From Bryoerythrophyllum caledonicum (Eukaryota; Streptophyta; Bryopsida; Pottiales; Pottiaceae), in the NCBI GenBank assembly GCA_963971425.1, contig OZ020520.1:28613535-28677534 (forward strand): DNA of 64,000 bases, written 5' to 3'. Every line of letters starts with the position of its first letter. The stretch's first letter is position 1. This document shows positions 1 through 64,000 of the stretch, in pieces. A model generated the notes under the pieces. The model searched no databases, had not been told where the DNA came from, and saw only the letters and a program-made list of their open reading frames with translations. The translations under genes and the position numbers were made by a program.

Positions 1-375
1 CTGAGCCGTACACCTTTATTTGCTTCCATGCCAATTTATGTTAAAGACATGACCAATGCACTTGCGGTTATCAAGACGCTCTAAACAACGGTACCGAAAA
101 AATAGAGGCAGGATGCTTCGGCAGTTCTTAGGTTGTTAGACTTGCAAGCATTATAGGACAATCTCCTTGAGTCCTCTTATGGATCTTCATGAAGTGAACT
201 ATAACTTTTTAATTGAGTATATGAAGTACAGTGTTTGTTGGTTCGAGTACCATCTCTATTTTTCTTTAAATTTGTCAACTTGTATTTGTTAGTCAACATT
301 TGTCAACAAGTCAACTCTAAACCTAAACCCGAAACTTAATCCATTGGAACTGACCATCTAGTTCTAAGATACCCC

Positions 376-620
376 ATAGCGCCGGACACAGTCACCACGG
401 CTTGAACCGCGAAGGGGTCCGGCGCTATATGATACCTCTCGTTTCCGAGAGATACGCCTCAGGGTAGGGCCACTTTGCGACGCAAACCCAATCAACAGAC
501 ATTCTCGTTCCGAGAGGGTCACTTACCATGGGTTGGGCCGCAAAGAGGCCCGGTCCAATGGGGTACTTCTCGGAAACAAGAGGTACGCCACGTCGCTGGG
601 CCTTTTTGCGGCCCTCACTT
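376..620. repeat. Hairpin and imperfect inverted repeat
   Basis: A perfect 12-bp stem (AGCGCCGGAC core) pairs 376-387 with 417-428. It is followed by a larger imperfect inverted repeat: 431-490 resembles the reverse complement of 525-590, including self-palindromic TCTCG/CGAGA motifs. The same motif recurs at 2222-2245. This could be the subterminal part of an old DNA element spanning about 0.4-2.25 kb, but I found no transposase there. Confidence 0.6.
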
Positions 621-1880
621 ACGGCAACTAACGCATGCTGGCTATGGCGGCTATGGGTGGACATGGCTGGCACATAAATATGACCATCATGGTTGGTTAA
701 TATAGGCGTGTATGATTCGATTGAGTCCATAATAGATATTTATCGAAGAAAAAGTATTAATGCAAGTGATGGAGAAGCATGAGAATTTAGGGCGTGTTAA
801 AATTAGAAGTAAGAAGTTGGAATTAAGAACTTAGAGTTTATGATGTTGAATTTTGAACTGAGAATGTTATATGCCAATTGAGAGTGTTGGATTTTTTCTA
901 AAAATACGAAGAAATAGAAGATTAAAAGAAGAGGACGTTGAAGATGATGCATTTTTTCATCATTCAAATTTTCACACGTCATCATTCGACAAAATCAGTG
1001 GCTTCTGATATAAAATTGGGCCACACTATGTATACATACTATAAATCACATCGTTTTCTATGATAGCATGAACTTACGCTGACGCGCTACGAGTTTGTTA
1101 AGAACAAATCCGTCCATTAATACGGTTGGAGGGAGAGTCCTCCAATTATTTCGACCATCCTCTAGACTTGCCGCTGGCCCATCGCGTGTAATCCTCTCCC
1201 AAGACTTCCGGAATAGCATGATCAACGCATGTGGATGAACTAAGCAAAGATGCTACGGTGGTTGCATTAGATGAAGCACATTGTAGCCCTCTGGAATGAT
1301 CCACGTGGTTGCCAACGTCAGTAGGTTCCAATGGATCGACCTTTAGAAATGCGGCATCCAAAGAATGTCACCCTACCTCCTGCAGCATGAATAAACCTTG
1401 GACATTGCGAGCATGATTCGAATTGCAGTTGCCTCTAACGTTGGAATTACCATCTTCCACCACCGGCGACTTGTCATCCCCAACGATGTGAATTGTCGGA
1501 CCACTAATCGCACCTCAGCATCGCTATTGGTTGCGGTTAAATCCCACAAACTCCGTGTGTTGCGTGATCATATCCCATGCAGAACCACATCATCCATCAA
1601 ACCGGAAATGAAATCCTTTGCTGGGTCGCCACGCTCCATTCTCACGTTTGGATTGAAAACCAAAAACATTCAAAGATCGTCAACAATATCAATGGAGCAC
1701 AAACACTTGCAAAGACAACGACTACAAAAAAAGACCGATCCCTTCAAGCAGTTCCAAATCTCTCCGATCTCCAGATGTTGGGACTAGTACCAATATACAC
1801 AGAAGTCAAGCTCAAGTACGTGGCGTTGGGGTTGTACACCCCGACGGCGTTCGACTCCGCCACCATCTGTACTCTAATTC
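621..1880. other. No gene recognised
   Basis: Short frames of 60-130 codons occur on both strands, but none carries a domain I recognise. On the - strand at about 1140-1900 there is a faint likeness to copia-type polyprotein, too weak to call. The region from 1 to 375 also holds nothing I can identify. Confidence 0.5.
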
Positions 1881-1883
1881 AAA

Positions 1884-2095
1884 CATATTGCACACCATGG
1901 TCTAGACCACCAGCACACCTTGCCACAACCACAACCACACCGTGCCAAGACCACCAGCATACTATGGCCACAACCACCACCACACCATGGCCAAGACCAC
2001 CAGCACACCATGGCCATGACCACCAACGCACCATGGCCAAGACCACCACCACACCATGGCCATGACCACTACCACACCATAGCCAATACCACCAG
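1884..2095. repeat. Degenerate minisatellite (CCACCAGCACACCATGGCCA-like)
   Basis: About ten imperfect copies of a 20-24 bp unit built from CCAC, CACACCATGGCC and AAGACC blocks run through this stretch. The open frames across it, rich in Pro, His and Thr, follow from the repeat and not from selection for protein. Confidence 0.75.
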
Positions 2096-2259
2096 CAAGC
2101 TTCTGCTCACAAGAGCAGCTATTGTACTCTACTCATACTACGATACTGCAAGTAATGGCGAAGGAACTGGAGAAGGTCCAGCTCTTGTTGTCTACCCGCA
2201 TCATCTCCACCGACTTTGACCCTCTCGGTTCCGAGAAGGTCACTTGCGTCTCTCACTTA

Positions 2260-5200
2260 AAATTCAAAAGCGCCACCATCGCCCAATTACCTGAAATATG
2301 AATGCTCCTAAACTAAATTGTATCTCTTGTCTTCATCTCCTCCAAGTTCAAGCTCTCCAACGCCACGGTAATGCCTCCTCTGAACTCCAACAACTCTTAT
2401 ATCTTAATGAAGTAGCGATTTCATCATGTTCTTTTGTGGTGGTTACTTTTACATTAGTATAAATTGATGCATGGCCCCGTACCGGGATATATCGCACACA
2501 TTATTGTGTGCGGCATGTCTCAATTCCATCATCATTTATTAATGATTTTATCATTTGGACCACAAGTGTCAATAACATCATTTTCACAACTGTGGTCGAC
2601 GGCTATGATTGTGTGATATGTCGCATCACGGAATGATTATATGGAAATTCAAAATGTTTTCTGAAAGTTGCGATAGATTTGACATTCTTGGTTCAGTCAT
2701 TCTGACGACCCGGATTAAACATGTTTGATACAATCAGTATAGGAAAATTATTTTTAATTATTTTTTGCCGGATTAGTATATATACATTAATAAAATCAGC
2801 CCATACAGTGGGCTTTCTTTATAAAAGCATCTGATATAACAACAAATTCATTATAACAGGCGGCGTGGGCCCAGAACATTTAGTTGCTCTCTACAACACC
2901 CATTTGCTATTACAGCAACTTCCATGAAACCAAATTGTCACCCCGCATAACATCCATTCAATCTAAGGCATGTCAGAATTGGTCATTATCAAGGAATAGT
3001 CTCCATTGGTAAAATAAATTTGTTATTGTAGATTCCCGTGAGAGTTAATTAATTTGTAAGTCAGAGCCGTCAAACTAAGGCATCAATCAGCTCATCTACT
3101 CACATGTTCAATAAATCACGACAGTGCATGTATAGCACCATACTTCACCATGCTCACTACTAGAACACAAGATTAGTTTTTGAAGCACACTACACACCAT
3201 TGCACCATATAACTTCACCATGTTGATTGTAAAAACACTTGATTTATTTGTCAAACACATTGCACATTGTTGTAGGTTGTAGCATGTATCTTCACTTACT
3301 GACTACAGTTACATACATTGATTAGTTTATCTATTTTCCTTCTATATGAGCAAGCTTACCTGAGGTACTTTTTGTCTTATTTTGCAAGTATTGTACAAAC
3401 ATGGGCAATGCTCATATTTATTGATGTTATGCACTTTGTTTCTGTTTGTAGCTCAAATGGTATACACTGTTGAGGTTACATGCCCATCAACTGCCTTGAT
3501 GTGCACTAATTGCTTCCACTAAATCTCAGTTTTTTTTAGTTTTGCATGTGTCTGACCAACCCCAATACTGGTGTGCATCATACAGAGATTACTTGCACCA
3601 TCATCCTTTGATGCCATACTTTGATAGAAGCATTCATTCAACAATACCATTTAACATCCTTCCCCACCCTTCTCATTACAACATCCATTCAATATTACAG
3701 CCTCTATATATAATAGGCAGAACCAACACGGTTGTTATAAAGGGAGCTGACTGTATATACAAATCTAGAAAAAAAAATTTAAAATAATAAATAAATAAAA
3801 ATTCAGTCAATCATTGATTTTCAGTCCAACGGTCCCTTTGATTTCCGTCGGGTCGACCTATTTGCCTCGACCCAACGGAAAATCCGTTGGACCAAGACAC
3901 ATTATCCACTCGGCAAAAAATAACATACTTAGGTAACCTCGAACTCCATGGTCAATCTCATTTTCTCAAGGTAGTGTAAAGCAAACTCGGACCGAGACAA
4001 CTTCCTCGGCCAATCATAGATTTTAGAGGGCCGTGGTCAATCTCCATGGTTTGTAGTGTAAAGCGCCCTTTAGGAAGATTTGTTTACCGCTTGAAAAATT
4101 TTTCATGTGGTGGTTGTCGCTCATCAAGTCAAAGCTGAGAGTGTGGCGTATTATCCAAAAAGAGCACCAATCATGTATTAGTTTTGTTCTACAACATCTC
4201 CTGGACATTAGCTGAGGTATAAATCATCAGTATCACCGCCATTGACCATATAAAATCTTATAAATAGTTGTAAGCCTGGGAATTGCTTTGAAATTATGTT
4301 CAAATTTAGTGCACCCTTGAGACACAAATGAGAGGAATTCCATTCAAATTGAAAAATAAATGAACATAAACCAATAAGCGTTTATAATTGATCCCAACAA
4401 TTTTACTATTGAGCATGCAGCATGAACTAGAACTGATGATTTTTTTTGTTGTTGATTGGCCGTTTGCAGATTTCATACCTATTTATCTCATATTCTAGGC
4501 GATATGATTCACGATGAGTGGGGATGCCATAGGCTCTCCGAGACAGTATTTGAAATTTTGGTTCGTGTGAACATGCGAATATGCGGTTTGCATCACGCAT
4601 TTTTCTGGCAATAATGACTCGAAATGTGCTGGTAATTGAGTCTATATAACATGCAAGCATATTAACATGTGAGTCAAGACCAAATCCTTGCACAAGAAGG
4701 TTTAAGAGCGACTGAGGTTGAACCATAGATTCAGGTCAATAGCGCTAAGAATCAAACGAGATGAGATCAGTCAGGGGACAAGCAACAAGATGATAAACTT
4801 AATCACTTAACATGTAGCCTTCTTCTCTGCCTCATACACGTTTATGATTGGAACACATATGTATCTCAATTCCATTGATTGCTTCACCCACTCAATCGGA
4901 GTACATGTTTCAATGATTGAAGAAGTAGAATGTGAGTTTACAAATAACTCTTGCGTACAAGGATCCCACAATTGACCCTCATCTTTGACCCTTGAAACAA
5001 AATTTATGTACTAACAGGTTGAAACTATCATACTTTCCATCATATAAACCTTTGGAATATTTCTAACACTCGTGTTTGACTTAGGTATTATTAATCCAGA
5101 ACATTATAAGACGGTTGTGGTCATTGAGGATGGCATGTTCGTCGAATAGTGTAACTCTATATTTGCAAGACTAAACGGAACAGAGAATATCGCCTAGAAT

Positions 5201-6180
5201 GAACCACAAGAATATTGAGCTTCTTGCGCTATTCATTTGTGTAGTCACGGTAGCCATGTTAATTGCTCTTTGTTGTGTAGAATACAATGTCAGGTTAATT
5301 GAACAGTTTCATTGATTCGAGAAATGCATGGATCACTCTTTGTGTATTGACCATCTATTGGGGTGACTTTGATGGTGGTTGAAATATAGGTACATATCCA
5401 AGACAATAGTTAGAATGGGCATTCAAAAACACTGGTTACATTATTATCATTAGTGATGTGCATGTTCATTCCGCTTCATACACGTGAATTTGAAAGAATT
5501 TAATGGTAATGGTATAATATAGGCCACCATCTTTTTATTGATAGTGACCATGGTTATAGTTTATATTCTGTCGAAATATTGTATCGATTAGTCGTAGCTT
5601 CTAAATATTACAAGTACCATGTCTTATTGGTTGATAGAGCTTCTACATTCTCCACCTTTGAGTTTTTTGTTTAAATAGCAAGTTATTTTGTATTACATAT
5701 TACTCAAATACGTTACTAGACTATTGGATTACAAAACTTCTTCAATTTTATGAAAGATGATAATTTTGATATTATATCCTGAATATAGCACACATTGATA
5801 TAATATACTTACTTACAATAAATTATGTTACTTATACTATATAAAATTATGTGAATTCCTTCATTATTACGTGCAATCTCTTTAAAATTATGTGTATTCC
5901 TTTCATTGATGGTCACATCTATACTTTTTAAAAGTTTGCAAAATTCACTACAAGGATTTTTATTCAAATAATTCTAATCCCATTCAAAGATTTCCAAAAT
6001 CTAGAACATAATATTCAATGTGGTAACATCCCTTGCTACATAAAAATGTCATAAAGGATGTTTCACAGATAATTGAAATACTAACATGAAAAGCACGACC
6101 ATTGTGCATAAACATGGCCAAAGAAAAAATTACAAAATCAAAGCTGACATGAAATAACTTGTTATGAATATAAATCACTT
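2260..6180. other. AT-rich intergenic DNA, no gene seen
   Basis: Only short frames without recognisable domains occur. The one clear structure is a foldback at 3824-3893, listed separately. A 99-codon frame on the - strand at 4427-4726 has no family I can name. Confidence 0.5.
3824..3893. repeat. Foldback, about 30-bp arms
   Basis: The left arm (3824-3856, GTCCAACGG ... CGTCGGGTCGA) pairs with the right arm (3865-3893, TCGACCCAACGG ... CCGTTGGAC) around a short loop, with a small internal bulge. It is GC-rich relative to its surroundings. It could be a small foldback element or a remnant of a TIR end. Confidence 0.65.
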
Positions 6181-7339
6181 ACAAAACCAATCTACAATGA
6201 GTCCATTTCAAAAATGAAGAGAACTTACAAGCTACACAATAGTTATTGCATCAATTTGGAAATCCATGGACTCGTGTAGTATTCCTCGGTCTTGAACAAT
6301 TGCTGTAATGAACTTCATGCCTCCCTGCACCGGCTTTGCTACTATCAAAGGTACTCTACTGTCATTCATGTTATTTTTTATATGCCCCCCATAATCCACA
6401 ACTACCAAACTATCTTCAAGTAGCGCATTGTACTGAATTACAAAAATGTAAGTATGTTTACAACATGAGCAAGGGTAGTTGTTGTCTTTTGTGATGCTTA
6501 GGATGTAAACACTTTCTGGTCCATCACCTTGGGTAATACCACATATACTCTGGAACCATAAGTGTTGCTCATGGTCGGTGCTAGCTTCTCTTTTGAGCAT
6601 ATCAGACCTATCACGGCCAGGAGGTAATGAAGCTGCATGAGCCCATATGTTGAGATATTTCGTAGCCATGTCCTTGTCCTCATATTGAGGATACTCCCAA
6701 ACAAACATCAATCCTCTTATAAGATCTATCATTTGATCATCGTCCAATTTTTCCTTCAATGCTTTAAAAAGACTTTGAAAACCGTCATGCTCCAGATCCA
6801 TATTCGGTTGCCTTGGTTCTATTACTGCAACAATTTTTGTTTGGAAGACTAGAGGATTGGGGACCATAAGTCCTACATTCTCATCGTAATTGCAGCTACC
6901 ATAACGGACAATGTCTCCTACAGTTAATGTCTTTGGATACTTGAGAGAAGTCCAAGTTGGCACCATCAGTGTTTCCCCATTTCCTCCAACTTAGATCCTT
7001 CTATTTATAATAAATCCATTCGTCTTAGGTTATTCACGCATTCCTTCATGACCATTACAACAACCTTCTCAAGTGTTGTGTCTCTATATGCAGGAGTGAT
7101 ACTAACATTGGGAATAAGGCCAAGTATGCCATATACCCTATCCTTCTCCACACTGCATTTGACTTGAGAGGTGAATAGAAGGGCACCACACATAGTCAAA
7201 TTTGCCTTAGCTACCCATCTGTTAGCAAGATTCTATATCAACCTAAGGCTTTTAAGAGGACCCAAGTGGTCACTAGGCTTCCAATCACTAATCAATACAA
7301 GATTGCTAGCAACCACAATTAGCCGGGCCCAAAATACAG

Positions 7340-7374
7340 CGACCTCAACAAATGAGTCAATGCCCCTATCAGGG
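7340..7374 (-). repeat. Outward-facing copy of the Tc1 terminal sequence (left flank)
   Basis: On the - strand this reads CATTGACTCATTTGTTGAGG followed by GTCGCTGTA. It resembles the Tc1 terminus but points away from the element. It lies inside the HET-related frame and pairs with the outward copy at 8895-8930. Confidence 0.55.
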
Positions 7375-7523
7375 AGTACTAATGAGGGCCAACTCATAAA
7401 GCTTAAGGCGGCTGAAGCCTTAAAAATAATTCTACTGTTGCCTAATGCACTCTTAACACATACCACATGGCGCTTTGCCTAAATAATATCTACATCGTGA
7501 GTTATGATCACAAATGTGCATGT

Positions 7524-8742
7524 ACCCTCATAGACTCATTTTTTGAGGTGGTTTCTCGAGCAACTTCAGATGAGTGTAGAACAGATAGAAACTTGTGTTT
7601 TTTTATGAAGTTTTTTGTGATTTCTCTTATCTTCCTTCTTGTAGAACATATTGTGGAGAATAGGAATTAAGATTGGTATGATGAAGCCAATTTCAGGAGA
7701 CAAAGTGAGAGATATTGTTGCTCTTTTGATGAAAGGTCAAAGTACAAGAGTGGTTGCAAAGTCTTTGGATTTCTCACAAAGTACGGTGAATAGAGTGAGG
7801 AAGAAACATTGTAGTAACTTAGAATTGCCAAAACGAGGTGCTCCAAAGATTCTTACCACTTCAGAGAGACGACGTGCAGTGCGTTTGGTCACAGTTGGAG
7901 GGTTAGAAATGATAGTACAAGCAGCAAAAGTGTTGACAGAGGGTAGAGAAGTGGGTTTTTGTGATAACACTTTGCGGTCTGCTTTGAGAGATGCTGGATT
8001 GAGTGCTTGTGAGAAGATTCCTAAGCCTTGTTTGTCACAGAAAAATGTACGAGAGAAGCTACAATTTGCAAGAATTCATAAAGAGTGGACAATAGAGGAT
8101 TGGAAGAGAGTTGTATTCAGTGATGAAACAAAGATAAATCATTTCAATTCAGATGGGAGGACTTCGTGTTGGGTTAATGACAAAAAAAGCTTGCCTGATC
8201 GTGCGGTGAAGCAAACAGTGAAGCATGGTGGAGGGTTTTTGATGCTATGGAGTTGTATGACAACAAGAGGTCTAGGTGATTTACAAAAGGTGGATGGGCG
8301 TTTAAATGCGAAGGACTATATTTCAATCTTGCATGGAGATTTGTACTTGAGTTTAGAGAGATTAGGATACTTGAACATCAATAACGTCATTTTCCAGCAT
8401 GATAATGCTTCCATACATAAAGCAAAGATTGTTCAGAAATGGTTCTTAGAGCAACCATTCTCTGTTTTAGAGTGGCCAGCTCAATCCCCAGACCTAAATC
8501 CCATAGAACATGTTTGGGCAATCCTCAAACATCATTTGAATTCCTATCCAACTCCTCCTATAGGTCTTTTGCAATTATGGGAGTGTGTGGAGGAGAGTTA
8601 TATGACGATCACTACAGAGCAATGTGAGAGATTGTATGCTAGCATGCCAGATTGAATTGCAGTTGTTTTGGCTGCTTGTTGAAAGTGGACAAGATTTTGA
8701 CCACTCTGTGTATAACGCCTCAATAAATGAGTCTATGTACAT
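7524..8742 (+). mobile_element. Tc1-like DNA transposon, about 1.2 kb
   Basis: Inverted termini match for about 25 bp: CATAGACTCATTTTTTGAGG (7529-7548) against the reverse complement of 8717-8736, each near a TA dinucleotide as expected for Tc1/mariner insertions. The element carries one transposase gene in the centre and little else. It lies inside the HET-domain gene and runs opposite to it. The exact tips are uncertain by a few bases because the left tip has four extra bases relative to the right. Confidence 0.75.
7678..8655 (+). CDS. Tc1-like DD34E transposase, apparently intact
   Basis: The product cuts and pastes its own element at TA sites. The frame encodes 325 residues from the tandem ATG at 7678/7681; an in-frame ATG at 7651 lies just after a possible splice acceptor and is less likely. 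An N-terminal helix-turn-helix region (STRVVAKSLDFSQSTVNRV) precedes the catalytic core. The triad is visible as VVFSDET, FQHDNAS and SPDLNPIEHVW, with 34 residues between the second Asp and the Glu, the spacing of Tc1 families common in animals and fungi; plant mariner-like elements typically have DD39D. The length matches the family (about 340 residues) and no stop or frameshift is seen. It could be recently active, or co-transferred with the surrounding HET DNA. Confidence 0.9.
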   Translation: MMKPISGDKVRDIVALLMKGQSTRVVAKSLDFSQSTVNRVRKKHCSNLELPKRGAPKILTTSERRRAVRLVTVGGLEMIVQAAKVLTEGREVGFCDNTLRSALRDAGLSACEKIPKPCLSQKNVREKLQFARIHKEWTIEDWKRVVFSDETKINHFNSDGRTSCWVNDKKSLPDRAVKQTVKHGGGFLMLWSCMTTRGLGDLQKVDGRLNAKDYISILHGDLYLSLERLGYLNINNVIFQHDNASIHKAKIVQKWFLEQPFSVLEWPAQSPDLNPIEHVWAILKHHLNSYPTPPIGLLQLWECVEESYMTITTEQCERLYASMPD

Positions 8743-8894
8743 AGTTAACTTTGGCACTATGTATTTTTTTTACCTAGTGGCAAATTTTTTTCAATTTTCT
8801 TGAGGTTGTCAGTTACTTCATGCTCTCAAACTTTCATGTTCAAAATTTATTGCTTTGATTCTTCATACTCTCTACATTGTTACTTTTCTAAATC

Positions 8895-8930
8895 AAATAC
8901 CCTCATAGATTCATTTCTTGAAGTCGCTGT
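8895..8930 (+). repeat. Outward-facing copy of the Tc1 terminal sequence (right flank)
   Basis: This reads TACCCTCATAGATTCATTTC followed by TTGAAGTCGCTGTA, beginning with TA plus the same CCCTCATAGA start as the left Tc1 end at 7523. It matches the reverse complement of 7340-7374 at about 24 of 28 positions. HET similarity resumes directly after it. Confidence 0.55.
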
Positions 8931-9649
8931 ACATCACAGTCTTTCAACCCAGACACATCATACACCTTGTCTTTGTCAACAAGAGCCATGTATATCCTCG
9001 AAGCTAATGCACTTTCTTGCACTGTCCATAGCCGCTTAGACCACTCATCTTGTCCCAATTCTAAATACTTGTCTACATCCACCGCCCAATAATCATCAGT
9101 CACCCTTTCATCAATTGATGGCATATTCGGACAACCCTGGAAGTACAATATTGTGGACGCCATCTCATCTAGGAGCTTTGAGCGTGTGCTATCCAGCAAG
9201 ACCACCGTTGCTCTAGTCTCTTTATAGACATAACCCATTTTTATGACTTCCCTCGACTTCTCATCATCATCATCTTGGTTGATACAAATGTTGTCCAACC
9301 ACAAATTTTGCCACCCACAACTTTCAGCAATGCTCAAGAGGCGTTGCATCTTCTCCGGCTTGCTTATCTTGATCCGATGACATGCACCTTACACATTCTC
9401 TACCTCGTATTGTGCATCGCCCCATACATACGACACTGCCACCACATCACCAATAGCTACACCAAAAGTACCCACTTCGTACACGCTAAGACTAGTGTTC
9501 ATCTCCATACCTCCTACCTTGACAAAGCCCCATGGTTGTTTTTCAAAGTCTACTCGCAAGAATTTAGACATCTTGTATACGAACTGGATGCACGCAACCC
9601 TAATTGGTAGATTACGAAAGTTGTACATTTACAAGCTAGTATCCTTAGT

Positions 9650-10970
9650 CGAAGATAACTGTAAGTTTGAAAAGAGTAGACGTAGATCATCAAGTAGAAG
9701 TCTTGAGCATCACCCACATTGTGCCAACTTATTCCCTCATGACTCCGTAGCTTGCCAAGCTGTTCAAGAATGAAGTGAACGGAAGAGCACCTGCAACGTC
9801 AATATCGTACACCAAGTGAAATCTAAGGTCAGAAAAAACTACTGCAATAAGTGAGAGACAGAAAAAAAATCCTACACTTATCCGCATGAGGGAATAAGTA
9901 AGCACCAATAAATAAACCCTAAAACCCGAACCCACAATCCACTTCTTAAACGTTGAACAAAGATAGCGTAAACCCTAAACCGAGGTTCTGAGAATTACCT
10001 TCGTCTCCGAGGAACACCCCATCCGCAGCTACAAAGCTAAAGCCGATGCTTCACTAGAGTCACTAAGAGCACTCCCCGTACCATAAGTGCAGCATCAAAG
10101 AACGTCGGATATAGTTTGAACTACAATTGGTGCACACCATCTGGAAATAATATTGGTTTAGTCACCAATCTTGATCTCCACAATGGTTAAGGTAGGTGAA
10201 GTATCGAACACTCTTTCGAGCGTGTTCGGTGAAAGAAAGCACTCGGCCTCGCACTCAATCCTAAACCCCTCTGTGAGACATACAGGGAGAACCCACGAAC
10301 CCAACTCACTAAACTAGCATTGAACTATATTACTCCAACTATATCAGTTGATGGCACTGAGAAGATAATTATATGAATGCCAAGCTGCCAGCAATAGGCC
10401 AGCGCACATAGACCCCATCAAGGCCATGTGCGACGTCGCAATTTTTTAGGCGGGCCCCACCATTGTCCAACAAGGCAACACTATTTACTATGACTTACCT
10501 TTCCAAAAGCCCCTTGTGGGGTCCACCAAGTTGCAAATTCTCTTTCTATCTCTACTGTACAAAATTGAAACTGCGAGCAAGCTTTTGGAGGAGCTTGGGA
10601 AGGTTGAAAGAGCCATGGAGAGCTTGAACTTTGTGGATTTTTTCTTGGTATGTTTACTTGTTTTTTTGTTAATTTTTTTTGTAAATGGTAGTACATGTTG
10701 TGGAGAGTGTTTATTTATTTATTTGGACTTCAATATTGTGTTTATTGTAAGGTTTTTAAGCTTTTCCTTTCTAGGTTTTGAGTTGCACGTTTTTAGAAGT
10801 ATTAGTCAATATGGAGCCCTCTTTTTGTGCTCAAGTTGTGCTCATATGGATGATGCTATCTATGATTATGAGCAACTCGTTGAGTTACAAATCAAACGCT
10901 CGGGAGGTATTGAATTTTGGTGGTGGTACTTCAATAGGGTTTCATTCTTTTTTGTTGTTGTTGTTTGACT
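9650..10970. other. No gene recognised
   Basis: The stretch has scattered short frames. A 150-codon frame at 10,516-10,968 is mostly hydrophobic, low-complexity T/G-rich DNA and probably belongs to the 5' part of the Harbinger element that follows, not to a host gene. Confidence 0.45.
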
Positions 10971-10974
10971 TGAG

Positions 10975-11940
10975 AAAGAAATTCAACCCTCCTCGATTAT
11001 TTTGGGTGGAACCTAGGCAATCAACGCATTAGAATTTTGTGGAAAGAGTAGTGTGGAGAACAATTAATGAAATGCACCACAATAAATTCAAGAAGTTTTA
11101 GAGGATGGATTTTGGTGCTTTCAAAAATTTGTTGAACATGTTGACTCCATTTTAAAGAAGTATGTGTGTCAATCAAGTGGGGCCACAAATGGAAATTAAA
11201 AAAATAGTGGCATGTGTAATTTATAGATTTGCACATGGTCATAGTCCAGAACACATGGCAGATCGATTTAAGATTGGAGCTTCAATCATTAGAAAGTATG
11301 TTGACATTGTTTGTGATATACTTACTCATAAAGACAAACTATTTAGTCATTGCATTAGCATTCCAGGTGAAGCCCGTCTTCAAAGCATCATCTTAGATTT
11401 CAAAGAGTTGACAAGATTGTCCAATATATGTGGAGCAATTGATGGTACACACATACCATTAACAGAAAATCCAAGTAGAAGAGTAACATTGGCGGCTAGT
11501 GATTTTTTCAATAGAAAAAAATTCCATTCTATTATATTGCAAGGGGTTTGTGATTCACGTAAGATCTTTTGGAATGTATGTGCCGGTCAACCTGGAGGAG
11601 TGCATGATGGTGGACAATTCAAAGTATCCAACTTGTACAAGGGTTTGAGGAAGCAAAAGATTTTATAAGAACCTCTGGTTTTGATTAGAGGTATCATGTG
11701 TACTCCATACTTGATTGGAGATGTTGTTTATCTCATTCGCACGTATTTAATGAAAAATTGGAAGGCTCCCAATGATATACACAAGAAAAGATTTGACAAG
11801 TCGATGAACTCATGAAGAGTTGTAATTGAGCAAGCGTTTGGGACATTGAAGAATAGATGGAGAATTCTAAATTTTTTTAATTCTAGAGTTGATAGAGCCG
11901 CTAGGATTATAGTAGCTTGTCGTTGGTTATACAATTATTG
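10975..11940 (+). pseudogene. PIF/Harbinger transposase, decayed
   Basis: A single reading frame runs through the whole stretch with about five in-frame stops and no frameshift. Harbinger landmarks are clear: a helical DNA-binding-like region (ADRFKIGASIIRKYVDIV), then the first catalytic Asp in GAIDGTHIPL, the second in GQPGGVHDGG, and the Glu in VVIEQAFGTLKNRWRI. The encoded enzyme would excise and insert the element at three-base TWA targets together with a Myb-like partner. That partner gene lies just downstream on the opposite strand, tail to tail, the usual two-gene layout. The copy cannot make a full-length enzyme as it stands. I could not locate its terminal inverted repeats. Confidence 0.85.
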
Positions 11941-12324
11941 AACCAACATGAGTTTCATGTGATTAACGCTGGTTTCCGAAACTCATATTAGATTTGGGAA
12001 TGCACAATTACCTGAGGATAGGGAGGGAGAACATTTAAAACGCCAAGGAGAGATACTTAGACAACAATTGTTCAAGCAATTGGTTCTAGAAAACCCTAAT
12101 GACAAATGATTACAATGACATTTTTCCTTTCATTTTGTCTAAGCTTTGAATTCAAAGACACTTATACATGTAATCATTGAAAAAAAGTCTTTTATTCAAT
12201 GTTATGGAATTTGGAACAAATGCAACCAAATCCAAACCAAATCCAAATAAATTCCATACAAGATCGGAATCAACATTCTAATGCCTTCAATTCCAATAAC
12301 CAAATATCATTGAAGATGCAAAGT

Positions 12325-13137
12325 CTATTTAGAATTCCCGGAAGACTCGTTGGCCTTCAACACTTCAGCAAACAAAGCCGCCATCTGTAGTTGCTCTTTC
12401 ATCAATATCTCCCTATCTTCTCTCTCATTATCTATCATTTTCTCTGTGAGTTGCAATTTCATCTTCTCCACCTCTGAAATACCCTTGGAGAAATTGTTTA
12501 TTGCAGAGACAATGGATTCTTCTCTCATAGCCAATTTTCTCTTCCTCTTCCCTACATTTCAATTCACTTGACCCTCACATCCCGGTTGATTAACCGCCTC
12601 AGTACGTGGGGACTGTGAAGAAGCAGTATTTGGAACTGAAGGATGAGGAGGAGGAGGAGTAGGCAAAGTGCCCTCATCATCATCACTCAAAACAAAAGCT
12701 TCAGAATGCTATAAACAAACTCCCTGATCAACACCATGAGGTACGCCATTGATTTTTGCAGTACCACTAAAAATGTTATCAAAAATTTCATATCATGGTG
12801 TCCAAGTGGACGCTGAAGCTCCAGTCTCTTCTTGCTTTGTCTTCTCCTCCTGGTACGTTGACCGCATCTTGTTCCACTTGTCACGCGTCTGTTGCCAAGT
12901 TTTTTGAGGCTCCTTTGGAAACTGTATATACAGGTGGTTTGCAAATGACACCCAATTCACTTTCTTGAAAGGCTTGCGATTGTACTCCCAATACTTTTCC
13001 TCACACAAGTCCACAAGAAACCTCACAGTCCCCTCGGTCCATTCCGTCTAATAATTTGAAGTACCACGAGTCCCTTGAGAACTATCATCCCCTTCATCAA
13101 GCATTAAAGCTATTAAACCCCCCCTTAGAACTTCCAT
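12325..13137 (-). pseudogene. Myb/SANT-like accessory gene of the Harbinger element, decayed
   Basis: Starting from the ATG at 13,137 one frame continues to a stop at 12,325, about 270 codons, with about four in-frame stops and no frameshift. The N-terminal half is a Myb/SANT-like domain of the L10-interacting type: a Trp-rich tri-helix pattern with WVSFANHL, KTWQQTRDKWNKM and WTP. A Pro-rich acidic linker and a C-terminal coiled coil follow (KMKLQLTEKMIDNERED, then EVLKANESSG). In Harbinger elements this protein helps bring the transposase to the nucleus and to the termini. Host trihelix genes look similar, but the tail-to-tail pairing with a Harbinger transposase favours element origin. Confidence 0.78.
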
Positions 13138-13139
13138 AA

Positions 13140-13660
13140 TATCATCCAAAAATCAAAACCCTAACTCACTTAAAAGAAGCTAGAAGCAAACTCTACGGAG
13201 AGAGAGAAAAGGAGAGAGACGACTAGACTTGGGTGGTGTCTTCTTGATAGGTCTAATTTTGGGGTTGACGGATTAACTCTAGGGGCAAAATGTGAGGTAA
13301 ACAATCCGTGAAGGCTCAGCCCTCACAAAATATTTGCTTTGGGCCATGAAGGCTGGTGAGAGCAAACCGGCTTTTCCGCGCCCTCAGGTTCGACGTCGCA
13401 CGCCTGCCGTTTGCTCCATGTGCGCGCGCCTAATGGCAAGAGACTCGGCAACCTCACACACCAAGTCATTGTCACAACAGTTGCCTCGAGCTCCCAAGTT
13501 GGATGGATGGTTGAATGGATGAATGAAGAGTGGATTAGAATCATCGTGGGCTTAACCCCTAAAAGCCCAGGCATTTTCCCTCATGAAACACTCCAAAACT
13601 GCCATCATCAACAAGAGGCAACAAAATCTAACATTAAAGTCTAATTTTAGACTTTTAACC
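13140..13660. other. No gene recognised
   Basis: Probably includes the right end of the Harbinger element and flanking DNA. GC content is somewhat higher at 13,330-13,450, but the three overlapping short frames there have no recognisable domain. Confidence 0.4.
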
Positions 13661-13669
13661 GTACAATCT

Positions 13670-14175
13670 TAAAATAGACACGTATATGAACTTACAATAA
13701 AAATTTGGTTGCAATCCACCGCACGGATGTGAAGATTATAGCGTTTGAAGTGCAAAGAAAAGTTATTTTCCCCCCTTGCCCGGCAAGGTCAGCCTACTTT
13801 GACTAGGTATATCTTCTAGTTTTTACATTGAAATGTGATCAAATCTTTTACCAATATGACTTATATGTTGTTAGCTATTTGTGTGCAAAATTTGAGGTCA
13901 ATTCGAGGGGTAATAGATGTAGAAATATACACTTTAGTGAAAGGGGGTACAAAATGTTGACAATTACTACATAAGTGATATGAAATTGTTTGTTTCATAC
14001 AAGTTGTTGCTTTTGAGAATCCCAACGGTGGAAACTTTCAATTTATTTTTTCACTAACTTTAGAGAAAAAAAACGAGTAAAAATAGTAAAATCCATAATT
14101 TTCATGAATATATGGAATAAATAAAGCATTATGTCCCGTTGTTGACCGCCCTCGCAGCTGGATGGGGGAAGGGAG

Positions 14176-14211
<36 letters not shown>

Positions 14212-14655
14212 TTTTTTTTTTTTTTTTGGCGGGCCCGCTTCTGACGCGGGGTGCTGGCAGGCCAGCTGACGGCTGATTGATTGCTGTTTTTTTTTAAATT
14301 ATTTTAACAACTCTTTTAATAATTTTCAATGCTTTTTCTACTTGGACTTTGTGCATAGAAGTTTGGATTCCTTTCCTTGTCCTTTTGTCCCAAAATTCTG
14401 CCCCTTTTTTCTCCTCAAATTGCATTGGTTGACATGGCTGCCCCAATAGTCTAGACTCCCCATTTTGACCTTTGAAGGCTAATAACTTTTGAACCAAAAG
14501 TCCAAAATCATTTTTGAAAAATTCCCCATATAGATTTCTTAAAGGACAATGTAGTGTAAAATTTTCACAAGGATCGGAGTTTTTTTTCTACTCAAAGGTA
14601 CATGCCCAAAATCCAAAACGTACTTCCCAAGTACACTTGGGCTCTTAGGGGTTAA
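13670..14655 (-). mobile_element. Family D non-autonomous inverted-repeat element (diverged copy)
   Basis: The left part (13,715-13,800) carries the family D core in reverse: CGCACGGATGTGAAGATTAT followed by AGCGTTTGAAGTGCAAAGAA. The right end closes with the family's tip, TTAGGGGTTAA at 14,645-14,655. It contains the A/T foldback at 14,176-14,227. The left tip was not found, so the start is approximate. Confidence 0.5.
14176..14227. repeat. A32-G-T19 foldback tract
   Basis: Thirty-two A residues, one G, then nineteen T residues form a nearly perfect foldback. GC-rich flanks follow, including GGCGGGCCCGC on the right. Homopolymer lengths in assembled sequence are unreliable. Confidence 0.85.
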
Positions 14656-14759
14656 ACCCTACATCCGGCGGTGTGGGAGGTGTGGGGTTTTCGGGAGAGT
14701 TCTCTGATTTTTCGAGGCTTTGAGATTTGTGTTTAGGGTTTGGTTGTGGAGGTGGCAAG

Positions 14760-15725
14760 ATGGTGAAGAAGAGGAAGCAGAAGGAGAAGGAGATGGGGAT
14801 GGCTGCCATGGAGGACGACACGCTTTCCGTGCCGGACCGAGTAGTTTTTCCTGTGAGCAATGCTGGTGGAGAAGGTGCGAATTTTCCCAACAATTATGCG
14901 CAATTTGCACCTTCTTTGGTTGCTTGTTCAATTCTGGAACGGTTGTGGTTGCGGGTGTTGTTCAATTATGGATGTCTGAGAATGAGAATAAGGATTTCTC
15001 ACATTTGGTTCTTGTTGAGTCATGTGTCTGAGAATTAGGGTTCTGTGCAGGGTATGTTGTAGCTTTTGGGACTTGGTTTTTCTGTGGTTTATTTTCCTGT
15101 TCTGTATGATGCCACTTTGTGATCTGAATATGTGTATTGCAGCTATGGACACTACTGAGGTCGATGAGCAACCTACTGGTGCGGAACTGGACTTGCTCCA
15201 ATCTAAGAAGAAAAAAAAGAAGAAGGGGTCAAAGTCGAATGGTCTTCAAATACAAGGGTACGGATGGGATCTACCTGGCTTGTGTTACTATAGTTGTTTT
15301 TACTGGTAGAGTTATTTGGAAGGTCGCCTGAGGATTGAACAAGATACCTCCTCTTTGTGGTTTCAGTAATTTTTGTGAGTTAAAATGACACCAAACTTTA
15401 AGTGAATTGAACGTTAGTATCCTAATGAAGGAGGATTACAACGTGTGTTTACTTGTCGATATCATGTCATGAAAACTGGTGTACAATATTGTGATCATGT
15501 TGTCTTTCTTTCCGGCCCGTGCACAGACATGGATAACATTATAATGATGCACGTTTGTTTCACAGGCTGATTGGGAAGAAAGAGGCGCCGAAGCGGAAAG
15601 CTATGAAGCAGCGGAAGGAGAAGTCGATAGAGAGAGCTCTCTTGAACATGGACAAGCAACAGGAGAAGCTTCAGAAAGATGGCATCAAGGCCGAGAGGGT
15701 TTCGTCTTTGAAGAATTTGTATTAG
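14760..15725 (+). CDS. Small lysine-rich conserved plant protein, probably nuclear
   Basis: Three exons join in frame: 14,760-14,874, 15,143-15,257 and 15,566-15,725, giving 129 residues. The N terminus MVKKRKQKEKEMGMAAM is followed by an acidic stretch containing AMDTTEVDEQ, a run of seven lysines, and a basic C-terminal half with KRKAMKQRKEKSIERAL ending in SSLKNLY. This layout (basic, acidic AMDT, basic helix, Leu-Tyr end) resembles small uncharacterised plant proteins suspected of a nucleolar or ribosome-assembly role; that role is inference. The other frames overlapping exon 1 are shadows, because only this one continues across both introns. Donor sites are AAG|GTGCGA and AGG|GTACGG. Confidence 0.75.
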
Positions 15726-16285
15726 TATTGTGTGTATGAAGGTGTTGCCCCAAAGTTGAAACTAATCCAAATATGATATCATTTTATGACAATGATTTGT
15801 CAGTTAGAATTATTCGCTGAAAACACTCTCGCATCTGTATGCGTAGGAGATGCCATGTTTCAACACTTCATGGAATACTCCAACTTTAAGTCCACCAGTT
15901 CAATTTCACACTATATCTTTGTTGATCCCAATGACGATTGTGAGCTACTATCACAACATGCTACTAGAACTGATCAAGAAAAGAGTCTACGGCACCGAGA
16001 ACCATACAGTGGAGAGAGAGGCCTTCAACTAGAATGAGAAGCACACCCTCCACGTATACACAAAATGCCCACAGCACCTAACTAACAATGTGGTGGATGT
16101 ATCAACGGTGCAGAGGGAGCCAGCTGTGCAGACACCAAAAAACAAAAGAATATGTTAGTAGGACAAGCTTTTGAAGAGGCAACATTCAATATACAATGTC
16201 TAGAGTTGGACTACTTCATTGAGTGGTGGACTAGAATACTGTAGTCTTGTTTTACTCATTTTGCACTGTTGATTGTTTTTGTTTT
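15726..16285. other. Intergenic, no gene recognised
   Basis: This lies between the small basic protein and SufD. Two overlapping short frames at 15,786-16,037 have no recognisable domain and differ in composition from the flanking genes. Confidence 0.5.
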
Positions 16286-16380
16286 GGTTGTTGGTTGAAT
16301 TTGACGTGATTGTGGGTTGTGGAAGGTAGTATGACGTGGGTTGTGGGGTTGTTGGTTGAATTTGACGTGATTGTGGGTTG
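16286..16380 (+). repeat. 34-bp direct repeat upstream of SufD
   Basis: GGTTGTTGGTTGAATTTGAC plus CGTGATTGTGGGTTG-like sequence occurs at 16,286-16,319 and again at 16,347-16,380. The second copy runs directly into the left arm of the 47-bp inverted repeat. Confidence 0.85.
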
Positions 16381-16485
16381 AGGACTGATAATCTAGTATA
16401 TGGCGTAGATGTTGGTTGGTGGATTGGTGTGCAGTGTGAACCAACATCTACGCCATATACTAGATTATCAGTCCTCAACCCACAA
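16371..16485. repeat. Perfect 47-bp inverted repeat upstream of SufD
   Basis: The left arm 16,371-16,417 is the exact reverse complement of 16,439-16,485, with a 21-base spacer. It ends 181 bases before the SufD start codon. If transcribed, it would be a very stable hairpin in the leader; otherwise it is a cruciform-prone promoter element or a young foldback duplication. Confidence 0.92.
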
Positions 16486-16666
16486 GCCTCATCTGAAGAA
16501 GAAGCTGGAGAGGGTTCAACGCACGATCAGCCTGCTCATCATCTGACAAGTCCATCCAGATTCCGCACTCGCAGTGGCAAACTTCCAACAGAGTTTCATC
16601 AACACCGAGGAAGAAACCACATTCGCAAGAGAGAGAAGGAGAGGTTGTGTGTGTTTTGTGCTGGTC

Positions 16667-19600
16667 ATGGCGATGGCGGTTGCAGCGGTGGGCTCGGCCG
16701 TTGCAATGGCGGGCACGCTGGGCCAGACGCCCCGCCACAGCCCTGCTGGTGCTGCTGGGGCGCCACTGCGGCTCTTCTCCTCCTCCAAGCCCTTCGCGGT
16801 AAAGCCCCGCGCTCGCCCCGCCCTCAAGGTGTGTACACTCCTCTCTAAACCCTACGGATAAGGTGTTTAGGGAGGTGCGGAACCTAAGTTTAAGTCACGA
16901 GGATAAGGTATTTTGTTGAATTCAGGTGGTGAAGATTTTGATACCGGTTTTGAGAGTTTTGAAGCAACTTGTGTTCATGGAAACCCTAATTTTTTTGGAT
17001 AAGGTATTTAGAACTGGGATTGAATTTCAGAGGTTGTGGCGAAGGTTTTGACACCGAGATTGCAATTCCGGTTGCAGCAAGGTTAGAGTGAGGTTTAATG
17101 GGGTTGAATTGGGGTGGACTACTCAGCTGGGCACCAGGGCAGCAGTCGCGGGAGCTGTGAAGGCAGAGGAATCGGGGTCGGTGAGGGATCAGGCGGAGGC
17201 GTCGTTCTCGCTCTCCAAGGACCTCGCGGGGCCTGACTTCTTCCTGCTGGACCTCGCAGAGAAGCTGGAGAATGCCGTCGTCGACGCGGACCAGGAGCCG
17301 ACTCTGGGCCGCCTCGCCCTGGCGGACCTCCGGGACCGGTCCGCCGAGAAGGCCTTGAACTCCCGGTGGCCTACCAACAAGGACGAAGCCTACCGGTTCA
17401 CGGACGTGAGGTTCCTCAAGAATCTAGATATCTCCCCCACGCCCACTCACTCTGGGACCTCACCGGACTTTGCATCAGGTCGTCATGGTTTCTGTGGTTT
17501 CCGAAGCATGCAGGTTTCACTACTTTGTTCATAACATTTAGTTATGTATGTAGTTACTGCCCGGTCGTCAATTTGTGTTGTTCGTCTTCTTATCAGTAGT
17601 GGTGGTTGTAGTACTAGAGCTCCTGAGGGTGCTGGTTTCTGTTGCTTTCTGTGGTTTACGAAGCATAGAGTTGTCAATAGGCGACTATTTCTAGGTATGC
17701 ACAAGGTTACCGCTCGGTCTTCATTTGTGTTGCGCATCTTCTTATTATAGGTGCACACCTTTGGTGATTCAAGCACATGAGATTGCTAACATCTGTCGCG
17801 TGGGTGGCAGGTCTAGGTCTGGACGAAACGGATACATTTCGCCTCGTGTTCGTGGACGGCGTGATCTCGGAGTCTCTCTCGAAGGTGGACGGCCTCGCCG
17901 ACGGGGCGTACATCGGAAGCATCTGCAAGATATCCGCGGAAAGCTCCCCGTCCCACGCACTCCAGCATCTGGGCAAGCCCGCAGCCGGAACCACAGAGGA
18001 TCTCTTCACATTTCTGAACGGACTAGGGGTGCAGGACGCGGGGGTAGTGTTTGCGCCCAAGGGTGTCCACATAACCAAGCCTGTCCATGTGGTGTACTAC
18101 TCCACCGGAAGGGGAGGGTCCAAGCACGGGGAGGAAGGCGGCGGCACTGCCATCTCGTTGGCCAGCCCTCGGTTGCTGGTCGTGGCAGAAACTGGTGCCA
18201 GAGTGGAGATCATCGAGCAGTTCGTTGGAGCGCCGGAGCAGACGTACTGGACCAACACGGTTTGTGAAATCCATGTCGCGGCCAGAGCTCAAGTGTCCCA
18301 TAGCTGCTCTCAGGAGCAAGATCGCAACTCTGTGCACATCAAACAGACCCATGTATCTCAGGTAACAAGTTTGGCACAATATGAGATAAAGTCACCCAAA
18401 GTTTCGATAAGTTACCCCTCTTTTAATATATAATTCTACACTTTCCTCACTCTGAATAATTTTTAGATCAAAGGAAGAGCTCGGTAGGCTCAAGTTGAGG
18501 TCATTTAGCCGTTTTTCCTCGCTCTCAAAGAGTTCGCATGGCACACCATAAAATATTAGCCACCTTTTCCTCCTTTGAGCTGATTACTTGACAGCTATTT
18601 AGAGGCGATTGTAATTCAATTCAAAGACAGAAGAAAGAGAGGGTATTGTTACAACAAACTTAAATGCAACTGGTTTATTGTTACGATTTCAAGACTCTAT
18701 CTGTATCGATGCAAATCATAGAAAAGCTGCTGAAAACTGGAGGCACTAATTGCAGGGGGAGAACAGCACGTATAAGCTTGTGGAGGCTGGGATCGGCGGA
18801 CGGTTGAGCAGGCACAATCTGCAAGTGATTCAGTTGGGCCCTGAGACGCAGACTGAATTCTCAACGTTCTCACTGTCCAGCCAGCGACAGGTGCAGGATC
18901 TGCACAGCCGACTGGTCCTCAACCATCCGCGGGGGATCAGTCGCCAGCTGCACAAGTGTATTGTGACCCACAGATCGGGCCAAGCCGTCTTCGATGGTAA
19001 TGTCAAAGTGAACAGGTAACAAACTATCCTTTGCACTTCACTTGAGTTTGGATGCTAATTAAGGTAGACGATGGTACCTTTGTCTTAAAATGTACTTATG
19101 TCTACCACTGTTCACTGTATTGATAGTGAAGCACATGCATGTCAAGTTCTGATTGGGTGTTCGTTTTCAAGCAATTGCCAGTCGACGATTGCATGTGAAT
19201 TTTCAATTAGTGTAGAAACTCGAATTACTTTAGTATTCAGAGAACGGTGCTACCGTCTTAGGTCCTAATCTAGTTACCTTGTGCTTGATTGTGGACTGGA
19301 ACATTAAGTGACTGGTAGATGGTGTGTTAAGTAAGGGTCTCCGTCAACTAAATTTGTAGGAAAATCATAATATGTCATATTTAAAACCTGGAAACGGATT
19401 TGAGTTCTCTCTGTAGATTTCTCTGTGATTTTAGTGTGATGGCCTCCACCTTACCTTTGAGAACTGTTACAGGTTGGCACAGCAAACAGATGCGGGGCAG
19501 TTGAGCCGGAGTTTACTGCTGGCACAAGGAGCGACGGTGAACGTGAAGCCCAACTTGCAGATCATTGCGGATGATGTGAAGTGCACACACGGAGCTGCAA

Positions 19601-19809
19601 TCTCAGATTTGGAGGAGGATCAGTTGTTTTACTTCCAAGCTCGGGGGATTGACGCCCTGACAGCTCGAAGTGCTCTAGTCTTCTCATTTGCAGCTGATGT
19701 TTTGCAGTCGCTCGGAAACGATAGCTTGCGAAAGAGACTTGAAGGTCTTGTGAAATCATCTCTGGCATCGGATGGGGTTGTTAATCCTAGTGTGCCTGTC
19801 AGTTTGTAA
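16667..19809 (+). CDS. SUFD: Chloroplast SufD (ABCI7-like) Fe-S cluster assembly scaffold subunit
   Basis: SufD joins SufB and the SufC ATPase in the SUFBCD scaffold that builds Fe-S clusters in plastids. Five exons keep frame: 16,667-16,828, 17,127-17,478, 17,811-18,361, 18,756-19,015 and 19,473-19,809, giving about 553 residues, somewhat longer than the roughly 475 of Arabidopsis. The first 54 residues (MAMAVAAVGSAVAMAG..., Ser/Ala/Arg-rich) look like a transit peptide. The body shows the SufB/SufD beta-helix family: EAYRFTDVRFLKN, FVDGV, AGIGGRLSRHNLQ, then AQQTDAGQLSRSLLL, VNVKPNLQIIADDVKC and FYFQARGID. The exon 2 acceptor is the least certain join. Intron 2 contains an internal duplication and intron 4 a family C MITE. 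Identification is firm. Confidence 0.95.
17489..17747 (+). repeat. Internal direct duplication in SufD intron 2
   Basis: TTCTGTGGTTTCCGAAGCAT near 17,490 recurs as TTCTGTGGTTTACGAAGCAT near 17,650. The downstream blocks ending TTTGTGTTG(T/C)..TCTTCTTAT recur at the same spacing of about 160 bp. Two thirds of this intron is therefore one diverged tandem duplication. Confidence 0.7.
19102..19253 (-). mobile_element. Family C MITE inside SufD intron 4 (shortened copy)
   Basis: About 150 bp match the copies at 32,713-32,917 and 48,588-48,791, sharing GCACATGCATG.CAAGTTCTG, GATTGGGTGTTC and AATTTTCAATTAGTGTAG. It lacks about 50 bp of the longer copies. Orientation is opposite to the 32.7-kb copy. 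Confidence 0.75.
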
Positions 19810-20680
19810 ACAACAACCAATTTTGTAATATTATTCTCTTTGAGTCATTTTCTTCTGTGGAAGTTGAGAAATGTGCATTTGAATGTGAATTGTGAACTTT
19901 AAAATAGATGGGATTTGATTATGAACTCTTTGACCAACGTTTCCAGGTGAGCATGTTTTGCAAATTTTAGGCATGTTCCCACGATTGCAATTTATATTTT
20001 CAATTTTTTCAGTTTTGTATGTAAGAGCTATGTGGGAATATAAATTATATGACGTTATGTCATCTTAAGTGATTTTTTGTTGAGGGTTTGCTACACCGCT
20101 CTATTAATTACGAAAAAAAATTCTACAAATAACTGTTCTGACTTTAATTATGATTTCTCAGAAAGAAAAAAACTTTGATAGTGTGAAACTCTGACTCCAA
20201 AAGAAGTTATGTTACGTGCAATGTTTTTCTTAAAAACTAGAGACCTTGGTAATTTTTATTATTAGAGAATAATCAGTTGATCAATTTGGATTTTCAAATT
20301 GAGAAAGGAATGAAGTCATCGAAAAAAAAAACTCATTCTGGCAATTTGAACCTACCTTCATTGCACAATTTTTAAAAATGATTCACTTCATCTCTACTCA
20401 AAAAATTGGTGCAAAAACTTCACTTTCTTAGAAAAAAATATTGCACATATTAGTGTTAAAATTAGTGTACTTGCATTGCATCAAGAGAGTTCAACTACAG
20501 AAATGAACACCTATAGTACCAAAGTATAAATCAAAGCCCAATTTCACTTTACAGGAAACTTAGTTTAAAGTGAATGAAAAATTTAGCAATAAATAATATC
20601 TTTCAAATTTGTAAATTGAACTCAATCCAACTGTACATGCTCCATCCAACTTACTAAGTTCTATTCACTTTTAGAAAGAG
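19810..20680. other. Downstream of SufD, no gene seen
   Basis: AT-rich DNA directly after the SufD stop. The first 150 bases are probably SufD 3' UTR; nothing else is recognisable. Confidence 0.5.
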
Positions 20681-20689
20681 ACAATTTTT

Positions 20690-22820
20690 TGGTTCACTAG
20701 AAAACGCCCTTGACCACAAATGGATTGGAAATGGTATTGCACACCTCCACAACATAGAAGAAACACAACAAGCAATATTGGGCAAGACTTGCAGCCAAAA
20801 ATGATCCAAACTCTACTACCACTCATATTATCACACCAAACAATAATTGGTCCCAAAACGTTAACCCTCACTTAGGCCCACTCCCTGACTCTCACATCAT
20901 AGCCCTATTCGAGGCACTCACAGTGCCATATGAAGAATCAATCTTACCACCCGAATTATTTTAAAAACTTAGATTTGAACCATCCACCATTTAAATACTA
21001 CGCATACACCATCAAAATAATAATATTGGTACCTTAGAGCAACTTCACATACTCACCTCCATTACAAATAACCTCAACATAAGCAGAATATATACAAAAA
21101 CAGCTCCACCTTCACCCCCTAACCCCAGTGAACCGTAACAAAAAATAGACCCATCTTAAATATCCAAACACGACACAAAACCACCCCGTTACACCACCCC
21201 CACATATCGTGACGAAACCCCTTTCAAGTTTCTTCCCGCATATAGTTACTACACAAATGATTCCTTCAAAAATCAACAAAAGTTAGTCTGGGACATTGAC
21301 ATAGTAAAAAAGCCGAATACGGCATATACAACTCAACCAAAGAAATAAAAACATCCAAAAGACTCCATGGACTTCAAAATATCCTTAAAGCATAAATGAT
21401 GGCCCTCCATAAAACCCTCCAAATTATCACTACAAAATACGCTAATGAATGTGCTCACATCTTTACGGATTGTATAAACGTCTTATATCTATTAAATACA
21501 CAAATAACACATCCTACCCTCGACAATAGCCACCCCGACTAAGTCATCTTATCATCCATGATTCAAATGCTACAAAATTGCACACAAATCACAATCCTCC
21601 ATAAAGTTAGAGCACATGTCAACATAGAAGGAAACAAACAAGTAGATAAACTAGCTAAAGAAGGACTAAATAAATCCCATGGAAACGCCAAACATCCACA
21701 TGAACATGCCTACTCTACCCCATACCAAAGAGAAAGTTGGTCTTCTATGGAAGATACCCAAGACAAAGGCCCCATCAGTTTTTTAGATAAATACCTCACA
21801 AAACAAGATCTAATTAACAACCTTAATCTAATCTTTGGAAATTTCCCTAATATAGATAAATGGACAAGCAACAACGACATCGATAATATACTGTCTACAA
21901 ATTTTTGGAAAAATCCCACAATTATTGATTCACAAAAAACATGCATTATCAAATTCCGTATTGGACAATACAAGGGAATGCCTGCAAACAACTCTTCTTT
22001 GGTATCAAAAGATTTCCATCCATAACATGCCCAATATGCACCTCCAGAGACCAAGACACATGGCTACACGTACTCCTTAAATGCCAAAACCATCACATAT
22101 ATTCCCTAATCATCAGATGACATAACAAAGCGGTAAGGGAAATCCGGAAACTAATTGTATCCTCAAACAAACCCCAATGCTTTATACTTATGAACGCTAG
22201 AACCTTCAACAATAATTCACAAGAAAACAGAGTTCCCCCTTAGCTACTTCCATGCACACGTGGATCCCAAAGATGTCATTGTAATGCCAGATTTAAACTA
22301 GACGTGCTATGCGTTAGAGGAATACCATACAAAGGTCCCCCACCAGACCACATTAGCACAAACATCACTATTCAATTTATCATATTTAAATATTGTAATG
22401 ATAGATTTTTCCCTGAAGCAACTGAAAACAAAATTAATAAGTACCAACCTCTTATTAATGACATTACAGCCCTCGGATGGAAAGTGGACCCCTTATTGTC
22501 ATTACCGCCGGAGCTAGAGCTACTACCTTCATCACATCCATGAAAAGTCTTTAAAAACATTTGATATCTCCATCAATCAAATCCAAAAGACATTCACAAG
22601 AATTAACACGATTGCTATCCAACATGCGATGTCTATTCTCCTTCACAAACAAAAAATTGAAAATAACCAACCTCTCTCCGAACTAAATGATACCTCCTAA
22701 AACCTCCCAAAACACACACTTAACTCCCCACATATCATCTCATCAATATATACATGTGGCTCTTTATACACTCCGGCCCCCTTTAGTGAGGACTGGAGTT
22801 CTTCTTCTTCTTTAGATCAC
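20690..22820 (+). mobile_element. 5'-truncated LINE (RNase H domain and C-terminal tail only)
   Basis: The translated + strand shows a LINE-type RNase H: YANECAHIFTDCINVLYLL with a catalytic Asp, then VRAHVNIEGNKQVDKLAKEG. A Cys/His knuckle region follows (CPICTSRDQDTWLHVLLKC). Beyond it is a C-terminal region with RHNKAVREI-like and KYQPLINDITALGWKVDPLL motifs, which I associate with LINEs of early-diverging plants. The reverse transcriptase and endonuclease are missing, as expected for 5' truncation. Several stops and frame changes make it dead. The 3' end is near 22,820 after a TTC-rich run; no clear poly-A tail or target duplication was found. Confidence 0.75.
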
Positions 22821-22834
22821 AAAAGAACAAAACA

Positions 22835-23255
22835 TGAATTGACACATTTTGAACCTCTACTCCTTGCACAATTGTTTTAAATATGCTACAACCTTTTTCT
22901 ACCTCTAAAAATTGGTCTTTGAGGAGCTAATATGATGATAAACATGATGTTATAAAATTTAGATCTTGTGTAGTGCAAAAATTTGACACCAAGTGAAGTC
23001 AAAGTCTGTTGATCCCTTCTACACAAGGAAGAAAATTAACCATTTTCTGTACTTCAAACACTATAACCTTTCAATCCATACAATCAACGTTGATGAAATT
23101 TTGCGAGTATCTTATTTAATAAGTCTTAATTGAGATCCTATTGTTTGAACTAGGATTAAAAGTTTTTGTTTCCTTCCTTACTCATTGCACTAGAATTAAC
23201 AATTTCGAAGTGTTTTTGGTGTGAAATTGTCAAGGAAATTTAGGGGTTAGTGTCT
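22835..23255 (+). repeat. Family D core fragment
   Basis: Runs from the CTCCTTGCACAATTG block to TTTAGGGGTTAG and shares long similarity with 48.13-48.54 kb: CTACCTCTAAAAA..TTGG, GTGAAGTCAAAGTCTGTTGA and GAAGTGTTTTTGGTGT. A weaker second fragment of the same family lies at about 23,480-23,680. Both lack the left half of the full-length copy. Confidence 0.7.
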
Positions 23256-23699
23256 TTTAATTTTTTCTTCCAAAAGTGTGGTACAAACATTTTTTTCAAA
23301 CATTCAAATTGTCGCCCTATAATTAACTAAAATAACAATAAATTAAAATGTATATCGATAATAATTGAATCTCTAATGCTTGTATGATTATTTTATATAT
23401 GACACATCTTTTTTTCTAAATTAAAAAAAATCAGTGTATAAGGGAATTATCATCATATACACCATGATGGTATAAAATTTAGATAATGAAAATATTTGAC
23501 ACCAAGAGAATTAAAAGTCTTTTATCTTGGTGTCATATATTTGCATTATCTAAATTAAACACTAATCCTCTTAACGCAAGGAAGAAAGAGTCAAACCTTG
23601 CTCTTCACTTCAAGCATTATAATCTTCCAATTCCTACAATCAACTTTCATAAAATTTGAAAAGAGTGATATTTCATTAGTCTAAACAAAGAGAAAAAAA

Positions 23700-25565
23700 C
23701 ACAATAAATATGAAACAATCATATTTACATGTGGCATTTTCAAAAACATGGTAGAAGAAGAAGAACTGCAATCCCAGGAAGAGACCGGCGTGAATATAGT
23801 GTTTGTTCATTCTCTTCACCAAGCCTATGGCCGCCGGACATAGGTTAGTGTAATACAACTACTTTCCTCTTTCAAGGGTAAACACTTTTCTAGACGAAGT
23901 GCTTCCCTATTTTATTCTATGTGCCTTAAAGACAACCAACATGTCATCTCTCCAAGGACCTTGGCGATACCATAGTTGGGTGGGCTATGGTGGTAGGCAC
24001 CACGCTTGCATTGAGAATTGAATTCAAAACCACCTCATCGATGTGCTATGATCCAATCACCACACCAAAGCCATGGTGCCTTAAAAAATATGGTATTAAC
24101 ATGTTAGCCCTATTGATGTTTGTAACCTAGTGAGTGATGTGAATAGTTGTTGTTTTTGGAACCCCCTCTTTGGCCACCATTATGCACAATGGTTGCACTT
24201 TTCAAGTTGGCATTATGATTATTTGTGAAAAAATAATTTATGACATTTTTATACATAATGTGACACTTTTATGAATATAGTGTTACATGGTTGGCAATAA
24301 CTTAACAACCATCTTTTTTATTTAAATATATAGCTTTAAAGTGTTTTTGTTGAGAAAAGAAACAAGAATACTTGTAGAACATAAAGAACAAGGTTACATT
24401 GAAAGAAATTAGTACTAAACGTCTAATGATATTTGTGAGACTTTGGTCTTGTCCTAGGTGACAGTAAAATGAATACCAGGTGGATTATTGTGTGAAACCG
24501 TTTATATCTTGAAAAATAAAATTAATTCAAATTTAGACGACAATGAGAAGTTAGACAACTCCAGACACTAAGGAGCAATTCACTCTAAGACCAAGGGTCG
24601 TAAAGCCAAGCAATTTGATTGGTTTAGAGCCTCAAAATTGGTCTTGGTGAGCCTTTGAGCTTTCAAACTAGGGACGAAGGTCAAGAGGCCAAAATGGCTA
24701 CACGACAATATTTTTTTGAAGATTTTGGCTCCAAGATTCAGCCTCTAAAGGAAAGTTTTCATTTGAACAAGAATAGAAAATTTAAGCTCTTGCCGAAGTG
24801 CCAAAAAAAATTTCATTAAAATATTCAAAATCTGACAAGATCTCAACCTTTAGATTGAAACAATAACTACTTTTCACCTGAATTTATTTACCTCAATTGT
24901 TTACCACAAATTCTTATCCAACTTTTTTACCTAAATTTTTAGTCATAAGTTTTAACTAGATTTGTTACATGATTTCTTTAACCTAAAGTTTCACCTAAAT
25001 ATTCACCTGAATTTTCCTACCTAAAATATTTCTCTGCCAGTGCTTGTGCTGTAATTTTCTATGTAATGAGCATACCAGCCCTTTTCTTGATGTTTCTTAA
25101 TTACCAAAAAATGGGTTCTCTTCTAGGCTCCATAACTATAGAAAGTGAGGGAGGAGTTATTTAAAAAATAAACACCTTTAAGAAGTAAAAAATGGACTTG
25201 GGATTTACCAAATAGTTTGAGTCACAACCTCTCAACTCGACCCCTGGGTTTTCACACTGCAAGGACCCAAACTCCATATCTTGCATATTTGAATGTTTCG
25301 TTTTCAACTCCAAAGCACCGCCTCTCGCCCAATGGTCATGGATGGAATTCCACCCTTGGTCCCTGACTTTTCAAATATACTATGCAGAGGAAAAAGTCCA
25401 CAAGAAGGATCGGCGATGGCTCGGAAAGTGAAGTGGCAGAATGGTAGAGCAGAGAGGGAATCAGGGAAAAGGTAGAGCACAGTTGGAGTTAGAAAATACG
25501 GAATGGGCGCCACACACACACACACCATCCGATGAAAAGGCTCATGGCGACACACTCATTCGTAT
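23700..25565. other. AT-rich intergenic DNA, no gene seen
   Basis: No frame exceeds about 85 codons and none has a recognisable domain. A few lines near 24,880-25,030 are simple variants of TTTACCTAAATTT. Confidence 0.5.
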
Positions 25566-25569
25566 ATAA

Positions 25570-25918
25570 GGTAAGCCCCCAAAACCCACAAGTTAAGGAA
25601 TGAGCATACATGGAGAGAGGAGATAATTATATTATTATTTTTCAGTGATAGCCAATAGAATTACAATTCCAACCCAAGTGATTTCATATTTGTTTGATGG
25701 AAATTGAATTAGTTATGAATTTTCAAACTGTGCAGCCATGTTTAGTGGGTGGCCAGCAGTAGGTACCCCCATGACCAACGACCAAAAGTAAGGATCTTGG
25801 CTAATAGCAAACCTCCATTTGGAACTCAGTTGGTGGTAATGGGATGGAAGAGGGTTGGATATACCCCAATTTTACAGCCGTTGGCTATGGGTTTTTGTTG
25901 GTTAAGGGGAGGCTTTCC
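25570..25918 (+). mobile_element. Family A MITE, copy 1
   Basis: About 350 bp bounded by GGTAAGCCCCC at the left and its rough reverse complement GGGGAGGCTTTCC at the right. It shares most of its length with the copy at 31,139-31,756. Flanks TATATAA and TTATATAT could be remnants of a target duplication. Confidence 0.75.
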
Positions 25919-26157
25919 TTATATATGGCACCATCCCCATATTTTACCCAATTTCACACTTCCCTAGCCATAATAGAGGTTCTAGAAGAGGGAAGAGGAA
26001 AGAGAAGAGAACTAGAGGTGAGTTTTAGATACGGATAGGGAAATAGAGTATGAGATAATAGTATTCCATGCTCCCATTTTCTATGAGTGAAGTTTGTTCT
26101 ATGAAACTTTAGAAAAACTCACAAGGTCAAACAATGGCGACCATGAACTCGCCATAC

Positions 26158-26479
26158 GGTAAGCCCCCCATAATCAACCAAATCCGGTAACCGACAGCTA
26201 TAATTTTGGAATATATCCAACCCACTCCCATCCCACTACCACCTGTTCAATTCGAGATGGAGGTTTGCTATTTGTGAAGACCCCTTACTAATGGTTAATG
26301 CTTTTAAAGGGGCCAGTGGCTAGCAAGGCAACACAGGCTTTGAAAATTCACAACTAATTCACGTTTCATCGGAAAAATATGAAATCGCTTGGGGTTGAAA
26401 TAATAATTCCATTGGCTATCACTGAAATACATATATTAATATTAATATAATCACATTCCTTAACTTGTCGGGGGGTACC
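26158..26479 (-). mobile_element. Family A MITE, copy 2 (inverted)
   Basis: Starts GGTAAGCCCCCC and ends GGGGGGTACC. The interior matches copy 1 in reverse: GGAGGTTTGCTATT, GGTTGAAATAATAATTCCAT and ATTCCTTAACTTGTCGG. With copy 1 it forms a large inverted repeat around a spacer of about 240 bp. Confidence 0.75.
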
Positions 26480-27480
26480 TTCTTTAGCACGGCCTGAGTT
26501 GGTGCGTGATACCAGAGAATCCAGATTCCGAAACGCAACCGTCATAGCAGAGTTGGAAAAGAGTCACCAGGGTGCCAACAAAACCAAAAAAATTAAAAAG
26601 GGAAAAGAGTCACCAGGGTGCCAAAAAAATTAAAAGTTAAAAAGGAAAAAGAGGCACCTGGGGCGTCACGTGGCCATTTGGGGAACTGCCACATGGTGAT
26701 GCCAGTCCTCGCACACATGGGGCCCTGGCTCTCATCTCTCTCTCTCTCGCTCATCGATGTTGGCCCCAGCTCCAACCACAAGAATATCATAGTCTCCTGC
26801 TGCTCCTCTGATTTCTTTCCGCTCCGTTTCATCAGTCGGAACTGGTGGAGTTCTTCATGGTTTCCCAGAGCTCTGGATCACCACCACATTGAGTAAGTCA
26901 GGCAGCTTCTTCTCTCTGTGAGTTTTCAGTGGTCGTTCTCTCGTGGTTTGGACGATTTCAGTTTTTGTATCGATCGAGACATGGTTGAGTGTTAGGCCTG
27001 CATTGAGACTACAGGTTTCACGAGGTTTGCGGCTTTCAATGGCACTTCAACAACCTTGTGAACATGCCCAGCTTCACATGTTTGTAAGGTGTTTGTTTTC
27101 TTAACGTGAGCGCCTCAGTATCACGCGAGGATTGCTTACAGAAGTGCACATCCTTGAGAGAGTGTACAGCCTTCGATGGTTACCAGTTGGATTCGGTTGG
27201 ATTGAATCACGATGTAAGCCTTCACAGGTTTACAGCGTTGTTCTCTTGTCCATATCACCTGGGTATTATACTAGTATCCCTTGTAAGCCAGTCGACGAGT
27301 GTAAACCTTCAATGGTTACCATTTGGAATTGCTTTGAAAACAGTCTACAACGTCGGTCTCTAGTCCATATCGACCGGGTATTACAGTAGATTATTACAGA
27401 GGTATTATTTGAGAAGTGTTAGCTTCACTGGCACTGGACCATTAAGCTTCGATTGTTCTGTGCAGACTGATTGCAACAAG
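26480..27480 (+). promoter_or_regulatory. Promoter and leader region of the SMP-C2 gene
   Basis: Between the MITE and the start codon lie a tandem GAAAAGAGTCACCAGGGTGC repeat (26,555-26,665), CT-rich sequence near 26,733, and a diverged tandem duplication at 27,169-27,400 (CCTTC.ATGGTTACCA..TGGA and GTCCATATC..C.GGGTATTA blocks repeated). TGTGCAG at 27,461-27,467 looks like the acceptor of a leader intron. No TATA box could be fixed with confidence. Confidence 0.45.
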
Positions 27481-30400
27481 ATGGCGGAAAGTTACCCTCA
27501 GGATGCGTACTCCGACAATCGTCCTCGAGTGGCAGGCCGCTACGAGGGCTTCGACTCCACCGGCGTGAGAGTTGTCGACCCCACCGGCAGACCCGTCATC
27601 CGGGACGCCACTCCCCACGCCCCGGGCAGAGTGGCCGGCAGCTACTACAACCAACCTACAGGAACTCTCTACGGGAGCCCCACTCCAGGAAGAGTGGAAA
27701 TCCCGAGTGAAGTCACTCCCCGGGTAGTCACCCCCACCGGTAGACCTGTGGAGAGCCCGGTACATGCCCCGGCACCGGCACCCGCTCCTGCCCCTCCACC
27801 TCGGGTCGATTACAGGTCAGCATCGCCCGCTCCAGCTCGGCCCACTCCGGCGCCAGCTCAGCCGGCTCCGACCGCTGCGACTGACAGGTCAGCACCGGAG
27901 CTGAGGCGGAGGCGGGCGGCGCCGGTGGCCGTGGACGAGAAGAAGAAGGCGAACATGCTGAACTATGGGACGACGAACGAAATAGCGCGACGGAGGGAGG
28001 ACGACACGGACAAGGGGTCAGGGCAGATGATGGGCGTCGCGGGGCTGCTCCGGAACCCGCGCAACCGGCTTTACTTGGCCACGTTGGTGGCCTCGATGCC
28101 GTTCCTGATTTCGTTCGCCTTCTACGTCAGCCAGTTTTCGTTCGTCGGCCAGTTCGTGATCGGCGTTCTGTGTGGGTTGTGTATCCAGGCTGTGTACATG
28201 TTGTATTCTTTGCACCGAAAGCACCAGCGCAAGAGCAAGGTACAAATAAATCTTTCCCTAGAATCTTTGGATACTTATTTTTTGAAAAATCGGGGAATAT
28301 TCTCCTTTAAAATATGTGTTCAAAGTATAATTCTGGTAAGACCTTTTAGGGACTTGGGGTTGTAGTGGTTTTGTTTTCCTTCAGTTTTGATCCATACTGG
28401 CTTGTTTTGTTGATGTGCAGACTGTGCAAATTGCTCAGATGTCCTCTTTGGATGCTGACCAGCTCAGAACTATTTTACCTACTGAGGAGTCGTTCCCGAA
28501 GTGGATTTCCTTCACTGATTTTGAGAAGGTAATGCTCTTGGATCAGGTAGAATTTTAGAAAAGAAGTTCGTAATAAAGATGACGAAAAGTTTGCTCACTT
28601 GTAGTTAGTTATGAACATCAAACTCAATTTCAAAGTTTCCAGGTGAAGCCTCATCTTCAAGGTATTGTTGGATGTTGCTCTCATGAATTTCGGCTGATTG
28701 ACCAACAGATGGACTGGCTGAACAAGACCATGACCAAGCTGTGGCCTTACATTGATCAGGTAACTGCCTGTCGAAGTTTCACTTGAAGGAATCAGTTCTG
28801 TTGATTATTGAATGAAATGTGATCAATTTAGCTGATATTCTCATGTGATTGGACAGGCAGCCAGTGGTTTAATCAAACAGACGGTGCAGCCAATTCTGGA
28901 TCAATACGCCATGGGAATCATCCAAAAGCTGGAGCTCAAGAAGGTCGCCTTCGGCAACAAAGCTCCCCAAATCACTGGTACATATCCTTAACCAATGTCA
29001 TGTGGATATGGGCCTACTGGTGGAACAAATAGGCACTTAATATATATAATATATCTCCTTGGTGATCAAAGATTTTCTACTTTAAGTAATCAAGAATTTA
29101 CTGTCAATTTAGAGGTTTTAAATAATAGTAGTGTGAATTCATGGTATTCTTGTGGCATTTGTGCAGGTGTGAGACTCACAGAGGGTTTAGAAGATGAGAC
29201 TGTCCTTGAGATCAAGATTCAGTGGAACACCTCGAAAGAGGGTGTGGTTCTTTCTGTTGATTTTCCTGGCCCCAACTACAAAGTGCAGGTCTGTGCTTCT
29301 GCTTTGAAAAAGTAAAACCATGATTTTATTCAGCAAGGCATGTATTCACTTAGATTACGCATGCTTACATTGGTTTGGAAATGTAAAAGAACTACAATCA
29401 AAATCGTTTTCAAAACATTACTAGAATTGTTTCAGTGATGTGTGAATGGTCATGTGCAGCTCAAGAACTGGCACTTGGAAGGAACTGCTAAACTCATATT
29501 CAAGCCATTGACAGGCACTATTCCCGGGTTTGGTGCTGTGTTGGTGTCGTTGACTGAGCCAGTAAGTATCCCTCTCCAATTATATAATCAGGATTGGTCA
29601 ATATAACCACTACGGCAATGTATGTTCAATCAGCAAAGCGTTATCTTCATACACTGATAACTGTTCTTTTCATGTGCAAATTTTACAGCCGGATTTCGAC
29701 TTCGACTTGGAATTCTTGGGAGGAGATATTGGAATGATGCCTGGAGTGGAGAAAATGATTGATGTGAGCCATCTGTACTTACATTCCCTTTTTTTCTCTT
29801 GATCTCCAGATCATGTCTCCAAACTCATGCATTTGTTGTGATAATTGTCTTGCAGAACTCTATCAGGACTGCTTTGATGGACTCTTTGGTGTGGCCGAGC
29901 CGCATTGTTGTTCCCATGATCCCTGATGGTGACTTCAGGTATAGTATGGAAAATATTATGATTTCTTTTCTCATGTAAGTCACGGTTTATTATTGTGGTT
30001 TGTATTTGAAATGTAAATCATTTGGAATTGGATGATGTGCAGCTTCTTGGAGCTTCACCCAGTTGGGGAACTGGACGTGCTTTTGATTGAAGCCAAGAAT
30101 ATCAAGAACACCGACCTCATTGGCAAGGCCGACCCATTTGTTACCATGTTCGTTCGCCAAACCAAGGACAAGATCAAGCGCAGCAAGTCCAAGAAGAACA
30201 CGCTCAAACCAGTGTGGAATGAAAACTTTCAGATTGAGGTAAACCTGAAAAGAATAATGTGAGATGAAACATAGGATCCAGTTTCAACTTCGTAATGTCA
30301 GGGCTCTCACAACAGATATCAGCTTCAATGGCAACCTGATTAAGACTTTCCACGTGATTCAACAGGTGGAAGATCCAGAGTCTCAAAGGCTGACGCTCCG

Positions 30401-30844
30401 ACTGATGGACGACGAATCTGTGGAGAAGTCGGAGTACATCGGCACCGTTGCATTAGCCATCAAAGAGGTAACATCATCGATTCTCTCTCCTACTGTCAAA
30501 ACTCAAAGCTGATCTTGACGAATGACTGGCGTTTGCAGTTTAAGCCGCACGTGAAGACGGAGCTGTGGTGCGACGTGCTGGAGGACGCGGAGTCGCACGC
30601 GACGGATCAGATCCGGGGGAGCGTCCACCTGATCGTGACGTACAAGCCTTACAGCCGCGACGAGGTGGTGGCGAAGCGGGGGTTCAACGAGACGGAGAAG
30701 AAGATCTATGAGGAGCAGAAGATCATCCAGGAGCAGAGGACGCGGGAGCACAACACCGCCGGGGACGCGCCCAAGCAGACGGGCAACGTCACCCAGCACC
30801 CCGAGGAGAATCCCCGGGCGCCTGGCCCCACGGCCGAGCTCTAG
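27481..30844 (+). CDS. SMP and single-C2 domain protein (synaptotagmin/tricalbin-like), ER membrane contact sites
   Basis: Proteins of this class are anchored in the ER and move lipids at ER-plasma membrane contacts. Eleven exons keep frame: 27,481-28,239, 28,421-28,528, 28,643-28,759, 28,857-28,977, 29,167-29,288, 29,460-29,561, 29,689-29,763, 29,856-29,938, 30,043-30,238, 30,366-30,467 and 30,539-30,844, giving 696 residues. Residues 1-190 are Pro/Ala/Arg-rich and disordered. Two hydrophobic segments at about 197-242 form a hairpin anchor. The SMP domain is at about 254-495 (FPKWISFTDFEKVKPHLQ, LDQYAMGIIQKLELKKVAFG, GTIPGFGAVLVSL). One C2 domain follows at about 497-640 (GELDVLLIEAKNIKNTDLIG, KADPFVTMF), keeping Asp in loop 1 and DDES in loop 3, so calcium binding is possible. 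The C-terminal tail is charged and Pro-rich. Plant SYTs usually have two C2 domains. Confidence 0.93.
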
Positions 30845-30904
30845 ATCTAGAGCTTGGCGTACACAGGAAGAATCTGTTGATCCAACACCTCAACAGGCTG
30901 TATA

Positions 30905-31112
30905 GTCACGGTAGAAACTCATCTCTGAAGAGAATATACAAGGTGTACATGAAGAGTTTGTTGATTTTGGATGGAGACTCATCTCTGAAGCGGTAGAGAC
31001 TGATATAAAGAGTTTGTTGATTCTACACCCCATCGTGTATGTCTACAGAATCTCTCGTGGTAGAGACTGATGTTGTACATGAAGATATTTGTTGATTTGA
31101 CACAGTTGGTCT
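30905..31112 (+). repeat. Imperfect tandem repeats in the SMP-C2 3' region
   Basis: GTAGAGACTGAT, TGTACATGAAGA and TTTGTTGATT blocks recur three to four times at about 65-bp spacing directly after the stop codon. They are probably part of the 3' UTR. Confidence 0.65.
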
Positions 31113-31138
31113 GTAGTGAATGTGCACATGACATATAA

Positions 31139-31756
31139 GGTGAGCCCCCCTAAAACCGACAAGTTAAGGAATGTGCATATGTGGAGAGAGGAAATCATTA
31201 TACTATTATTTTTCAGTGAAATCACTTGGGTTGGAATTGTAATTCAATTGGCTTTCATATTTTTTTCGATGAAATTTGAATTATTGTGAATTTTCAAACT
31301 GTGTAGCCATGTTTAGTGGGTGGCTAGCAATAGGTACCCCCATAACCAACAACCAAAAGTAAGGGTCTTGACTTATAGCAAACCTCCATATGGCCAGGGA
31401 GAATTGACCCCTCCCTTGTCCTTACCCAACGTGGGCCCCGTCTTAATTGCATGGGGTCATTTTTCTGGCCTTCTTATTTTGAATTTTTTTGGGACAAATT
31501 TGGGGCCTATGCCAGAGATTTACCCTAGGGTACTCATTCTTGCTATAAATAGGTCCCCATCCAAAAACAAAATAGGGACTATGTTTGGCTTCACCACCTC
31601 GTGGCCCACTCGGGTAAGGACGAGGGAGGGGGTCAATTCTCCTTGGCCACCTCGATATGGAGCTGAGTTGGTGGTAATGGGATGGAAGAGGGTTGGATAT
31701 ACCCCAATTTTTTTAGGTGTTGGCTATGGGTTTTTGTTGGTTATGGGGGGCTTACC
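31139..31756 (+). mobile_element. Family A MITE, copy 3, split by a family B insertion
   Basis: Ends are GGTGAGCCCCCC and GGGGGGCTTACC. Apart from a 258-bp insertion with its target duplication (31,392-31,658), it aligns with copy 1 from end to end, so the native length is about 350 bp. Confidence 0.82.
31392..31649. mobile_element. Family B Mutator-type MITE nested in family A
   Basis: Inverted termini are GGCCAGGGAGAATTGACCCC at the left and the reverse complement TGGCCAAGGAGAATTGACCC at the right. The flanks CCTCCATAT (31,383-31,391) and CCTCGATAT (31,650-31,658) form a 9-bp target duplication with one mismatch, the length typical of Mutator-like elements. The uninterrupted sequence in family A copy 1 confirms the insertion. 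Confidence 0.85.
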
Positions 31757-31810
31757 CTACTAGTACTGGTAGAGAAGAACAGTCTCTTGGTAGGTTGAGC
31801 TCTAGATTTG

Positions 31811-32091
31811 GGGGCCAAGGAGAATTGATCCCCTCGCTCGTCCTTACCCAAGGGGACCACGAGGTGGTGGGGCCAAACCTGGCCTTTATTTTGTATTTGA
31901 ATGGGGCCATATTCACAGTAAGAGAGGGTTCTCTTTGGTAAACAATGACCGTAGGCCCCAAAATTTGTCCAAAAAAATCCAATAAAAGCCTCTGGACCCC
32001 CCAAAATAAGAGGGTCAGATAAATGACCCCACGCAATTAAGACAGGCTACACCTTGGGTAAGGACGAGCGAGGGGTCAATTCTCCCTGGCC
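31811..32091. mobile_element. Family B Mutator-type MITE, second copy
   Basis: Its termini match the nested copy 160 bp upstream (GGCCAAGGAGAATTGATCCC and the reverse complement of GGGGTCAATTCTCCCTGGCC). Flanks TAGATTTGG (31,802-31,810) and TAGGTTTGG (32,092-32,100) form a 9-bp duplication with one mismatch. It lies in the opposite orientation to the first copy, judged by the interior GGGGCCATATTCACAG-type sequence. Confidence 0.82.
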
Positions 32092-32100
32092 TAGGTTTGG

Positions 32101-32712
32101 GTGTCTTTGGGAGTTCTCATTCTCTCCATACATGGCTGTAGGTTACAGGTTACAGGTTTCCTTGCAATGTCAGGATATGAGTCCCGTGTAAAGCTTGTGT
32201 CTTCACATGAAAGAAGTGTTAGTGAAAATTCCACCGAATCGAAAAGAAAAGATTGGGAGAACAACAGATTTCTTACACTAGAGTGCACGTGAATCAACTG
32301 TTGTCCCAGTGAAACGAAGAATGCTCTGACACGAACTTACACTCATTTGAGACTCTGAAATGTCTCAATTTAACGAATATGGCCATAGTTGTTACTTGAT
32401 CCAACACCACAATCACAAGCAAGTGACAAAATCCCGAAGAGGATTAACTTAGGGCATCCGCAGCGTGGAGCGTGGGAACTGACTCGGTGAAGGCTTTCTA
32501 CCATCTTGACTAAGTCCACGGCCGTATGAACCGAGTAGCACCCGCAGCGCCACCCGGGCAAATCTAAAAGGAAGCGATCAGAGGTGTCAGGTAGTTTCCA
32601 AACAAAGAAGAGCCCTCCCGTCGATGTTGCTCTGTCAACGCATAAGGTATTGCTCTCCTCACCTTAAAAAAACAAACATCTCCACAGCTGGACTCTTCTT
32701 TGCTCTCTTTCA
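32101..32712. other. No gene recognised
   Basis: Intergenic. A GC-richer patch at 32,450-32,570 (GGGCATCCGCAGCGTGGAG ... CACCCGCAGCGCCACCC) resembles MITE termini, but its ends do not pair, so I do not call an element. Confidence 0.45.
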
Positions 32713-32917
32713 CTACACCGTCCCGTGAATATAGTGTAGACTAGACTATTTGAAATTTCCTACACTAATTGAAAATCCACATGCAATTGTTGACTGACAC
32801 ACACTTGCTTGAGAACAAATACCCAATCAGAACTTGGCATGCACATGCTTTGATGGAAATTAGTGTGAGTAATCTACATCAATAATCCCTCTACACTATA
32901 TTCAGTGTTTAGTGTAG
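32713..32917 (+). mobile_element. Family C MITE, 205 bp
   Basis: Termini CTACACCG.C..TGAATATAGTGTAG and the reverse complement of CTACACTATATTCAGTGTTTAGTGTAG pair with each other. The interior matches 48,588-48,791 in reverse for nearly the full length. Flanks CTCTTTCA and CTCTTTTT hint at an 8-bp target duplication, as in hAT elements, but with two mismatches. Confidence 0.82.
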
Positions 32918-34070
32918 CTCTTTTTGAACGCACTCAATCATCAACAAACCGAAGTGATTCCGGTGTTCTCTGCCCTCATACTAATCACCGCAACAACAAC
33001 AAGAAAACACATAGACGAGCGCCACCTCCTTCCGTCTTCGGCACTCTATCTGCACTCCATCTGAATTCACAAGCGAGTATATTCACATTGCAAATTTGGA
33101 CGCAAGCATGTTTAAAGACGCAACCCTCATCCTTGATTTTTTGAGCTTATGGCGATTCTTGCTCTAAGGGGTGTCGAGTTGTTTTTTTGGATCGCATTGA
33201 GCGTTCAGCGTTTCATTTGGATTATGTTTAGTTTAATGAGCAGCTTCTGAAGGTTTTATCACCAACGTGAGATGTTTGCATTTCAGTGCTCGATTTCATG
33301 TTTTGACGGTTGGAGCTTTTCAGCCCTAATCCACGAAAATGAAATTACTCAACAAAGTGTCAACAATGGTGGAAGAATCCACATGTTCCACACGCAAATG
33401 CACGCAAAGACGGCGACCCGCGCAACGACGTTGCACCTCCAACCTCCGAAGCTCCGTGCAACTCTACGTCAACGTCCAGGCCATGACAGATTTCCATTTC
33501 GTGCCGTCTGATGAGTCCCTTTTGTGGAGCCCGGTGTAGAGTTGCCTGTTGGCTGTCTGTTGTTGCGGTTTGAGAATGGCGTTGGGCTCGGTCACCTACC
33601 ATTAAGTAAACGCACATGCAACCAGACGGAGCTCCCATCTAGACCCCAACGTTAAATGGTGGCCCCAACTCACGTGAAATGTGGTTTTCTGACATTTTTA
33701 AGTTACACATTGGGAACACATTGGGAACGACCGTGCCCACTTGAGAACACACTTGGGAAGAGTGGGAACACATGAGAACGTTGTGGGAACATGCTGGGAA
33801 CGGATAAGTTACAAATATGATAAAAATTGTAAAGTCAATGAAGGGTAAACAAATGGTTTGGTTAGTAACCAAACTAGTTTTCCACCTCAACCGGATATCG
33901 GTGTGAGACACCAAATCCGGCCGTGTAGAAGCTGGATTTGGTACCTCACAGCACCATACCGTGCTCATGTGCATATACTTATTGGCAGTGAACCGTTGCG
34001 GCTTGGGAAGGGCCTAATTAGCCCCAATTGACAAATTACAATCATATGAAGTGCTCCAAATCTCTAGCAC
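32918..34070. other. No gene recognised; short palindromes
   Basis: Short frames at 33,270-33,640 have no domain. A cluster of TGGGAACAC-type words sits at 33,704-33,800. A 19-bp palindrome (GTTTGGTTAGTAACCAAAC) lies at 33,856-33,874. A stem of two 19-bp arms lies at 33,902-33,920 and 33,932-33,950. Confidence 0.5.
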
Positions 34071-34072
34071 TA

Positions 34073-34475
34073 AGGTAGTGGTTGATATTCCCGTGCGAAT
34101 TTCAGGTTTGCATATTTAGACTTGTGAAAGAAAAAATTTATGATTTATGGATGCTTCGCAAAGCTATTGCAAAGGCATCCCAAAAAAAAACATTTTTTGA
34201 GCATTTCTACAATTTTCTATGAATTTTTAAGAACGAAGGCTTAGAGTGGCCAATAACCGCTCATAGAGTCATGGTGTTCATGAGAGGTTGGATTCTGAAA
34301 ATAGAGCACTTGTGCACCAATTCGAACCAATCAGAAGTTCTCAATTTTCCCAAGCATGGGCGGAATTAGAACAAGCTTGGACACTTTCTGAAGCCAGGTT
34401 GGTTGGTTTCTGACACACAGCCCCGGAATGTAGGGTGCGACAATTGGAACTGCACGGAAATATCAACCACTACCT
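34073..34475. mobile_element. TA-flanked MITE, 403 bp
   Basis: Inverted termini of 24 bp with one mismatch begin AGGTAGTGGTTGATATTCCC at the left and match the reverse complement of the right end. TA flanks both sides (34,071-34,072 and 34,476-34,477), as for Tc1/mariner-mobilised elements. The interior is non-coding. Confidence 0.8.
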
Positions 34476-34477
34476 TA

Positions 34478-37400
34478 CTTGACACAAACAGTTACTGCTT
34501 TTCACCTCAACTCCACCCAATCAACTTGGATCAAAGCTTGTTGTCTTCCAAAAGACCATGATTCCTTGTGAGCCCATGGATTATGTGAAATGTTCTACAG
34601 AGATGTGGCGTTTGGGACTTGGATAGTTCTATGTTCACCATGCATGTGAACATCAACAAGCGGCATGAAGGAATCTCTACTCCATTAATCAAACACTGCC
34701 ATTTGATAATGTAACCATAAGATCTTCTAAAATTATAACTATTAAACTTCTATGAGATGATGTGGTTAAAATTTTGTGAATTTTGATTGTACGGATTAAA
34801 AGATAATTGTAGACAAAGTGAAAAATTTAGCCCCCCGAACAAACACTAGGTCCTTTACACACGTCCTCTTGTTGGTTTCAAGATTAGGGCGGCGATTAAG
34901 GTGTGTTATGATTGATCATTGATCTTGGTTTCTTTTTCTGGATTCATTTTTTCTACTTCAAGAAGAAGCATAGATATATATATTTTTTGACCATTAGGAT
35001 ATCGATTTTGTATACAAAATCAAAATCTGTTGTTTGGCAATCTTTCAACCTCTTTTAGTTGCTTAATTTTCTTGAAAATGTTTCACTTCTCTTCTACCTC
35101 TAAAAATTGGCAAACAAACAAACAACATTGTGGTCATCTTAAGGGCTTAAAAATACAACTTTTACCACTAGTTTTAAGGGGCTAATTGAGAGTAATTTCT
35201 TCATGAAAACCCGAGGCACAATGAGTTGCAGGTCATCAAAATTTTCTCATCTTCTCTTGGACTGAAAATGGCAAATTCATCATGGCTTTGTTTATGAATT
35301 ATTATGTTACGAAACAACAACTTGTATCATGTCTTTCCCTACTCATGTGATACAATTTGCATGTTTTCTTAGTATGCATGTGATAAGTTTTTCTACTTTC
35401 AGAGAGAAGAAAAAGAGGCTAAGATCTGTAGTTCGAAGTTACCTCTATTATCTCCCTTAATAAATTCCACCAAACTCTTCCGCTATCAATAAAGATTCAT
35501 CACCAATGCTCTTGTGCACATCTAATATCTACAAAAAGTAGAAAGAGTGTAATAAACCTAGAATTGGCATCTTATTAGAATTTTGGATAACTTTACAAAT
35601 AGCTCCAGTGATGATCCTCAACTTGGGTAATGTTTGCTTCCGCACCTTTGGGAGAGAGTGGTGTTTTGAACTATCGTTTAGCCCTTCCACAACCCTTATC
35701 CGTGGAATTGCAACATTAGTTTGTGTTGTGTGCTCCTACTTTTGCTTCCAATGTTTGAAAAAAATAAGATTTGACAAGAATATCAAAATTAAAGTAGAAG
35801 AAAAAGAAGTAATCCAACCACGAGTGGATAATAATATCATAAAGAAGCGGGTTGGTCGCAATCAATGGATCAGCAGATAAGGTGAGGATTATTGGTTGAA
35901 AATAATTACTAGAGTTATTAAAGTTATTTGCTAAGGTTATGTAGAATGTCCCTTCAAAAAGAAGCAACTAAAGCGCTATTTAGGTTCTGGAGAACTATAT
36001 TTTGGAGCTACTCCCAACATGTTGGTCAATAAGGCTATTGTTATTATTGTCATTTTGTATCAGCATTTTTACTTCTTTACATTTTTTAGGTACTTAATAT
36101 TAGTACTTGATCATTTCAATATAATTAATAATAAGCTCAAAGAAGATAAAGTGGCTAAGATTCATGGTTCAAATTTAGCATAAATCAATTCTAACTTGAT
36201 TTTCAACTTCATTTAGCATAAATCAATTCTAACTTGATTTGCAAATTTGCAACTTCATTTTTTTACAATTCATCTTTAGTTTCACATTTTTTATTTTTTG
36301 AAAAGAAACTTCATACATTTTGTTCTTCAATTGCAAAGAATGTTCAACTACCGTATCTTAGGTTTGAAGTTGGATGTTGTTCATCAAAGTGGATTTAAAT
36401 TGGTGATGCATGATGAAATAATTCACTCATTAATTGAATATGATGTTTCCATATTTATAGTACCTATTGCATTTGAATATTTGATCATCATTTGTACAGA
36501 TGTATAATTGCCAACAAGGAAAGTTGATTGATTGAGGAAGGTGAAGGTGGTGACAATGTTGGCAGAAAAAACTTTTGCACTTTGATAAGGCATTCGGTAA
36601 GTTTTGGCATTTGGAATTTAATGTTGAGATTAATGTTAATTGTTATTGTTGGGATGAAGCACATTTGATAAAGAAGACAAACATTATGATAAAAATCCTC
36701 TTAATTACATTACTTTTCCTTCTTTCAAATTGAATCCCATGCATGCGTGTGAATAATTAGATGAATTTGAAGTATACAATTCTTGTTATATAGTTAAATT
36801 AAAAAAACTATCATGAATCATTTATTTGCTAGTGAAGATGGCAACGATGTTGTCATAAGCATCTAAGTTGATGGATAAATTTAGTTGGAAGTAAGGAGAA
36901 AATTTTACCTTAAAGTGTATTCTTTTAAAATTTTATTTAACATCTAAATCTATTTTGCTACATTTCACAAAACAAATCAACCATGCTAGTTTTTATACTT
37001 ATGTGAAAAAAATATTTTAAACTATATTACCAAAATAAGTTCATAAATTTATTTTAGAAAATATCAGCATATAAATTGGAAGCTTAAAGTCCTTTTAGTG
37101 AAGTAATTTAAAAGTGCAATAAAATGCAGTGGCATTTGTAGAGCTTCACTATGATTTCAGCAAGCTTTTGATTGATATTCTTAATAGGCTAAAAATTTTG
37201 TTTGGCTATGTAGGTTAAATTTCTTACTACACTTATAGAAGAATATGTTGGTTAGATGTGTATGACTAATTAAATTTAATAGAAAGACAATTCTTTCAAA
37301 CAAATTGTAATAAAAGGAAGTTCAAAAGAATGTCAAAATTACTCTAATTTTTTCAAAAACTTATCTATGGAGAAATTAAAATCCAAAGGACAAAAATTAG

Positions 37401-38669
37401 CAAATATTGAAAAGCCCTATTTTTAAGTGTTAAAAGAGGTTCAGGCACTATAATTTGAAAATTTTGATTGATGTCAAAGAGGAACGTTTGAACTATTCAA
37501 TTTTTAGGAATTTTCCTTTATTTCAAAATGTTGTTGTATTAGGTGTTTATACCAATATTTGCAAAGGTAGTAGATATATATGTTACAGGTGCTTGAATTG
37601 CATGCTTAGTTGGAAACATCAAGTTTTGGTGGGAAAAAAAATCCTCATATTTTGTAGAAAAAGCATTAAGGTTTCATCAAGGTAATCTATGGATTTCAAC
37701 AATGGAAAAAACGATATATCACAAAAAAAAAGCTACAGGAAAAGAAAACCACTTAAGATTGCAAGAAACCTCATTGTGGGTCAATTGCTCTTTACTGTAG
37801 TGGTTAAATGTGAGGAAAATGAAATGCTTGCTGAGATTGGCTAATACTTAGAAGATTGATTCCTTGTCTTAATTCAAAGTTGGCCATTGATATAAGAAGA
37901 TATAAACTTATTAGGTATTTGTAAGAAGGTTGATTGAATGAGTTGGAAAGAGAAGATATTTCATAGAAGCAAATTCAAGGTGTTCCATCACAATTGTCAA
38001 TTACCACCTTGTTTCTTCCAATCTACTTTTGGGTCCATAAGTTGGTCCCTTTAAAGTTTAGACACACCTCAATTGTGGATTGAAAAGAATATTATTCACA
38101 ATTTTCTTTCCTTTGAACTTCCTTGCAACAATTGCAAATCATTATGTATTACAAAAGGCTTGAACAAGTCTAAAAGGCCTCTAATCTATTCCAGTTGTAT
38201 GAGTTACACTTACTTCAACCAATAGATTTGAAATTATGGCTCGCCAATACACAACTTTGCCAAAATACAACTAAATTCCATCACTTCATATAAAATACTA
38301 CTATTTCTAATGAAAAATTGATTACTTGTAATACCTTCCATCCTACTAGAATGGTAGTAGTCTTATCCTATTGATTATTATCTTGTATGCACTGATTCGT
38401 CCAATTTCGACTTGACTTGTCATATCCTTTCCATGCCAACTGGATGTTAATTCTTATTCATCCATTGAGGTGATTGATATCCATTGTCATACATCAAGTC
38501 TGGTTAGCTACTTTTCCTGTTAGGATTCCACTTCGATCATGTGCTAGAAGCTGTTGATGGTTATCAACCGTGGTGAGGATAAAATTTTACGTCGAGTTTT
38601 TACGTCGAGTTCATCGGTCAGATAGGTGGAAAGTGGACTTAGCATACTGGTAGTAGAGGGGATATCATG
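34478..38669. other. Long AT-rich stretch, no gene seen
   Basis: Frames reach at most 90 codons (35,608-35,880; 36,298-36,507; 37,455-37,685) and none carries a domain I recognise. A short tandem duplication (ATTTAGCATAAATCAATTCT unit) is at 36,172-36,240. A CTACCTCTAAAAATTGG word from family D appears at 35,093. Confidence 0.55.
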
Positions 38670-38671
38670 TA

Positions 38672-41453
38672 CAGTGGGGTACCAATCAAAATGTCGTTTT
38701 TGAATTCGTAGTGAGAAAAATTTCAGTACTGCCAAATTTGAAAGCCTCGTGAGAGCTCAAAAATTTGTATTTTACCACGAAATTTTCACCAAAGAATTAT
38801 CTTTAAGTTAATTACAAGTATGCCAAATTTCAAAGCCAAAAAATTCACCGAAAAAAAGTTATTCAAAATTGGTAGCTGTCGAAATTTTTTCACTGCTGCC
38901 AACTTTGATAGCCTCCCAAAGGTTGAATTTTTTTTTTGCCATGAAATTCTTGGAACAAAAACTTCTTTATGTTAATAACATATGATAAAAATTTCAAGGC
39001 CAAAAGATTAATACAAAAAAAGAAATCCACAATCTACCAACATGTGTAGTTGTGGGAAACAATGGGGGAAACCATTTCATTGTTACCAACTTTGACACCC
39101 TCCCAACGGTTGAGAAATTGTCTATTTACCATGAAATTTTTGGAACAACATGATCTTTATGATAACAACATTCATGCCAAATTTCAAGGTCAAAAAATTT
39201 ATACAAAAAAAAAACATTTACAATCTACCAATGTGTGTAGTTGTGAGATACCTTTTATTAAAGACATTGAAATTGTTGAAGTATGTCAGACAATCATGCT
39301 CCTAGCTTGAAATTCTCTAGATAATGCAATCTCTAATCATAAATTCTTCTCCAAAAAATCAAGGATAGCCAAATTTAGTTGTGTGCACTTGTCACATCTC
39401 AAATACTGCACTTGTTTAAAAATTGGAGACCATATATGCATGAAGAAGCTTTTTCCTCTCAATAAGAATGCTTGCATTTACAATAGAGCATTATAGGAGG
39501 TGGGATGTGGGATGATGAGAGAAGCAAGTGATGGGTGATTATTTTCTAAGCACATGATTGAAACTTTGTGAACATGAGTGATTGAGTGCATGAAAGATGA
39601 GTTAATTGAGTAAGTCTAGGCTATGTGATAATTGAGTGGATGAGGCATGGGATGAGTGTCTGAGGATATATGGAGGTATGTGAGATTTTCTTTAAGAGTG
39701 AGTGAGGTTATAACTTACATGTGGTGACTGGTGAGGTCTGGTGAATGAGTGAAGGCTGTGAGGCAGGATGATGGTGAGTGATTGAGGGTATGTGAGATTT
39801 TTTTCTGATGACTGAGTGAGGTTATATATGTACTTAGTGAGTGAGGCTGGATCATGGTGATTAAGTGAAGGCTAGATCATGGTCACTGACTGATGGCTAT
39901 TTCAGATGAAACTCGTGCTCGCATAGTAGGTTTGAGTGAGGCAAGGAAGACAGGAGTTGACATTGCAGCTATTGTTAGAGTCCATGTTAGAACAGTTCAG
40001 AGGGTAGTGAAGAGATTTTGAGAAGATGGAACCTATAAGTGCAAACCTTGTGGTGGAAGTCATGCTAAAAAGCTTAGTGATAGAGATGTCCGTACTATTA
40101 TACGTGTCTCAAAAACTCATCGTCGCTCGACACTCTCTGAGATCACTAATATATGTTCTACTCAAGTGTCTAGATCGACTATTCGAAGGGCCTTACATGA
40201 GAGTGGCATTTTCAGCCGAATTGCTGTTAAAAAACCTTTTTTGACACATCGTCACGTGTCTAAACGATTGGCATTTGCTCAAAAGAATGTATTGCAGGTG
40301 GACTATAAAAGAATGAAAGAGAGTTGTTTGGACAGATGAGTCTACCTTTGAAGTTGGAAAAATTTCTAAACAAGTTCATGTTTGGAGAAATGCATACGAG
40401 CGCTATTCATCAAGTTGTATGGTTCCAACTTTTAAGAGTGGGAGAACTTTTTTGATGATTTGGGGTGCATTTGCTGGGGGATAAAAGTCAAAACTTGTTT
40501 TTATGCCCAAAAATAGACGTTCTGCTAAGGATTTTGTTGAAGTGGTCTACAATGTCGAGTTGCTTCATTTTATGAATAGAGTGCCATAGGGATTGCTCAT
40601 GGAAGATGGCACACATGTCCATGGTAGTAAAGTATGTGAAGAATGGAGACAAACACACCTTTTGGAGAAGCTCGATTGGCCTGCAAATTCTCCTAATCTC
40701 AATCCAATTGAGAACCTTTGGAAGATTTTGAAAGATGCTGTGCAACATGGCCCAATATGTCCAAAAAATTTAGATGACTTGAAGTAGTCATTGAAAGAGA
40801 GTGGAGGTTAATCAATGGTACAAAGCTCATTCTATGCCCTCTAGGTTACAAGCAGTGATTGAGGCAAATGGAGGACATACACGTTGGTAGATTGTAAATA
40901 TTTTTTTTGTATAAATTTTTTGACCTTGAAATTTGGCATGAATGTTGTTATCATAAAGATCATGTTGTGCGAAAAATTTCATGGTAAATGGACAATTTCT
41001 CAACCGTTGGGAGGGTGTCAAAGTTGGTAGCAATGAAATGGTTTCCCCCATTGTTTCCCACAACTACACATGTTGGTCGATTGTGGATTTCTTTTTTTGT
41101 ATTAATCTTTTGGCCTTGAAATTTTAATCATCTGTTATTAACATAAAGAATTTTTCGTTCCAAGAATTTCATGGCAAAAAAAAATAATTCAATCTTTGGG
41201 AGGCTGTCAAAGTTGGCAGCAGTGAAAAAATTTCCACATCTACCAATGTTGGTAGATTTTGAATAACTTTTTTTTGGTGAATCTTTTGGCCTTGAAATTT
41301 GGCATACATGTAATTAACTTGAAGATAATTCTTTGGTGAAAATTTCGTGGTAAAATACAAATTTTTGAGCTCTCAGGAGGCTTTCAAAGTTGGCAATACT
41401 GAAATTTTTCTCACTGCGAATTCAAAAACGACATTTTGATTGATACCCCACTG
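38672..41453 (+). mobile_element. Tc1-like transposon with TIRs of about 570 bp
   Basis: The tips CAGTGGGGTACCAATCAAAA (38,672) and the reverse complement of ...TTGATTGATACCCCACTG (ending 41,453) pair, with TA on both flanks (38,670-38,671 and 41,454-41,455). The inverted repeats extend inward to about 39,239 and 40,879. Each arm is built from about three diverged units of 165-190 bp that repeat CCATGAAATT, AATTTCAAGGCCAAAA and CAATCTACCAA blocks. The centre holds a decayed Tc1-like transposase preceded by a GTGAGTGAGG-rich stretch. Confidence 0.92.
39893..40787 (+). pseudogene. Tc1-like DD34E transposase, decayed
   Basis: Beginning MAISDETRARIVGLSEARKT, the translation shows the N-terminal helix-turn-helix region, RRALHESGIF, KRVVWTDEST (first Asp), MEDGTHVHGSK (second Asp) and LDWPANSPNLNPIENLW (Glu), with 34 residues between the second Asp and the Glu. 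A few stops and at least one frame change break it, so it cannot mobilise its element alone. It is clearly diverged from the transposase at 7.7 kb, so the two represent separate lineages. Confidence 0.88.
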
Positions 41454-41843
41454 TACAACATGCATGCAACAACATGATGGTCTAATCTCAAAATGGTGAT
41501 TTGATATTGAACCCATCAGAAGTGGTCACTAAGTAGTTGTGGTCAAAAGTCAGTTAGAATTAAAGTTAGCCGAGGTTACAAATTAACGGAAATTATAACT
41601 TATGAGAGGTATAGCTTATAGGAGGAATGAGTGTATATAGAGATAACATTCAAAGAGGGCCCAATGTAGATAGTTGTACACACAATAAAAATAAAAATCT
41701 TTTTAAAAAGTAAAAAAATTATAACGCTTTCAAATCATAAAGTACCACAACACTAAACATAAAATCTAGAGTAGTTGTTTCATGTAACTCCTAAAGTCCT
41801 ACCAACTCCTTATTACTCAAAAAACCGTCATTTCTCCAGTAAT

Positions 41844-42037
41844 CGTCACTAATCTAAACCCGTCACTAATCGAAACCCGACACTAATCGAAACCCGTCAC
41901 TAATCTAAACCCGACACTTATCAAAACCCGTCACTAACCTAAACCCGACACTTATCGAAACCCGTCACTAATCGAAACCCGTCACTAGTCTAAACCCGTC
42001 ACAGGTTCCAAAATCGACACTGGTCTGAAACCCGTCG
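41844..42037 (+). repeat. 17-bp minisatellite (CGTCACTAATCGAAACC)
   Basis: About eleven units of CG(T/A)CACTAATC(T/G)AAACC run in tandem, degrading at the right into a GAAGAAGGA-rich purine tract (42,035-42,075). The array ends about 160 bp before the exonuclease start codon, so it lies in its promoter or leader. Confidence 0.93.
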
Positions 42038-42195
42038 AAGAAGGAGAAGAAGAAGAAGGAGAAGAAGAAGAGAAGTGAGAAGGTGCGCGGCGAAGCTGAT
42101 ACTGCGAAGAGATGAGGTGCAGTTGCAGGCGCTTGAATCCAGACATGGACTGAGACTACTCACTTGGCAGGAGGAATCCGTTTGGAAGACTCACA

Positions 42196-45100
42196 ATGGC
42201 GCTCAGGCTGCGCAAGCTGCTGCTGCCGAAATTCATGCCCAAACCTTCAACCCAGGCTGCCACACACTCCAACCCAACATCCCGGTTGGTGCGCGACTTC
42301 CCATCGTCTCCAAGCGCAGCCCATCGCCATCTCCAAGTGCGCAACCTCCCATCTCCGAGTGTTGCACGTCCCCAAGTGTGGAAGAGTTTTCGCCACAGGT
42401 TGTTCGCTTCTGCTGCTTCCGGAGACCCGGAGCCTGAGTTTGATGGGGAGGTTTCGGAGAAGACTCTGGCTGCAATTCGGGAGTTTGAAGAGGTGAATCA
42501 GGATTTGGAGGCGGAGAGCCGCTGGAGTGATGCGGGGGTTGGGAGGCGGAACAAGGCCATGTGCTACTATTTCACTCAAGGGTTGTGTACTTTGGTACGT
42601 TCTCTTCTCATTCCATGGGTTTAGGGTTTAGGGTTTAAGAGTACCACTATTTCACGCAAGGGTTGTGTGCATTGGTACGTTTTTTTTTTCTTTCTATCTT
42701 CCTCTACTTGAGCTGAATTGTCTACAAGTTTCAGCCTCCACTTTCCCTCTAGAGAGGTTAACAAAACTCGAAAGTGTCAGGTTCAGGGTTCAACGTTCAA
42801 GGCTTCAAACCTCTTTCTCATGTTCTCCAATCAGACTCAAGGTTTAAGGTTCAGGGTTTAGGGTTTAAGAGTACAGTTGGCGTCCTCCAGTGTTTGGGGT
42901 GCTTCCCTCACAAATACTCAAACGTGTAAGGGTTTCAGGCTTCAGGTTTAGGGTGTTCAGGCTTAGGGTTTAGGGTTTGACACAAACACTGAGCTGTGTG
43001 AGGTGCCATGTTGCGCAGATGGAGGACAAAGAGCACATGGACAAGTTCAGCCATGTGTACCCCAGCCTGAGCGTGAGGCCAGCCGATCTGAAGCGCGTCA
43101 AGGAGCAGCCGTTCGAATTCTTCTTGGTCCTGGACTTGGAAGGCATGGTGGAAATTCTGGAGTTTCCAGTGCTCCTGGTGGACGCCAAGACTCTCCAAGT
43201 GCTTGATCGCTTCCACCGGTACTTTCTCTCTATCATCTCTCAAGTAAAGTCTGCCAAATTCTCATCATACTATCATGTGATATCTAATACTACTTCTTAC
43301 GCACGCTTTTGATTTATCATACTACTATTTTTTCATAGCTATCAGAAGAGCTTGGTGATCTTTAAACTCAAGTTAGAATGAAGAAATCCCATGAGAATGA
43401 CGAAAGAGAGGGCATGTTGTACCCTAAACTCTAAATCTCAAACCTAGAGTTTCTCTAGTTTACATCAAGACTCTCTAAGTGGTTGAATTCGAAAGTTTCA
43501 GTAAGACACCCTGCATTTTGAATTATCATTCTACTCTTCCTCACTCTTAAGATGTGGAAGAGCTCGGTGGTGGTCTCTCAGCTAGAATCTTTACAAACGA
43601 AGGTCTCTAAACTCAAGTTAGAAGTAGTTTTAGTGGGTTTGGAGAAGGATGAAGAAGGAGAGGTCATGTTGTATCACGATACTTAGCCGCTTTTTTCCTC
43701 TTTTAGGTCTATGTAGGGTGATTGTAAGCATTTGATTGAGAATAGAGGTACCTTTACCTCACTTTACTAATAACTTTCTTCTTCTTTTTAGTGTTGGTTT
43801 TTTACTTGAAATTTGAAAAGCTGAGTTGTGAAGCTGTGTTTCAGGTTTGTAAGGCCAGTTTTAATGACTGAAGAGAGGCAGGCGGAATATATTAAGGGGA
43901 AGTATGGAAGGTGGGGACTAGACAGGTAAGCTCCAAAATTGCCCTTTCCAAACTTTCAATGTGATACCCCTCTTTTTTGAATTTATAAAACTGTTGTTTG
44001 TTCAAAATAAGAGTCCAAACATCACATATTGATTTCTTGCATTTGCAACAGCAGCTCTTTAAAGTAAATGGTACTCCTTTCTTTTTTGCAAGTGGGCTCT
44101 TATTTTGTAAAGATATGGATCCTTGCTTTTACACTCAATCAGTAAAACTTCTTCAGTAACTTGGATCGGCCAATATAAGCAAAACAGAGTTATCTTTCTA
44201 AAAAATCTGTACGTCATTGAGTCAAGAAGAAGAACTCTGATCTTTTTAGGACCGTCATAAATAATGTGTGTTTGTCACTAACAATTGATGACCCTATTTT
44301 GACAGGGTTTGGCACGACACCGCGATTCCATTCACAGATGTTTTGGACTCGTTTGAAAGTTGGATGGAGAGCCACTCTTTGTATGACCCTAGCAATCCCT
44401 CCAAGTTGACACGAGCCGCTTTTGTTACATGGTATGCAAACAAACCATTTGCTTAGTTATTGAGTGCATACAAATTCAGATAACCGGGATTGTTTTTCAC
44501 ATCAGCAACTATTTGCTCCTTATCTTTCAGTTTTCGTGAGAGTTACAGAAACTTAATCCTGAGTATGTGTTTCATGAAAACGTTACTTCATCCAAAGTGA
44601 GTTATTGTTTTTAGACTTCATAAACTACATGCCAATGTGTCGCTCTCTTTTCTAACTTTGGGAGGATCCTCCTTGAATACATTCAAGTTGAAAGAGGAGA
44701 CACATTGTCATGCATTTTATTAAATGGGCAAATTATAACTAAAGCTAACCAACTCATTTTCTAAGAAGCCATTATAGATTGGCCAATCCTAGTTAGTAAA
44801 GAAGTAAACTATTTGTAGAAATCATAGAAAGTAGTCTATTTCTATGGCCATAGATTGGCCAACAATACTCTTTATTTTCTTTCATAAAAACCAGAATCCA
44901 GGGAGGAAGGTTTTTTTTTCCCCTGTTTTTTTCCCACAGCAAAGTCTTTGTTTCTTCTATTGAAAGAATCCGGGGAGGAAGGTTTTCTTTTAAAATTCTA
45001 TTGATAGTGTCATAAAAATGCAAGTGGGTTTTTGGTGGCAGCGGGAACTGGGATGTGAAGACAAAGATCCCAGAGCAATGTCGCGATTCAAGCATTGAGC

Positions 45101-45710
45101 TGAAACCCTATTTCAACGAGTGGATCAACTTGAAGGACATCTACTACAATTTCTACAGGAAACGGGTACAATCTCCTTCACAGTCAGCTTCACATTCAGC
45201 TCCCTTTCATGCCACTTGTAACTTCATCTTGCTTTCACACCATAGATCATTTGTTGAAAAATATTAATAAATTGTATCGATATGTGCGTCTATAATTACA
45301 ACATATCACCATAAACCTTAGACAAACTCTAATTCGAATGTGAGAATGAAACAATCGTGTACTCTCGTTTGTGACAATTTTTTCATACCACCTTAGTGGA
45401 CTTTGACCTTTATGGAAGTTGAATGAGTAGTTAGCTGTAAGACATCAATATCATGGACAATATGTTGTCATGAAAGTTTTGATGGTTCTTTTTGTTTGGA
45501 TGCTTGCAGGCTGGTGGTATGCTTGCGATGTTGAAGGGCTTAAATATACCGCTAACAGGAACGCACCATGTTGGCCTGGACGACGCGCACAACATCACCC
45601 GGATCCTGCAGCGCATGCTTGCGCACGGAGCGGTCGTCAAAATCTCCGCCAAGCGCAAAGCCAGTGACCCCAAAGCTGTCAAATGGACGTTCACAAATCG
45701 TGTGAAATAA
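42196..45710 (+). CDS. ERIL1: ERI1-like 3'-5' exonuclease (DEDDh), probably organellar
   Basis: Six exons keep frame: 42,196-42,594, 43,019-43,218, 43,845-43,925, 44,306-44,431, 45,042-45,165 and 45,510-45,710, giving 376 residues. The DEDDh fold is visible: LVLDLEG (Asp172, Glu174), FVTCGNWDVKT (Asp273) and THHVGLDDAHNITRI (His330, Asp334/335). Between these lie FHRFVRPVLMTEE and VWHDTAIPFTDVL, typical of the plant ERI1-like group. The Arabidopsis relative has been linked to chloroplast rRNA maturation. The Arg/Ser/Pro-rich first 75 residues fit an organelle-targeting leader. A Cys/His pattern (C-x7-C-x7-H-x5-H) at about 122-145, split by intron 1, resembles a PBZ-type zinc finger. Start choice: first ATG in a frame that runs unbroken to the donor. 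The symbol is by family resemblance. Confidence 0.93.
42619..42982 (+). repeat. Telomere-like TTTAGGG words in exonuclease intron 1
   Basis: GGTTTAGGGTTTAGGGTTTA occurs at about 42,617-42,636, and similar runs with AGGTTCAGGG variants occur at about 42,840-42,866 and 42,937-42,980. These are plant-type telomeric heptamers inside an intron, with a small direct duplication (TTTAAGAGTAC) around them. Confidence 0.8.
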
Positions 45711-45953
45711 TAGAATTATTGTTGTCCGTTTCATCATCCTTGCCATTTGGACATCCATTAAAAAAACAACAATTTCAATGTACATCAATTCAACACCAGT
45801 TGTGCCATATCAAACTTTGTCAGGTCAAAGGCCTGAAATAATAGAATTATTGTTGTCCATTTGGACATTTATACGTAATCGGCGGCGATTTCTATGTGAG
45901 GTCAATTTATCATGAGATTTGTCATATCAATCTTTGTCAGGTCAAAGGCCTGA
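45707..45953 (+). repeat. Tandem duplication over the exonuclease 3' end
   Basis: GAAATAATAGAATTATTGTT (from 45,707, overlapping the stop codon) recurs at 45,834. ATATCAA(A/T)CTTTGTCAGG, continuing to GCCTGA, occurs at 45,807 and 45,924. The 3' UTR or terminator region has thus been duplicated with a unit of about 120 bp. Confidence 0.8.
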
Positions 45954-45959
45954 GTGCAC

Positions 45960-47295
45960 TTAAAAGAGAGAAATGTTTCTAATTGGTTAACAAATGAGAT
46001 GTTCATTACCTTTTTCTCATGCATTCATTTTGGCTACACATCCTTGAAAACGTTGAAAGACCAGTTGATGATTATATTTCTTTCCTAAGTTTATGGGCAT
46101 GAGGTGCATTTGACTTTGACTTGAGTTCTGCGGTGTTGATGGAGGTAATATTGTGTGTTATGATTTTCATGGACAAGCTTGAAAGACTATGCATATATCT
46201 GCACGTAAAATTAAAAAAATTGAAAAATTGAAAAATATATACATATATATTTATATTCATATTGTGGAAAATGAGTTTCAGCTTTTGATGTTCCGAATTC
46301 TTGTTTATTTCCCAATTGAGATTGGTAGTTAATTTGTGTGCTTGTTGAACTTTGGGCGGTGACAAAGAAATATCATTATATATTTTTATAAAAAATCATA
46401 ATGTTTACGAAAGGACTATTACTTGAATTCCTGAAATTGACTATAAAATACAAAGACTCATCCTAGAGGTCCAATGTGAAGGAAAAAAATTAATTAATTA
46501 ATTATTTGAGAAATTTATAAAAAATTTAAAAAAATCTTGAAAGCTACTACTATGCCCTGTCTTCAAATCTTGAAAGCTACTACTTATGACATATATATTT
46601 ATATTCATTTAGAATTATGAAAATATTTGAAAATTGATACTGTAAAATTTTGATTATATTTTATACAACCCCCCTTCATTTTAGGGAAAGATAGTAATTC
46701 ATAAGTATATGTTTAGCAACTCAAAAAAATATGCCATGTCACTTGAAATTTTATTTTTGTCCTAAAATAAAAGAGGGTTATACATAATACGATGTAATGT
46801 TTTGTGGTGGTTTCATACTCTACATGTATGGTGTTGTATTTGACCACGATAAGGTTCACATATTGAATTGACCTCCAAATGACAGATGTTAGCTGATGAA
46901 TCTTCAATCCAAAGTTGTCACTCTTGCTTAGCTTTAATACATTTTATGTATTTTACAGAGTAAAATATGTGCCTGTGTATACAATCCCCGACTGATATTT
47001 GAGAGTTAAACCTTCACAAGCCAACGTGCACCAGAGTGATGCTATCTTGTGAGCGGTGAACAATGAGCGGTGAGCCGTGAGTAAAAAAAAAGTAGAAGAA
47101 AAACAATTATTTTGTACTTTTCTTCAAAAAAATATGAAAGTGTTCCCTCTTACTACACCAAAAAAACTTAAAATATACACCCCATATCCTAAATTCAAAT
47201 AGTAAACCCTAAATTTGATTGCTCAATGCTCGCCGCTCACCATTTTCCGCTAACAAGATAGCAATCACTCTTTGTCAGCTCCAAATTAAGGCTTA
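45960..47295. other. AT-rich intergenic DNA, no gene seen
   Basis: Only short frames without domains. A TATATTTATATTCAT word recurs near 46,240 and 46,590. Confidence 0.5.
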
Positions 47296-47299
47296 CTAT

Positions 47300-47530
47300 T
47301 GGTCAAGACCCTTGACTTTTCCGCGCACATGGGAGGTACCTAGTGGCAGAAATAGGCTAAAATGGCAGCACACTTTGAAAATTCATAACTAATTCAATTT
47401 TCATCAGAAAAATATGAAATACTTGGGTTGAAATTATAATTCTATTGTCTATCACTGAAAAATAAATGTATGATTATTTGGGTTCTCCATATATGCACAT
47501 TGCCTAATTTGGTGGTCATAGGTTGGTATA
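47300..47530 (-). mobile_element. Family A MITE, truncated copy 4
   Basis: Matches the interior of family A in reverse: GACCCTTGACTTTTC, TTTGAAAATTCATAACTAAT, GAAAAATATGAAATACTTGG and CTCCATATATGCACATT. It lacks the GGTAAGCCCCC tips. Confidence 0.65.
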
Positions 47531-47586
47531 CTTTAGTCATTAACTATATTCAAAGAACAATAAAGTCTTTAACCTTTATATATATT

Positions 47587-48540
47587 TTAACCCCTAAAGG
47601 ACCAAGTGTCCAAAAAGGGCTTTTTGAAAAATCGGTCAAGTTCCTATGGTGTCAATTTCCAACATTCCACTTTGAAATTTTTACTATAGAAAGACATTAC
47701 CAAGAGCTCAGTGGGAAAACAATTTTTTCCTAAATTGGACATTTGATGAAAAAGTTATAGGGTTTTGAATTTTAAATGGGGAGGGGCGAGCACCTCGGGC
47801 ACCTCCAAAAACTTTTGATAGGACACTCTATTGATAGTGAGATTTTCAGTACTCGCAAGTAATATAATTTTCCTTCATGTTGTCAAAAAAAAGTTCTTGT
47901 CTTTAGTAAAAATAGCATACCAACCCAAGTCAAACATTTTCACACATTGTCACTCATTGTCGGGCAAAGTACCAAAAAAACTTCTTCTTTTCCACATAAA
48001 ATCTAGAGATCTTCATATTTTTCACTTTTTATTTTTTCCACAACAATATGTAATGTAAACCTTCTTATTAACCATTCAGATTATCAATCAAAAACATATT
48101 AAGTTCAAAAAAAATTAAAGTGTGAATTAACAAATTTCGAGCCTCCACTCCTTGCACATTTGTTTTGAATATGCTACACCTTGTCTCTACCTCTAAAAAG
48201 TTGGTTTGTAAGGAGCTAACATCATGCTTAACAAGATGGTAATATATTTAGACCTTGTGTAGTGAAAAAATTTTACACCAACTGAAGTCAAAGTCTGTTG
48301 ATCCACTAAACGCAGGGAAGAAAATGAACCCCTTGCTTGACTTCAAACACTATAATCTTTCAATCCGTGCGGTCAAAGTTTATGAAATTTTGTACATGTA
48401 TTACTCAATAAGCCTTTATTGAGATTCTACAGTCAGAACTAAAAATCAATGTTTTTGTTACCATCTTTATTCATTGCACTAGAATCCATTAATTTTGAAG
48501 TGTTTTTGGTGTAAAACTGTCTTGGTACATTAGGGGTTAA
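47587..48540 (+). mobile_element. Family D element, full-length copy (954 bp)
   Basis: Perfect 11-bp inverted tips TTAACCCCTAA and TTAGGGGTTAA bound the sequence. The tips extend imperfectly (AAGGACCAAGTGTCC against CTTGGTACA). There is no long reading frame, so it is non-autonomous. The interior is shared with the copies at 51.3, 52.3, 22.8 and 13.7 kb. The superfamily is not clear from the tips. Confidence 0.75.
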
Positions 48541-48587
48541 AATAATAACCAACAAGCAAACAATCTTGATATCCAAAAATTCAATAA

Positions 48588-48791
48588 CTACACTGAACAC
48601 TGAATGTAGTGTAGAGGGATTATTGGTGTAGATCACCTACACTAATTTCCATCAAAGCATGTGCATGCCAAGTTTTGATTGGGTATTGTTCTCAAGCAAG
48701 TGTGTGTCAGTCAAAAATTGCATGTAAATTTTCAATTAGTGTAGGAAATCTCAAATATTCTAGTCTACACTATATTCACGGAACGGTGTAG
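48588..48791 (-). mobile_element. Family C MITE, 204 bp
   Basis: Begins CTACACTGAACACTGAATG and ends CACGGAACGGTGTAG. It matches 32,713-32,917 in reverse over its full length, including GGGATTATTGGTGTAGAT and GCATGTGCATGCCAAGTT. Confidence 0.85.
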
Positions 48792-49135
48792 TGTTTTCCA
48801 TTTCTAATTGCATGGAACCAAATTGCAACCAAGAAATTTCTTAGAACAAGCCGCCTTTGTAATCTTCGAAGGAAAATATAAATGAGGAAGCCAAATTCGA
48901 TACAAATATTCACCAAAAAGCTCATAGGGAGAAGCTAATTTGTAGTAATTACCAAAACGGCACCAAATGGATGTATTTAAAAATTCATATCCTAAATACA
49001 GATGACCATAGAAATACTAGAATACTATGTTACCAATTTAGAATATGATCAATCAAAGGAAAAAGGGTAAATATAAAAAATAAAAAATATTTAAAATATT
49101 GCATCAAAACTCATGACAAAAAAACTTGAATTTGA

Positions 49136-49350
49136 ATAACCCCTAATGAACCAAGTGTCCATTTGTGGGACAATTTTTTCACTTCAATAACTTTCAATCC
49201 GTACAGTCAAAATTCACAAAAAAATTACCACACCATCTCATATAAGTTTAGAAGGAAATTCAATGGTTACAATCTCAAGAAATTCATCTTGGCAATTCTT
49301 AATCAATGCAGTAGAGATTCTTCTAAAATGCCTTGGTTCTTTAACCCTTA
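49136..49350 (+). mobile_element. Short family D derivative
   Basis: Starts AACCCCTAATGAACCAAGTG and ends near TGCCTTGGTTCTTTAACCC, with CTTTCAATCCGTACAGTCAA from the family core between. It is about 215 bp and internally deleted. Confidence 0.55.
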
Positions 49351-49359
49351 AACAGCAAA

Positions 49360-50085
49360 GCAACCAAAAATTTGGCTTCTCGGATGACATTGTTGGATGA
49401 TAATCAACGTAAACAATTTTTTTTCATCTAATTTTTTTTAGAAGAGTTCCTTGTATGTACAAACATTAGATGATGATGAAATTGGCCTCATTGAGGTAAT
49501 CATGTTTTATCTAAGAAAGAAAATGCTTGTGACACGGATCTCAATACACTGAAATTGAGAAACTTCTAGTTTTAGCTCTAGATCTGAATTCGAGCCATCA
49601 TAATGATATTTTTTGAATTTGAGTCCAACTAATGAAATGAAGCTAACAATGTCTAGTTTCCATACCATTTTGAAAATTGAAAAAATACATAAAATTGAAT
49701 AAATTATTGTAATTCAAACTTGGACCTATAATCCTGGTTCTAATTTTAGCCGAACACGGAACTTTCATTTACACCACAAGTTTTGGCACTATAATGTCCA
49801 TCTTTGGTGAAATTTTCAGAATTTTATAGCATAATTTGTATTTAATATGAATTTTCTTCACTTTTTCTTCAGAAAATCACAGTAGTTTCAAATTTCCACC
49901 AAAAAATCAGTGAGTTTTGTAACATAATCGAGACATATGATCTCATCTGTGAAAAAAATTTAAATAAAATTCCACTTATATTTGATGAGAAACTAGAGCA
50001 TACAATTGTTTGAAAATTTAGATTGATGCCACGGTCATAGGCTCCTTCGATTAAAGGTTAAGGGTTAAGGGATAATTGAAGCATA
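49360..50085. other. AT-rich intergenic DNA, no gene seen
   Basis: No frame of note. Nothing repeats detectably within the window. Confidence 0.5.
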
Positions 50086-50091
50086 GTGGTA

Positions 50092-50490
50092 AGGTTGGAT
50101 GACCTATAAACACCACGAACCCCATAACGGACAAGCTAAAGTGGACCAAAACCACCACAGACCCACCCCATTTCCGAAATTTTAGGAAGTAAGATATGAT
50201 TGGGTGTCAGTTCATGATTGGTTCAAAGCTGCCGGTTTTTAGTCAATGCAGAAGTGGTTATTAGTACAACTTAGTGTGGAAATAGAGAGTTTTGTATGTC
50301 GAGGAATGGGTCACGGCTTACTATCCACTTTGAAAATTTGTAGCAATTTCAGTATGAAGAAATAAATGGTCACGACAATTGTAATATTCATGAAATCCTA
50401 TTTTGAATTCCCAAAAAATGTCTTACCACGTATACAAACGCTATAAATAGGTCAGCAAGCTTAAGTTGGTGGTTATAGGTCATCCAACCT
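50092..50490. mobile_element. TA-flanked MITE, 399 bp
   Basis: Termini AGGTTGGATGACCTATAA at the left and the reverse complement of TTATAGGTCATCCAACCT at the right pair perfectly over 18 bp and continue with one mismatch. TA flanks both ends (50,090-50,091 and 50,491-50,492). It has the same length class and AGGT tip as the element at 34.07 kb, but a different terminal sequence. Confidence 0.82.
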
Positions 50491-50492
50491 TA

Positions 50493-51329
50493 ACACTTGA
50501 TGAACCATAGCATTCCATATATAACATGATGTGATGCAATATCACTCTTCCAAGGGATCATGTCAAAGCCATGTGGACAGAAATCCAAGATTTGTGGACC
50601 AGATGAACTCCATTTTGAGTGGGCTAATTTCGGGAACCTGTCAAAAGAGATGTGTGGATGTATGACCACCGCCACATGTGCCTTCAGTGACATGACATTT
50701 TTCATGTTTAAATTTTTGGGTGTAAAAGCGTGATTGGATCAAAAATCATGTCAATAATTTGAAGGAAAAACAATACAAAACCAAAATTACAAGGGTATTG
50801 TTATTGTGACACATGGAAGGGCTCAAGTGTTTCGACGGTTTGTGCTTGGACTAAAAATGAACCCACTTAAAAAGAAGACGCATGATGTTTCTCTAGTGGA
50901 TGGTGATTGATGATGTAATAAAAAAGATATCTGCTTGGTTTCTGTTAAATATTTGTTCTGCGAATGTACTCTTGATTTGATTGTGTTTTAACGAAGTGAA
51001 AAAAAGCATGTGAAAACGTGTTGTTTTGGAATTCTGAAATCTTGCTAATGAAAGAAGATAATGTTTTGAGGATTTTCTCTCTTTTTGAATGAGTCTTGTG
51101 ATTTTAACTAGTAGAAAAAATTAAGAAACATTTGATTTAAAACTTGGTCAATATTTTGAATCCATCATGCCCTTTGAATCTTAACAATGTGTGTAAATCA
51201 CCCCTATGTTAATGCCTCATGGCCATCATACCATATACATGATTCAAAGGGCTAAGAATGATTTAGACCTTTCTTGAAAGGCTAAGAGAGGTTTTTCAAT
51301 AGAAAATGCTACAAAGTATGTTGTTCATT
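50493..51329. other. Intergenic, no gene seen
   Basis: A 71-codon frame at 50,490-50,705 (- strand) has no recognisable domain. The remainder is AT-rich. Confidence 0.5.
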
Positions 51330-52273
51330 TTAACCCCTAGGTATTTTTAACAATTTCATTCAAAATACACTTCAAGATTGTTGATTCTAGTGCAATCAAC
51401 AAGGAAGGAAAATGAGACTTGTATTTCTACATTTAACAGGAGGATCTCAATTAAGACTTATTAAGTGACATACTCACAGAACCTCATAAACTTTGACCAC
51501 ACGGATTGAAAGAATTATAGTGTTTGAAGTAGAGAAAATGGTTCATTTTCTTTCCTATGTCGAGTGGGTCAGTAGACTTTGACTTCACTTGGTGTCAAAT
51601 TTTTGCACTACATAAGGTCTAAATTTGCTACCACCATGTCAAGCATGATGTTAATTCATTAAGCACCAAATTTTAAGAGGTAGAGAAGAGGTGTAGCATA
51701 TTAAAAAAGATCGTGTAAGGAGTGGAGGTTTGAATACTCATGTTTTATTTTTTTGTGAACTTGATATGTTTTAGAATGAAAATCCAATAGGTAAATAAGA
51801 AAAATTACACCACGTCTTAGAGTAGAAAAAACAAAAAGTAAAAAAATCAAGATCTCTTAAACTTTAATGTGGAAAAGTATAAGTTTTTTTGGTACCTTGC
51901 CCAAAAATGTATGACATTGTGTGAAAGTGTTTGACTTGAGTTAGATAGTTATTTTTTACTAAAGACAATAAATATGTTTTGAGAGGTAGAAAGGTAATAA
52001 TATTACCTACTAGTATTGAAAATCTCACATTTAAAAGAGTGTCTTAGCATAAGTTTTTGGAGTTGCCCGATAGGCCCGCACTCAAGAATTTTTTCTTAAG
52101 ATGTCATAACTTTTTTTCATAGGTTCAATGAGGGAAAAAATTATTCTCTTGTGTAGCTCTTGTCTACTTGCATCTTTCTACAAAATTTCAAGAATTGGAA
52201 ATATAAATTGCAACCATGGGAATGTGCCCAAGACTTGCAAAAGCCCACCTTGGGACTTTTTCATTTAGGGGTA
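51330..52273 (-). mobile_element. Family D element, inverted copy
   Basis: Starts TTAACCCCTAG and ends TTTAGGGGTAA. The interior is the family D sequence in reverse, with CAGTAGACTTTGACTTCACT near 51,570 and TTTTTTTGGTACCTTGCCC near 51,883. It abuts the next copy tip to tip. Confidence 0.72.
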
Positions 52274-53180
52274 AACCCCTAAGAGCCCATTTAACCCTAC
52301 GGGACAATTTGCATTTTGGGCAGGTTCCTACAATTTGATTTTTTTTAAATAATAAATTTAAACTTGATTGTGCCTAATAAGAGCTTTGTAGGATTTTTAA
52401 AAAAAAATTGGATTAATAATATAAAATTATTAGCCTTCAAAGTTAAACTGGGGATTATGGGTAGCTCCAAAACTTTTGCTAGAAGATTTTATTGACATTG
52501 GTATTTTTTGTACATATAGAGAATATTACCTTCTTTGAAGATGTAAAAAAGAATTCTAGTCTTTATTGTAAAAATCATTTAAACCCAACTCAAACATTTT
52601 TACACATTGTCACGCAAGGTACCAAAAAAACTTCTTCTTTTCCACATAAAATCGGGAGATCTTCATATTTTTCACTTTTTTATTTTTTGGACAACAATAT
52701 GTGATGAAAAACTTCCTACAGTCCGTTTGATTATCATCCTTCAACATATTAAGTTTACCAAAAAATAAAACATAAATTGGCAATTCATGAACCTCCACTC
52801 CTTGCACACTTGTTTTGAATATGCTACACCCTTTCTCTGCCTCTAAAAGTTGGTGTATAAGGAGCTAACATCATGCTTAACACAATGGCAAAGGATTTAG
52901 ACCTTGTGTAGTGAAAAAAATTGACACCATATGAAGTCAAAGCCTGCTGATTCACTCAACGTAGTGAAGAAAATTCTATACTTCAAACGCTATAATCTTC
53001 ATATGCATGTAGTAAATTGCAGCCAAAAATATATGGTAAGTTCATATAAAAGTCTATTTGAAGATCTTACCGTTCAAAGTCCAAAATTGTACTTCAAAAT
53101 TAGTTTTTCTTGCCATTTATTGATAATGGCAGGTTTGGAGTGTTTCTTAAGGGAAAATGCCTTGGGCTCTTGGGGGTTAT
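52271..53180 (+). mobile_element. Family D element, direct copy abutting the previous one
   Basis: Starts TAAACCCCTAAGAGCCC and ends GGGCTCTTGGGGGTTAT. The interior follows the 47.6-kb copy (TCTTCTTTTCCACATAAAAT, then GAGCTAACATCATGCTTAAC). The two neighbours form an inverted repeat of roughly 1.85 kb. Confidence 0.72.
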
Positions 53181-53189
53181 ATGACCATT

Positions 53190-55660
53190 TAGATCACTTT
53201 CAAGAAGTTGTAGTATACTACAGTACAATATAGTATAGTATAGTTAAGTAGTACTTTTTGATCGCTGCATTTGAGCGTGAGAGTTGATTGCATTTAAAAA
53301 AAATATTGAACTTGAAATTTTTAAAAAAGTGAGAGCAGTCAAAGCTTCTAGCATTTTGATTGATGGAGACCCAACTATGCATCATAGGGTCGGATTCAGC
53401 AGCAACAACAATAAAACACAAAATACCAAAAAAAATTTAAGTTAATTAACTAATTAAAATACTTAAAAAAAATACCAACAACAAAAAAATCGGTTGTTTT
53501 ATCAAATTTTTTTATTTTGATTTAAAGATAAAACACTTAAATTATATAAAAATTGTTAGTCAAACATTTATTTTTAGAAAACAAATACATATTTGGCACT
53601 ATAGTGCCATTTCCGACTCTTGGGTATGGAATTACAGTAGAGCCACAATATCTTTGTGGCAACAAATTTGGTGTGTGGGTTGTTAGAAATTTTAGTTACG
53701 GGTTGACTGGTCTTGGGCTAAGAATGGAAATCAATATTTAAGGAAATTGATTTTTAATCTATTATTAGAATTTTCTTCAAAGTCTTATGAAAATAAAAAA
53801 GAGATGGTGAATTTTTTGTAAGATTTAAATATGGAAAATAGAGCATGAGAAAATCTTTTGTTTTTTCTCTTTCAGCTGATGAAATGCATGAGTAGTAATG
53901 GCAGTCAATATCCTTGGGCCCTACCCAATGTAAATAAAGCTTTCACTTAGTATCTCAGTTTTCTCACAACTTGACTAGGAAAATTCCACATTTCTCTCAA
54001 GACAAGTCACCATATAAATACAGTATTATTGTAAGAATATCATGTAGGAGATGACAAAGAACCTTATCTTTGTCACTTCTTAATACCTTGTATCTTTGAC
54101 ATTTCTTTATTGATTATCAACCTCTAAAAACTCTTGACTGTTCTTCACAAAAAATTCTTCAACATTGTTCATTCCAATAAAAAGAGTGGAAAAGGAAATA
54201 ACAATTTTTCGTACCATTTGACTCTACAGATTGGAAGAACATAAGGGTTGAGGTCTAGAGAGAGGTTTTTTCCTTCTACACATTAAAAAGATCAACATAC
54301 TTTGACTTCATTCGATGTCAAAGTTTTGTACTACAAAAGTACAAAGTTAATACTAATAGACTGCATTTAAAAAAGCTTTCATTCATGTAAAAACCCCATT
54401 TTAAAGTAAGTCAAAAAGGTTTTTACACACTCTTTAATAGGTTACAAATCTCTTTCTTTTTCTACATCATATTTTGGGGTTTTTTTAGACTAGTCTTCTT
54501 TTTACAGTACAATGTAGTGATTTTCTTTGTATTGTTCAAATTTTCTTTTTGTCAAGATGTAGTACAAATTTGACACCACAAAGATAAAGTAGTGATCTTC
54601 TATATGCGCCAAGAGGAAAATAAGCCTTCATTTTACTTCTGACATTATAATTTTCTCATTTGTGTGGTCAACATAGCTGAAAAATTTAAGACACCTTTGT
54701 TTATTAGCCTAAATCAAGTTCTTACAATTGAAAATGGAGATCAAAACTTTTGAAATTAGTTTCTTTCTTTCATACATAAACATGTAGATTCTAAGTTTTT
54801 TCAACAAGAAACAGTGAAAAACTTTTACGGTCAAAAGCATAACATTTATAAATTTATTTTACTTATGTAAAAGAATCAATATCTTCTTTGTTTTATAATT
54901 TATCCAATATTCACTTTAGTGTATCCTTTATCGCTTTGGTGACCAAGCAACAACTTTTTGGTCTCTGAGCGTGTTAATCTCAATTTGTATGAAATCAGTG
55001 AGGAATTAAAGGTTTACATTTGCACACATTGTACGCATACTTCTCAAAAATTAGATCATGATTAGGACTTATAAAATTCATGGAACACATTGCCAAATAC
55101 ACCATATACAGTCAAATACAATGAATACCTACAAACACAATGCCTGATGCTATGTAGATTTTCATACACATTGAAATGATTGTGGTCTAACATGTGATTG
55201 AAATTAGACTCTCCAATGTTTTGTGAATGCTAATCTTCCTCATCACATTGAAAACTTTCGTTACAATTTCGCATAAGTTTTGAAACATCTTCGTAGACAA
55301 ATCAAGCATGCAATAAATAAATAAATAAATAAATAATGAGAAATCATGCATGAATGTTTACTCCTCATGTTGTACGTCAATGCAAAGCTATCAACATAAT
55401 TGGGTCTAAAAGTCTTCCATCCACTTAATTGATGTATTGTAAAATTCTATTGAATGGCAAAGCAGTACATCCTCCAAAACCCACAATTCTCACCACAATC
55501 AATACGTCAATTCAACATATTGATTGTGGTGAGATTACGATCATAGACAACATAAGCTATTATGTTAACTCATTGTATGTTGTGCAAAATTTTGACAAAG
55601 CTAAGATCATGGCTTAAATTCATGTTATAGTTAAACCTTAAAACCTACTACGAACCCTTC
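53190..55660. other. AT-rich intergenic DNA with small repeats, no gene seen
   Basis: A decayed family D-like word cluster lies near 54,200-54,700 (CTTTGACTTCATTCGATGTC). An (AAAT)n run is at about 55,313-55,338. A hairpin with 15-bp perfect arms (CTCACCACAATCAAT at 55,489-55,503 and its complement at 55,519-55,533) precedes the kinesin promoter. Confidence 0.55.
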
Positions 55661-55688
55661 TAAAACCCTCTCCCTCCCGCACGAATGA

Positions 55689-55776
55689 CGACGAACGGCG
55701 CCAACGACGAAATGCAGACGTCGTCCATCGCCCGACGAACAGCGCCAACGACGAAATGCAGACGTCGTCCATCCCC
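55689..55776 (+). repeat. 44-bp tandem duplication upstream of the kinesin gene
   Basis: CGACGAAC(G/A)GCGCCAACGA, continuing to CGTCGTCCATC.CC, occurs at 55,689-55,732 and 55,733-55,776, with a third partial unit after it. The stretch is rich in CG dinucleotides, unlike the AT-rich DNA to its left, and lies 730 bp before the start codon. Confidence 0.88.
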
Positions 55777-56505
55777 CGACGAACGACGACATAAAGTGTG
55801 ACCGTTGGCGATGGCGGAGTTCACAGCCACTGCCGCAGCAGAGGGACCCCTCCCAAAACCCGACACCTCATCCAAAACCCGCCATCTACGAATCCGCCCT
55901 AAAATCTCCAGAAATGCTGGATAAGATCGGAGTTGGACCCCCTGACGGTTTTTATGGGCGCCCGTCCTCCATTGTTGCCGTTGCAGAGAAACGCAGAGCT
56001 ATGGCGTCCCTGTTCTTCCCCATTCATTCCGCCACCATTTTCATCTCGGTTTGCGGTCATCATCTGCAGCGCAACAGTCTTGTTCGTCGGAGAAAACGGT
56101 CACGGACAGACGATTGGCAGTGCATGCAGGAAATTCATGATGCGGGAACGGCCGCTTGAAATCCAAATTTGTCGTGCTTGGGATCGGTAGTTGGAAGTTA
56201 CGGCGCGCGGACGTCTCTGTGAAAAATTCGAATCAGTAATGTTGTAGTGATCGTAATCTGAGGTTTTGGGAAGTCTCTGGTTCTGAGCGATTAATGAGAA
56301 TCGAGCGCACTGTTGCATTGTCGAACGAATTCTGATTTGGCGCTCATTTGAGAGAGATTGTAATCTTGAGAGGTTTGGAGGTGATTGAGAATCATCATCG
56401 GAGAGCGTGTTTCGGAGATTGAGGATATTGTAAGAGGAGAGATCGATTCTAGGTTTTGCGAATGCGGTGTTGCGGGGAGAGGATTAGACGGGAGTTTGAG
56501 AAGCA

Positions 56506-59500
56506 ATGGGAAAGGATTCGGTGACTATGAAGCTGTTCACGGCGAGCGAGATGGAGAGCCGAGCGCCGTTGTCGCCGATAGAAGTTCGGCCTCGGAACAA
56601 GCCAGCAGGCGCAGCGGCGTCGCCTCAACCGAACCACGTTCATCCTCCCCCCGGGAGCAGCTTGAAGAAGAACTCTGCCTTTAGCAGCAACCAGCAAATG
56701 CCTCCATCGTCTCTTTCCGAAAACAACATCCAGAGCGCGGAATACGGAGAGAACATTGCTTTTTTCGCCCCGGCGTCGCCGGAGCACAAGTTCGCCGTTC
56801 CGGCGTCTCCCAAGGGCTCCAACAGGAGGAGGTTCGGGTGGAGTAACATCCGGCAGCAGCATGAGGAGCCTCTCTCTGGTAACTTGACTCGCGGCCTCCT
56901 ACTTTCTTGCCTCGCGTCTTCTGCTTGCGCTTCATCTCCTCATCGTCCTCCCAAGTCCCGATCACGTCAGTCCTTCAAGCCACGCTGTAGAATATTCGTA
57001 CCACGCATCCAACGTTCCGAGGAAAGCCATAGTTCAGTCTCGTAGAGAGAGACGCCTGCGAGTTGTCTCTTTGATACTCGTGGTGACAATTCTACGAAAG
57101 GTTTGTGCCTGCTCTAGCGATGTCGAGACGAGGGAGACGGATTGGATTTCGGAGTCGAGTGTTTGCCGAAGATTGTGATAGGGGAGACCTGTTTAGATGA
57201 GCGTTTGTGGATCTAAGATCGGGCGGCTCCACGCTTGCCAGTTGCGTTTGCTGCTCAGCTGTGAGCGTCCGGACTCTCCGTGTCGCGTACCCCGAATTTC
57301 AGGAGCCTTTTGAGATTTGTTTTGAGGCAGAAAGCCTTGTTTCGCGTTACCGGTGGCAGTCCGGTTCGCTCATTGCGAATTCCTGGCGGGTTGCAGTGCG
57401 CGAGAGGGAGAGGGAGAGAGATAGAGAGCCGTGAATGTAGTTTAGAGTCGGAGAGATTCTGATTTCTTCAGTCCGGTGATTCTCGTCACTGTTTGGCGGT
57501 GATGGTTTCTTTTTGTTGTTCTCGCTCCTGGAGCTTTCAGGATCGAATGCTCTCAGTTCCGGAGATGTTTCAGTAGGTTCGTGTGAGCTATGGTTGGAGG
57601 ATTCCCAACTGTTTCCTCAACAGATCCTTGAGGTAGAGAGGGATTTGGTTAGTATGACAATCCTAGGTAAGAGTACCAGGAGTTTCAAGTACAATGGGAA
57701 TACATTTCCAGGTAAGGCGCTTCTCATTTGCCGCACTTACGCTTGGTTTCGGACCCTCTGGACACTATTGATAGTTCCTAGAGCCTGGTAACGAGAATGG
57801 GACGTTGAGAGGATCGACAGCACTGGTAATTTTTATGAGGATGGGAAGTGACTAGAATTTAGGAGGAAGCTGAAACGCGGGGTCCTCATTCATCTTTTGT
57901 ACTTATGAGAGTCTTCAAATTTGGTCAGGTTCTACTGGGCTGAGGCCGCCCTCAGTTATGGCTGCTGGCTCGCCCAAGGAACAATCTCGGGATGTGTTAG
58001 ACCCCAACAACCAATTTTCAGATACGTCGTCTTCGTCGTCGTCCACCTGCTCAGATCTCAGCATTCCATCATCGAGCAGCAGCCTCTACTCAGGGTATAC
58101 AACATCCAAGATAGGCTCCGACACTGAGTCTGCGTCGAGCACTCCGAGGACAACTCCGAGCAAGAATATCCCTCGGCCAGGGAAGCCTGGATCGTCTGGG
58201 AGACGAAGCTTGGGAAACTCAAATTCAATGAAAAGTTCTTTTCAAAATGTAGCGTCTTTTGAGTTGCAAGAAGACCCAGACTTTTGGAACGATCACAATG
58301 TACAGGTGTGGCCTCGATGCAAGTGCAAGTTGTTAGAACACCGGCAGTGTGGATGCTCACCAGTTTTCGAATATGTATCAGTGGTGTTAGAGTTTATGAG
58401 CGAGAATTGTGATCATGTGCAGGTCCTAGTTCGCACACGTCCCGTAAGCAACTCAGAGGCATCAGCGGCGGGCTTCACTAGGTGTATTAGACAAGATGGC
58501 CCTCACACGATTACCTGGCTGGGCCAACCGGAGACTCGTTTCACATTCGACCATGTCGCTGGCGAGCCTATTTCGCAGGTACACAAACAGGCCTTAATCT
58601 GGATGATCGGGGCATCCGAAACCCTATTCTGGATCGTTCTGACGACGGGACTTGTTCGTGACGCAGGAAGATCTTTTCAGGGTTGCTGGAACTCCGATGG
58701 TGGAGAATTGTATGCGAGGCTACAATAGTAGCATGTTTGCCTATGGCCAAACTGGGAGTGGCAAGACGCACACAATGCTTGGAGACATCGATGATCTTGC
58801 CTACCAACCAAGCTACCAGCGTGGGATAACTCCTCGAATTTTTGAATACTTGTTTGCCAGGATCCAACAAGTGAGTTCGATTAACGAAATGACTGACTGA
58901 CTGGATCTGATTTCAATTATTCCTCAACCCTGTCTCGTCCATTGTATTTAATTGAATGAATCTATCGTGTAATTGAAGGATGACAACCTCTTTGCTGTTA
59001 TTGATGGTAAACCCATTCTGGACTCTCCAGGAGGAGCAACTTCGGGAGCAAGAGCAGTTGAGATTTGTCTGCAAGTGCTCATTTCTCGAGATTTATAATG
59101 AGAATATCACGGATTTGCTGGACCCATCGTCCACTAACTTGCAGGTACGTTTTAGTGCACTTGATCGTTTCTGTGAAATAAGGCGATTTTGTTGCTTCCT
59201 GTATGTTGCAAGTGTATGCGAAATGATTTTCTCTCCTTGTCCACAGATTCGAGAAGATGCGAAGACTGGAGTTTATGTCGAGAATTTGAAAGAGGTTGAA
59301 GTCAAAAGTGTGCAGGATGTCGTTCAGCTACTTATCCAAGTACATTTCCCTCACTATGATAATCGTTTCCTGGAATTTAATCGATTTTAACAGTTCCTTC
59401 GCTGGTGAAGTCATCTCACATGGCTTGTCTGTCGCTTCGATTTTCAGGGAGCTTGCAACAGGAAAGTTGCGGCAACAAACATGAACAGAGAAAGTAGTAG

Positions 59501-62500
59501 ATCACACAGTGTGTTCGCATGCAGCGTTGAAAGCAAGGTATTAATGTTGCCGGTGATGATTTTTCAAACGCAGTATACACACCAGCGGATGCGCATTTTT
59601 GTTCTCAATATCTGTCCATGTGGTGATGGCCATTTGCTGACTCATACATTGTTTCCACGTGTCTGTACCTTTGCAGTGGGAAAAAGATGCCTTGACCAAC
59701 ATCAGATTTGGCCGCTTGAATCTGGTTGATCTTGCTGGATCGGAAAGGTCTGATTCTTTCTAGCAACTGTAATTTTCATTGTCGAGATCGAAAGCTGCGC
59801 TTGTTGTGACTAAAGTTTCCTGGTCTTCGATGTTGCCCATTAACAGACAGAAATCTTCGGGAGCTGAAGGTGATCGTTTGAAAGAAGCCGCGAACATCAA
59901 CAAGTCGCTTTCGACCCTTGGGTGCGATCATCGTTTATTATTTCACTCATGTTTTCGTGAGCGACGATCCTCTGGATCTTGAACAACTCCTCCGTTAGTG
60001 GTGGATAAATAGGTCAGAATTGCTCATCGCTTTGAATGTCCTTCTCATTCATCCGATGAATACTGCAGGCTGGTCATCATGATACTTGTGGACGTTGCCA
60101 ATGGGAAACAACGCCATGTCCCTTACCGTGATTCTAAACTCACCTTTCTTCTGCAGGTTTGACTTCGATGCTAACTTCAAGTTCTTCTTTTATATCGGTT
60201 ATGATATTTTGAAGAAATGGAATCTGGGATGAAAGGCATTGTTCTTGACTACTAGCTCTGTTCCTCACGAAAACTGTGTTGTATGTTGGCCAATGAAATT
60301 TATCGAGTTTTCCTTGTGGTGAACTGCAGGATTCCTTGGGGGGAAATTCTAAAACAACAATTATAGCCACAATTAGCCCTTCCAATAGGTATGTGCTCCT
60401 GTGCTTAGCATGCATCTTCACATGCATCCTTCATCAGCAACCAGACTAGAAGCGTGAGCATTAGTTTCTAAATCCATGCTGCCTGTCAATCAAGTACATC
60501 TTCGAAAAAACATTTAAAATTTTTCTATCTTCCAAGCTTTTCTACTTGGGAGCTCACCTGAGCTAATGATTCCTTTCGGGTGTGCAGCAATGCGCTAGAG
60601 ACACTGAGCACCCTGAGATTTGCTCAACGAGCAAAATTTATTCGCAATAACGTAAGTGTTTCCACTCGTCATTCGACTTTCGTATCGCCTCACATTGTTT
60701 CTGATCGAGGCTTCCGTCAGATGTACTTAGATATCTGACGCTCTATCTCCTCTGTGCAGGCTCTTGTAAACGAAGATTCTTCGGGAGACGTTAGCGCACT
60801 CCGTCGTGAAATTCAACAACTGAAGGTAAGAATGAACGTGGTCTATCACATATAATCTTTATAATAGGACGACCACTTCCTCTTATTTCTACCCGCCACT
60901 CTAAATGAGGCAATCCTTAATGCTAGGGCTTTGACCATGTGGAACAGGAAGAAATAAACCACTTGAAATGCCATAGTGTGTCGGCTATGCTTCCTTTGGA
61001 AGGTGACCCGAACACCGTGGGAGCGTTGAGTGCCATGCCTGGAATCAGTGCACAAAATCTACATCATAAGGTGATTATTTTTTCATTAGTTTCATTTCAT
61101 CCTATTGCAACGTAACTTAATATGGTGGGCATCTTCGAGGTATAGGGCAGTTTTAGAGTGCTCATTCGGTGTTTGTTTCTTTTGTGTAGATTAGGGCAGT
61201 TGAAGCTACACTGTCAGCTGCTTTGAGAAGAGAGCAACAGGCACAAACTGCAGCCAAGCGATTTGCTGTTGAAATCGACCAACTGCAAACTCTGGTAATT
61301 TATGTTTTGAGATTGTTTACATCCGGGACAATTTTATTAAATACTCCCTTGTTACCTGAACACACTTTTACCATTACTAAGGAAAACTTGCTTTTACTTC
61401 AAATTCTGTCCAGCATTCGACAAACAACTATTAGTGTGACCATCTTTTAGAATTTAAATTACGATCGTATTTCCATGCTTTTTTGCATGATGTAGTTATC
61501 TGCTCTTTGCTGACAAAGACCTTATTCTGACAGGTTCAGCAGCGTGATCAGAATTCTCAGAGTGGAAGGATGATTCTTCGTTTCAGGGATGATAAAATCC
61601 GCAGATTAGAGGCGTTGGTAGCTGGAAAATTACCTGCGGACAACTATCTCGTTGAAGAGAACAAACGATTGCTCGAAGAGCTCGATCTTGTTAGGGCACA
61701 GATCGATCGTAATCCAGAGCTCACCCGTTTTGCCATGGACAACATTCGACTTATGGAACAAGTCCGAGGGTATGTAACTAGGCATACTTTCTATATACTT
61801 TCTATTACATAGTATTGAAAATGTTCAAATTATACAACATAATTTTTGTTAAAATATCATATTATATGCTACATTTGTAGCGTTCTTTCTCGCTCTTAGG
61901 TAAGTTTTCCGGTTTTGTGACAGATTTCAAGAATTCTATGAGCATGGAGAGCGTATGACGATGATGGAGGACATGGCCGACCTCCGAAATCAGGTTATAC
62001 ATCCATCGCCCATTCAGCTTCATGATTTTCGAGGCTTTTCGTACCTAGTGTTTCAATAACTCTGAAACATGCTCTATACAATGGGATTGTCGTCACCCTT
62101 AGATCGAACAGACACGGACTGATTCATGACCGGATTTTGGGGTGACGTTAACTCTCTAATTTCATTACACGCCCAATTCAGCCAATGAGTTGAATTTCGT
62201 ATTTCTGACATTGTCACATTGGTCAGCTGTTGGAGATGACGGAAACCAAGCTCGCTTTGGAACAGGGAGCTCATGCTCTCTCAAGTGCGCAGGTTTCTTG
62301 CTGAACCTATCACTCTCTTGGTCAGTCATTTATGAAGGAAACTTAGCTGCTACTATTTTTTGTGGTTCTGGGTGCCATTGCTTCGCGATTAGCGTTTGTA
62401 ACTTCGCCGGGGTTTTGTGGCTTCGTGAAACTCACAATTTCTGAACTTTCGTATTTGCATTTGCTTTTGCAGGCTGACAAGTATCGCAAAGAACTGGAGA

Positions 62501-64000
62501 TATGTTGCAACGATTTGAGCACTTGTTTAGAGATTAACTCGACATTGACGATGTAAGTGAAGTCTCCGATCTGAATGGCGTGCTTCTCCTCTGCTTCCTT
62601 TTATGGCATGAAAGCGGTTGTTGACTCTTTGCTGACTTACAATGCCATATACCTTTTTGCAGGCAAGCGGAGCAGCTGAAATCTCAAGTCGCGCAGCTCA
62701 ATGCTCGATGTGAAGAGCAGCAGCAAGATCTGAAATTCCTTAAGGTAGACTCTAGTGTGCTTAGAAGTACGCGATGTTCTGTAGCGTTAATAATCGTGGT
62801 CAGCTTTTTGGGGAATACTTTTCGTGTTTGCATCCTGGCTTGTTTTTGTGAACGTCATGCTGACTTCGTAACTCTCGACAGGCCCTGCCAATGGGGCGCT
62901 ACGAGGAGTTGGAGCTAGAACGGTCGGTACACTTGCAAATCATTGAAGACCTGAAAGCTCAACTTTTGCAACAACAGGTTAATCATTACCCTAAACTTTC
63001 ACAGTACTATTTATTTGTACAAACTCCTCGAAAAACCCTGTTGTGAGGTTACTACCGGTAGACTAAACGCGTTATTCTGAATCTTATCCATCAGTTTCTG
63101 TACATGGAGTTGCTCTAAGCTTCATATGTTGTGCAGAAAGAGAATGAAGAGCTTGAAGGGAAGCTTGAACGGAGCGTCGAGCGTGACGATGACGCTAAGG
63201 TTGTGGTTCAGGACAAGCACACTGTACACCAGGGCCAATCTCAAGACCAGACTCAGGTGATTACCAAGCTACTCTGCTTGAACTTTCACCATGAGTTCCA
63301 CTTCAAAACTTGCTAGTTTTGTATAGCATCGCGAGAGTATATGTCGAACATGGGTTATTGCTAAAGTCCTCTTATCCTTGGGTGAAGCAGGTTCAAGCGA
63401 AGGTTTCTGTCAACCCAGAGCTTAAACTTTACGTGGACGAAATCACGACTGACCAAGGTTCCTTATTCGATGAAGATATCGAGCAAATACACGTCTGCGA
63501 TGTGAAACAAGCAGCAATGGAGACTGAATTTGAGACGTTTTCGGAGCTGATGAGGGAGAAGGAGTCGCTTTTGGACGAAGATCTCGATAAGTTGGATGTG
63601 CCAAGCAAGCGACAGAGCTTGGAGTCTGAGTTCGAGGCATATTCAGGGGTTCTAGAGGAGAGAAAGTCGTTCGTGTCTGAGGATTTCGTGCACCAAAGAG
63701 TCGCTGCGAAGACCTTAGAGATTGCATCGCATTTCGAGCCGTTCACTGAGCTCATGGAAGGGGAAGAGATACTGTTGAGAGAGAGCATGGAGCAAGCTGA
63801 CTGTAATCCGAGTATGGATCTTCTTTCAAAGTTTGAAATGATTAGCTCGCAACCAGTAGTGGATAGTGGCCCAGAGGTCGAGAAACCCCTTACAGAGCCT
63901 GAGACAACTTCTTTCCCGCAGATTGCACTATCTGCTCATGATGACTCCGGAACGCCTTTCCTGGTTGCGGATTCACATGAAGTGGAGACGAAGTCAGATT
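56506..64000 (+). CDS. Kinesin-12 (phragmoplast-associated class), 3' end beyond the window
   Basis: Plus-end motors of this class act in the phragmoplast or at division-site microtubules. Twenty-three exons join in frame: 56,506-56,878, 57,929-58,305, 58,423-58,578, 58,667-58,870, 59,031-59,144, 59,247-59,339, 59,448-59,537, 59,677-59,747, 59,847-59,921, 60,069-60,156, 60,330-60,388, 60,588-60,651, 60,760-60,825, 60,948-61,070, 61,190-61,294, 61,534-61,769, 61,924-61,993, 62,227-62,292, 62,473-62,552, 62,663-62,744, 62,882-62,977, 63,137-63,256 and 63,391 onward, about 1,139 residues so far. Residues 1-247 are a Ser/Pro-rich N-terminal extension. The motor (about 248-590) has GQTGSGKT (329-336), [11 protein letters not shown] and DLAGSERQ, then an [10 protein letters not shown] neck and a long coiled coil. 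The last exon holds four 32-34-residue repeats. The N-terminal extension ahead of the motor is usual for kinesin-12. Confidence 0.95.

Follow-up and report, generated by a model that had tools for sequence, protein, structure and literature searches.

The occurrence of HET domains in bryophytes has been on record since 2014 (PMC4986451), and the HET genes of Physcomitrium patens, whose form is in one place described as truncated, are attributed to a fungal origin by PMC11228847 and PMC7911284, in the available parts of these papers, with reference to Sun et al. 2020. Both the presence of HET domains in bryophytes and a fungal source for them in mosses are thus already published. In fungi, the HET domain is described as a likely relative of the TIR domain that suffices for cell death (available parts of PMC10197012, PMC9153377, PMC4986451 and PMC12881547), while its structure and activity are given as still open in the accessible text of PMC10197012 and a table of PMC12881547 carries the entry "not determined". 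Tc1-like elements of plants have likewise been published, with mention of moss, in the part of PMC4054914 consulted. A literature search that left most subscription journals outside its range gave no description of the HET arrays of the genome treated here, and the words "HET" and "heterokaryon" are absent from the main text of two papers on gene transfer into plants (PMC12448838 and PMC12890914).

The window, that is, the whole stretch of 64,000 nucleotides that was analysed, is part of the 29.1 Mb contig C8 of an assembly of 437 Mb in 894 contigs. With a probability of roughly 0.84, the feature studied in it is a pseudogene of a fungal-type HET family which has expanded within the genome of a plant, very probably a moss, and the window gene is as such an ordinary dead copy of a gene type known from mosses. 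Its parts are as follows.

6232..9571, minus strand: decayed HET gene (pseudogene), delimited by tblastn searches of this region with six intact relatives as queries
9014..9442, minus strand: HET domain PF06985, positions 2-146 of 146, with one TAA inside
9389..9391, minus strand: in-frame stop TAA within the HET domain, codon 61, as compared with intact relatives
7233..7235, minus strand: in-frame stop TAG, as compared with intact relatives
7005..7007, minus strand: in-frame stop TAA past the DRVYGILGL segment, as compared with intact relatives
6966..6972, minus strand: frameshift from frame -1 to frame -3, located by alignment to intact relatives
6235..6966, minus strand: C-terminal region of the C1-type subfamily, 41-54% identical to 14 of the 40 loci compared

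Alignment to the intact relatives places the ATG at 9571, the last codon at 6235-6237 and the stop at 6232-6234, with a length of about 580 codons when the insert is left aside. The earlier note on this DNA had set the limits at 6232 and 9628, of which the former is indeed the end of the gene, whereas 9628 is the end of an open frame and not a start codon. The relative L035 matches the window by tblastn in three pieces, 9571-8942 (70% identity), 7331-6972 (60%) and 6966-6235 (54%). The Pfam HET profile scores 83.1 bits (E 6.9e-21) on 9014-9442 when read across the one TAA, and 68 bits (E 1.5e-18) on the open piece 8903-9388, both above the curated PF06985 cut-off of 22.5 bits; the remaining four gene pieces, searched singly with Pfam, gave no HET match. 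All the minus-strand landmarks on which the HET assignment had been based were recovered, with VAVSYVWGDAQ in the frame 9389-9628, LWLDNICINQDD and LWTVQES both in the frame 8903-9388, and DRVYGILGL in the frame 7005-7232, and the window copy shows both the motif order of the family and the closing Glu of W..QE. The C-terminal region 6235-6966 has 53 matched stretches in its own genome, itself included, and no Pfam family at E 0.1. A continuous reading frame is what the copy lacks, with three stops, one frameshift and one insert along its length. Judged from its sequence, it is a dead, decayed member of the HET family because of these three stops, the frameshift and the transposon, all seen against intact relatives, and the decay asserted previously is in this sense borne out. 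A C1-type copy would thus have lost its frame through the three stops and the frameshift and have been split by a Tc1-like transposon, and it would itself yield no useful product.

The insert consists of the following elements.

7337..8929, plus strand: Tc1-like transposon splitting the HET gene, with the target duplication TA at 7335-7336 and 8930-8931
7335-7362 and 8904-8931: terminal repeats of the transposon, accompanied by inner repeats around 7529-7549 and 8718-8737
7645..8655, plus strand: transposase reading frame of 336 amino acids, with DDE_3, a Tc3-type HTH and DD34E spacing

The interruption by a transposon, as claimed in the earlier note, is real and extends over 7337-8929 with TA on both sides. 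The transposase 7645-8655 matches PF13358 (DDE_3) with E 3.5e-14 and PF01498 with E 4.5e-07, the latter at 30.5 bits, slightly below the cut-off of 31.5, and the spacing of 34 in DD34E was counted by eye on the translation. A DDE transposase, terminal inverted repeats and a TA duplication, by which Tc1-like (DD34E) elements are recognized, are all present, and the ends combine inverted and direct repeats (I1-I3, D1 and D2). The 41 matches listed, for which 40 of the 166 candidates were scored, comprise the element itself, 36 other copies at 93-97% identity (33 of them nearly full length and one split over two entries) and three further copies at 76% identity; the other copies are spread over the large contigs of the same assembly. 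The family has probably been active recently, and the insertion looks young relative to the HET gene, because the transposon copies are 93-97% identical, whereas the protein pieces of the gene are 54-70% identical to L035. A Harbinger-type transposase piece (11156-11668, DDE_Tnp_4, E 4.5e-09) was also observed near the HET pseudogene.

A profile search at E 0.001 found 74 HET places on 12 contigs of the moss genome, and the same search gave matches in none of 14 control genomes. Of these places, 25 fall in the C1 array (C1:6.96-7.53 Mb), 12 in that on C4 (C4:1.27-2.26 Mb) and 5 in that on C2 (C2:38.27-38.41 Mb), the other 32, one of them the window copy, lying outside these stretches. By a count from the table, open frames of at least 550 codons (range 550-793), stop-free in the match, are found in 50 of the 74 places; in the C1 array 17 of 25 places have a frame of this length and 8 have not. 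The view in the earlier note, "ancient transfer followed by decay", is not supported as worded by these numbers, in which the window gene is no lone relic of one ancient transfer, the copy being one of 74 places, 50 of which hold frames of at least 550 codons. Compared with 40 of the other 73 HET places, the window copy falls in the C1-type subfamily, where its closest relatives are the C14 gene L035 and the array on C1. Each intact C1-type relative consists of one open frame of 574-598 codons, with the start MSKFLRV, an N-terminal HET domain (residues 44-186 of L035), DRVYGILGL and then the C-terminal region, for which no Pfam match was found in C1-type proteins. Other moss HET types include L010, L011, L013, L015, L016, L019, L020 and the C4 type.

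The fungal comparators for all HET comparisons came from one fungus. The tree was built with 27 of 30 HET loci taken from it (two partial ones and one duplicate were dropped, three other partial ones kept) and with 39 of 41 moss HETs (two near copies dropped). The closing Glu of W..QE occupies the last Pfam column in 39 of the 41 moss rows and in 25 of the 30 fungal ones, and the rows without it (2 moss, 5 fungal) are partial matches ending before that column. In the tree, whose bootstrap had not settled and whose output carried a long-branch warning, moss and fungal labels change 8 times, and at least 4 of these changes are forced by starred branches; a single clade of all moss domains, tested as 39 moss against 27 fungal HETs, was rejected with AU p 6.8e-53. 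L019 is nested in fungal rows (99/82) and L010 stands beside a fungal row (84/72). A fungal origin of the moss HET family as a whole is supported, since the moss HETs are mixed among the fungal ones, and the family would accordingly be one that entered the moss genome from fungi, with more than one entry into the moss lineage as the simplest reading of the tree. The mixing may alternatively reflect old paralogy with losses, for which the HET homologs that PMC4986451, in the part consulted, describes from green algae and other eukaryotes would speak.

The earlier claim of horizontal transfer is supported for the family, in which moss HETs are mixed among fungal ones; for the window subfamily, a clade on a very long stem, a transfer of whatever donor and age is putative. 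The window copy falls in a clade of 14 moss rows (100/98) that is not nested among fungal rows and whose stem measures 2.34 changes per column in the same output with its warning of long branches. The best fungal matches of the C1 type have E values of 7e-16 to 6e-10, whereas the remaining HET types of the moss reach 1e-54 to 1e-16. The C1 type may have come by descent from a green algal, early streptophyte or other eukaryotic ancestor, with only the other moss HETs taken from fungi; this is unlikely, although it would agree with the very long stem, the missing nesting and the weak fungal matches, and also with the occurrence of HET homologs in stramenopiles, haptophytes, choanoflagellates, green algae and bryophytes that the consulted part of PMC4986451 reports. 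Against descent, the best fungal matches of full-length C1-type proteins extend beyond the Pfam domain, to residues 333-355, the C1-type clade shares its side of the main split (99/97) with 19 of the 27 fungal rows, and a fungal origin of moss HETs is given by Sun et al. 2020, as cited in the available parts of PMC11228847 and PMC7911284. The reading of the window copy as a member of a fungal-type family is preferred here.

Prokaryotic and viral sources of HET were considered as well. A pattern-based scan of the genome_contigs prokaryote collection with a HET alignment as query, a kind of scan that can miss distant relatives, matched 12 stretches, 8 of which encode a relative, and all 8 confirmed relatives come from one MAG labelled Deltaproteobacteria (NYXK01, G001; loci L060-L067 and L068-L097). 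This MAG seems to hold a filamentous fungus, because it contains 41 HET and 25 Fungal_trans places, and a prokaryotic source was rejected, the matches from a MAG with a fungus inside being no evidence for bacterial HETs. Two pattern scans for a viral source gave 24 and 4 pattern matches, with no relative among them.

Base composition was rejected as a clock of the transfers because the GC3 of three native coding pieces in the window (0.43-0.71) and of the 30 fungal HET domains (0.44-0.68, median 0.53) overlaps that of 39 moss HET frames (0.40-0.83). Only L015 (GC3 0.83) and L019 (0.74) lie outside the native range, and both lie outside the range of the comparator fungus as well. The HET gene L015:2410-4455 (G000:C14) has 65% GC within flanks of 38% GC that carry repeats of the same genome on both sides, and in the one flank of L019 examined only about 150 bases recur in the genome. 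L015 is a candidate for a recent transfer.

The array copies were compared for signs of selection. Seven intact C1 copies, taken from 11 loci picked by place after exclusion of two near-identical and two truncated ones, have a pooled dN/dS of 0.98, and the same value was obtained for 9 C4 copies drawn from 10 of that array; in blocks of 60 columns the ratio ranges from 0.15 to 2.09, and the C2 pair has an overall value of 1.50. Among 17 intact pairs, the 10 older ones (dS >0.3) have dN/dS of 0.32-0.68 and the other 7 of 0.78-1.50. In a simple neutral simulation of point mutations, each of five C1 copies had a 3-28% chance of remaining without a stop, one further C1 copy being without a partner of the same length; this retention of frames is a hint of use and not a test, since the copies were preselected as intact, their partners were partly shared and 8 of the 25 C1 places are without a 550-codon frame. 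The dN/dS pattern and the open frames fit fast-evolving yet used genes. The arrays would have grown by tandem duplication, with intact copies diverging at dN/dS near 1 and peaks up to 2.1 while their frames stay open. On a broader and tentative view, with odds distinctly below even, the moss may have captured fungal HETs repeatedly and built from them an immune-like, fast-turning repertoire of tandem-grown arrays, whose discarded copies decay among transposons. If the intact copies are selected for variety, the family would represent a plant takeover of a device by which fungi tell self from non-self and an opportunity to study what the HET domain does, and it is this intact, fast-evolving family that matters more than the single dead gene of the window.

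The same measure bears on whether the window copy might still be in use, with the insert spliced out, as a short HET-only protein or as a source of small RNA. The transposon is located between two coding parts of the gene, and the first piece, compared with five relatives, has dN/dS of 0.38-0.44, lower than in the recent array pairs, so that part of the history of the copy would have passed under constraint. Present use is nevertheless very improbable in view of the in-frame TAA at codon 61 within the HET domain, the two further stops and the frameshift. The window copy is accordingly kept as a pseudogene, set in a chromosomal context for which two genes served as flank controls.

17768-18433 and 19435-19809, plus strand: SufB/D-type gene, its coding sequence divided into two or more pieces (flank control)
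58977..59390, plus strand: kinesin motor coding piece, PF00225 E 9.2e-13 (flank control)

The SufB/D-type gene matches PF01458 (E 2.3e-12 and 8.3e-26) and PF19295 (E 3.6e-08). Ten flank frames compared with Pfam gave 2 SufB/D, 1 kinesin motor and 1 transposase match and 6 without a match, so that, where plant genes with many introns had been announced around the HET gene, two genes only, the SufB/D-type and the kinesin motor gene, can be named. The placing of the HET gene in a plant genome agrees with its position in a chromosome-scale contig beside split eukaryotic genes. The host is read as a land plant, very probably a moss, because the plastid psaA of contig C894 has as its nearest PDB entries 6l35 and 8htu, which we take to be Physcomitrium photosystem I. 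The plastid contigs G000:C894 and G000:C821 (loci L049-L052) differ in psaA/psaB, a 740-residue pair agreeing at 722 positions, and may point to the presence of another plant in the material sequenced or in the assembly. Pieces of psaA/psaB also occur in large nuclear contigs (G000:C14:2993356-3177201, C6:6680849, C1:26525628 and others) and are probably plastid DNA moved to the nucleus. Fungal contamination, with the HET sequence attached to a plant scaffold, is very unlikely, even though HET genes are typical of fungi and the two different plastid contigs leave room for some foreign material, because the copy sits in a contig of 29.1 Mb beside split eukaryotic genes; it is moreover interrupted by a transposon of which the large contigs of the same assembly carry many copies, 73 further places of the family lie on 12 contigs, and the GC-rich L015 is enclosed by repeats of the same genome.

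The function of the family in this multiplied, plant-borne state can be approached by analogy, through which the intact copies would work like fungal HET proteins and may link sensing to local cell death, a TIR-like domain triggering the death in response to non-self or damage perceived by the remaining parts of the protein. The moss might use such a fungal device of non-self recognition against fungi or in the control of its own cell death. The relation of HET to TIR was, in the comparisons of models and profiles made here, not reproduced. The model of the window copy is poor (pLDDT 49.5, pTM 0.52), that of a fungal HET reaches pLDDT 76.3 and pTM 0.78, and neither had a significant PDB match by Foldseek at E 0.001. 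A plant TIR (4c6s) and ThsB chains appeared only in non-significant rows for the poor window model, and neither was among the best 50 rows of the fungal model; a profile search of the PDB at E 10 found no solved HET structure.

Among the described systems, the fungal HET proteins without NLR parts (TOL, PIN-C and HET-6) are likened to the moss copies by their description in the available parts of PMC10197012 and PMC12881547 and through PF06985. The motif order ..S(Y/H).WG, W(I/V/L)D..C(I/V)(N/D)Q, W..(Q/P)E and, later, D(R/K)VY.(I/L)LG is common to fungal and moss HETs, whereas the C1-type protein beyond residues 333-355 is left uncovered in the best matches. With the plant Tc1-like (DD34E) elements of PMC4054914, as far as they are described in the part consulted, the inserted element has in common the DD34E transposase, the TA duplication and a land-plant host, and it differs from them in carrying inverted and direct end repeats together. 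The HET genes in the fungal regions FR1/FR2 of P. patens (PMC11228847 and PMC7911284, in the parts available) are likewise of fungal type, lie in the nuclear genome of a moss and have mobile elements nearby; unlike them, the window copy is dead and stands alone, away from the arrays, and its genome has HET places of several types, 74 in all.
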